Shown: positions 1-35,410 of the stretch, one piece after another
Numbering within the stretch: the stretch's first letter is position 1
Layout of the letters: the number at the start of each line of letters is the position of its first letter
Source: a virus
Reading direction: 5' to 3' (one strand)
Length of the DNA: 35,410 nt
Virus record (IMG/VR): IMGVR_UViG_3300043409_000119
Coordinates: 1-35,410 of that record
The notes under the pieces: generated by a model
Seen by the model: only the letters and a program-made list of their open reading frames with translations
Told to the model about the DNA's origin: nothing
Database searches by the model: none
Made by a program: the position numbers and the translations under genes

Positions 1-1
1 C

Positions 2-1291
2 TATGCACTAGCTGGACGATTGTTCCAAGGCGGTAGAGGTGCTTCTTCTGTTGTTGAGGGACTTCAGCAAGGTCAACAGGCTTATAAGCAAGCTATGCAA
101 GGTGGTATGCAACAGCAATTGCAAAACTACCAACTGCAAGAATTGCTCAAGAAAAAGCAACTTGAAGAACAACAACGTAAAGATGAATTGATGGCTAGGC
201 AATTATTTATGCGTGGTTATCAACCTGCTGTTGCTGGTAAAGAATCTATGCCTATCGAGGAAGATGGTAGATTCATTGGCGACTCACAAGCTATTGCTGC
301 TAGACCTGCCAAGTTTGATATTGGCTCAATAGCACCAGAACTAATGGCGATTGGCCCTGCTGGTCAGGCTAAACTTAAAACTGGTCTTGAACTTCAAAAG
401 TCAATGGCTGGTGAGACATTTAAACTTGGTGAGGGTGAGAAGCAATATCAGCGTAATCCCATTACTGGCGAAGTTACTGAAGTCGCTACAGGCGCACCAA
501 AGCGTGAGCCAGTACCAACCTCAATTGCTGAATACAATTTAGCAAAAACTCAGGGATTTGAAGGAACTTTCCAAGATTTTGAAAAATCTAAAAAAGGTTT
601 TACTTATCAAGATGTTGGAAATGCCATTATTCAATTAGATGCAACTGGTAAAGAAGTTTCTAGGATTCCTAAAGGTCGTGCGCCTGAAGGCCCTATTAAC
701 TTCCAGACTGTAGAGACAGATCAAGGTTTGATGGCGTTTAATCCAAGAACTTTGCAAATGACCCCTGTTCTTGATACAAAAGGCAATCCAATTACTAAAA
801 CTGGTAAGGCAACTGAAGGTGAAACTAATGCGGCTGGCTTTGCATCTCGTATGGTTGCGGCAAATGCAATTACATCTAAATTAGCCACAGGCAATGTTCC
901 TAAAACAGTAGAGGCTATTTCAAGTGCTATTCCTTTCATTGGTAAAGCAATTCCAGAGATTATTCCTGAAGGTATTGGTGGCTTGTCTTCAGATCGTAGA
1001 CAGTATTTGCAAGCGGCTAATAACTTTATTCGTGCTAATTTGCGTAAAGAATCAGGTGCGGCTATTGGTGTTGATGAGTGGACTGCTGAGTTTATTAACT
1101 ACTTCCCACAGTACAACGATGATGCACAAACAATTAAGCAGAAAGAAATTTTCCGTAACATTCTGACTCAAAACATGGTTGCTGCTGGCGGTAAATCATA
1201 CAAAGCACCAAGCATGACAGCACCTGAGTCAATGACTGATACTTACGGACTAAATCCAAGATTGCGTGACTCTTTGCGTGGAGGTCGTTAA
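2..1291 (+). CDS. Ejection-type virion protein, allele A (5' truncated)
   Basis: The reading frame is open from the left edge, so this is the 3' part of a gene. It encodes YALAGRLFQGGRG at its start, which aligns with residues 38 onward of the protein at 32261-33499, so about 37 codons are missing. The TTG at 20 is not a real start. The N-terminal 60 or so visible residues are Gln-rich, probably helical, and closely match the second copy (VVEGLQQGQQAY in both). The rest is strongly diverged, with only scattered matches such as NPIT in the middle and a Gln/Ala helical C-terminal region. Its stop overlaps the next start (TAATG). Place in the gene order (after the nozzle, before the fibre) suggests an internal DNA-ejection or tail protein. 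That role is inferred from context, not from a recognised domain. Confidence 0.75.
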   Translation, partial: YALAGRLFQGGRGASSVVEGLQQGQQAYKQAMQGGMQQQLQNYQLQELLKKKQLEEQQRKDELMARQLFMRGYQPAVAGKESMPIEEDGRFIGDSQAIAARPAKFDIGSIAPELMAIGPAGQAKLKTGLELQKSMAGETFKLGEGEKQYQRNPITGEVTEVATGAPKREPVPTSIAEYNLAKTQGFEGTFQDFEKSKKGFTYQDVGNAIIQLDATGKEVSRIPKGRAPEGPINFQTVETDQGLMAFNPRTLQMTPVLDTKGNPITKTGKATEGETNAAGFASRMVAANAITSKLATGNVPKTVEAISSAIPFIGKAIPEIIPEGIGGLSSDRRQYLQAANNFIRANLRKESGAAIGVDEWTAEFINYFPQYNDDAQTIKQKEIFRNILTQNMVAAGGKSYKAPSMTAPESMTDTYGLNPRLRDSLRGGR

Positions 1292-3327
1292 TGGCTTACG
1301 AAAATGTTGAGCGTATCCGTAAAAACCTTATCACAATGGTTGATAAGAATGCACCTGTTGATGATATTAACAAATACCTAAAAGAAGAAGGATTCACTCA
1401 AGAATCTTTTGTTAAAGCACTAGACCTTATTAAAAAATCTGGTGGTAAGACTGCTGAGTTTGGCGCAGGTCGTTCATTGGCTCAAGGCGCAACATTTGGA
1501 TTTGCTGATGAACTTGAGGCACTAACAAAGTCTCTTGCGGGGCAAGGTACTTATGAGCAAAACTTAGCGGCACTTGAACTTGCTAAACAAAGGTATGGTC
1601 AAGAAAATCCTAAGACTGCATTGGCTACTGAGATTGCAGGTGGATTGCCATACGCATTATTACCATTTTTAGGAACTGCTCGTTATGCACAAATGGCTAG
1701 AGAAGCATCTCCATTGGTTCGTGCTGGAGTTACGTCTGGGGCATCTGCTGTCACAGGCGCACTTACTGGCGCACTCAGTGGTGCTGGTGCTGCAGGGGTT
1801 GGTGAGCGTATGGCTGGCGCACAAGCTGGTGGGGCATTGGGTGGTTTAGTTGGTGGTGCTGCACCTGCGGTTACCAAGGGCATTGGAATGGCTGGAGGTA
1901 AGGTAGTTGATGTAACTAGCGGAATTCCTGTTGTTCAGCAAGTTGGTAAGGCTGTTGGGTTGGCAACTGGTCAAAGTATTGACTACGCTAATCGTGCTAA
2001 AGCTAAACTTCTTGAGGCTTTATATCGTGACAAGGTAAGCCCTGCTGATTTAGAAAAGATGATTCTTGCTTCTGCTAATTTAGAGAGAACAATTACTGGT
2101 ACTACCAAGCCAGTAGGAATTGTTGATATTGCTGGTGAAAATGTAAGATCACTTGCTGATGTTGCTCAGAAGTATCCAAGCACAGCAAGACAGACTGCTA
2201 AAACAGCACTTGAAGAACGAGCCGCAGGTCAAGGTGAACGTATCCAAGGTGATATTTCTAAATATCTTGGTGGCTTTACAGACCCATTTGAATACACAAC
2301 AGCAATTGCTCAACGACAACAACAAGTATCATCTCCGCTTTATCAAAAAGCATACGCTTATGGTGAGGTAACAAACCCTAAAGTTCTTAAATTTTTAGAA
2401 CTTCCTCAATTTAAAAAGGCGGCTAAAGAAGCTCAAGATTTGCTTGCGGCTGAAGGTCGTTCTGTGGATATGTCTATGCCTACAGTAGAGGTTTTAGATC
2501 AAGTTAAACGTGGTCTTGATGTTTTAATTAAAAAAGAAACAGACCCATTTGGAAAAATTACTGATCTTGGTCGTATCTATAAAAATAAGAAAAATGAATT
2601 TTTGTCTGAGTTAGATACTGCTGTGCCTGACTTTGGTAGGGCTAGAGCCGCATTTGCTGGTGAAGCTGAATTGCTTGATGCGACAAAGCTAGGAAAAGAC
2701 TTCTATAAACAGACTGCGGCAGAAGCCAATCGTACATTTGCCAAGCTGTCTCCATCAGAGCAAGAGGCTTACAAGGTAGGTGCTTTGGATGCTGTAAAAG
2801 AAAAAATTACAACTGCTAAAGATACTGCTGATATTCGTAAGCGCATATTTGGTTCACCAGCAGAGCGTGATCGTGTTTCGTCACTATTCCCTGATACTGA
2901 TACTTTTAAGCAATTTGAAAAAGACATGATGACTGAATCAATGATGCGTAAGACTCAAGAGAAAATCTTGGGTAATTCTGCAACATTTGAGAGGCAAATT
3001 GCTGGTCAGGCTTTAGAAGCAGAGCCTAGCTTTATTGGTCAAATGATTGAGCAAGGCCCACTTAGAGGAACTATGGGTTATCTGAAGGCGCAGGGTCAAG
3101 GTGTTGCTGGTCAAACAGCAGAGGAACTTGGCCCAATGTTATTTAAACTTGGTGACCCAAGAGCAAACCTCCAGACCCTAAAAGGACTGTCTGCTTACGA
3201 AAAATACTTACTCGATTTAGAAGCTAAGAGAGCTGCTGGTTTAACTGGTGCATCTACAATGACAGGATTGCTAGACACAGAAAAACCTTATCGTATAGAT
3301 TTAACTGGAATGGCTAACCCCGACTAA
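1291..3327 (+). CDS. Large ejection-type virion protein, allele A
   Basis: A 678-residue protein. The first 60 residues form a short helical domain. Next comes a Gly/Ala-rich segment around residues 60-90 with GATFGFADELEA, a motif I associate with large internal virion proteins of podoviruses. Residues 110-215 are a long Ala/Gly hydrophobic stretch with possible membrane-active helices. The remainder is helical and charged. This is the pattern expected of a protein ejected with DNA that crosses or disrupts the cell envelope. The gene overlaps the preceding stop by one base and lies 9 bases before the fibre gene. The gene at the same place in the other cassette (33502-35175) is shorter and has an unrelated N-terminus. 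No enzymatic motif such as a transglycosylase signature was recognised. The function is inferred from position and composition. Confidence 0.75.
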   Translation: MAYENVERIRKNLITMVDKNAPVDDINKYLKEEGFTQESFVKALDLIKKSGGKTAEFGAGRSLAQGATFGFADELEALTKSLAGQGTYEQNLAALELAKQRYGQENPKTALATEIAGGLPYALLPFLGTARYAQMAREASPLVRAGVTSGASAVTGALTGALSGAGAAGVGERMAGAQAGGALGGLVGGAAPAVTKGIGMAGGKVVDVTSGIPVVQQVGKAVGLATGQSIDYANRAKAKLLEALYRDKVSPADLEKMILASANLERTITGTTKPVGIVDIAGENVRSLADVAQKYPSTARQTAKTALEERAAGQGERIQGDISKYLGGFTDPFEYTTAIAQRQQQVSSPLYQKAYAYGEVTNPKVLKFLELPQFKKAAKEAQDLLAAEGRSVDMSMPTVEVLDQVKRGLDVLIKKETDPFGKITDLGRIYKNKKNEFLSELDTAVPDFGRARAAFAGEAELLDATKLGKDFYKQTAAEANRTFAKLSPSEQEAYKVGALDAVKEKITTAKDTADIRKRIFGSPAERDRVSSLFPDTDTFKQFEKDMMTESMMRKTQEKILGNSATFERQIAGQALEAEPSFIGQMIEQGPLRGTMGYLKAQGQGVAGQTAEELGPMLFKLGDPRANLQTLKGLSAYEKYLLDLEAKRAAGLTGASTMTGLLDTEKPYRIDLTGMANPD

Positions 3328-3336
3328 GGACTAAAA

Positions 3337-4953
3337 ATGCCCAAGACAAAAATTAGTGAATTTAGCGCAACCCCTGCTAATAACACAGACATTGACTCAA
3401 TCAATATCGCAGAGGGCTGTGCGCCTAGTGGTATCAACGATGCTATCCGTGAGTTAATGGCTCAACTGAAAGACTTTCAGACAGGTGCTGTTGGTGACTC
3501 GTTTAACGGGCCTATTGGCTCTACAACAGCCTCTACTGGTGCGTTTACTACGCTGACTACTACTGGAACAATTAACTTGTTAACAGTAGGCCGTGGTGCT
3601 GGTGCTGTGGCTTCCAATACTGCGGTAGGTGTTAGTGCTTTGGCATCAAATACAACTGGCGCAAGTAATCAAGCATTTGGCTCTGGTGCTTTAAGTTCAA
3701 ACACAACAGGAAATTCTAATTCAGCGTTTGCTCAACAGTCATTGGGTTCAAACAGCACAGGCTCTAGTAATACTTCTGTTGGTTATCAATCACTTGTTAA
3801 CAACACCACAGCATCTAACAACACTGCTGTAGGTTATCAGGCGGGGTATAGTAATACAACGGGCGCACAAAATACGTTTGTTGGTCAAATTGCAGGATAC
3901 ACAACAACCACTGCAAGTAACGTTACAGCCGTTGGGCGTTCTGCTTTGTATTTAAATACGACAGGAACAAACAATACTGCTGTTGGGTCTGCCTCGTTGG
4001 AATCAAATACCACAGGTGGAAGTAATACTGCATTAGGAATGCAATCACTACTGTCCAACACCACAGCATCTAACAACACTGCTGTTGGTTATCAGGCGGC
4101 TTACTCTAATACTACTGGTAAAGGCATCACCGCAGTTGGCGCATCAGCGTTATATAACAATACAACTGGCGTAGCAAACACAGCAGTAGGAACTGTTGAT
4201 TCAGGAAGTACTAACCCTCCTTTGTTTTCAAATACAACTGGCGGTTACAACTCTGCATTTAGCTGTGGCGCTTTGGTTTCAAACACCACAGGGTCTGGCA
4301 ATATCGCATTAGGATATAACGCACTTTACTCCAACACCACAGCATCTAACAACACTGCTGTTGGTTATGCTGCGGGTTACTCAGCTACAAGTGCTGGTAA
4401 CGTGTTTATTGGTAAGGATGCTGGATATTCTGTAACAAACGGTGCAAATAATGTAATTCTTGGCTCTTACACTGGTAACTCAGGTGGCTTAAACATTTCT
4501 GGTTCAAGTAGCAATATTGCTATTGCAAATGGCGCTGGCAATGGTGATTGGTTTGCGTATGTTGATGGTGGTAGCACAGGTAACTCATGGAGACAAAGAA
4601 GCAATTCATCATCATGGGCAACAACTTCTGATGCTAGACTTAAAAAGAATGTTCAAGGAATTACTAATGGCCTTGAAATTATCAATGCGTTAAATCCAGT
4701 TGCATTTGATTACATAATTGGTGGCAAGCACGATAAAGGCTTTATTGCTCAAGAATATGAGCAAGTACTTCCAGATCAAATTACGCATGATTCTAATGTA
4801 ACGGATGATATCAAGGCGCTTACAAACGGAGAGCCAGCAAAAGGAATTCAAAGAAATCTTGACCCCTATTTTGTATCGGCAATAAAGGTGTTAAGCGCAA
4901 AAATAACAGAACTTAAAGCAGAATTTGACGCTTATAAAGCATCACACCCATAA
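3337..4953 (+). CDS. Tail fibre with YadA-like repeats and S74 chaperone
   Basis: A 538-residue receptor-binding fibre. Residues 1-70 are an N-terminal anchor (MPKTKISEFS, then GINDAIRELMAQ). Residues 85-400 are about a dozen repeats of roughly 20-25 residues with the pattern NTAVGxxALxxNTTGxxN, resembling the beta-roll heads of trimeric adhesins. The C-terminus (from about 428) is a peptidase S74 intramolecular chaperone domain, TSDARLKKNV with Ser431 and Lys436 at the spacing of the known Ser-Lys dyad. In that family the trimer cleaves itself before the Ser and releases the chaperone. Then come NPVAFDY, GFIAQE and a C-terminal helix. Translation starts at ATG after the ribosome site AAGGA. 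A second partial copy with the same anchor starts at 35194. Confidence 0.93.
   Translation: MPKTKISEFSATPANNTDIDSINIAEGCAPSGINDAIRELMAQLKDFQTGAVGDSFNGPIGSTTASTGAFTTLTTTGTINLLTVGRGAGAVASNTAVGVSALASNTTGASNQAFGSGALSSNTTGNSNSAFAQQSLGSNSTGSSNTSVGYQSLVNNTTASNNTAVGYQAGYSNTTGAQNTFVGQIAGYTTTTASNVTAVGRSALYLNTTGTNNTAVGSASLESNTTGGSNTALGMQSLLSNTTASNNTAVGYQAAYSNTTGKGITAVGASALYNNTTGVANTAVGTVDSGSTNPPLFSNTTGGYNSAFSCGALVSNTTGSGNIALGYNALYSNTTASNNTAVGYAAGYSATSAGNVFIGKDAGYSVTNGANNVILGSYTGNSGGLNISGSSSNIAIANGAGNGDWFAYVDGGSTGNSWRQRSNSSSWATTSDARLKKNVQGITNGLEIINALNPVAFDYIIGGKHDKGFIAQEYEQVLPDQITHDSNVTDDIKALTNGEPAKGIQRNLDPYFVSAIKVLSAKITELKAEFDAYKASHP
3427..3553 (+). repeat. 127-nt exact repeat, left copy
   Basis: These 127 bases inside the fibre anchor are identical to the last 127 bases of the window. 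The base just before the match differs (t versus g), so the match is exactly 127 long on the left and ends only because the sequence ends on the right. A 127-base overlap is a common word size of de Bruijn assemblers, so it probably marks where the sequence closes on itself. Confidence 0.95.
3802..4368 (+). repeat. Three near-identical 36-nt repeats in the fibre gene
   Basis: The 36-base units at 3802-3837, 4057-4092 and 4333-4368 all read AACACCACAGCATCTAACAA and continue to GGTTAT with at most one base change. All are in the same frame and encode NTTASNNTAVGY. Neighbouring protein repeats are far more diverged in codon use, so these three units look recently copied or homogenised. Confidence 0.9.
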
Positions 4954-4961
4954 GGACTAAC

Positions 4962-5174
4962 ATGATTGAACTAACACTTGAACAACAAATTGCCAAGCAC
5001 TACTCTGCTTGTTTGGACAGCGTGGCTCTCATCAATGGTGGTAAGCCAGAAAAGATGACTGATGCTGATTGGGCAGACTGCTTGGCTCGTAACAAAGAGC
5101 ATCTAGTTTTGATGTTGCAAAAAGATTTTTGGACAACAGAAGATTTAACAGCTATTCGTGCGGCTTCTGTATAA
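4962..5174 (+). CDS. Small conserved-type phage protein, unknown function
   Basis: A 70-residue protein starting MIELTLEQQIAKHYSA, starting 9 bases after the fibre stop with AAGGA upstream. It is helical and contains Trp and Cys residues but no recognisable motif, signal peptide or membrane segment. It lies between the fibre and the holin. It could be a fibre-assembly factor or a lysis accessory, but nothing in the sequence decides. I do not assign a function. Confidence 0.7.
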   Translation: MIELTLEQQIAKHYSACLDSVALINGGKPEKMTDADWADCLARNKEHLVLMLQKDFWTTEDLTAIRAASV

Positions 5175-5185
5175 AAGGTCATAAC

Positions 5186-5407
5186 ATGAGCGATCACACC
5201 ACAGAAGTGGCAACAGCAGTAGCGGCTAAAGCAGCATCAGTAGCTACCTATGGTGGCGCAGGTAGTGCTATCTTCTTTGGTTTATCAGCCAATGAGTTTG
5301 GTGCTTTGTGTGGTGTGATTATTGGCTTAATTGGTCTTGTGGCTAACATCTACTTTAAGCAAAAGCACCTTGAGTTAGCTAGAAAAGAATCTGGTTGGAA
5401 TGAATGA
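5186..5407 (+). CDS. Class II (S21-like) holin
   Basis: A 73-residue protein starting MSDHTTEVATAV. Two membrane helices are visible. The first is small-residue rich (roughly residues 18-34, with GGAGSAIFFGL). The second is GALCGVIIGLIGLVANIYF, followed by a basic tail (KQKHLELARKE). This matches the arrangement of phage 21-type pinholins, whose first helix leaves the membrane to trigger hole formation and release or activate the endolysin. The ATG at 5186 is preferred over an upstream in-frame ATG at 5129 because it follows AAAAGG at good spacing and avoids a long overlap. Its stop overlaps the next start (ATGA), which suggests coupled translation. The lysis cassette and an endolysin 1.2 kb downstream support the call. 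Confidence 0.8.
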   Translation: MSDHTTEVATAVAAKAASVATYGGAGSAIFFGLSANEFGALCGVIIGLIGLVANIYFKQKHLELARKESGWNE

Positions 5408-5691
5408 AATGGATTGTGCTGTTACTGCTTTCCGTTGGATTGCTAGTATCTGCACAACCAAGACAATGCGTATTGATGGATTTCTATGGGCTTAGTTGGA
5501 TAAACGAGCCTACTCTTAGGCACATGGAGTTATCCAGATGGCTGACAACAAATGGTGACAATTGCAATTCTGAGCAACTGCTTATTCTGTGGAATAAGTT
5601 GGCAGAGTGGGCAGGTGTGGCAGATTCTGCTGAACTCAGAGGAAAGGTTCACTATTACTACGCAAGGGCTAGAGAGAGAGAAAAGAAGTGA
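5404..5691 (+). CDS. Secreted small protein in the lysis block
   Basis: A 95-residue protein with a clear N-terminal signal peptide or anchor (MKWIVLLLLSVGLLVSAQ), then a soluble part with two cysteines (QPRQCVLM and GDNCNSEQ), which could form a disulphide in the periplasm, and a basic C-terminal tail (YYYARAREREKK). It overlaps the holin stop by ATGA. Position suggests a lysis accessory, perhaps spanin-like, but the usual long periplasmic coiled coil or lipobox is not visible. The exact function is unknown. Confidence 0.75.
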   Translation: MKWIVLLLLSVGLLVSAQPRQCVLMDFYGLSWINEPTLRHMELSRWLTTNGDNCNSEQLLILWNKLAEWAGVADSAELRGKVHYYYARAREREKK

Positions 5692-5924
5692 TTGATTCCA
5701 TTCGTTTGTTTCCAATGGTTCAGCCCTCTGGATTTCCAGACAAGTCTGATGTTGCTGACAAAAAGATGGAGAAGCAACAAGAAGTTCAGCGTAACCAGTT
5801 AGAACAAAAAAATATGCAGATTGCCATTGAAGACTTAGCGTTTGAAATTTATACAAAAAGTGCCGAGCAAGAGAAACTTAGGCTTGAGATATTTCAGAAT
5901 CGTAAACTGGATATTTATGTATGA
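5688..5924 (+). CDS. Small coiled-coil protein, unknown function
   Basis: A 78-residue protein starting with GTG (MIDSIRLFPMV) that overlaps the upstream stop as GTGA, a coupling pattern used throughout this operon. Residues 25-70 are Gln/Lys/Glu rich (KKMEKQQEVQRNQLEQ) and predict a coiled coil. There is no membrane segment. It sits in the lysis block and overlaps the next gene by ATGA. The function is unknown. It could be an internal chaperone or a cytoplasmic partner of the adjacent membrane proteins. Confidence 0.65.
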   Translation: MIDSIRLFPMVQPSGFPDKSDVADKKMEKQQEVQRNQLEQKNMQIAIEDLAFEIYTKSAEQEKLRLEIFQNRKLDIYV

Positions 5925-6181
5925 AACCAATAGTACGAAAGAAACCCCAGATGGAAACAAAAGAAAAGTTGACGCTGTGGGTCACACTGATGGTCAGCTT
6001 CACCCTGTGCATTTCTGTTTTGGCCATGGTGACAGCGTTTATCCTTGGTCTGTGGGCGAAAGAAGTAGACAACGCAGAGATATTCAAAATGATTTCACCC
6101 GCTTTTTCTACTCTTATCGGAGGCATGATTGGCTTCCTGAGTGGTATCAAACTAATGCAAAATGAGGAAGGTAAAAAATGA
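5921..6181 (+). CDS. Two-helix membrane protein (holin-like)
   Basis: An 86-residue protein with a basic N-terminus (MKPIVRKKPQ), a long hydrophobic helix near residues 18-45 (LWVTLMVSFTLCISVL onward) and a second near 58-78 (SPAFSTLIGGMIGFLSGIKL). The tail is charged. The topology fits a small holin or anti-holin, and it lies between a class II holin and a GTA-type holin. No family was recognised with certainty. It is coupled by four-base overlaps on both sides. Confidence 0.7.
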   Translation: MKPIVRKKPQMETKEKLTLWVTLMVSFTLCISVLAMVTAFILGLWAKEVDNAEIFKMISPAFSTLIGGMIGFLSGIKLMQNEEGKK

Positions 6182-6585
6182 TTGGACTAGATGCAATTCT
6201 CAATATCGGTGGCAAGCTCATTGATAAGCTAATCCCTGACCCAGAGGCCAAGGCTCGGGCGCAGTTGGAACTAACCAAGATGGCTCAAGATGGTGAGTTG
6301 GCTAAAATGGCTAACGAAACCAAGTTATATGAGACAGAGCAAAACAACCTCACACAGCGTATGCAAGCCGATATGGGGTCTGACTCTTGGTTGTCCAAGA
6401 ATATACGCCCTATGACCCTTGTATTCCTTTTGGTGGCCTATTCTGGCTTTGCCATTGCATCGATATTCGATTACGAGACTCGTGGTGCTTATGTTGAACT
6501 GCTAGGCCAATGGGGAATGTTAGTTATGTCTTTTTATTTTGGCGGTAGGACAATGGAGAAAATTGCCGATAGGGTGAAAAAATGA
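6178..6585 (+). CDS. GTA-type 3TM holin-like protein
   Basis: A 135-residue protein. Residues 1-70 are an amphipathic, charged helical region (LIPDPEAKARAQLELTKM). Then comes the conserved stretch SWLSKNIRPMTLVFLL, followed by membrane helices at about 78-98 and 108-125 and a basic tail. The motif WLSKNIRPMTL with the LIPDPEAKA leader is the signature I know for the holin-of-3TMs family of gene transfer agents and prophages. The gene lies directly before the endolysin with a four-base overlap, the expected place for a holin. Together with the class II holin at 5186 it makes two candidate hole-forming proteins in one cassette. Confidence 0.85.
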   Translation: MIGLDAILNIGGKLIDKLIPDPEAKARAQLELTKMAQDGELAKMANETKLYETEQNNLTQRMQADMGSDSWLSKNIRPMTLVFLLVAYSGFAIASIFDYETRGAYVELLGQWGMLVMSFYFGGRTMEKIADRVKK

Positions 6586-7103
6586 AAGACAACTGGGAAA
6601 AATCTTGCGACTTGGTGCTTGAGTCTGAAGGTGGCTATCAACTGACCACACTTGTTGGCGACTCTGGAGGTCAAACTTATGCGGGTATTGCTCGTAACCC
6701 TAACCCTCAATGGGAAGGTTGGGAGTTGATTGACAAGGGTGAAACACCCCCCAAAGAGATAGTCAGGTCGTTTTACAAGGCTAACTTCTGGGACAAGATT
6801 CATGGCGATGAACTACCCACTGGCATTGATTACTTGGTTTACGACTTTGCCGTTAACGCAGGGGTTGGTCGTGCGGTAAAGACTTTACAGTCTGCCGTGG
6901 GTACAAACCCTGATGGTGCTATTGGCCCTGCAACCATTGCAGCAGTTAAATCAAGCACCGACTTGGTTGAGAAGTTCAGCAATGTCAAGGAAGCCTTTTA
7001 CAAAGGTATTGTGGAACGCAAACCAGACCAAGCTAGGTTTATCAAGGGTTGGCTCAATCGAGTGGCTCACGTTCAATCTGTTGCAGACACAATGGTGACA
7101 TAA
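6582..7103 (+). CDS. Endolysin, glycoside hydrolase family 108
   Basis: A 173-residue peptidoglycan hydrolase. The N-terminal catalytic motif is LESEGGYQLT followed by DSGGQTYAGIAR. Glu16 of EGGY is the expected catalytic acid of the family, which cleaves the glycan strand. A C-terminal segment (residues 100-125, DGAIGPATIAAV) resembles the peptidoglycan-binding part usual in GH108 enzymes (PG_binding_3). No signal peptide is present, so export should depend on the holins upstream. Length and domain order are normal for this family. Confidence 0.92.
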   Translation: MKDNWEKSCDLVLESEGGYQLTTLVGDSGGQTYAGIARNPNPQWEGWELIDKGETPPKEIVRSFYKANFWDKIHGDELPTGIDYLVYDFAVNAGVGRAVKTLQSAVGTNPDGAIGPATIAAVKSSTDLVEKFSNVKEAFYKGIVERKPDQARFIKGWLNRVAHVQSVADTMVT

Positions 7104-7126
7104 AGCCAATATCTAATCTGTCACCT

Positions 7127-7504
7127 ATGGCTAATATACCTACGCAACAAGATGCTGAAATCTTTGCCAAAAGTGTCAAAAAGTACCAGTTACTTTTAAG
7201 CCTTTGTGATTGGCGTATCGAGCGAGGCTCTAAACCAGCTAAACAAGCTATGGCATCCGTAGAGTTTAATCAGGGTGCTAGACTAGCCACTTATCGGCTA
7301 GGTGACTTTGGTGCTGAGAAGATCACCCCTGAATCCTTGGATAAGACTGCCCTACATGAGTTACTGCACATCTTTCTACACGACTTAATGTCTGTAGCGC
7401 AAGACCCTAAATCCTCTCAAGAGGAGATTGAGATGCAAGAGCATAGAGTCATCAATCTGCTAGAAAATTTAATATCTAAGGATTCAAATGGGTTCACCAA
7501 CTGA
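7127..7504 (+). CDS. Small HELLH-motif protein (putative metallopeptidase)
   Basis: A 125-residue protein starting at ATG 7127 (MANIPTQQ). An earlier in-frame ATG at 7049 would overlap the endolysin by 55 bases and is less likely. The C-terminal half contains TALHELLHIFLHDLM, an HExxH zinc-binding motif with a further His three residues later. A downstream Glu/His-rich helix (EEIEMQEHRV) may give the third ligand. HExxH proteins of this size occur in phages without known substrates. Zinc binding is probable and proteolysis is inferred only. It overlaps the phosphatase gene by 17 bases. Confidence 0.75.
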   Translation: MANIPTQQDAEIFAKSVKKYQLLLSLCDWRIERGSKPAKQAMASVEFNQGARLATYRLGDFGAEKITPESLDKTALHELLHIFLHDLMSVAQDPKSSQEEIEMQEHRVINLLENLISKDSNGFTN

Positions 7505-8471
7505 AACGTGTACAGATACAGAATTTATCCAGCTATGGGGTCAACTGCAATCTGCCACAAGAATCTCTGAACACCTTGGGGTAAGTATTAGGTCGGTTCA
7601 TTCTCGCAGGAGATGGATTGAGAACCACTACAAAATGACCCTTGGCTCTAGTGACCATCGAGGACACAAATACGACAACAGAAACAAGTCATTCTCTCCA
7701 CTTAAACAGATAGAACTCGGCATACTGGATGGCACTGTGATCGTCTTCTCTGACGCACACTTTATTCCCTCGCAGCGTACAACTGCATTTAAAGGGCTTC
7801 TATGGGCTATCCAAGAGTTTAAACCAAAGGCGGTGATATGTAACGGAGATGCGTTCGATGGTGCGACTATATCGAGGCACGATGTAACTGACCAACCACA
7901 ATCTTCTGTTATCCAAGAACTGAAGGCTTGTCAGGGTGCGTTAGGTGAGATCGAGGAAACAGCTAAAGCTGAACGACACAATGTAAAGTTACTGTTTACA
8001 TTTGGTAATCACGATGTAAGGTTTGCTAATAGGTTAGCCCAACACGCACCACAGTTTAAGGATGTACAAGGCTTTAAGCTGACAGACCACATTCCTAATT
8101 GGGAGTTTTGTTGGGCTTGTTGGCCTACCCCAGAGGTCATTATCAAGCACCGATTTAAAGGTGGAGTTCACGCTGCTCATAACAATACTATCAATGCAGG
8201 GGTGTCAATTGTTACTGGACACCTACACTCTCTCAAGGTTACGCCATTTAGCGACTATAACGGCAACAGATTCGGGGTAGATACAGGGACACTTGCTGAG
8301 ATTGATGGCCCACAGTTTACTTATGGAGAACTAAACCCTAGTAACCACAGATCAGGTTTTGCTGTTCTCAACTTCTTTAATGGCAAGCTGCTATGGCCTG
8401 AACTTGTCCACAAGTTTGATGAGGACATGGTTGAGTTTCGTGGTGAAGTAATAGATGTGAGTGCATTTTGA
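7488..8471 (+). CDS. Calcineurin-like metallophosphatase with N-terminal HTH
   Basis: A 327-residue protein. Residues 8-42 look like a helix-turn-helix (SATRISEHLGVSIRSVHSRR). The main domain has all metallophosphoesterase motifs: D89 and H91 (SDAHF), G120-D121 (NGDAFDG), GNHD at 173-176, a His-containing GVHAAHNN, and GHLH at 244-247. These coordinate two metal ions for phosphodiester or phosphomonoester hydrolysis. In phages, similar proteins are annotated as phosphatases or DNA nucleases. The HTH suggests that DNA is the target here, which is an inference. It follows the lysis block in the same operon. Confidence 0.9.
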   Translation: MGSPTETCTDTEFIQLWGQLQSATRISEHLGVSIRSVHSRRRWIENHYKMTLGSSDHRGHKYDNRNKSFSPLKQIELGILDGTVIVFSDAHFIPSQRTTAFKGLLWAIQEFKPKAVICNGDAFDGATISRHDVTDQPQSSVIQELKACQGALGEIEETAKAERHNVKLLFTFGNHDVRFANRLAQHAPQFKDVQGFKLTDHIPNWEFCWACWPTPEVIIKHRFKGGVHAAHNNTINAGVSIVTGHLHSLKVTPFSDYNGNRFGVDTGTLAEIDGPQFTYGELNPSNHRSGFAVLNFFNGKLLWPELVHKFDEDMVEFRGEVIDVSAF

Positions 8472-8611
8472 GTGCTTGGCTAATTATCCTCACAGGGGCA
8501 ATTTATGCCTACATAGCTGGTGAGCAGTTATGGAAGGACAACCCACACATGGCGATAGTCTATGCAGGTTACGCCTTTTCAAATGTGGGTCTTTACTTGT
8601 TGGCTAAGTAA
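8468..8611 (+). CDS. Tiny membrane protein
   Basis: A 47-residue protein starting at TTG 8468 and overlapping the phosphatase stop (TTGA). It reads MSAWLIILTGAIYAYIAGEQ and ends YAGYAFSNVGLYLLAK, giving two short hydrophobic helices around a charged turn (LWKDNPH). It is the last gene of the rightward late unit, 17 bases from the end of the convergent leftward operon. The frame is coherent and the overlap is typical for this genome, but the function is unknown. Confidence 0.65.
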   Translation: MSAWLIILTGAIYAYIAGEQLWKDNPHMAIVYAGYAFSNVGLYLLAK

Positions 8612-8628
8612 CTTATAAGTTTCTTTTG

Positions 8629-8793
8629 TTAATCTGAATCGTCAATAATGACTGCTTCATATTCGACTGCCCAACCATGTTTTTCTTGAAACATAATGAA
8701 TTCTTGAAGTATTTTTACCTTATCAAAGTCAAAGGTTTCAATCGTGATTTTCTCAGGTTCAGCGTAGCCAAAAGAAATTTCAACTTTAAACAT
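8629..8793 (-). CDS. Small unknown protein at end of leftward early operon
   Basis: A 54-residue acidic protein starting MFKVEISFGYAEPEK. The ATG at 8793 overlaps the end of the upstream gene (stop at 8786), so a longer in-frame start at 8856 is unlikely. The pattern of alternating hydrophobic residues followed by an amphipathic helix and a C-terminal acidic tail (IIDDSD) suggests a compact alpha/beta fold. No function was recognised. Confidence 0.6.
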   Translation of the reverse strand: MFKVEISFGYAEPEKITIETFDFDKVKILQEFIMFQEKHGWAVEYEAVIIDDSD

Positions 8794-9091
8794 CTTTGAC
8801 AAACAATCCGTTGGGCAATAGTGTGCCTTTCCGATTTTTAATCTGATCGTACGCAACTTCCATACAGTCTACCAGATTGATGTCTTGCAAAGCACAATAA
8901 TTGATAAGGCAAACCATTACATCGCCAACAGCGTCTATGACTGCTTCCTCATCTTTCTTAATGGTTGCATCAGCTAACTCACCAAGTTCAGACATAGCCT
9001 TGAGAAGCTGAGTCTCTGGTGAACTGTTTGGAATAATCTTACGAGCCTCTGCCCATTGAATTATCCGAATTTCAATATCAGCGTACGACAT
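8786..9091 (-). CDS. MazG-like nucleotide pyrophosphohydrolase
   Basis: A 101-residue protein. The start is placed at the ATG giving MSYADIEIRIIQWAE because AAAGGGA lies just upstream. The alternative ATG at 9106 has no site. The all-helical MazG pattern is visible: SELGELAD gives the first ExxE pair, and EEAVIDAVGDVMVCL gives the second acidic pair (E and D four helical turns later). Such enzymes hydrolyse NTPs or alarmone-like nucleotides to monophosphates and are common in phages, where they are thought to adjust nucleotide pools during infection. It is coupled to genes on both sides by short overlaps. Confidence 0.8.
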   Translation of the reverse strand: MSYADIEIRIIQWAEARKIIPNSSPETQLLKAMSELGELADATIKKDEEAVIDAVGDVMVCLINYCALQDINLVDCMEVAYDQIKNRKGTLLPNGLFVKDV

Positions 9092-9398
9092 TCCATTCCC
9101 TTTCATTTCTACCTGAGTTTGATTTAACTGTGTTACCTGTGAGATAGATAAGTCCTAGAACTTTCATCTCGTTTAAGCGTCTTGCTACCTGATTTCCATC
9201 TAGGTTAGTCAATGCTGCTATCCCATCTTTACCTAAAGCACCATATTCTTGCAGACAGGCATGAATTATTCTGTGGTGGTCTTCTATTACTGGCTTGATG
9301 GCCTCTGCTGCTTCAAAAGAAGTTACAGGGTCTGTGCTTCTCACTCGTGGGAAGTCAGGCATCTTAAAAATTCTGGTAAATGCTTCTTTGTAATCCAT
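9078..9398 (-). CDS. Winged-helix-like DNA-binding protein
   Basis: A 106-residue protein starting at ATG 9398 (MDYKEAFTRIFK), with AAAGGAG upstream. An in-frame ATG at 9449 lacks a site. The core (RIIHACLQEYGALGKDGIAA, then LTNLDGNQVARRLNEMKVLG and LIYLTG) has the helix-helix-recognition helix-wing order of MarR/winged-helix domains. It probably binds DNA as a regulator or accessory of the early operon. The upstream part, VRSTDPVTSFEAAEAI, is a short motif often seen before such domains in phage proteins. Confidence 0.7.
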   Translation of the reverse strand: MDYKEAFTRIFKMPDFPRVRSTDPVTSFEAAEAIKPVIEDHHRIIHACLQEYGALGKDGIAALTNLDGNQVARRLNEMKVLGLIYLTGNTVKSNSGRNEREWNVVR

Positions 9399-9484
9399 TA
9401 TTTTCTCCTTTAGGTGGAGGTACTCGCTGCGTCCAAGTTCGTCCGACATTTCTGTCGCATGGCATCCGCTTTCCCCCCGTTAAC

Positions 9485-9742
9485 TTAAAATGGTGCTTTA
9501 TCGTAATCGTCAAGCCAGTCTTTATGCTCATCAGTTTTCACTGGCTTTTTAGGGGCATCAGCGTTCTTATTCTTGACAGACAAAGACATGAATTTATTTC
9601 CATCCTTGCTGATCTTTATCCAAGCAGATAGCCAGTAGTCTGTTCCATCTACGTTTATGCTACCTTTGTAGTCAGGAAATTTGGCATCGTCTTTCCTGTC
9701 GTTTTTAAACAACGAACCTCGATTGTTATTGTCGTATTCCAT
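9485..9742 (-). CDS. SSB-like protein with acidic aromatic tail
   Basis: An 85-residue protein starting MEYDNNNRGSLFKNDRK. It predicts a small beta-rich fold (KGSINVDGTDYWLSAWIK, then KFMSLSVKNKN) like those of short phage proteins annotated DUF736 or ssDNA-binding. A Lys/Pro linker leads to a C-terminus DDYDKAPF. This acidic tip ending in Pro-Phe closely resembles the tail with which bacterial SSB proteins recruit partner enzymes. It lies directly after the ERF gene in the same operon, so a role in ssDNA handling with the annealing protein is likely. AAAGGA at the end of the upstream gene serves as ribosome site. Confidence 0.7.
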   Translation of the reverse strand: MEYDNNNRGSLFKNDRKDDAKFPDYKGSINVDGTDYWLSAWIKISKDGNKFMSLSVKNKNADAPKKPVKTDEHKDWLDDYDKAPF

Positions 9743-9744
9743 AT

Positions 9745-10353
9745 TTATCCTTTCGCACCTTTCAATGCACTTCTTACTTTACTAGGTAGCAGAGTCCACA
9801 GAGCGATCTTTTGTTGATCGTCTAGGTTCTCAGCTTCCAACTTTACCCAAGCTACCTTGGGGTCACCTTGCTCACAGGTAGCAATTAAATCAACTGCTAA
9901 CTCTTTGAGATAGATTTGTTCATCTTCTGGGATGTTATCCATTGCACCCTGTGTAGGGGTGATGATGACCTTTTCCTCTTTGATCGGTGCAGAGGAATCT
10001 AAAGCGTCATGCTCTACAATCTCCATTGCTGTCATCCAGAGATACCTGCGCTGATATGTCTCTACAGCACCAAGATTCTGGATGGCGTGAGCGCCCTTTA
10101 GATTGGCCTCTACCATTGGCGAACTGATAGTAATGAAAGTACCATCATCTACGTCTGTGATGGTCAGGTCTGCATAGTCTTTAGTGTATGAGATGACTCC
10201 GCACAAACCTATGCTATGAAAAATCTCATTGATCTGGGGCAGAAAGTCTCCCAATTCAAAATATTGGTAGCCCGCGAACTTGTTGTGTCCTGACTTCTTT
10301 AACGACATGGATTGCAAAGCCATCCGAGCGTTCATTAACTTCTTATGTACCAT
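9745..10353 (-). CDS. erf: ERF-family ssDNA annealing protein
   Basis: A 202-residue recombinase. The start ATG 10353 follows GAAGGAAAT; an in-frame GTG at 10368 would place the site inside the gene. The N-terminal ERF core is clear: KKSGHNKFAGYQYFELGDFL, followed by GVISYTKDYADLTI and the conserved AIQNLGAVETYQRRYLW. ERF proteins anneal complementary single strands and can circularise or recombine phage DNA. The C-terminal third is an acidic linker and a helical tail (LWTLLPSKVRSALKGAKG). It is followed by an SSB-like gene. It is a natural candidate for driving the cassette exchange described in the findings. Confidence 0.9.
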   Translation of the reverse strand: MVHKKLMNARMALQSMSLKKSGHNKFAGYQYFELGDFLPQINEIFHSIGLCGVISYTKDYADLTITDVDDGTFITISSPMVEANLKGAHAIQNLGAVETYQRRYLWMTAMEIVEHDALDSSAPIKEEKVIITPTQGAMDNIPEDEQIYLKELAVDLIATCEQGDPKVAWVKLEAENLDDQQKIALWTLLPSKVRSALKGAKG

Positions 10354-10354
10354 T

Positions 10355-10531
10355 TTAATTTCCTTCACTTAAATAATCTTCTATCATTGCTTCTTTGTCT
10401 TCTTCATAGAGGTCTGCAAACTCTACAAAGTGGTTTTCTCCACAGCATGAGCCGTAGGTCTTTGGGTTTGTGCAGTAGCAGCAGTAAGTACCATGAGATA
10501 AATCTTTAATAGCGTCTGCTCTGGTAATCAT
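10355..10531 (-). CDS. Small cysteine-rich protein
   Basis: A 58-residue protein starting MITRADAIKDLSHGTY, then CCYCTNPKTYGSCCG, ending in an acidic helix (LYEEDKEAMIEDYLSEGN). Five cysteines at 17, 18, 20, 29 and 30 suggest a metal-binding knuckle. Its start overlaps the upstream stop (ATGA). It ends 2 bases before the ERF start, and its last codons carry the ERF ribosome site. The function is unknown. Confidence 0.65.
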   Translation of the reverse strand: MITRADAIKDLSHGTYCCYCTNPKTYGSCCGENHFVEFADLYEEDKEAMIEDYLSEGN

Positions 10532-10683
10532 TGGATTCTCTGCACTTGTTTAGCTACAAGCCATTTATCGCCTAGTCTGCGTACTGACCTTACCCATTGC
10601 TTTTGGTAGGCTCTAATGACCTCTGGAGGGGCTTGGTAGGTGCTGAATATCTTACGGACATGGGTTAAGAATCGTGTGTTCAT
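10528..10683 (-). CDS. Small basic protein
   Basis: A 51-residue, strongly basic protein starting MNTRFLTHVRKIFSTYQ and ending WLVAKQVQRIQ. It contains a run of Arg/Lys and Trp residues (KQWVRSVRRLGDKW) that could bind nucleic acid. It overlaps both neighbours by four bases, which supports expression as part of the operon. No family was recognised. Confidence 0.6.
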   Translation of the reverse strand: MNTRFLTHVRKIFSTYQAPPEVIRAYQKQWVRSVRRLGDKWLVAKQVQRIQ

Positions 10684-10892
10684 TTCAACTCCACAAGTTC
10701 AAGCACTAAACCTTCTTCGTCAGGGTCGCCACCATAACTAAGAACACCATATTTTTTGTTTTTAAGTTTGACAACAAGAGGAACATCTGGATTGCAGAAG
10801 TCATTTTTATCTGGTGCGTTGTCATACTTGACCATGCTGTCAGCCATTGCTTTACAGACTTGACGCGTTGTGAATGGTAGTAAAAATGCCAT
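10680..10892 (-). CDS. Small unknown protein
   Basis: A 70-residue protein starting at ATG 10892 (MAFLLPFTTRQVCKAM), with GGAGGG six bases upstream, which decides against longer in-frame starts at 10907 and 10955. The C-terminal half is beta-like and acidic (GVLSYGGDPDEEGLVLELVELK). It overlaps the next gene by four bases. The function is unknown. Confidence 0.65.
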   Translation of the reverse strand: MAFLLPFTTRQVCKAMADSMVKYDNAPDKNDFCNPDVPLVVKLKNKKYGVLSYGGDPDEEGLVLELVELK

Positions 10893-10894
10893 GT

Positions 10895-10987
10895 TTACGC
10901 CCTCCATGCCAATAACACACCCCAACCACCAAAGATGATGATTGCCAATGTCCACTCAACTAGCGTTTGAATAATCTTACTTTTCAT
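10895..10987 (-). CDS. 30-residue single-span membrane peptide
   Basis: The ORF begins at ATG 10987, six bases after a strong AAGGAG. It encodes MKSKIIQTLVEWTLAII and continues as one hydrophobic helix ending LLAWRA. It lies between two coupled genes of the leftward operon, with 2 bases to the next start. A good ribosome site and a clean transmembrane segment make it credible despite its size. Tiny early membrane peptides in phages often modulate the host envelope, but no function can be assigned here. Confidence 0.6.
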   Translation of the reverse strand: MKSKIIQTLVEWTLAIIIFGGWGVLLAWRA

Positions 10988-10997
10988 TTGGTTCTCC

Positions 10998-11201
10998 TTA
11001 GATGGTTGCCAAGCGAACTGCGCGTTCTGTGGCTTCAGTCCAATTTGCAACCCACTTGAAAGACAAAGTGCCCTCAATTTGATAAGCAGTAAATTCACCT
11101 TGATAACCTATTGCAAAGGTAAAAGTGCGTGCTTTGTTGTCTCTGGTAATCTTGACCCATTTGCCGTTTGTGCGAATGGTTTTCTCTGTAAAGCGTGTCA
11201 T
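10998..11201 (-). CDS. First gene of leftward early operon, unknown
   Basis: A 67-residue basic protein starting MTRFTEKTIRTNGKWVKI after AAGGAAAA. It predicts beta strands (KARTFTFAIGYQGEFTAY, then TLSFKWVANW) with a final helix. It is the promoter-proximal gene, so it is probably made very early. No family was recognised. It could be a nucleic-acid or host-protein binding early protein. Confidence 0.65.
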   Translation of the reverse strand: MTRFTEKTIRTNGKWVKITRDNKARTFTFAIGYQGEFTAYQIEGTLSFKWVANWTEATERAVRLATI

Positions 11202-11234
11202 GTTTTTCCTTAATTACCCACTTACGTTTTGTTA

Positions 11235-11300
11235 TGGGCTGAGATGGATTGTAAAGGTTTCTGAACATTACTCAATAGATTTTTATAGGTGTTTACCCTA
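11235..11300 (-). promoter_or_regulatory. Duplicated regulatory module, leftward copy
   Basis: Read on the minus strand, this stretch begins TAGGGTAAACACCTA (imperfect dyad TAGG-N7-CCTA). It continues through AATGTTCAGAAACC and TACAATC to TCAGCCCA, and lies just ahead of the leftward operon. The same elements in the same order occur at 13537-13592 on the plus strand, with 15 of 15 bases identical in the first block and about 27 of 35 in the second. TACAAT is a possible -10, with TTGAGT 16 bases upstream in this copy. Confidence 0.75.
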
Positions 11301-11310
11301 AAAACAACAA
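11282..11310 (-). promoter_or_regulatory. Leftward early promoter candidate
   Basis: On the minus strand, TTGTTG (11305-11310) and TATAAA (11282-11287) are separated by exactly 17 bases. The -35 box overlaps half of the palindrome at 11306-11320, so a protein bound there would block this promoter. It should drive the operon starting at 11201. The alternative -10, TACAAT, lies about 30 bases downstream. Confidence 0.6.
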
Positions 11311-11320
11311 ATATTTTGTT
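11306..11320. promoter_or_regulatory. Palindromic operator candidate
   Basis: AACAAATATTTTGTT is a perfect inverted repeat (6 bases, 3-base spacer, 6 bases). It lies between the divergent early genes, overlaps the leftward -35 and sits just before the rightward -10. The Cro-like protein encoded 16 bases downstream is the obvious candidate to bind it. Confidence 0.65.
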
Positions 11321-11329
11321 TGTTATACT
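11321..11329 (+). promoter_or_regulatory. Rightward early promoter (extended -10)
   Basis: TGTTATACT is an extended -10 element (TGn followed by TATACT). No convincing -35 exists 16-18 bases upstream, where the palindromic operator lies instead. Only 6 bases separate it from the ATG at 11336, so the transcript would start at or very close to the start codon and the Cro-like message could be leaderless. Confidence 0.55.
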
Positions 11330-11335
11330 GTTTAG

Positions 11336-11488
11336 ATGGATAAACAAACCGCTATCAAACTTGCAGGCTCACAGAGTGCGCTTGCCCGTATCTTTGGGAT
11401 TGAAAGGTCTGCTGTTCACCAGTGGAAAAAGATTCCATTACTCCGTATTTACCAACTAAAAGAACTCAAGCCAGAATGGTTTAAATGA
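11336..11488 (+). CDS. Cro-like repressor (50 residues)
   Basis: The protein begins MDKQTAIKLAGSQSALARIF, continues GIERSAVHQWKK and ends in a short helix (LKPEWFK). AIKLAGSQSALARIFGI followed by SAVHQW is the helix-turn-helix pattern of lambda/P22-type Cro proteins. These bind palindromic operators as dimers and switch early promoters. It is only a single DNA-binding domain, shorter than lambda Cro (66 residues). Its stop overlaps the next start by ATGA. A matching CI-type repressor was not found, so this may be a solitary early-gene repressor rather than half of a lysogeny switch. Confidence 0.8.
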   Translation: MDKQTAIKLAGSQSALARIFGIERSAVHQWKKIPLLRIYQLKELKPEWFK

Positions 11489-11847
11489 CACAAGAAGCAA
11501 TAATTAAAGCCCTCCAGAATGGCCCTCTGACCTCTGCTGAAGTCTGTGACCTGACAGGTATGCCCAAGTCCTCTGTCCTGTCCACAGCTAAGAAACTGAG
11601 ATACAAAGGTGAACTCACCACAGAGGAAGTCAAGGTAGGTAGATTCTGGTTGGTCAAGTACACCTTGGCTGACCACATGATTGAGAAAAAGCCTAATGAA
11701 GATCGCTGCTTGCTAAACCCTTTTGACTTGAGAAACGCCAAGGGGATATTTAGCAAATCAGAGTACGCTGTGATGAACGCACAAGCTAAGAGATTGCTTG
11801 GCAGACCAAGACCAGTTAAAGAAATTACCAACAATCAATTTATTTGA
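11485..11847 (+). CDS. Winged-helix transcription regulator-like protein
   Basis: A 120-residue protein. Residues 1-60 form a winged helix: AIIKALQNGPLTSAEVCDLT, then GMPKSSVLSTAKKLRYKGEL as recognition helix, and a wing (EEVKVGRFWLVKYTL). The C-terminal half is helical (FSKSEYAVMNAQAKRLLGRP). It is translationally coupled to the Cro-like gene, so the two regulators should be made together. Replication-related proteins with N-terminal winged helices also occur at this position in phages, so a replication accessory role is an alternative. Confidence 0.72.
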   Translation: MTQEAIIKALQNGPLTSAEVCDLTGMPKSSVLSTAKKLRYKGELTTEEVKVGRFWLVKYTLADHMIEKKPNEDRCLLNPFDLRNAKGIFSKSEYAVMNAQAKRLLGRPRPVKEITNNQFI

Positions 11848-11853
11848 TACAAT
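11825..11853 (+). promoter_or_regulatory. Promoter candidate before replication gene
   Basis: TTACCA (11825-11830) and TACAAT (11848-11853) are spaced by 17 bases. They lie at the end of the winged-helix gene and about 100 bases before the DUF1376 gene. The -35 is a 4 of 6 match, so the call is moderate. Confidence 0.45.
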
Positions 11854-11870
11854 GTTTTGAAACACGGCTA

Positions 11871-11935
11871 GGTTTGGGGTTGCTCCCAGACCGAAAAGAG
11901 TTCCTCCCTCTCCTGCCGCAGTTTCTTTTAGGGAG
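11871..11935 (+). promoter_or_regulatory. Structured leader with two hairpins
   Basis: The gap 11848-11955 holds two inverted repeats. The first is a 9-base-pair stem, GGTTTGGGG with TCCCAGACC (two wobble pairs), around the loop TTGC (11871-11892). The second is CTCCCT (11904-11909) with AGGGAG (11930-11935). Neither is followed by a T run, so they are not simple terminators. The ribosome site of the next gene (AAGGCGAGAG) lies just after them. They may control translation of the replication protein or be part of an origin. Confidence 0.55.
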
Positions 11936-11955
11936 TGGTTTAAAAGGCGAGAGAT

Positions 11956-12732
11956 ATGCACTACTACAAGAGAAATCTTGGCGACTATGCCAAGAAAGCT
12001 GGTCGTTTGACAATGCTCCAACACGGAGCGTACACGCTTCTTATTGATTCGTGCTACGACAGAGAATTATTCCCAACACTTGAGCAAGCACTTGAATGGA
12101 CTTGGGCATCGACTGAGGCTGAAGTTGAAGCTGTTAAGTTTGTTTTAAGCAGGTTCTTTGTGCTTGATAAAGAGGGCTGCTATGTGCAAGACAGGATACT
12201 TGAGGAGTTGTTGCATTACCATAAAAATGCAGACACAAACAAACGAATCGCTGATGAAAGAGAAGCAAAGCGTAGAGAGAAACGCACGAACCGTGAACAA
12301 GTCGTTAACGAAGCTCCACCTAACCAAGAACCACTAACCATTAACCATAAACCAAAGAGAGAGAACGCAACTGTCGTTGCTTGCCCTCTTGATGTTCGTG
12401 ATCAAGTTTGGAGCGATTGGGTTGCTTTACGGAAAAGTAAAAAAGCACCAATTACTGCAACAGTTGTTGAAGGTGCGAGAAAAGAGGCTTTCAAACTTAA
12501 TTGGCCTTTAGATAAATTTTTGGTTGAGTGGTGTACTCGTGGAAGCCAAGGTTTAAAAGCAGAGTGGATTACTTCTGCTAAACAAAACCCTGCTGACAAC
12601 ATCAGGCTCACAGTTCCTGCGTCAAATGAGCCTGACCCTGCTCTGGAAAAGATTAAAGCTGATGACAAAAAAGCAGTTCCTATTCCGCTAGAAGTTTTAG
12701 CAAAGATGGCAGAGTTGCGGAGAAAAGCATGA
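11956..12732 (+). CDS. DUF1376-type phage replication protein
   Basis: A 258-residue protein. Residues 1-85 are a DUF1376 domain (MHYYKRNLGDYAKKAGRLTM, then HGAYTLLIDSCYDRE and a WTWAS segment). Residues 85-130 are a charged, disordered linker. Residues 140-200 resemble a DnaT/primosomal-type C-terminal domain (VWSDWVALRKSKKAPIT and FLVEWCTRGSQGLKAEW). Proteins of this architecture take the place of lambda O/P in many phages and are thought to bind the origin and recruit host helicase and primase. Since no polymerase is encoded, this is the best candidate initiator. AAGGCGAGAG precedes the start. Confidence 0.85.
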   Translation: MHYYKRNLGDYAKKAGRLTMLQHGAYTLLIDSCYDRELFPTLEQALEWTWASTEAEVEAVKFVLSRFFVLDKEGCYVQDRILEELLHYHKNADTNKRIADEREAKRREKRTNREQVVNEAPPNQEPLTINHKPKRENATVVACPLDVRDQVWSDWVALRKSKKAPITATVVEGARKEAFKLNWPLDKFLVEWCTRGSQGLKAEWITSAKQNPADNIRLTVPASNEPDPALEKIKADDKKAVPIPLEVLAKMAELRRKA

Positions 12733-12750
12733 ACTTTGAATGGCCCATAA

Positions 12751-12966
12751 ATGACTCCAGCAGAATTAGAACACTTCAAGGATTGCGAAGCGAAGGAATG
12801 GATTCGCAGATTCAACAAAAAGAAGTCGATGATTGGCTCAAGCAAAGCGTTGCTCTGGTGGCAGGGAGTGTGCGCGGACTTGGTACGAATCAGAGGCGAA
12901 TCCGCTACTTTGGATTTGAGAAACCGCATGACGAGGTTACGAAATGAGACGAGCAGCAAGAGTTGA
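12751..12966 (+). CDS. Small helical protein of the replication cluster
   Basis: A 71-residue protein starting MTPAELEHFKDCEAKEWIRR and containing SKALLWWQGVCADLVRIRG. The pattern of a short acidic helix, KDCEAKEWI, a tryptophan-rich middle and a basic helical C-terminus matches small phage proteins that usually sit beside replication genes (DUF7696-like, from memory). A competing frame (12729-12947) starts closer to the upstream stop but its product is unlike known proteins. This frame overlaps the next gene by 23 bases. The ribosome site is weak, so translation probably depends on coupling. Confidence 0.7.
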   Translation: MTPAELEHFKDCEAKEWIRRFNKKKSMIGSSKALLWWQGVCADLVRIRGESATLDLRNRMTRLRNETSSKS

Positions 12967-13210
12967 TGCAACACAAGAGGCCATTGTCAGCGCACTAAGG
13001 GCGGCAGGGGCGTATGTATGGGTCATTGGTCTGCCTGTTGACCTTTTAGTTGGTTACAAGAACCACACCTTTCTCGTGGAGGTTAAATCAGGGCCTAGCA
13101 AGCGTTTAACCAAGCTACAAGCCGACTTTTTTGAGAATTGGTCTGGAAGTACCTTGGCAAGAATAGATTGCCCAGAAGCGGCTCTACGAATGATCGGAGT
13201 AGTGAAATGA
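12944..13210 (+). CDS. VRR-NUC/PD-(D/E)xK-like small nuclease
   Basis: An 88-residue protein starting MRRAARVDATQEAIVSALRA. After an initial helix come GLPVDLLVGYKNHTFLVEVK and SGPSKRLTKLQADFFENW. The Asp of PVDLLV, the Glu-x-Lys of VEVK and the Gln of LQADFF match the catalytic core of VRR-NUC and related Holliday-junction-type nucleases, which act on branched or flap DNA. Its compact size is typical of phage versions. It sits beside replication genes and overlaps the next gene by ATGA, consistent with a role in replication or recombination intermediates. Confidence 0.82.
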   Translation: MRRAARVDATQEAIVSALRAAGAYVWVIGLPVDLLVGYKNHTFLVEVKSGPSKRLTKLQADFFENWSGSTLARIDCPEAALRMIGVVK

Positions 13211-13539
13211 AAGCCCCTTACAAAGCCATTGAGTTTATTTTGGAACAAGCCCCTCGTTTTGCCGAGGCAAAGGCACAGCGTGTGTACATTGAAAACTTCT
13301 TGCGTACAAAGAAGGCTTTGCTTATGAAAGAGGCATTGACCAAAGGCATAGATTCTGGCGTAGCACAGGAAAGAGAAGCCTATGCACACCCAGAGTACCA
13401 AGAACTACTACGAGGCTTACAAGCGGCTACCGAGCGTGAGGAGGGTCTTAAATGGAAACTCATTGCTGCACAAATGAAATCAGACATATGGCGATCAGAG
13501 CAAGCAAGTGAGCGTCTTGGTATAAAAACTACAGAATAG
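13207..13539 (+). CDS. Conserved-type helical phage protein
   Basis: A 110-residue all-helical protein starting MKAPYKAIEFILEQAPRFAE, then AKAQRVYIENFLRTKKALLM and a long helix (LKWKLIAAQMKSDIWRSEQA). I recognise the pattern from many phages where it stays unnamed, usually next to replication or recombination genes. The start ATG overlaps the nuclease stop. Its TAG stop is part of the duplicated regulatory module at 13537. The function is unknown. Confidence 0.75.
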   Translation: MKAPYKAIEFILEQAPRFAEAKAQRVYIENFLRTKKALLMKEALTKGIDSGVAQEREAYAHPEYQELLRGLQAATEREEGLKWKLIAAQMKSDIWRSEQASERLGIKTTE

Positions 13540-13592
13540 GGTAAACACCTAGATAATAATGTTTAGGAATCTATACAATCGTATTCAGCCCA
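13537..13592 (+). promoter_or_regulatory. Duplicated regulatory module, rightward copy
   Basis: TAGGGTAAACACCTA, then AATGTTTAGGAATC, TACAATC and TCAGCCCA repeat the order found on the other strand at 11235-11300, but with 10 fewer bases between the first two blocks. It precedes the operon beginning at 13626. TACAAT (13574-13579) is a possible -10, and no good -35 is present, so the upstream block may bind an activator or repressor. Confidence 0.72.
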
Positions 13593-13625
13593 AGCAATTC
13601 GCAAGGGTACTTTTAAGGATTAATA

Positions 13626-13883
13626 ATGAAATACGAATTTGACACAACTGTTGGTGAAGGCTCTGTAATCGTTACTGTTGTCATGGAGTACGAGCAAGAC
13701 GAGGAAGGCACTTATAACGAGAACATCGAGGAAGTCTGGTTTGAGGGTCGCAATGTCATGGGCATCTTTACTGTTGAGCAATATAAAGATTTAGAGATCG
13801 AGGGTGCTATGCGTCTTGCCAAGCACCTTTTAGACGAGGCAGATCACTCAGCTTCTGTTGACTACGACATGAGAGCAATCTAA
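13626..13883 (+). CDS. Acidic small protein, first gene of second early unit
   Basis: An 85-residue acidic protein starting MKYEFDTTVGEGSVIVTVVM, followed by EYEQDEEGTYNENIEEVWFE and a helical C-terminus. Its many Glu/Asp residues recall small phage proteins that mimic DNA or bind host enzymes, but that is speculation. It follows AAGGA and the duplicated regulatory module. The next gene overlaps by one base (TAATG). Confidence 0.68.
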   Translation: MKYEFDTTVGEGSVIVTVVMEYEQDEEGTYNENIEEVWFEGRNVMGIFTVEQYKDLEIEGAMRLAKHLLDEADHSASVDYDMRAI

Positions 13884-14026
13884 TGTTGCTTGGTTGCAAA
13901 CCAAAAGAGCCTGATGCAAAGTGTTTAAATTGCAAAAGGCTCTTTTTACCTAATCCAGTAAATGTCAAGAACTCCAAGGACAAGGCTTGCATTTATGTAC
14001 CTAAATCTTTACAGGTGAAAACATGA
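13883..14026 (+). CDS. Tiny zinc-ribbon-like protein
   Basis: A 47-residue protein starting MLLGCKPKEPDAKCLNCKRL and ending KACIYVPKSLQVKT. Cysteines at 5, 14, 17 and 36 (one CxxC pair) could hold a zinc ion. It overlaps the upstream stop by one base and the downstream start by four. The function is unknown. Confidence 0.62.
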   Translation: MLLGCKPKEPDAKCLNCKRLFLPNPVNVKNSKDKACIYVPKSLQVKT

Positions 14027-14232
14027 ACAGAGAAGACATTGAACAATGGACAAGAGAAGCGGGTGGCTTTGATGCTACGCCTGAGTTCCTTGCCAAGTTT
14101 GCCGCTCTTGTCGCTTCTGCCGAGCGTGAGGAAATAATTGCTATTGCTGAAAGTTCAGAATTCAATCGAATTCGTGGGGAATTTAGTCCAACTTCTAGTG
14201 ATTTATTAAATGCAATTAAAGCAAGGGGATAA
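14023..14232 (+). CDS. Small helical phage protein, unknown
   Basis: A 69-residue protein starting MNREDIEQWTREAGGFDATP, then EFLAKFAALVASAEREEI. This is a frequent small early-region protein type in phages of proteobacteria. It lacks catalytic or membrane motifs. It is coupled to the zinc-ribbon-like gene. The function is unknown. Confidence 0.7.
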   Translation: MNREDIEQWTREAGGFDATPEFLAKFAALVASAEREEIIAIAESSEFNRIRGEFSPTSSDLLNAIKARG

Positions 14233-14234
14233 GC

Positions 14235-14405
14235 ATGAGAGTCAGAGTTGTATTTAATCCGCATAAATACTGGTATGTTGAGAGCAAACGATGGTTTCAA
14301 TTGCGTTGGCAATGGGAAGCCTCATTTCATTGTGAGCAAGGTTATGAAAAAGCACACTTCTTTGCACGAGCATTAAGAAAACCACAGATTGAGGAAATAC
14401 CATGA
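14235..14405 (+). CDS. Small basic aromatic protein
   Basis: A 56-residue protein starting MRVRVVFNPHKYWYVESKRW, rich in Trp, Arg and His (FQLRWQWEASFHCEQGYE). It starts 2 bases after the preceding stop with AAGGGG upstream and ends in an ATGA overlap. The aromatic, basic composition suggests a small beta domain, possibly nucleic-acid binding. No family was recognised. Confidence 0.6.
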   Translation: MRVRVVFNPHKYWYVESKRWFQLRWQWEASFHCEQGYEKAHFFARALRKPQIEEIP

Positions 14406-14653
14406 CTGAATGGACAAAAGAGGAAGACGAAGCCTTTAACGAGGTTGAAAAGCATAGCAACCTTGGTAAGCAAATCCTGAGAGCAAACAAATCTAGTGGC
14501 ATGGATTGCTGCACCTATGACTGTACACAAGGCAGAAACTGCCCTGTACGCAACCAGACTCTAGATGAGGTAGCCCATGAATTTAGTTTAATGAAATCAT
14601 TTGGTGATACTGCACAGAGTTTCGCTGCATTTGTAAAAGGCATGAAAAAATGA
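14402..14653 (+). CDS. Small cysteine-containing protein
   Basis: An 83-residue acidic protein starting MTEWTKEEDEAFNEVEKHSN, with a central CCTYDCTQGRNCPVR cluster that may bind metal, and a helical C-terminus (AQSFAAFVKGMKK). It overlaps both neighbours by four bases. The function is unknown. Confidence 0.68.
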   Translation: MTEWTKEEDEAFNEVEKHSNLGKQILRANKSSGMDCCTYDCTQGRNCPVRNQTLDEVAHEFSLMKSFGDTAQSFAAFVKGMKK

Positions 14654-14799
14654 CACCAGTTACATATTTTAAAAAATGGGGATTTTCAATAAACGAAGGT
14701 AGAACTCCAATCAACATTCATGTTAGATGGGACTACAAGTTTGGGTTTTATCTTTATTTTTTTGGCAAAAGAATCTATTGGTTTAAAGGAAACAAATGA
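14650..14799 (+). CDS. Small aromatic beta-rich protein
   Basis: A 49-residue protein starting MTPVTYFKKWGFSINEGRTP and ending YWFKGNK, with KFGFYLYFFGKRIYW. It resembles the product of 14235 in its Tyr/Trp/Lys pattern (KYWYVESKRWFQ versus YLYFFGKRIYWF), so the two may be distant paralogues. It has four-base overlaps on both sides. The function is unknown. Confidence 0.58.
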   Translation: MTPVTYFKKWGFSINEGRTPINIHVRWDYKFGFYLYFFGKRIYWFKGNK

Positions 14800-14993
14800 G
14801 CAAAGGTAGTTCTCCAAGACCTTTTAATGTAAGCAATCAAGAATACGCAAACCGATGGGATGCCATATTTGGCAGAGACAATGAGAAAAAGAACGAAGCG
14901 CAAGATGTGGAATCTGATAGACCCGATAACTCATGCAATAGTCGGGGCAGCGATAACCCACAGGGACAAGCTGGACAAACTAAGGATGCTTGA
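14796..14993 (+). CDS. Small phage protein with MSKGS..RPF start
   Basis: A 65-residue protein. MSKGSSPRPFNVSNQEYANR then WDAIFGRD is a short sequence I recognise from many phage small proteins of unknown role. The C-terminal half is polar and disordered, and it is exactly the part that shares DNA with the next gene in another frame (14881-14993). AAAGGA precedes the start. Confidence 0.72.
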   Translation: MSKGSSPRPFNVSNQEYANRWDAIFGRDNEKKNEAQDVESDRPDNSCNSRGSDNPQGQAGQTKDA

Positions 14994-15339
14994 GTATTCC
15001 GCATTGGAGGCCATCACTAAGGGACAAGGAACTGTCGCTGATTGGCGAACCTTAGTAGATATCTTAAATATATCTGAGATGATGGGTAAGAACGGAGTTG
15101 GCCCAGAAGTTTTGCCTATCTGTGAGAAAGCCCAAGCAAGCCTCCATAAAGCCGCTATGCGCTACCAAGAAACAATGAGGATGGGTTTGGATGGGGAAGG
15201 CATAAAAGCCATCAGAGAGTTGATTGAATATGCTGATTTGCAGCAAGGTAGTATCTCAAGAAGTGAGTTTGAGAGATACATTCAGAAAACAAAAGACCAC
15301 ATAAGGTCAAATAGTAATCTGGTGGTAGAGATTGAATAA
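14881..15339 (+). CDS. Conserved-type helical phage protein (out-of-frame overlap)
   Basis: A 152-residue all-helical protein starting MRKRTKRKMWNLIDPITHAI, then HRDKLDKLRMLEYSALEAI and DWRTLVDILNISEMM. Similar proteins occur in phages near the end of the early region. The start at 14881 is chosen because family members start just before the WNLIDP-type motif; an upstream ATG at 14860 is possible. The gene shares 113 bases with the previous gene in a different frame. No catalytic motif was seen. The role is unknown, possibly regulatory. Confidence 0.75.
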   Translation: MRKRTKRKMWNLIDPITHAIVGAAITHRDKLDKLRMLEYSALEAITKGQGTVADWRTLVDILNISEMMGKNGVGPEVLPICEKAQASLHKAAMRYQETMRMGLDGEGIKAIRELIEYADLQQGSISRSEFERYIQKTKDHIRSNSNLVVEIE

Positions 15340-15589
15340 CAAACCAAGCACCCGAGAAAGACTGCATCTAGGACGGATAAAAGAGATGCCGTGTGGGGTA
15401 TGTGGTCAGGCAGGGCCATCCGATGCACACCACATTGAGCAACACCAGCAATATCTTTGTATTCCGCTATGCAAGGATTGTCACCAAGGGTCATTCAACG
15501 GAATTCACGGACAGAAACGAATCTGGGCGGTTCACAAAGAAACGGAAATGACTGTTTTAAACGAAACCCTGAGAAAGTTGTTAGGATAG
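15332..15589 (+). CDS. Ref-like HNH nuclease (RecA-dependent nuclease family)
   Basis: An 85-residue protein starting at TTG 15332, overlapping the previous stop by 8 bases. It contains MPCGVCGQAGPSDAHHIEQ, then CIPLCKDCHQGSFNGIHG. The two Cys pairs plus DAHH, CKDCH and GIHG form the zinc-stabilised HNH arrangement of the P1 Ref family. P1 Ref cuts DNA at RecA-bound displacement loops. Whether this short version needs RecA cannot be read from the sequence. It is the last gene before a strong terminator. Confidence 0.82.
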   Translation: MNNKPSTRERLHLGRIKEMPCGVCGQAGPSDAHHIEQHQQYLCIPLCKDCHQGSFNGIHGQKRIWAVHKETEMTVLNETLRKLLG

Positions 15590-15614
15590 AGGCACTCAGT
15601 TGCCATTGAGTTTT

Positions 15615-15640
15615 AAGAGGGCTTGCGTCCTCTTTTTTTT
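15615..15640 (+). terminator. Rho-independent terminator of early unit
   Basis: AAGAGG (15615-15620) pairs with CCTCTT (15629-15634) around an 8-base loop, and the T run continues to 15640. It lies 26 bases after the Ref-like gene and separates the early unit from the late packaging unit. Confidence 0.85.
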
Positions 15641-15641
15641 G

Positions 15642-15650
15642 TGGGATAAT
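15642..15650 (+). promoter_or_regulatory. Late-unit promoter (extended -10)
   Basis: TGGGATAAT is an extended -10 (TGn plus GATAAT) right after the terminator. TTGCGT at 15623-15628, within the terminator loop, lies 16 bases upstream and could act as -35. The start codon at 15673 lies 22 bases downstream with GAGGA between. Confidence 0.6.
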
Positions 15651-15672
15651 GAACAAACTCCCGAGGACACCT

Positions 15673-16179
15673 ATGTCTGGATTATTAGAGCCATCCGTAA
15701 AAATTGAGATTGAAATTAAAAGCCAAGAGAAAAGTGGCGAGGCTTGTCCTATTGCGACAGGTGACGTAGAGGTCAATCTTGAGAATCGTCAGAAAGCCAT
15801 CGACAAAGCAAACTATGGCCCGATGAATCCCAATGAGGCCAACATGGATTACTGGCGTGAAATCTCTAAGACATGGAGAAACTCACCAGACCAAGCTAAA
15901 AAGTCTCGTTGCGGTAACTGTGCTGCTTTTATCCAAACCCCTAAGATGCTTTCTTGCATCGAGACAGGTTTGGAGATGGGTGACACCGAGATGGATGCTT
16001 GGGAAGTCATTGATGCTGGTGACTTAGGTTACTGTGAGGTTTTCGACTTTAAGTGTGCTTCCAAGAGAACTTGTGAGGCATGGATTGCAGGTGGGCCAAT
16101 AACCGAGGAAAAACATGATGGGAACGACAAATCAGCAAGCGTTGGAGATGATGCAGAAACTTATGCAGAAGAAGACTAA
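15673..16179 (+). CDS. Cysteine-rich protein, first gene of late unit
   Basis: A 168-residue protein. The start at 15673 (MSGLLEPSVKIEIEIKSQ) follows GAGGA; an upstream ATG at 15649 overlaps the -10 box and is rejected. The N-terminus is acidic. Residues 80-145 contain SRCGNCAAFI, then a Cys in MLSCIET, GYCEVFDFKC and RTCEAW: seven cysteines that look like a metal or iron-sulphur site. The pattern is known to me from podovirus-like phages without a function. Its last 65 bases overlap the next gene in another frame. Confidence 0.75.
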   Translation: MSGLLEPSVKIEIEIKSQEKSGEACPIATGDVEVNLENRQKAIDKANYGPMNPNEANMDYWREISKTWRNSPDQAKKSRCGNCAAFIQTPKMLSCIETGLEMGDTEMDAWEVIDAGDLGYCEVFDFKCASKRTCEAWIAGGPITEEKHDGNDKSASVGDDAETYAEED

Positions 16180-16240
16180 ACCCATGCCTGTGCGTGGCGA
16201 AAGAACTGCAAAGAACAAAGCAAAGAAGCCTAAAAAATGA
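16115..16240 (+). CDS. Tiny basic protein
   Basis: A 41-residue, lysine-rich protein starting MMGTTNQQALEMMQKLMQKK and ending NKAKKPKK. Two adjacent ATGs exist; the first follows GAGGAAA at good spacing. It overlaps the cysteine-rich gene in another frame and the next gene by four bases. Strong positive charge suggests nucleic-acid binding or packaging with DNA, which is an inference. Confidence 0.6.
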   Translation: MMGTTNQQALEMMQKLMQKKTKPMPVRGERTAKNKAKKPKK

Positions 16241-16395
16241 TGGGTTTGTACGCTAATATCGCTGCAAAAAAGAAGCGTATCGAGGCTCAAAAGGCTGCTG
16301 GAAAAACTCCAGAGCGTATGCGTAAGGTTGGCTCAAAAGGCGCACCTACTGCGGATGCGTTCAAGCAAGCGGCTAAGACTGCTAAGAAGAAGTGA
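16237..16395 (+). CDS. Tiny Lys/Ala-rich phage protein
   Basis: A 52-residue protein starting MMGLYANIAAKKKRIEAQKA, then GSKGAPTADAFKQAAKTAKK. This pattern recurs in podoviruses upstream of the packaging genes and remains unnamed. It is coupled by ATGA upstream and GTGA downstream. It is probably a DNA-binding or virion-associated basic peptide. Confidence 0.68.
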   Translation: MMGLYANIAAKKKRIEAQKAAGKTPERMRKVGSKGAPTADAFKQAAKTAKKK

Positions 16396-16643
16396 TTAAA
16401 CGAGGCTCTGAGCAGTTTTCTGGCTATAACAAGCCCAAAGCTACTCCTAACCATCCTACCAAGTCTCACGCTGTGTTAGCGAAGTCTGGTGAGGATGTAA
16501 AGCTAATCCGTTTTGGTCAGCAAGGTGTAAAGGGTTCTGCTGATGGCACGAAGCGTAACGAAGCGTTCAAGGCTCGTCACGCTGAGAATATTGCCAAGGG
16601 TAAGATGAGTGCGGCATATTGGGCTAACAAGGTTAAATGGTGA
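16392..16643 (+). CDS. Small basic protein ending YWANKVKW
   Basis: An 83-residue protein starting with GTG (MIKRGSEQFSGYNKPKATPN). The middle GEDVKLIRFGQQGVKG and the C-terminus FKARHAENIAKGKMSAAYWA followed by NKVKW match a small protein family of marine and freshwater podoviruses (DUF6321-like, from memory). It is highly basic. It is coupled to neighbours by GTGA. The function is unknown. Confidence 0.75.
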   Translation: MIKRGSEQFSGYNKPKATPNHPTKSHAVLAKSGEDVKLIRFGQQGVKGSADGTKRNEAFKARHAENIAKGKMSAAYWANKVKW

Positions 16644-16648
16644 ACAAT

Positions 16649-16813
16649 ATGAAAATAACAAAAGCTGGTCAGAAAAAAGTTGGCAAAGTGATGGGTGAGT
16701 ACAAAGAAGGTACTCTGCACTCTGGCAAGGGCGGTAAAGTCGTTAAGAATCCCAAGCAAGCCATTGCTATTGCGATTAGTGAAGCTGCCAAGAAAATGGG
16801 CAGAATGAAATAA
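16649..16813 (+). CDS. DUF6496-like small protein
   Basis: A 54-residue protein starting MKITKAGQKKVGKVMGEYKE, then GTLHSGKGGKVVKNPKQAIA and IAISEAAKKMG. The LHSG-Lys/Gly loop followed by NPKQAIAIAISEA is the hallmark of the family. A GTG at 16640 is an alternative start overlapping the upstream stop. Its TAA shares a base with the next ATG. The role is unknown; position beside packaging genes and basic charge suggest DNA association. Confidence 0.75.
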   Translation: MKITKAGQKKVGKVMGEYKEGTLHSGKGGKVVKNPKQAIAIAISEAAKKMGRMK

Positions 16814-17994
16814 TGGCTGAACTAGGCGCATTTTTTGGCAACCCAAACCTACAGCGTCAAGGTGCTAGGGCTAGGGCTTTGGCGGCACAGCGTGATGTAA
16901 ATACATTACCTGACCCTCGTACCTATGCGGCTATTCAAGGGTTATTAGGAACTAGACCTGATGAGATGGGATTTAGTGTTCTTAATCCTAATTACGAAAA
17001 AATTAGAGAAACAGCAGAGCCAGCGTTTGCGTTAGGCTCTTTGTTGCAAATTGCACCAATGGCTAAAGCCTTAAATGTGCCAGCCGCAGCAATTGGAAAA
17101 GCCGTAGCACCTACAGTTGATAGGCTAGTTACGCAGACGCTTGAGCGTGGTGGTTTACCTGCTGATATTTTGCAAGGTATGGCGCAAGGTAGCCAAAGTG
17201 CAATGCTACCGCCATCAAGATTTATTGGTAAGCCGCTTGAAGGACTTTTAAGCAAGGTTGATGTTGGCGGTGGTCGTATTGAAGAATTTGGAACTGACCA
17301 ACGATTAGTTGATATTGCCAAAGACATAACCCAGAAAAAAGGTTTTGTTTATAGCCCTCAATTGAAATATGCCAATGTAGATGAAGCTAGGGCAAAGCGT
17401 TTGGCAGACGCTTATGACAAGATGGAAAACAATCCAAGCAACAAGGCTGTTAAAAAAGCCTATGACGCTATGATTGAAGAAACAATGGAACAGTATGAGG
17501 CACTAAGGAAAAAAGGCTATAAATTTAGTTTTATGCCTGAAAGTGGCGATATTTATGGAAACCCAAGAAATGCCATTAACGACATTGTGCAAAATCAAAG
17601 ATTGTCAGTCTTCCCTACTGAGCAAGGTTTTGGCTCGTTAGTAGAAGCATCTCAAACAAATCCACTATTGATGAAAACTGGTGAAAAATGGGGTGGTCAG
17701 GATGTTACTGCCAACGATGTGTTTCGTGCGGTTCACGATGTATTTGGTCATGGTAAGTATGGTCTTGGATTTCGCGCTCGTGGCGAAGAAAATGCGGCTC
17801 AAGCCCATGCAAGAATGTACTCACCAGAGGCTCTACCTGCGGTAATGTCTGAAACTCGTGGTCAAAACTCATGGGTCAACTATGGCCCATTTGGTGAATT
17901 TAATAGAACAGCATCTCCTGCTGAAACTATTTATGCAGAGCAAAAAGCTGGACTTATGCCTGAATTGATATATTTAGAAGGTTTGCTTAAATGA
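16813..17994 (+). CDS. Uncharacterised protein with HDxFGH domain
   Basis: A 393-residue protein with two parts. Residues 1-150 are Ala/Gly/Pro rich with amphipathic helices (PAFALGSLLQIAPMAKALN), like virion or membrane-associated proteins. Residues 170-393 form a compact domain: a helical region, then FSFMPESGDIYGNPRNAIND, VFRAVHDVFGHGKYG (H308, D309, H313), GFRARGEENAAQAHARM and SETRGQNSWVNYGPFGEF. Conserved-looking His, Asp, Glu and Arg residues suggest a metal-dependent enzyme. I recall similar domains in phage proteins without a defined activity. It stands between small basic genes and the terminase, coupled to both neighbours. A head-associated or early-ejected enzyme is possible. Confidence 0.7.
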   Translation: MAELGAFFGNPNLQRQGARARALAAQRDVNTLPDPRTYAAIQGLLGTRPDEMGFSVLNPNYEKIRETAEPAFALGSLLQIAPMAKALNVPAAAIGKAVAPTVDRLVTQTLERGGLPADILQGMAQGSQSAMLPPSRFIGKPLEGLLSKVDVGGGRIEEFGTDQRLVDIAKDITQKKGFVYSPQLKYANVDEARAKRLADAYDKMENNPSNKAVKKAYDAMIEETMEQYEALRKKGYKFSFMPESGDIYGNPRNAINDIVQNQRLSVFPTEQGFGSLVEASQTNPLLMKTGEKWGGQDVTANDVFRAVHDVFGHGKYGLGFRARGEENAAQAHARMYSPEALPAVMSETRGQNSWVNYGPFGEFNRTASPAETIYAEQKAGLMPELIYLEGLLK

Positions 17995-18347
17995 TAGTGC
18001 AGTTGTTTATTGCCGTTACTGAGTTAATAGCAATATGGTTACTCCAAGACAAACGAGAAAGCCACAGAAAGTTTGCCCCGATATTTGGATTACTTGGACA
18101 GCCATTCTGGTTCTATGCCTCATACATGGCAGACCAATGGGGTGCATTTATACTATGCTTCTTTTTTACAGCAGCATGGATTAAAGGTCTTAAAGACTAC
18201 TGGTTCACTAAAAGAGAGCAAGAATTCACAAGTGAACAATACTTTGAGTTAATTACTGACGCTGTTGAAAAAGTAGAAAAAGGTAGTAAACTAGATCAGA
18301 AGGACTACATTAAAAGAGTTTTGAAAGAGGCTCTGGGTATCCGTTAA
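17991..18347 (+). CDS. Membrane protein with cytoplasmic tail
   Basis: A 118-residue protein starting MIVQLFIAVTELIAIWLLQD. Three hydrophobic segments lie near residues 2-18, 30-47 and 50-67 (WGAFILCFFFTAAWIKGL), followed by a charged helical tail (ITDAVEKVEKGSKLDQKDYI). It overlaps the HDxFGH gene by ATGA. No family was recognised. It could be a membrane partner of the preceding protein. Confidence 0.65.
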   Translation: MIVQLFIAVTELIAIWLLQDKRESHRKFAPIFGLLGQPFWFYASYMADQWGAFILCFFFTAAWIKGLKDYWFTKREQEFTSEQYFELITDAVEKVEKGSKLDQKDYIKRVLKEALGIR

Positions 18348-18382
18348 CTTAATCTTGACCAACCCTAGAGGAGTCAAACAAA

Positions 18383-18625
18383 ATGGCACAAGTCGGAAGA
18401 CCAATAAACAAGTTACATCAGGACGATGTACGCAAAAAGATTCAGGTAAGTCAATTACTAAATGTTTTGCAAAATCATGCACTTGGAGTAAGTGAAGACT
18501 TAAGTCCTACAAGGATGAAGGCGATTGAGATACTATTGCGTAAATCAATGCCAGATATGGCCTCAGTAACCATAAGTGGCGACTCAGATCAACCACTTCA
18601 GCACATCGTCACATGGGCTAAATGA
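18383..18625 (+). CDS. Putative small terminase subunit
   Basis: An 80-residue protein starting MAQVGRPINKLHQDDVRKKI, after AGAGGAG. SQLLNVLQNHALG and SPTRMKAIEILLRKSMPDMA are helical, and the end is SVTISGDSDQPLQHIV. The pattern of helices followed by KSMPD and a short beta tail matches small packaging subunits that precede TerL in podovirus-like phages. TerS rings select viral DNA for packaging. It is shorter than many TerS proteins (often 100-180 residues), so oligomerisation could rely on few helices. It is coupled to the inserted HNH gene by ATGA. Confidence 0.65.
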   Translation: MAQVGRPINKLHQDDVRKKIQVSQLLNVLQNHALGVSEDLSPTRMKAIEILLRKSMPDMASVTISGDSDQPLQHIVTWAK

Positions 18626-19104
18626 TGTTAGACCCATATATTCGATTTCAAAAGAAGTTTGTTCGTATCCCTGAGTCTGGATGCTGGATTTGGATGGGTG
18701 GAACAAATGAAAACGGCTACGGCATATTTGGCGTTGGAACTAGAGAGCAAGGTGTTGTTAAGGCGCATAGATTCTCTTGGGCGCATAAAAATGGCGAAAT
18801 ACCTAATGGTTTAAAAATACTGCATGAGTGTGGTGTTGGTGCTTGCGTCAACCCAGATCATTTATACGCAGGAACAATGAAGCAAAACACAGCCGACACT
18901 ATGAGAATGGGTAGGCTAAAACTTCCAGATAATCGAGGTCAAAAAGCAAAATGGTCAAAACTTACCAATGACGATGTTTTGTTTATTCGTTCTTGTAAGG
19001 GAATGAAAAAAGGTATTGGTATTAAATTGGCTCAAAAATTTAATGTTAGTAAGTCTGCTATTTACAACATTTGGAGTGACCTATCTTGGAAGTCTGTGAA
19101 GTAA
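18622..19104 (+). CDS. HNH homing-type endonuclease between terS and terL
   Basis: A 160-residue protein. Residues 15-95 are an HNH domain: SGCWIWMGGTNENGYGIFG, AHRFSWAHKNGEIPNGLK, then HECGVGACVNPDHLYAGT. The His, Cys and NPDHL residues form the beta-beta-alpha-metal site. Residues 110-160 contain a helix-turn-helix (IKLAQKFNVSKSAIYNIW) for target recognition. This is the two-part structure of free-standing homing endonucleases, which cut DNA lacking the gene and promote their own spread. The gene overlaps terS by 4 bases and terL by 19. HNH proteins beside terminases can also assist packaging, an alternative role. Confidence 0.88.
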   Translation: MMLDPYIRFQKKFVRIPESGCWIWMGGTNENGYGIFGVGTREQGVVKAHRFSWAHKNGEIPNGLKILHECGVGACVNPDHLYAGTMKQNTADTMRMGRLKLPDNRGQKAKWSKLTNDDVLFIRSCKGMKKGIGIKLAQKFNVSKSAIYNIWSDLSWKSVK

Positions 19105-20351
19105 CAATACCTTATGCGCCTAGAAAGCTACAACTAAGCATCCATGAACTTCTTGATGAAAAGAGGTTTTGCGTAGTAGTTGCCCACAGACGTTTTGGAA
19201 AAAGTGTTTGCGCTATCAATCACCTAATCCGTGAGGCGGTGCTAAACCAACAAGAAACACCTAGATACGCTTACATTGCTCCTACCTATGGACAGGCTAA
19301 GAGGGTGGCTTGGGATTACCTCGTCAAGTACACACAGCCTCTGGGTGGCACTAGCAACATCTCAGAACTGAGGGTGGACTTCTGGGGTAGACGCATCCAG
19401 TTATATGGCTCTGACAATCCTGATTCCTTACGAGGACAGTTCTTTGATGGGGTGATAATTGACGAGGTAGGCGATCAGAACCCTAAGATATGGACTGATA
19501 TTGTTAGACCTGCCCTGACAGACCGAAAAGGCTGGTGTTTATTTATTGGTACACCAAAGGGACACAACCACTTCAAAGAACTGCGAGACAGGGCAGAAAA
19601 AGAGGATGGATGGGGTTTGCTAGAGTTCAAAGCCTCAGAGACAGGTGTGGTGGATGACACAGAACTGAAGGCTGCTCGTAATGAGATGGGTGAGGATAAG
19701 TACCGCCAAGAGTTTGAGTGTAGTTTTGACGCTGCTGTAGAGGGTTCTTACTATGGGCAAATCCTCAACGAGTTAGAAGACAAGAAGCATATGCAAGAGA
19801 TTCCTTGGGAGGAACTTAGCAGAACCTTTACAGCTTGGGACTTGGGTATGGGTGACTCTACGTCTATCTGGGTGGCCCAACTGGTAGGTACAGAGATCAG
19901 ATTGATCGACTATTACGAGAATCATGGGGTGGGCTTAGACCACTATGTGAAGTGGATTAAGGATAACGACTACTCAAAAGCTGAACACATCTTGCCCCAT
20001 GACGTTAGGGTTAGGGAGTTAGGCACAGGTAAGAGCAGACTAGAGATGCTTGAAGAAGCTGGCCTAGAGATCAAGATAGCACCCAGAATGAGCCTAGACG
20101 ATGGTATTCAGGCGGTTAGGCGCATCTTACCGAGGTGTTGGTTTAACGTGCCTAAAGTCCAAATAGGATTGAACTGCCTGAGAAACTACCGCAGAGACTA
20201 CGATGAGAAGCGTAAGATATTCTATGAAAGACCACTTCACGATTGGTCTAGTCATGGAAGTGACAGTTTCAGATACTTAGCCCTTGGACTTGATGAAGGT
20301 CATAGCACTTGGTCTAAGCCGATTAACAAAGCACCGAAATGGATTGTGTAA
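19086..20351 (+). CDS. terL: Large terminase subunit
   Basis: A 421-residue packaging motor. The ATPase has a variant Walker A, HRRFGKS (residues 34-40), and Walker B VIIDE (Asp126, Glu127), then FIGTPKGHNHF as coupling motif. The C-terminal RNase-H-like nuclease shows AWDLGMGDST (Asp252), HD at 305-306 and DSFRYLAL near the end. No in-frame ATG or GTG exists near the N-terminus, so the TTG at 19086, inside the HNH gene and nine bases after GGAG, must be used. It pumps DNA into the prohead and cuts it. Length is on the short side of the usual 420-600. Confidence 0.93.
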   Translation: MEVCEVTIPYAPRKLQLSIHELLDEKRFCVVVAHRRFGKSVCAINHLIREAVLNQQETPRYAYIAPTYGQAKRVAWDYLVKYTQPLGGTSNISELRVDFWGRRIQLYGSDNPDSLRGQFFDGVIIDEVGDQNPKIWTDIVRPALTDRKGWCLFIGTPKGHNHFKELRDRAEKEDGWGLLEFKASETGVVDDTELKAARNEMGEDKYRQEFECSFDAAVEGSYYGQILNELEDKKHMQEIPWEELSRTFTAWDLGMGDSTSIWVAQLVGTEIRLIDYYENHGVGLDHYVKWIKDNDYSKAEHILPHDVRVRELGTGKSRLEMLEEAGLEIKIAPRMSLDDGIQAVRRILPRCWFNVPKVQIGLNCLRNYRRDYDEKRKIFYERPLHDWSSHGSDSFRYLALGLDEGHSTWSKPINKAPKWIV

Positions 20352-20530
20352 TGTATGTAGAACGCCAAGGGGTTAATCTTGCCCCAAAGATAAAAGAACT
20401 TGAAATGCGTGTCGAAATGTTAGAAAATGTGGTAAATGAGTTAAAATTGGACAAACCCCGAATGGGTCGCCCTCCAAAGGACAAAAATGGCACAAACCGA
20501 GTTACTGTCGATAATCCAAGCAGAGATTGA
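20351..20530 (+). CDS. Small coiled-coil protein with AT-hook-like motif
   Basis: A 59-residue protein starting MYVERQGVNLAPKIKELEMR. A leucine heptad pattern (VEMLENVVNELKL) predicts a coiled coil, followed by PRMGRPPKDKN, whose GRP core with flanking basic residues resembles an AT-hook for the DNA minor groove. It starts on the terL stop (TAATG) and its last 44 bases lie inside the portal gene in another frame. It might help packaging initiation, an inference from its place between terL and portal. Confidence 0.65.
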   Translation: MYVERQGVNLAPKIKELEMRVEMLENVVNELKLDKPRMGRPPKDKNGTNRVTVDNPSRD

Positions 20531-22622
20531 TGATTCTATTGGTTACATCGAATCCGAGACAGTCGAGCAGCGAAAACAATCATTAGAAGCCTATCTCCGA
20601 CAGCCATACGGCAACGAGGTGGAAGGCAAGAGCCAGATCGTTACAGGTGAGGTTGCAGAGGCCGTTGATGGTGCTTTGCCCTCACTTGTTCGCATTTTCA
20701 CAGGCTCAGATCAGATTGTTGTTTTTGAGCCACAAGGCCCAAGAGATGAAGCCTCTGCCAAGCAAGCTACTGATTACTCTAATTGGGTTTTCCACAGGGA
20801 TAACGATGGCGTAGCCATTCTCCATGATTGGTTTAAAGACGCATTGCTTCAGAAGGTAGGTATTGTTAAGGCCTACTGGCAAGACAAAGAAAACATCACC
20901 AAAGAGCGTTACTTCAATCTGTCTAACGATGAGTTAGCCATGTTGATGAGTGACGACACAATGGAGATTGTCGAGCAGGACACAGAAGACTTCCCTATGT
21001 TTGACCAGATGGGTCAACCTGCCATTGACCAGATGGGTCAGCCACTCATTAACTCTGTTCACAATGTTGTTGTCCAACAGAAAAAGATGGTCGGCAAGGT
21101 GGTAATCGAGAATGTACCCCCAGAGGAGTTTTTGATTAGCAAGAAGGCTAGAACGATTGCAGATAGCCCATTCGTAGCCCATCGTCAAATGTTGACTCGT
21201 AGTGATCTAGTGGCTATGGGCTTCAACAAGAAGCAAGTTGAAGGCTTGCAGATGGATGATGCGCTTGCCTACACTCCAGAGCGTGTGGCTCGTTTCTCTG
21301 CTGGTGAGCAACCCTACCAAGTACAGACTGATGACCCATCAATGCAAGAGATTGAGGTCTTTGAGTGCTATGTCAAAACTGATATAGATGGCAAAGGTAT
21401 TGCCACACTTGTTCAAGTCTTCTATGCAGGTAACGAGATTCTGCAAGACAAGAGGGGTAAGGAGATGGTTGAGGAAGTGGACTACGTTCCATTCCATTCA
21501 ATCTGCCCTATCCCAATTCCCCACAAGTTCTTTGGAAACTCACTTGCTGACAGAACAGTTGATCTTCAGTTAATCAAGACTACGATCACTCGACAGATTC
21601 TTGATAACCTCTATCTGACAAACAATGCACGAGTGGTTGCTGTTGAGGGTCAGGTAAACCTTGACGACTTGCTTACATCTACTGCTGGTGGTGTTATTCG
21701 TGCTAAGTCTCAAGGGGCTGTGTCGCAACTTAATGTGACCAATGTGGCTCAAGCGGCTTTCCCAATGCTTCAGTACTTGGACACAATCCAGTCGAAGCGT
21801 ACAGGTGTTTCTGATGCCTCACAAGGGCTAGACCCATCTATCTTGCAGAATGTCACAGCAGCAGCCATTGCTTCTATGCAACAAGCAGGTTCAGGCAAGA
21901 TTGAACTGATGGCTCGCATATTTGCTGAGACAGGTGTTAAGTCTCTGTTTAAGGGTATCTTGCATCTATTGTGTAAGTACCAAGACAAACCTCGTTTGGT
22001 TCGTATGCGTGGTGAGTTTATTGAGTTTGACCCTCGCACATGGGCTAACCAATATGACGTAGCCATTAACGTGGGCTTGGGTGCTGGTAACAGACAAGAG
22101 CAGATGGCTATGCTACAGATGATCGTTGCCAAACAAGAGCAATTGATTGGTCAGTACGGCCCTGCTAATCCTTATGTGTCTCCTGCTCAGTATCGTTCTA
22201 CCTTGGGCAGAATGATTGAGGCGGCAGGGTTTAAGGATAGTGCTGAGTTCTACAAGGCGATTTCACCAGAGCAAGATCAGCAATTGTCTAACCCACCTCC
22301 ACCACAAGAGCCTCCAATGCCTCCAGAAGTACAGGCATTGATGCAAAAGACTCAGGCTGAGATTCAAGCTAACCAACAGAAGGCTCAAGCTGATATGCAA
22401 TTGCAACAGCAACAGCAACAGATTGATATGCAAATGGCTCAACAAAAGGCGGCTCTTGAGATGCAGTTAATGCGTGAGAAAGAGGCTGCTAAGTTGCAAT
22501 TAGAGCGTGAGAAACAACAGGCTTACTTTGCTATGAAGCAACAAGAGTTTGAGATTGAGGCTCAATTGAAGGCTATGAAGGTCGGTGCTGGTATCACTTC
22601 TAACGTGGAGATCAAAGGATGA
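20487..22622 (+). CDS. Portal protein (P22-like)
   Basis: A 711-residue portal that forms the dodecameric DNA entry channel of the head. The N-terminus (SETVEQRKQSLEAYLRQPYG, then SQIVTGEVAEAVDGALPSL) and the central HSICPIPIPHKFFGNSLADR with TGVSDASQGLDPSILQNVTA are characteristic of P22-type and related podovirus portals. Residues from about 600 on are Gln/Ala/Lys-rich helix, matching the long barrel that P22 portal extends into the capsid. A short internal duplication, DQMGQP(A/L)I, lies near residue 172-184. AAAGGA precedes the start. Confidence 0.92.
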   Translation: MAQTELLSIIQAEIDDSIGYIESETVEQRKQSLEAYLRQPYGNEVEGKSQIVTGEVAEAVDGALPSLVRIFTGSDQIVVFEPQGPRDEASAKQATDYSNWVFHRDNDGVAILHDWFKDALLQKVGIVKAYWQDKENITKERYFNLSNDELAMLMSDDTMEIVEQDTEDFPMFDQMGQPAIDQMGQPLINSVHNVVVQQKKMVGKVVIENVPPEEFLISKKARTIADSPFVAHRQMLTRSDLVAMGFNKKQVEGLQMDDALAYTPERVARFSAGEQPYQVQTDDPSMQEIEVFECYVKTDIDGKGIATLVQVFYAGNEILQDKRGKEMVEEVDYVPFHSICPIPIPHKFFGNSLADRTVDLQLIKTTITRQILDNLYLTNNARVVAVEGQVNLDDLLTSTAGGVIRAKSQGAVSQLNVTNVAQAAFPMLQYLDTIQSKRTGVSDASQGLDPSILQNVTAAAIASMQQAGSGKIELMARIFAETGVKSLFKGILHLLCKYQDKPRLVRMRGEFIEFDPRTWANQYDVAINVGLGAGNRQEQMAMLQMIVAKQEQLIGQYGPANPYVSPAQYRSTLGRMIEAAGFKDSAEFYKAISPEQDQQLSNPPPPQEPPMPPEVQALMQKTQAEIQANQQKAQADMQLQQQQQQIDMQMAQQKAALEMQLMREKEAAKLQLEREKQQAYFAMKQQEFEIEAQLKAMKVGAGITSNVEIKG

Positions 22623-23032
22623 CCATAAGCGCACAAGAGCAACAAGAAGTTGCAAAGATTGCCAATGACTACTTTCTAAAGGAATTAGGCTCTCAGAAAG
22701 AAGCAGACTTAGCAATGGGTAAATTGGCTAAACTTGTACAAGATAAAGGTGCAAAGTTAGTCCATCTTGGAAATGTTCTTTTTCTGGTTCTTGTTAGAGG
22801 TAAAGGAATCGTAGAGATTCATACTATGGGTAACGAGCCAAACCCAATGGATTTAGTTAAAGACTTTGTAGATTTAGCTAATTATCTAAAGAATATCAAG
22901 ACCAAGGTTGTTTACACATACAGCGAAGACAACAAATTTGCAAGAATAGCCAAGTTAACTGGATTACCAATTCGACAGGAAAAAGCTGTTATGAATGGTA
23001 AAGAAGTTAATGTTTACATTTTGGAGTTTTAA
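22619..23032 (+). CDS. GNAT-like fold protein in head cluster
   Basis: A 137-residue protein starting MTISAQEQQEVAKIANDYFL. The order helix, strand (NVLFLVLVRGKGIVEIHTM), acidic/Asn turn, helix (LVKDFVDLANYLK), strand (KVVYTYSEDN), helix (KFARIAKLTG) and final strand (VNVYILEF) recalls degenerate acetyltransferase-like folds seen near portal genes in phages. No clear acetyl-CoA loop was found, so an enzymatic role is doubtful. It is coupled to portal by ATGA, and its last codons carry the ribosome site for the next gene. Confidence 0.65.
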   Translation: MTISAQEQQEVAKIANDYFLKELGSQKEADLAMGKLAKLVQDKGAKLVHLGNVLFLVLVRGKGIVEIHTMGNEPNPMDLVKDFVDLANYLKNIKTKVVYTYSEDNKFARIAKLTGLPIRQEKAVMNGKEVNVYILEF

Positions 23033-24169
23033 ATGCCAGCAGTCATTCCAGTATTAGCGGTAACAGGTGCGTCTGCGGCAATCGGTACTGCTGCGGCTGC
23101 GGCAATCGGGCTAGGTACAGTAGGTGCGGTAGCGGCTACTGCAATCGGTACGGGTATTGTCGCTGGTGGCATGACAGCCCTAGAGGGTGGTGATGTTGGT
23201 GATGTGCTTGAATCAGCTATTGTTGGTGGTGCGACAACCTATGTCGGTGGAAGTATTGGTGAATTTTTAGGTGGCGCATCTGATGTTGTTGGTGGTGAAA
23301 TAACTTCTGGAGTGCCATCTTTGGATGAAACTGGTGGATTGCTTGGTGGTGATTTATCTTCATCTACTAGCGGCTACTATGATGAGATCACAGGAAGTTT
23401 TATCCCTGATGCAAGTGGTGTTCTGCAAGGCCCATTAGTTGATACAAGTAATACAGCAGGTTACTACAACGAAATCACAGGAGATTTTGTCCCTGATGCT
23501 AGTGGCCCACTACAAAACCCATTAGTAGATACGAGCAACACAAGTGGTTACTACAATGAGATTACTGGTGATTTTGTACCTGATGCAAATGGCCCATTGC
23601 AGAACCCATTAACTGAGGCGAGTGGAACAAACTACGAGTCAATGGATGGGTACTTCTATGACAAAACTACAGACACATGGTTAACACCAAGTGGTGAGTC
23701 AATTAGCGTTAATGCACAAGGCGAAGCTATCAATGCTGATGGCACTAAAAACCTTAACATTAAGGCATCCGATGCTTTGCGTTTAGCGGCACTTGCTGCT
23801 GGTGGTGCTGGTGCGGCTAATTTGGCTGATAGTTTTGGTGGAAAGTTTGATATTGTTCCTATCCCTAGTGATTGGACAAGCCCTCCTCCTACATCAGTAG
23901 CGGCTTTTACTCCTCTCGCACCGATTGATTTTGGCAACCAAGAGATGCTACGTGGCACTCAATGGGAACAGCTACTAAGCCCTACCTATAATCAGCCAGT
24001 ACCAACCCCTGCTGTTCCCACAAACCCATCTAACATGAGTTTTGAGGAGTTAACCAAGATTTTGGGTGGCTCAAGAACTTCAGTACCTACGCAAAACGTA
24101 ACAATCAACGATGTAATTGCAGGAATACAAAGCCAATATGGACAAACACCTCAAGGCTCAATGGGCTAA
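23033..24169 (+). CDS. Virion-type protein with three 29-residue repeats
   Basis: A 378-residue protein. Residues 1-80 are Ala/Gly rich and hydrophobic (AIGTAAAAAIGLGTVGAVAA), possibly membrane-active. Residues 114-200 are three repeats of 29 residues beginning GYYDEITG or GYYNEITG and containing PLVDTSNT. A degenerate fourth unit (GYFYDKTTDTWLTPSGES) follows. A second hydrophobic stretch (about 245-265) and a Pro/Thr-rich tail complete it. It lies between portal and scaffold, so it may be an internal head or ejected protein. No family was recognised. Confidence 0.72.
   Translation: MPAVIPVLAVTGASAAIGTAAAAAIGLGTVGAVAATAIGTGIVAGGMTALEGGDVGDVLESAIVGGATTYVGGSIGEFLGGASDVVGGEITSGVPSLDETGGLLGGDLSSSTSGYYDEITGSFIPDASGVLQGPLVDTSNTAGYYNEITGDFVPDASGPLQNPLVDTSNTSGYYNEITGDFVPDANGPLQNPLTEASGTNYESMDGYFYDKTTDTWLTPSGESISVNAQGEAINADGTKNLNIKASDALRLAALAAGGAGAANLADSFGGKFDIVPIPSDWTSPPPTSVAAFTPLAPIDFGNQEMLRGTQWEQLLSPTYNQPVPTPAVPTNPSNMSFEELTKILGGSRTSVPTQNVTINDVIAGIQSQYGQTPQGSMG
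23372..23632 (+). repeat. Three 87-bp in-frame tandem repeats
   Basis: Units at 23372-23458, 23459-23545 and 23546-23632 each encode 29 residues starting GYY(D/N)EITG. Units two and three are nearly identical in protein but differ at many third codon positions, so the duplication is old and kept by selection. Confidence 0.88.
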
Positions 24170-24377
24170 GAATCTGTTAGCTGATGACTTTTTCAAAGAA
24201 GTCATAGATAACTTGAAAAAAGAGCAGATTAGTGTGATAATAAACACAAATAGTAGTGATATTGGTGTTAGGGAAGATGCTTATCGCCATATCAAAACAA
24301 TCGATTTGATTACAGGACACCTAGAAGGCTTGGCCTCGGAAACTCTAATCAAAGAGAAGAAGTGGAAGATTCTTTAG
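24138..24377 (+). CDS. Small helical protein before scaffold
   Basis: A 79-residue protein starting MDKHLKAQWAKNLLADDFFK and ending GLASETLIKEKKWKIL, with YRHIKTIDLITGHLE. Proteins with this helical hairpin and the C-terminal EKKWKIL-type end regularly occur just before the scaffold in P22-like phages. The start at 24138 gives the N-terminus typical of the family; the 32-base overlap with the previous gene is out of frame. The function is unknown, perhaps head assembly. Confidence 0.75.
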   Translation: MDKHLKAQWAKNLLADDFFKEVIDNLKKEQISVIINTNSSDIGVREDAYRHIKTIDLITGHLEGLASETLIKEKKWKIL

Positions 24378-24419
24378 GGGAAACCCTAACCTCCGTCTAG
24401 AAGGTGTCTAGCGATTTTT
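24374..24419 (+). promoter_or_regulatory. Two small hairpins between head genes
   Basis: TTAGGG and CCCTAA pair around the tetraloop GAAA (24374-24389), starting within the stop codon of the preceding gene. CTAGA and TCTAG pair around AGGTG (24397-24411), followed by CGATTTTT. The second may be a weak terminator, or both may be RNA processing or stability elements ahead of scaffold and capsid genes. Confidence 0.5.
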
Positions 24420-24429
24420 GAGATGACAA

Positions 24430-25353
24430 ATGGAAAACACCAACCCAAGCGGGAGTGAAAGCCTAAATGTAAACGAAGCCGCTTCAGCGTTTGAAAGTCT
24501 GATGGGTGATTCTGAGGAAGCCGAACAAGGCCAAGCCGAAGGACAGCCAGAGGAAGTTGAAACGAATGATGAAGTTGAGTACTCAGAGGAATCTGAAGAA
24601 CCCAAGCCAAGATATAAAGTCAAGGCAAGTGGTGAGGAAGTTGAGGTAGAACTTGACGAACTTATCAAGGGTTATCAACAAGGTGCAGATTACACTAAAA
24701 AGTCTCAGGCTCTAGCTGAACAACGTAAGGCTCTTGAAGCTGAACGTCAACATTTAGAGTATGTGAAACAAGAGCGACAAGCATATGCTCAGAAATTGAA
24801 GGCGTTGGATAGCTTCCTTACGCAACAAGATCAGGGTGTTAACTTAGATGTTCTAAAGGAAACAGACCCCATTGGTTATGCCGTGGCGGTTGCTGAACAG
24901 AGTCAGCGAGATAAACAGTTAGCAGTAGTTAGAGCCGAACAGCAAAGACTTGCCCAACAGCAACAATCTGAGCAACAAGCCTCTCTGCAAAGCCATCTCC
25001 GTTCTGAGTCTGAGAAGTTAACAAGTCTGATTCCTGAGTTAGCTACTGCACAGGGTGATGCGGTTCGGAAACAAATCCGTGACTATGCGAAGTCTGTTGG
25101 GTGGTCTGACCAAGAACTCAGTCAACTATATGACAGTCGTGCTGTGGTGACTTTGTATAACGGGATGAAGTATCAGCAACTTCAAAAGAGCAAGCCAGAG
25201 GTAAACAAGAAACTTCAAGCTGCCCCTAAGATGATGCGATCAGGAACTTCTGCCCCTCCTACTAAGTCGTCAGGTGATAAACAGGCGATGCAAAGGTTGC
25301 GTGAGACAGGAAAAGTCTCAGACGCTGCCAAAGCATTTGAACGATTCTTTTAA
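24430..25353 (+). CDS. Scaffolding protein
   Basis: A 307-residue, mainly helical protein. Residues 1-60 are very acidic (SEEAEQGQAEGQPEEVETND). Residues 60-110 contain RYKVKASGEEVEVELDELIK and GYQQGADYTKKSQALAEQRK, the short beta motif and helix usual for phage scaffolds. A long Gln-rich coiled coil follows, and the C-terminus (LRETGKVSDAAKAFERFF) is a basic helix that would bind the capsid protein. Length matches P22 scaffold (303 residues). The gene lies directly before the major capsid gene, the standard order. Confidence 0.9.
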   Translation: MENTNPSGSESLNVNEAASAFESLMGDSEEAEQGQAEGQPEEVETNDEVEYSEESEEPKPRYKVKASGEEVEVELDELIKGYQQGADYTKKSQALAEQRKALEAERQHLEYVKQERQAYAQKLKALDSFLTQQDQGVNLDVLKETDPIGYAVAVAEQSQRDKQLAVVRAEQQRLAQQQQSEQQASLQSHLRSESEKLTSLIPELATAQGDAVRKQIRDYAKSVGWSDQELSQLYDSRAVVTLYNGMKYQQLQKSKPEVNKKLQAAPKMMRSGTSAPPTKSSGDKQAMQRLRETGKVSDAAKAFERFF

Positions 25354-25367
25354 TTTTGGAGTTTTAA

Positions 25368-26318
25368 ATGGCTACCTATCAAACATATACCGCTATCGGT
25401 CAGCGTGAAGACCTTTCGGATGTTATCTACTCGATTTCACCAACAGATGTTCCTTTTATGTCTTCCATTGGCAAGACAAAGGCTACTGCTGTTCTGCACG
25501 AGTGGCAGACAGACAGTTTGGCTGCCGCAGTCTTGACCAATTATGCTGTTGAAGGCGACACCGCTTCTGACGCTACTATGTCTCCAACTACCCGTGTTGG
25601 TAATCGTTGCCAGATCGCCCAGAAGACTGTGAAGATTTCTGGCACTTTGCAAGCTGTTGACAAAGCTGGTCGTAAGTCTGAAAAGGCTTATCAGTTGGCT
25701 AAAGCCTCTAGCGAAATCAAGCGCGACATGGAAACAACCCTGTTGAGCAACCAGACTGCTGCTAACGGCAACAGTTCTACTGCTCGCAAATTGGGTGGTC
25801 TGCAAGCATGGTTGAACAGCAACTATGATGGCGGTACTTCTGGCGTGGCTGGTGACTTGGGCACTACTGCTCGTACTGATGGTACAAATCGTACTTTCAC
25901 AGAAGACATTTTGAAGACTGTTATCAAAGAAGTTTACGCTTCTGGTGGCAATCCTAAAGTGTTGATGGTCAACCCTGCACACAAGCAATTGGTGTCTGCT
26001 TTTACAGGTATCGCTGCACAGCGTTTCATGGCCCCTGCCAATACCCCCACCACTATCGTCAGCGCGGCTGATGTTTATTTAAGCGACTTCGGAGCAATTT
26101 CTATCGTTCCGAACCGCTTTATGACGTCTACCAATAACTGCAACGAGACAGCGTTTATCGTTGACCCTGACATGGCTGCTATTGCTTACTTGCGCCCATT
26201 CCAGACCAACGAGTTGGCTGTTACTGGTGACAATGAGTCCACACAATTGCTGTGCGAGTTCACATTGGAAGTTAAGAACCAAGCTGCTCACGGCATTTTG
26301 GCTGACCTCACACCTTAA
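25368..26318 (+). CDS. Major capsid protein (SU10/DUF5309-like)
   Basis: A 316-residue HK97-fold capsid protein. MATYQTYTAIGQREDLSDVI, SPTDVPFMSSIGKTKATAVL, HEWQTDSLAAA and the later QKTVKISGTLQAVDKAGRK with GGLQAWL are the hallmark sequence of the SU10-type capsid family (DUF5309). It follows GGAG at optimal spacing and ends before a strong terminator, as expected for the most abundant product. Codon choice seems richer in C/G-ending codons than in neighbours, consistent with high expression. Confidence 0.93.
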   Translation: MATYQTYTAIGQREDLSDVIYSISPTDVPFMSSIGKTKATAVLHEWQTDSLAAAVLTNYAVEGDTASDATMSPTTRVGNRCQIAQKTVKISGTLQAVDKAGRKSEKAYQLAKASSEIKRDMETTLLSNQTAANGNSSTARKLGGLQAWLNSNYDGGTSGVAGDLGTTARTDGTNRTFTEDILKTVIKEVYASGGNPKVLMVNPAHKQLVSAFTGIAAQRFMAPANTPTTIVSAADVYLSDFGAISIVPNRFMTSTNNCNETAFIVDPDMAAIAYLRPFQTNELAVTGDNESTQLLCEFTLEVKNQAAHGILADLTP

Positions 26319-26334
26319 TCTAAGGTAACTCCGA

Positions 26335-26375
26335 AAAATGCCTCAGACTTAAACCTCTGGGGCATTTTCTTTTCT
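26335..26375 (+). terminator. Strong terminator after capsid gene
   Basis: AAAATGCCTCAGA (26335-26347) pairs over 13 bases with TCTGGGGCATTTT (26356-26368), with one wobble pair, around an 8-base loop. The T-rich tail TTTTCTTTTC follows. It should end or sharply reduce the capsid transcript. Confidence 0.88.
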
Positions 26376-26383
26376 AGTCAAAC

Positions 26384-26392
26384 TGATAGAAT
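26384..26392 (+). promoter_or_regulatory. Tail-unit promoter (extended -10)
   Basis: TGATAGAAT is an extended -10 (TGn plus TAGAAT) just after the capsid terminator. The expected transcription start coincides with the ATG at 26399, and no ribosome site is present, so the first tail-unit gene may be translated from a leaderless message. Confidence 0.5.
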
Positions 26393-26398
26393 TGCACT

Positions 26399-26704
26399 AT
26401 GGAAAACTTTAGACAAACTGCTGTTCATGCCGATGGCGAAGGTGGCATCGTTATTCAGACTCGTCAGGATGTTACTGACATTGTTGAGCAGAACAAAAAA
26501 GAATATAACTCGTTTGACGAGAGAGCAAGATGGTCTGACCAACTGTTTGGTAACAAGGTTGCCTCGATTCCAATGACAGTTATTGATGACCTCAACAAAG
26601 CTGGAATCATGCGAGGTTTTGCTGTTCTTGATGACAAGCGTTTTGCTGCTTGGTTAAATGACCCAATGAATCGTGCATGGCGCACTAGAACAGGAGTAGT
26701 ATGA
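26399..26704 (+). CDS. Small protein of the head-tail unit
   Basis: A 101-residue protein starting MENFRQTAVHADGEGGIVIQ, then RQDVTDIVEQNKKEYNSFDE and LNDPMNRAWRTRTGVV. Similar small proteins (beta strand, QDV..IVE helix, C-terminal NDP..R.WRT) precede adaptor genes in many podovirus-like phages and have no named function. The ATG lies about 7 bases after the -10 box with no ribosome site. It overlaps the adaptor gene by ATGA. Confidence 0.75.
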   Translation: MENFRQTAVHADGEGGIVIQTRQDVTDIVEQNKKEYNSFDERARWSDQLFGNKVASIPMTVIDDLNKAGIMRGFAVLDDKRFAAWLNDPMNRAWRTRTGVV

Positions 26705-27321
26705 GTTTCGCAACATACTCTGACTTACAGACCTCTATCGCAGGTTATCTTGCTAGATCAGATTTGACTAGCCAGATTCCAGACTTCATTACCTTTGCTG
26801 AGAATCGCCTCCGCAGAGAATTGCGTGTTCGTCAGATGCTAAAGTCTGTAACGACTGCAACTGTTTCAGGTGACGCAACTGTTGAAGTTCCTAGCGACTT
26901 CTTACAGATTCGTGATTTTGTCGTTCTGACAAACCCAATTCAACCATTGAGTTACTCTAGTCCATCTACGTTGTCTAATGACCCAAGAGCATCAGAAGTT
27001 GGTGTTCCTAAGTCTTATACGATCTTGGCTAACGAGTTCTTACTGTCGCCTCCTCCTGATGGTGTTTATACACTCAGGCTCTTGTATTACTGTGCTCCAG
27101 CATATCTGTCTAGTTCAAACACATCTAACGTGTTCCTAACTGTTGCACCAGATGCGTTACTTTATGCTGCATTGTTGGAAGCAGAGCCATATCTTTTCAA
27201 CGATGGTCGAATCAATACATGGGGAACTATGTACGACAGAGCGATCTCCTCCCTTACCAAGTCTGATGAAAGCACTCAGTACTCTGGTGTCCCATTAGCA
27301 ATGAAACTTACTGCAAGGTGA
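26701..27321 (+). CDS. Head-tail adaptor protein
   Basis: A 206-residue protein. The N-terminus MSFATYSDLQTSIAGYLARS, then IPDFITFAENRLRRELRVRQ, is the helical pattern of podovirus adaptor proteins that bind beneath the portal. The centre is beta rich (VEVPSDFLQIRDFVVLT), and the C-terminus (LLYAALLEAEPYLFNDGRIN, then WGTMYDRAISSL) is helical again. It matches the adaptor family found in SU10-type phages. The adaptor closes the filled head and connects it with the nozzle. Confidence 0.87.
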   Translation: MSFATYSDLQTSIAGYLARSDLTSQIPDFITFAENRLRRELRVRQMLKSVTTATVSGDATVEVPSDFLQIRDFVVLTNPIQPLSYSSPSTLSNDPRASEVGVPKSYTILANEFLLSPPPDGVYTLRLLYYCAPAYLSSSNTSNVFLTVAPDALLYAALLEAEPYLFNDGRINTWGTMYDRAISSLTKSDESTQYSGVPLAMKLTAR

Positions 27322-27325
27322 AACT

Positions 27326-27712
27326 ATGGCTGAAATGTCTAACTATCTCGAAAATGCGTTAATCAATGTAACGCTACGAGCAACCTCCTACACAGCACCA
27401 ACAACTGTGTATGTGGCACTTTATACCTCTGACCCAACTGATGCTGATACAGGAACAGAGTGTTCTGGTACTAGCTATGCTCGTCAGGCTGTGACATTTG
27501 GTGCGCCTAGCAATGGTGCGACTACCAACTCTGCGGCTGTTGAGTTTCCTCAAGCTGGTGGCGCATGGGGTACGATTACACACATTGGAATCCGTGATGC
27601 TTTGACTACTGGCAACTTGCTGTATCACACACCTTTGGATGCGTCTAAGACTATTGCAACTGGTGATGTGTTTCGCATTGCCTCTGGTTCATTGAGCGTC
27701 ACATTGGCGTGA
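27326..27712 (+). CDS. Gp80-like structural protein (head fibre or tail)
   Basis: A 128-residue beta-rich protein: MSNYLENALINVTLRATSYT, then PTTVYVALYTSDPTDADTGT and WGTITHIGIRDALTTGNLLY. The SNYLEnALLN start, the VYVALYTSDP strand and the HIGIRDA motif define a widespread phage structural family (related to mycobacteriophage gp80, from memory). It probably decorates the virion. A second in-frame ATG (MSNYLEN) three codons later is an alternative start. Confidence 0.82.
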   Translation: MAEMSNYLENALINVTLRATSYTAPTTVYVALYTSDPTDADTGTECSGTSYARQAVTFGAPSNGATTNSAAVEFPQAGGAWGTITHIGIRDALTTGNLLYHTPLDASKTIATGDVFRIASGSLSVTLA

Positions 27713-27713
27713 G

Positions 27714-28604
27714 ATGGCTGATTTACTGCCTCCGTGGACAATTGACTCGCTAGACAATTTAAAGTCTAGCATTGATGACTTAACACTCACACTCGATAGT
27801 CCACTCTACACAACCTCAGTAACCCTATGGGATGCCTATGGGTCTGTGAGTGCTTCTGCGACTGTTACGGCTGATGCTGTAAGGGTTCAGTATGGTGTAG
27901 CGGCAGTAAATGGAACGGCAGATGTAACGGCTAGTGGAACTAGGGTTCAGTTTGCTAGTGCAAGTATTACAGGCTCTGCAAGTGCTTCATGCGAAGGTAT
28001 AAGAGTACAGTTTGGCTCTGGTGCTGTAGATGGAAATGCGACTGTTACTGCTGATGCGATAAGAGTTCAGTTTGCCTCTGGAAGTATTACGGGTAATGCT
28101 GATGTAACGGCTATTGGAACTCGTGTTCAATTTGCTGATGCGTCAATTACTGGTACTGCTGATGTAACTGCTCTTGGTGGAATCGTAGCCAATGGTGTGG
28201 CATCTATCACAGGCAATGCAACAGTAACTGCTGATGCGATTAGGGTTCGTGATGCTGTAGGAACAATAACTGGTACTGCGACATTCACAACCAATGGTGG
28301 CATTGTTGCGGATGCCAATGCGAGTATCACTTGTAATACAGATTTTACGGCTTCTGCTTCCGCAATTTACGCAGGGTTGGCTAGTATTACTGGTACGGCT
28401 ACGATCACAGCCAATGGTCATATTCTTGGAAAGAACTGGACACCAGTACCAGAGGATGACAACACTTGGACTCCTGTATCAACAGATTCAAATACATGGA
28501 CTGCTGTTTCTAGCGACACAAATACTTGGACACCAGTATCAGCTAACGACAACACATGGACAATTCAGGCTCAAGGAAGTAACACATGGCTACGACAAAA
28601 TTAA
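27714..28604 (+). CDS. Repetitive beta-structured virion protein
   Basis: A 296-residue protein. Residues 10-32 share the pattern SSIDDLTLTLDSPLY with the nozzle protein encoded next. Residues 50-240 are about nine repeats of 20 residues with the pattern ASITGxADVTAxGxRVQF, predicting a regular beta solenoid. The C-terminus is five units of about 10 residues, NTWTPVS-like, each with Trp. It is probably a spike or appendage attached to the nozzle. Its last 19 bases overlap the nozzle gene. Confidence 0.72.
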   Translation: MADLLPPWTIDSLDNLKSSIDDLTLTLDSPLYTTSVTLWDAYGSVSASATVTADAVRVQYGVAAVNGTADVTASGTRVQFASASITGSASASCEGIRVQFGSGAVDGNATVTADAIRVQFASGSITGNADVTAIGTRVQFADASITGTADVTALGGIVANGVASITGNATVTADAIRVRDAVGTITGTATFTTNGGIVADANASITCNTDFTASASAIYAGLASITGTATITANGHILGKNWTPVPEDDNTWTPVSTDSNTWTAVSSDTNTWTPVSANDNTWTIQAQGSNTWLRQN

Positions 28605-30031
28605 CATTTGGTGAGTGGATGCCTGACCAGCCTAGCTTTACAGGTGCTTTGGTTGACGCAAAGAACGTGGTATCTCAGGCTGTGGGTTATGGCCCACTTC
28701 CTACTGCTGCGACATTCTCCCAACAAGCCTCTGAAGACCTCACTACTTTAGTAGCAGGGAAAACCCCTACTAACGATACAAAGCTGTTCGCTGCTGGCAC
28801 AACCAAGATTTTTAGCGTAAGTGGTGTTGGTGCGCTAACCGATGTGTCTAAAACTGCTGGCTACACCCCTAATGCTTATGGCGACAGGTTTCGGTTTACT
28901 CAGTTTGGCAATTCCATCATTGGTACTAACTTTAGTGACCCGATGCAAGTGTTTACTTTAGGTACTTCTACAGCGTTTGCAGACCTAGCGGCAAGTGCGC
29001 CTATCTGTCGATATATTACTGTTGTGCGTGACTTTGTGGTTACTGCGTTTACCAATGAGTCTTCTACGCTTTACCCATCTCGTGTTCGTTGGTCTGGTAT
29101 CAATGATGAGACTGAATGGGATGCAGATCAGGTAACTCAAGCTGACTACCAAGATATTCCTGATGGTGGTCAGATCATGGGGATTCGTGGTGGCGAGGTG
29201 GGTATTATTCTCTTGGAAAAGGGAATTACTCGCATGAGTTATATCGGTACTCCCTTTATTTTCCAGTTTGACAATATTTCTCGTGGTAAGGGATGTATCG
29301 CTTCTGGCTCAATTGCACAAGTCCAAGGTATAACTTTCTTTTTGTCAGACGATGGTTTTTACTCATGTGATGGACAGAATGTAGTTGGGATTGGCACAGA
29401 GAGGATAGATCGTTGGTTCTTTGCCAATGCTGATGAGAGCCAATTCAATATCATGTCTGCGGCTGTTGACCCTGTTCGCAAGTTGATTATCTGGAACTTC
29501 AGAACAACTTTTGGAAACAGACAGTTGTTAATTTACAACTTCAACACTAAAAAGTGGACTTATGGAGATGCTGGTGCTGACTACATTTCAGACGCATCTA
29601 CTGCTGCTACTACCCTAGAAAACCTAGATTCGATCTCCAACAGCATTGATGCTTTGACAGTATCTCTGGACTCTATCCTTTACATGGGTGGTAAGTACTT
29701 CCTTGGGGGTACAAATGGCAGATATGTGGTTACTTACAATGGTCAACCAGCTACAGGAAACATCGTAACTGGCGACTTAAACGCTGGTGGTAGATCAGTA
29801 GTAACCCTAGCTAGACCTTTGATCGATGGAGGTTCGGCTAACGTTGCTGTGGCTTCTAGAAAGCTATTGAGTGAAGCACCTGTGTTTGGTACTGCTCTAG
29901 CGGCTGATTCTGATAACAGGATTTCACTTAGGTCTAATGGTAACTTCCACCAGTTCCAGATAACTCCAACTGGTCAATGGAAGACTGCTGTTTCCTTAGA
30001 TGTTGATTTCCAAGGTCAGGGAATTAGATAA
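28586..30031 (+). CDS. Tail nozzle / DNA stabilisation-like protein
   Basis: A 481-residue beta-rich protein starting MATTKLTFGEWMPDQPSFTG. PDQP followed by KNVVSQAVGYGPLP is the characteristic N-terminus of podovirus nozzle and P22 gp10-type proteins. Repeated strands with YPSRVRWSGINDETEW, GIILLEKGITRMSYIG and FFLSDDGFYSCDGQ indicate a beta propeller. It seals the end of the tail channel. Residues about 343-365 contain NSIDALTVSLDSILY, a segment echoed at the N-terminus of the upstream protein. It starts inside the end of the preceding gene. Confidence 0.85.
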   Translation: MATTKLTFGEWMPDQPSFTGALVDAKNVVSQAVGYGPLPTAATFSQQASEDLTTLVAGKTPTNDTKLFAAGTTKIFSVSGVGALTDVSKTAGYTPNAYGDRFRFTQFGNSIIGTNFSDPMQVFTLGTSTAFADLAASAPICRYITVVRDFVVTAFTNESSTLYPSRVRWSGINDETEWDADQVTQADYQDIPDGGQIMGIRGGEVGIILLEKGITRMSYIGTPFIFQFDNISRGKGCIASGSIAQVQGITFFLSDDGFYSCDGQNVVGIGTERIDRWFFANADESQFNIMSAAVDPVRKLIIWNFRTTFGNRQLLIYNFNTKKWTYGDAGADYISDASTAATTLENLDSISNSIDALTVSLDSILYMGGKYFLGGTNGRYVVTYNGQPATGNIVTGDLNAGGRSVVTLARPLIDGGSANVAVASRKLLSEAPVFGTALAADSDNRISLRSNGNFHQFQITPTGQWKTAVSLDVDFQGQGIR

Positions 30032-30804
30032 TGTTTAGAACCCTACCCCCTTTCGGTGGAGATCAGCGACAGACAGCCGAGATTGTCCGTGGAATCATGG
30101 ATGGTAAAACCAATAATACTGGTACGCTGACCTTGGCTACTGGTGGTGCTACGACAACCACTCTGAACGACAGAAGGATTGGCGGGGATAGCGTTATCTT
30201 GTTTGTTCCAGCCTCTGCTGCGGCTTATGCCGATACGATGCCTTATGGGGCTTTCCAGAGCCTTGTTGACCAGACTGCTACCACAGCAAACACGGCTTAC
30301 GCCATGACATTGGACACCACAGACTTTTCAAATGGTGTAACAACTAGCAATAGTTCTCGAATGAATGTCAAGAACGCTGGCATTTATAACTTCCAATGGT
30401 CTGGTCAGTTTGAAAATACCGACTCCCAAGACCACGATGTGAGGGTTTGGATAAAGGTTAATGGAACTAATCTTACTGGCTCAACAGGCTTTTTTGCTGT
30501 GCCTAGTAAGCATGGCTCAGTCAATGGTCGTGGTTTGGTTGGTTGGAACTATTATCTAAGCCTAAACGCCAATGATTATGTGGAACTTTGGTGGGAGACA
30601 GATAACATTTTGGTAAGTCTCCAAGCCTATGCTGCTGGTACAAATTACCCCTCAACAGCGTCATTGATTACCACAATGAACTATATCTCACCATCTGCTT
30701 TGACAAACATCTACGCTAGTAGCTTGGGACAAGGTACAGCTACGATCACCCACTTTGCAAATTCAACCGCTAATAAGACTTACAAATATGTTGTTATTGG
30801 CTAA
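30031..30804 (+). CDS. Virion appendage with TNF/C1q-like C-terminus
   Basis: A 257-residue protein. Residues 1-60 are an anchor (FGGDQRQTAEIVRGIMDGKT, then GTLTLATGGATTTTLNDRRI). Residues 95-215 resemble a jelly-roll (NAGIYNFQWSGQFENTDSQD, VRVWIKVNGTNLTGS, YVELWWETDN), like TNF/C1q-type heads of phage spikes, which trimerise and bind receptors or sugars. It overlaps the nozzle stop by one base. It could be a second receptor-binding or decoration protein. Confidence 0.75.
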   Translation: MFRTLPPFGGDQRQTAEIVRGIMDGKTNNTGTLTLATGGATTTTLNDRRIGGDSVILFVPASAAAYADTMPYGAFQSLVDQTATTANTAYAMTLDTTDFSNGVTTSNSSRMNVKNAGIYNFQWSGQFENTDSQDHDVRVWIKVNGTNLTGSTGFFAVPSKHGSVNGRGLVGWNYYLSLNANDYVELWWETDNILVSLQAYAAGTNYPSTASLITTMNYISPSALTNIYASSLGQGTATITHFANSTANKTYKYVVIG

Positions 30805-30810
30805 TTTAGG

Positions 30811-30872
30811 TATAATTGTGCGTAAGGATGACGCATCTCGCAGTCCAGAACTCTATGGAGAGAATGATGCGT
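30811..30872 (+). promoter_or_regulatory. Consensus -10 with hairpin over a small start codon
   Basis: TATAAT (30811-30816) is a perfect -10. Downstream, TGCGT and ACGCA form an inverted repeat (30819-30835) at the expected transcription start. ACGCATC (30831-30837) can pair with GATGCGT (30866-30872), and inside that, CTCT pairs with AGAG around ATGG (30851-30862). This folds the ribosome site GGAGAG and the ATGATG of the 25-codon ORF into a hairpin. Confidence 0.5.
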
Positions 30873-30941
30873 AGATCTTTTGACAATTTCACTAGCAAGG
30901 CATTTACTGCACTTCTAGTAGCGAATACTCAGGCAGATTGA
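30864..30941 (+). CDS. 25-residue leader peptide or micro-protein
   Basis: The ORF starts at tandem ATGs after GGAGAG, encodes MMRRSFDNFTSKAFTALLVA and ends NTQAD. It lies between a consensus -10 and the ejection protein gene, whose TTG start overlaps its stop (TTGA). The ribosome site and start are within a predicted hairpin. It may serve to couple translation of the next gene or be a small virion peptide. Evidence is only frame, ribosome site and overlap. Confidence 0.45.
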   Translation: MMRRSFDNFTSKAFTALLVANTQAD

Positions 30942-32257
30942 GTATGGCTGCATTTATTCCTAATCAGACAACTATGCAAAAAAAGGGCAATTGGTATATT
31001 AGCCCCTCGCTAGACCCATCCACATTGCCTCCTGAAGTTCTTAGTGGAGTAAATGTGCCTCCTCGTGGTGGTTTTGGGTTTGATGTTAATGGAGTTAAAT
31101 ACTTTAAAAATGCAGATGGTCAATTCCATCTTGCGTCAACGACTCCAGATTTTGCAACACCTGCGCCATCTAATTTTCTATCTGGCAATGCTCCTGCTGC
31201 TGATGGAATTTTTATTATGCCAGAACAACAAAAGCAGTTAGATGCTATTACGGCTAATCCTACAAGCATACTTAGTTGGAACATGATAGGTGGGATGCCA
31301 AACAGTCCACCGCCACCACCTCCTCCACCGCCACCTCCTCCTCCACCGCCACCACCTCCTCCTGTGGTGACACCTGAACCTGCGCCACCACCACCTCCTG
31401 CACCTGTGGCTGTCGCACCTCAATCTACTACGACTGCGAGTCCTAACATGGCAACAACCTCAAACATTGACCCAACAATTCAGCCATATCTTTCTTATGG
31501 TCTGCAAGAAGCCCAAAAGCAATACCAAGCTGGTGGCCCTCAGTACTATGGTGGTCAGACTTATGTAAGTCCATCAGAGCAAACCCAAACTGGTTTACAG
31601 GCTCTTGAAGCTCGTGCCTCTAGGGGTAGCCCCTTAACTGGTGCGGCTCAGAGCCAATTGCAAGGAACTATTCAGGGTAACTACCTAAGTGGAAACCCTT
31701 TCTTTCAAGGTGCGTTTAACCCTGCTGCACAAGCGGCTGAGTCTAGATTCAAAGAGTCACTCGGTAACATTGGTTCTGCGGCATCCAAGGCTGGTCGTTA
31801 TGGCTCTGGTGCTATGTCCACCATGCAACAAGGTGCTAGTGGTCAGTTTGCTAAGACTCTGGCTGATACGGCTGGAACATTAGCTTACCAAAACTATGCT
31901 GATGAGCGTGGTCGTCAACAAGCGGCTACGATGGCTGCACCTGCAATGGCTCAAGCTGACTACGCTGATATTCAGAATATGCTCAGAGCAGGTCAGGCTC
32001 GTGAGGGCTACACAGGCGCACAACAGCAAGCTGATATTGCTAAGTTCAACTTCCAACAAACTCAGCCACAACAGAATCTAGCTAACTTTTTGTCTGGTGT
32101 TTATGGAAACCCAATGGGTCGTGCTGGCGCAGTAAGTAATGTTCAACAACCATCTACTTTACAAAACGTATTAGGTACTGCTTCTTTGTTGGGTGGTATT
32201 GAAAAAGATACTGGTTGGTTAAGTAAAGGATGGAACGCTTTGACAGGCGGAGGTTAA
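30938..32257 (+). CDS. Virion protein with 19-proline run (ejection/tail)
   Basis: A 439-residue protein. The TTG at 30938 overlaps the preceding small stop; an ATG two codons later (MAAFIPNQ) is equally plausible. Residues 1-120 include a beta-like domain (GGFGFDVNGVKYFKNADGQF). Residues 124-142 are 19 consecutive prolines, followed by more Pro-rich sequence. Residues 180-420 are Gln/Ala/Gly-rich helices (QYYGGQTYVSPSEQTQTGLQ, then NPFFQGAFNPAAQAAESRF), as in podovirus internal tail and ejection proteins. Poly-proline stalls ribosomes and normally needs EF-P. It is the first gene of the ejection cassette. Confidence 0.78.
   Translation: MSMAAFIPNQTTMQKKGNWYISPSLDPSTLPPEVLSGVNVPPRGGFGFDVNGVKYFKNADGQFHLASTTPDFATPAPSNFLSGNAPAADGIFIMPEQQKQLDAITANPTSILSWNMIGGMPNSPPPPPPPPPPPPPPPPPPPVVTPEPAPPPPPAPVAVAPQSTTTASPNMATTSNIDPTIQPYLSYGLQEAQKQYQAGGPQYYGGQTYVSPSEQTQTGLQALEARASRGSPLTGAAQSQLQGTIQGNYLSGNPFFQGAFNPAAQAAESRFKESLGNIGSAASKAGRYGSGAMSTMQQGASGQFAKTLADTAGTLAYQNYADERGRQQAATMAAPAMAQADYADIQNMLRAGQAREGYTGAQQQADIAKFNFQQTQPQQNLANFLSGVYGNPMGRAGAVSNVQQPSTLQNVLGTASLLGGIEKDTGWLSKGWNALTGGG
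31307..31363 (+). repeat. Proline-codon tandem repeat
   Basis: Nineteen proline codons consist of imperfect units near 18 bases long starting CCACCGCCA, and use CCA, CCG and CCT. Such a tract can change length by slippage or unequal recombination without shifting the frame if the change is in multiples of three. Confidence 0.85.
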
Positions 32258-32260
32258 ATC

Positions 32261-33499
32261 ATGGCAGGACTATTAGATATTTTTGGCACTAGCGGTCAAG
32301 ACACAATGGGTCTTCTGGGTATGTCTCCAGAGGATGTTCAGCGTAATCGTGACAGCGCACAAGCCCAAGCACTCTACGCATTAGCTGGTCGCCTATTCCA
32401 AGGTGGCAGAGGTGGTGCTTCTGTTGTTGAGGGACTTCAGCAAGGTCAGCAAGCCTACAGAACAGCTATGCAAGGTAGTCTGCAACAACAACTGCAAAAC
32501 GCACAGATTCAAGAGATGTTGCGTAAGCGTCAGCAAGAGCAACAAGCATTGATGCGTCAACAAGGTATTGAGCAAGAGATTTCAAGAGCATATCGCCCTG
32601 AGACTTTTGCTGATACACCATTGACAAATATGATGGGTCAAGAGATCGCTGGCCCTAATATGCCACAAGAGGCGGGTGGTGGTTTGGGCGCATTAGCACC
32701 TAGATTGATGACAAGCCCTGAAGGTCGCAAAGCATTGACAGATTTGATTGGTGCTCAAGAAGCCTTGGGAGGTAAGACTACTACCTTGGCTGAAGGTGCA
32801 AATCTTATTCGTATTAACCCTATTACCAACAAAGTTGAAACTGTTGCTCAAGGCGCAAAGAAGAAAGAAACTGTAACAGTAGGAAATGTTGTTCTTGATA
32901 AAAACACAATGGAAGTGCTTTACACAGCACCTGACGCTCCTGCTGGTTCAATTAAAGAGTTCCAAGACTTTAGCAAGCTGACACCACGAGAACAGGCTGC
33001 ATACCTTCAGTTACAAGAGCAAAAACGCCCTGTAACTAATGTCAATGTATCAACTGAAGGCGAGCGTAAAGCATCTTTGTTCCAAGAACAAATGAAAGCA
33101 GCATCTGGCACTATCGCATCACTTGGCCCTATTGATATGTCAAACTTGACAAACCAAGCTGCGTTTAAAGGTGCTGGTGGTATGGCTAACATTGTTGTTG
33201 ACCCTAAGATTCAGCAATACAAGCAAGCAGCAGATCAATGGTCTGAGTCTTACTTGCGTGTTAAGACTGGTGCTGCTGCAACACCTGCTGAAGTTGAACT
33301 TAATAACAGAACCTTCTTCCCTGCAATTGGTGACAACACAGATACTGTAAAACTTAAAGAACGCATGAGAAAGAAAGCCGAGCAAGACCTTGGAATTATG
33401 GCTGGTCGTGCAGAGATTAAAGGTTCTAAAACAGCCCCTGAAGAACCAGTAGATTTAGGTGTATCACTTCCTGCTGGTGTTACTGTTAGAAAGAAATAA
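32261..33499 (+). CDS. Ejection-type virion protein, allele B
   Basis: A 412-residue protein starting MAGLLDIFGTSGQDTMGLLG, the complete counterpart of the truncated gene at 2-1291. Residues 38-90 (FQGGRGGASVVEGLQQGQQA, then Gln-rich helix) closely match it. The remainder is diverged and differs in length. The C-terminal region (YKQAADQWSESYLRVKTGAA) is helical. Helical, Gln/Ala-rich composition and place between the poly-proline protein and the large ejection protein suggest an internal virion protein delivered with the DNA. That role is inferred. Confidence 0.78.
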   Translation: MAGLLDIFGTSGQDTMGLLGMSPEDVQRNRDSAQAQALYALAGRLFQGGRGGASVVEGLQQGQQAYRTAMQGSLQQQLQNAQIQEMLRKRQQEQQALMRQQGIEQEISRAYRPETFADTPLTNMMGQEIAGPNMPQEAGGGLGALAPRLMTSPEGRKALTDLIGAQEALGGKTTTLAEGANLIRINPITNKVETVAQGAKKKETVTVGNVVLDKNTMEVLYTAPDAPAGSIKEFQDFSKLTPREQAAYLQLQEQKRPVTNVNVSTEGERKASLFQEQMKAASGTIASLGPIDMSNLTNQAAFKGAGGMANIVVDPKIQQYKQAADQWSESYLRVKTGAAATPAEVELNNRTFFPAIGDNTDTVKLKERMRKKAEQDLGIMAGRAEIKGSKTAPEEPVDLGVSLPAGVTVRKK

Positions 33500-33501
33500 C
33501 T

Positions 33502-35175
33502 ATGCCAACCTATGAAGTAACTATTGAAGGTAAAGGCACATTTGAGGTCAGTTCTGATAAAGAATTGACTGATGCACAAGCGTATCAATACGCACTTGCT
33601 CAAGCTAAAAATGAAGCACCTAGCATGGCGACTTCTGCCTTGGCTGGATTAGGTGCTGGATTTGGTCGTACTGTTTTAGGCGGTCAAGAATTGCTTGGCA
33701 AAGGTTTACAAAAACTAGGTGCTGAGTCTGCTGGACAATTCCTTTCTCGTGACGCACAAATGGGTCGTGAAAGACTATTAAAAGAACTTCAACAGTACAA
33801 AGAAGCTAATCCAATATCTGCTGGTGGCGGTCAACTTGTTGGTGAAGTTGGTGCAACACTTCCTGTTGGTGGTTTGCTTGCTAGAGGTCTTTCTGCTATT
33901 CCAGCAGTAGGAACAAGAGCAGCACCATTGATTGAGGCTATCAGAACTTCTGGCGGTGGTGGTGGTAACTTAGCGACAAGAGTTGCAGGTGGTGCTATTA
34001 CTGGCGGTGCAGGTTCTGCCTTGATTGACCAAGAGTCAGCAGGTACTGGTGCGGCTATTGGTGCGGCAATTCCTGTAGTTGGTGCAACTGCATCAAAGCT
34101 ATTCTCTGCTGGAGCACAACAAACTCCTGAGATGACTGCTGCGATCAATGCGGCTCGTGAAGCAGGATATGTTATTCCTCCAACACAAGCAAACCCAACT
34201 TTAGTGAATAGAATTCTTGAAGGTACTGCTGGTAAGTTAACAACAGCACAAAATGCTAGTGCAAAAAATCAAGCAGTAACAAATAAATTAGCGGCTCGTT
34301 CACTTGGTCTTGCTGACGACACACCAATAACTCCAGAACTTCTTAGCAACATTAGATCAACTGCTGGTGAAGCATATGAAGCCATTGCTAATAGTGGCGT
34401 AGTTAACACAAGAGTTATTGGCGGTTTAAGTGATACTGGTATTCTTAAATTTAGCAATAAGTATTCAGAAGCACTAGATGACATTGCAAAACCATTTATT
34501 ACTGCTGCAAAAGGATTCCCAGAAGCTAAACCAAGTCCAGTAATTGACTTAGTAAACTCAATGAAATCTAATTCATTTGATACGTCTTCTGCTGTTTCAA
34601 TGATAAAGCAGTTACGAACTAATGCTGACGATGCGTTTAGAAGTGGAAATACAGATGTTGGCAGAGCATCAAGATCAATAGCAAATTTATTAGAAAACAC
34701 AGTTGAAGACCATCTTAAAAAGACTGGCTCTGCTGATTTGCTTAAAGAGTTTAGAAATTCTCGTCAATTGATTGCAAAAACATATTCGATTGAAAAAGCA
34801 TTGAATCAGACAACTGGTAGTATTGATGCAACAAAACTTGCAAGTCAATTGCAAAAAGGTAAGCCTTTATCTGCTGAACTTAAACAAGCCGCAGAGTTTG
34901 CACAACGCTTTCCTAAGGCTGCTAGAACACCAGAACAAATGGGAAGTTTGCCTCAGTTTAGCCCACTAGATATAACTGCTGGCGCAGGTTTATCTGCTAT
35001 TTTGCAAGACCCAATGGCATTGGCAACTATCGGTGTCAGACCAGTAGCAAGATCATTGGCATTGTCGCCTATGATTCAAAATAGACTTGCACAAAATCCT
35101 AACGATATATCTCAGTTACTTGAGCTTCTAAGAACAGCAACACCACCTGCAATGACAGGTTTATATTCAGATTAA
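33502..35175 (+). CDS. Large ejection-type virion protein, allele B
   Basis: A 557-residue protein. Residues 1-35 form a small beta-alpha domain (MPTYEVTIEGKGTFEVSSDK, then AQAYQYALAQAK) seen at the N-terminus of many podovirus virion proteins. Next are Ala/Gly-rich stretches (LAGLGAGFGRTVLGG; AARVAGGAITGGAG-like) that could cross membranes, then charged helices. Only the Gly/Ala segment is loosely like allele A at 1291-3327; the N-terminal domains are different and it is 121 residues shorter. It lies immediately before the fibre gene, as allele A does. The role is inferred from place and composition. Confidence 0.76.
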   Translation: MPTYEVTIEGKGTFEVSSDKELTDAQAYQYALAQAKNEAPSMATSALAGLGAGFGRTVLGGQELLGKGLQKLGAESAGQFLSRDAQMGRERLLKELQQYKEANPISAGGGQLVGEVGATLPVGGLLARGLSAIPAVGTRAAPLIEAIRTSGGGGGNLATRVAGGAITGGAGSALIDQESAGTGAAIGAAIPVVGATASKLFSAGAQQTPEMTAAINAAREAGYVIPPTQANPTLVNRILEGTAGKLTTAQNASAKNQAVTNKLAARSLGLADDTPITPELLSNIRSTAGEAYEAIANSGVVNTRVIGGLSDTGILKFSNKYSEALDDIAKPFITAAKGFPEAKPSPVIDLVNSMKSNSFDTSSAVSMIKQLRTNADDAFRSGNTDVGRASRSIANLLENTVEDHLKKTGSADLLKEFRNSRQLIAKTYSIEKALNQTTGSIDATKLASQLQKGKPLSAELKQAAEFAQRFPKAARTPEQMGSLPQFSPLDITAGAGLSAILQDPMALATIGVRPVARSLALSPMIQNRLAQNPNDISQLLELLRTATPPAMTGLYSD

Positions 35176-35193
35176 CCGAACAAGGAGTTCAAA

Positions 35194-35410
35194 ATGCCGA
35201 AAGTTAAGATAAGCGAGTTCTCTAGTAACCCCGCAAACAATACCGATATTGATAGCATTAACATCGCGGAAAATTGTGCCCCGAGTGGTATCAACGATGC
35301 TATCCGTGAGTTAATGGCTCAACTGAAAGACTTTCAGACAGGTGCTGTTGGTGACTCGTTTAACGGGCCTATTGGCTCTACAACAGCCTCTACTGGTGCG
35401 TTTACTACGC
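35194..35410 (+). CDS. Tail fibre anchor, second copy (3' truncated)
   Basis: The first 72 codons of a fibre gene, running off the right edge. MPKVKISEFSSNPANNTDID matches the anchor of the gene at 3337, with 26 of 30 residues identical over the first 30 but many silent base changes. From 35284 on it is identical base for base. AAGGAG precedes the start. If the sequence is circular, this and the gene from 3427 on are one gene. Confidence 0.9.
   Translation, partial: MPKVKISEFSSNPANNTDIDSINIAENCAPSGINDAIRELMAQLKDFQTGAVGDSFNGPIGSTTASTGAFTT
35284..35410 (+). repeat. 127-nt exact repeat, right copy
   Basis: Identical to 3427-3553 and in the same position relative to the fibre start codon (90 bases after the ATG in both). 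The distance between the copies gives a unit of 31,857 bases. Confidence 0.95.

Follow-up and report, generated by a model that had tools for sequence, protein, structure and literature searches.

The recurrence of one set of short blocks, in the same order, ahead of two units read in opposite directions raises the question of what kind of signal a phage has placed twice in its genome and which protein might read it. The DNA concerned, called the window in its full length, is a contig of viral origin that comprises 35,410 bases and belongs to a phage described as freshwater. The original prediction interpreted the blocks as a multi-part regulatory module, an interpretation that stands for the upstream site and fails for the later blocks as separate operators, as TACAAT is a −10 hexamer and TCAGCCCA belongs to the leader RNA. 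Read from the sequence, the observation is composed of three parts, namely a putative protein-binding site upstream (TAGGGTAAACACCTA), a sigma-70 promoter core (AATGTT..TACAATC) and the 5′ arm of a leader hairpin (TCAGCCCA).

The 15-base TAGGGTAAACACCTA, hereafter the element, occurs at 11286-11300 (−) and at 13537-13551 (+) with all 15 positions identical, as had been predicted, and no further copy with zero to two mismatches was found in the window. The predicted TAGG-N7-CCTA dyad is present in it. A 35-base block starting with AATGTT follows in both copies and is identical in 27 of 35 positions without gaps, in agreement with the earlier estimate, while the inner spacing of 16 bases in copy A and 6 bases in copy B gives exactly the 10-base difference that had been noted. 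As chance alone would give approximately 1.5 repeated 15-mers in 35 kb when both strands are counted, an identical 15-mer by itself is unremarkable; for the 15-mer combined with the 27/35 block, the chance expectation is approximately 1e-8. The features of the two copies and their surroundings are the following.

10998-11201 (−): first open reading frame of the leftward unit, 67 aa, without family match
11207-11211 (−): Shine-Dalgarno-like sequence AAGGA after hairpin A
11216-11239 (−): predicted leader hairpin A, GCCCAU..GUGGGU, −7.4 kcal/mol, z −2.3
11248-11253 (−): −10 hexamer TACAAT of promoter A, spacer 16, predicted +1 near 11241-11240
11270-11275 (−): −35 hexamer TTGAGT of promoter A, 10 bases after element A
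11286-11300 (−): element A, TAGGGTAAACACCTA, proposed activator site, centre at about −52 of promoter A
11336-11488 (+): Cro-like protein (P22_Cro / YdaS), rival candidate for a phage-encoded binder
13537-13551 (+): element B, TAGGGTAAACACCTA, centre at about −42 of promoter B
13550-13555 (+): −35 hexamer TAGATA of promoter B, overlapping element B by two bases
13574-13579 (+): −10 hexamer TACAAT of promoter B, spacer 18, predicted +1 near 13586-13587
13588-13608 (+): predicted leader hairpin B, GCCC..GGGU, −7.6 kcal/mol, z −1.6
13615-13619 (+): Shine-Dalgarno sequence AAGGA after hairpin B
13626-13883 (+): first open reading frame of the rightward unit behind promoter B, 85 aa, without family match

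A promoter scan identified TTGAGT-N16-TACAAT at 11275-11248 (−) and TAGATA-N18-TACAAT at 13550-13579 (+); the AATGTT block thus corresponds to the spacer of the promoter and the TACAATC block to its −10 hexamer. The −35 hexamer of promoter B reads TAGACA in three relatives (L089, L092 and L098). The leftward unit continues to genes for an ERF-like annealing protein, ssb, ORF 9078 and a MazG-like protein, and between the copies a Cro-like protein, a winged-helix-like protein and a DUF1376 primosomal protein are encoded, a gene content (recombination, Cro-like and others) from which both units are presumably early. The closest deposited phages share 68-78% identity in patches of the region only. 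Located between the winged-helix and primosomal genes, positions 11861-11937 (+) give a sub-threshold match to the Rfam family int-alpA (28.2 bits with a gathering threshold of 35.8, E 0.004). Furthermore, the first three bases of element B (13537-13539) constitute the stop codon of the open reading frame 13207-13539.

Does the arrangement recur, and at which distances? Among 80 relatives collected via the primosomal protein, TAGG-N7-CCTA is found at both the A and the B position in L003, L014, L032 and L046 and, with one mismatch allowed, in more relatives (L047, L034), such that the paired arrangement, whose search in relatives had been proposed as a check, is recovered. The distance from element to −10 hexamer is 22-24, 32-33 or 42-44 bases in all but one of 31 rows of element-bearing promoters, two of these rows being the window's own copies listed twice. 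On a larger scale, a pattern search of IMG/VR for TAGGGWAARNMCCTA-N{0,30}-TTGACA gave at least 120 loci, and dereplication at 64% identity over 50 bases, after which some shared ancestry remains, kept 81 promoters. The gap between element and TTGACA is 0-1, 10-12 or 20-23 bases in 77 of these 81 dereplicated cases among the matches listed (Rayleigh R 0.85 at 10.5 bp, with 0 of 20000 uniform draws equally periodic), and −10-like hexamers peak 16-18 bases after TTGACA. An independent scan with TATAAT required and the −35 region left free has its best period at 10.45 bp, again with 0 of 20000 draws as periodic, and many of the element promoters selected in this way possess poor −35 hexamers. The earlier proposal of a regulator bound on one face of the helix gains support from these steps of approximately 10.5 bases across many phages.

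The controls point in the same direction. The reversed element gave 78 matches in the whole IMG/VR collection without 10.5-bp periodicity, its sole clear excess, at gaps 0-2, deriving partly from divergent promoters that share one site, and an element with mutated core gave four matches in the whole collection versus at least 120 for the true element. The element is near-palindromic, yet occurs in a single orientation at the one- and two-turn positions, and an A-rich stretch with the consensus GAAAATAATT comes after it. Individual phage records carry one to six sites, one-mismatch matches included, and usually one or two. In L083, L087, L097 and L131, CCTACA or CCACA repeats (TGCCTACA, GTCCACA) are located just upstream of the element.

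The third part belongs to the transcript. Transcription is predicted to start at the beginning of TCAGCCCA, which pairs with a GGGT located downstream, giving stem-loops of the form GCCCA..UGGGU (A) and GCCC..GGGU (B) with the ribosome-binding site directly after. Its earlier assignment to a DNA regulatory module has to be replaced by that of a leader RNA hairpin, which compensatory changes support: among relatives the fourth stem pair varies between C-G, G-C and A-U and an inner stem pair changes from G-C to A-U, with the fold kept in each case. The pattern of hairpin plus AGGA was found at 39 distinct places in the loci, 5 of these 39 being out-of-register readings, and at none in shuffled loci. 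An element precedes 20 of these places, at distances of 35-37, 45-47 or 57-59 bases, which reproduces the quantisation described above. As the leader is found with and without the element, it is a separate module, with a role probably in mRNA stability or translation. A search of Rfam with the leader hairpins gave no family, and 5′-terminal hairpins across unrelated phages (14 of 52 at p<=0.05) show a tendency only.

As to what binds upstream, we consider it probable that the element is the site of a host-encoded activator that touches RNA polymerase on sigma-70 promoters and that is used by many phages. Bound to the 15-base dyad TAGGGWAARNMCCTA, upstream of the −35 hexamer and zero, one or two helical turns away from it, such an activator would share one face of the DNA with RNA polymerase and would recruit or stabilise the polymerase on the sigma-70 promoter. 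The transcript would then open with the short stem-loop followed by the ribosome-binding site, each copy thus representing a compact expression cassette; in the window, A would have the one-turn (about −52) and B the zero-turn geometry (about −42). Equally, class I and class II activator-dependent sigma-70 promoters of the CRP type possess a single dyad upstream of the −35 hexamer at whole-turn positions, which agrees with a site found at whole-turn steps upstream of a −35 and −10 pair spaced 16-18 bases apart. The element differs from CRP-type promoters in its sequence, in its centres at approximately −43, −54 and −65 and in its spread over many phages.

Occurrence in bacterial promoters is the observation that points to the host. 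In a genus sampled via a Limnohabitans-labelled MAG, the element or a slightly changed copy precedes boxC (benzoate) in 30 of the 30 best-matching genomes, at a score of at least 13/15 in 28 of the 30 versus 2 of 300 shuffled upstream regions. It stands 21 bases before a TTGnnn-N17-TAAACT-like promoter, which is the two-turn position, and just upstream of TGCA-type BoxR sites. At the family level, TAGGGTAAAYACYTA has 19 matches in 151 genomes versus 0 for the reversed-pattern control. Elsewhere in Burkholderiales, the site is found in the vicinity of catabolic genes. In genome G540, four exact sites are located near putA and near genes for a dicarboxylate-type transporter, an acetyl-CoA hydrolase and a glutamate-type ABC transporter, while a site with one mismatch precedes cstA, host gene names being our reading of the translations. 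All 11 exact or one-mismatch sites in this genome are on the minus strand of their contig. Two genomes of the sampled genus (L318 and L338, near position 1501) also have the element or a near copy between what appear to be crtF and bchC, genes of photosynthesis. A scan of host genomes with TTGAC required remained at chance level, such that the case for host use is carried chiefly by the box promoters, together with a few other loci; the fair test in the host is the bare element and not the element plus TTGAC.

Isolated phages carry the element as well. Limnohabitans phage DC31 has an intergenic copy that agrees with the extended element in all 25 bases, and Xylophilus phage Lumi has a one-mismatch copy close to each end of its genome, at the 21-base position; both phages have hosts in the Comamonadaceae. 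Promoters are not mentioned in the description of DC31 (PMC12195039). Together with the other element-bearing phages, this suggests that the window phage may infect Comamonadaceae or relatives.

Not all observations fit a host activator equally well. A simple symmetric dimer does not predict the fixed orientation that the near-palindrome has at one and two turns, a polymerase-contacting repressor or a DNA-bending protein could need phasing too, and some conserved host copies lack an obvious promoter, such as five of the family-level TAGGGTAAAYACYTA matches, which coincide with the end of leuA at its stop codon. In five Burkholderiales genomes (L384, L387, L388, L396 and L399) the leuA stop codon forms the start of the element, as does the stop codon at element B.

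An unlikely explanation, although the foremost of the alternatives, is that the element is the operator of a phage regulator, above all of the Cro-like protein encoded at 11336, that represses or activates the early promoters as in lambdoid phages. Like lambdoid OL/OR with Cro/CI, the same site stands before two early promoters, here about 2.25 kb apart, and element A adjoins the Cro-like gene in the control region. Of the 80 primosomal-gene relatives, 53 encode a Cro-like protein, and in many of these the element occupies the same place; YdaS/Cro proteins also occur in some unrelated element phages. In contrast to OL/OR, the element lies upstream of the promoter and not within it, and it is found also in Cro-less phages and in host promoters. 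A convincing Cro/YdaS match is present in only 7 of 22 near-full element-bearing records and none in 11 of the 22, 13 of the 120 loci listed encode a Cro-like protein in the vicinity of the element, and the host boxC promoters conserve the same site. Moreover, a different dyad, AACAAATATTTTGTT at 11306-11320, lies just upstream of the Cro-like gene and may serve as a Cro operator separate from the TAGG element. Other gene families do not take its place: none is common to all 20 near-full element records, the widest, which looks like a tail fibre, reaching 10 of 20, DUF1376 9 of 20 and the 9078 family 7 of 20, nor was a gene common to all element-carrying loci found. Without a universal family and with a convincing Cro-like protein in only 7 of 22 records, a common phage-encoded binder is therefore unlikely; the Cro-like, winged-helix and 9078 products put forward originally as its candidates are missing from many site-bearing phages, whereas the site is conserved in host promoters.

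A somewhat less probable alternative is a host repressor or silencer that would hold the polymerase from upstream, phages using the element to delay or gate early transcription. Phasing would equally be required of a repressor that contacts polymerase, and at zero turns the site adjoins the −35 hexamer or overlaps with it; from the one- and two-turn positions, on the other hand, the promoter is not blocked. BoxR operators (TGCA-N6-TGCA; PMC6449761) are already present between the boxC element and its promoter core, and the poor −35 hexamers of many TATAAT-selected element promoters are as in activated promoters. The site upstream at three whole-turn distances, these weak −35 hexamers and the position of BoxR are the reasons for preferring activation over repression. 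The least probable account invokes a DNA-bending or architectural host protein in place of a classical activator, phasing then reflecting DNA that loops back onto polymerase, and accommodates the orientation dependence and the A-rich GAAAATAATT right after the element, but seems improbable for a strict 15-base dyad more sequence-specific than typical architectural sites and a zero-turn class that leaves little room for a bend.

Which described factor might then be the host activator? The ACTU motif of CrbR/ErdR, known from acetate-utilisation genes, is an inverted repeat that spans −52 to −36 and directly precedes the RpoD promoter (PMC5715377). The zero-turn element has a similar geometry, and one G540 site precedes acetyl-CoA hydrolase; as the factor itself CrbR/ErdR was rejected, as ACTU matches such as CTAGACTTACGTCCAAT (PMC5715377) differ from TAGGG-N5-CCCTA. 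The BoxR operator motif ATGCACTATAGTGCAT (PMC6449761) shares the boxC promoter with the element, which is not itself a BoxR operator, as it lacks TGCA-N6-TGCA and the TGCA sites are separate, between element and promoter core. In the literature library covered, searches on the exact 15-mers and the consensus, and in general on host factors at phage early promoters, gave nothing relevant. The operator of KorC on plasmid RK2, bound by the plasmid repressor, has TAGGG/CCCTA half-sites over a length of 17 bases; its half-sites are similar and it is two bases longer than the element.

Should A and B share one host activator, the leftward recombination and the rightward units would be switched on together. 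As a tentative extension, which we regard as a serious possibility rather than a probable one, an undescribed global activator of carbon and energy metabolism in Burkholderiales would recognise TAGGGWAARNMCCTA, and many unrelated freshwater phages would independently have taken up its site. If true, phage early transcription would be tied to the nutritional state of the host. The element would open early transcription in freshwater phages, abundant and uncultured, to study from the sequence, the 15-base motif would suggest their hosts (Comamonadaceae and relatives) and it would point to an unnamed host regulator, retrievable with a single labelled DNA fragment. Equally, it would show how two early units of a phage can be coupled to a single host signal via interchangeable whole-turn spacings.
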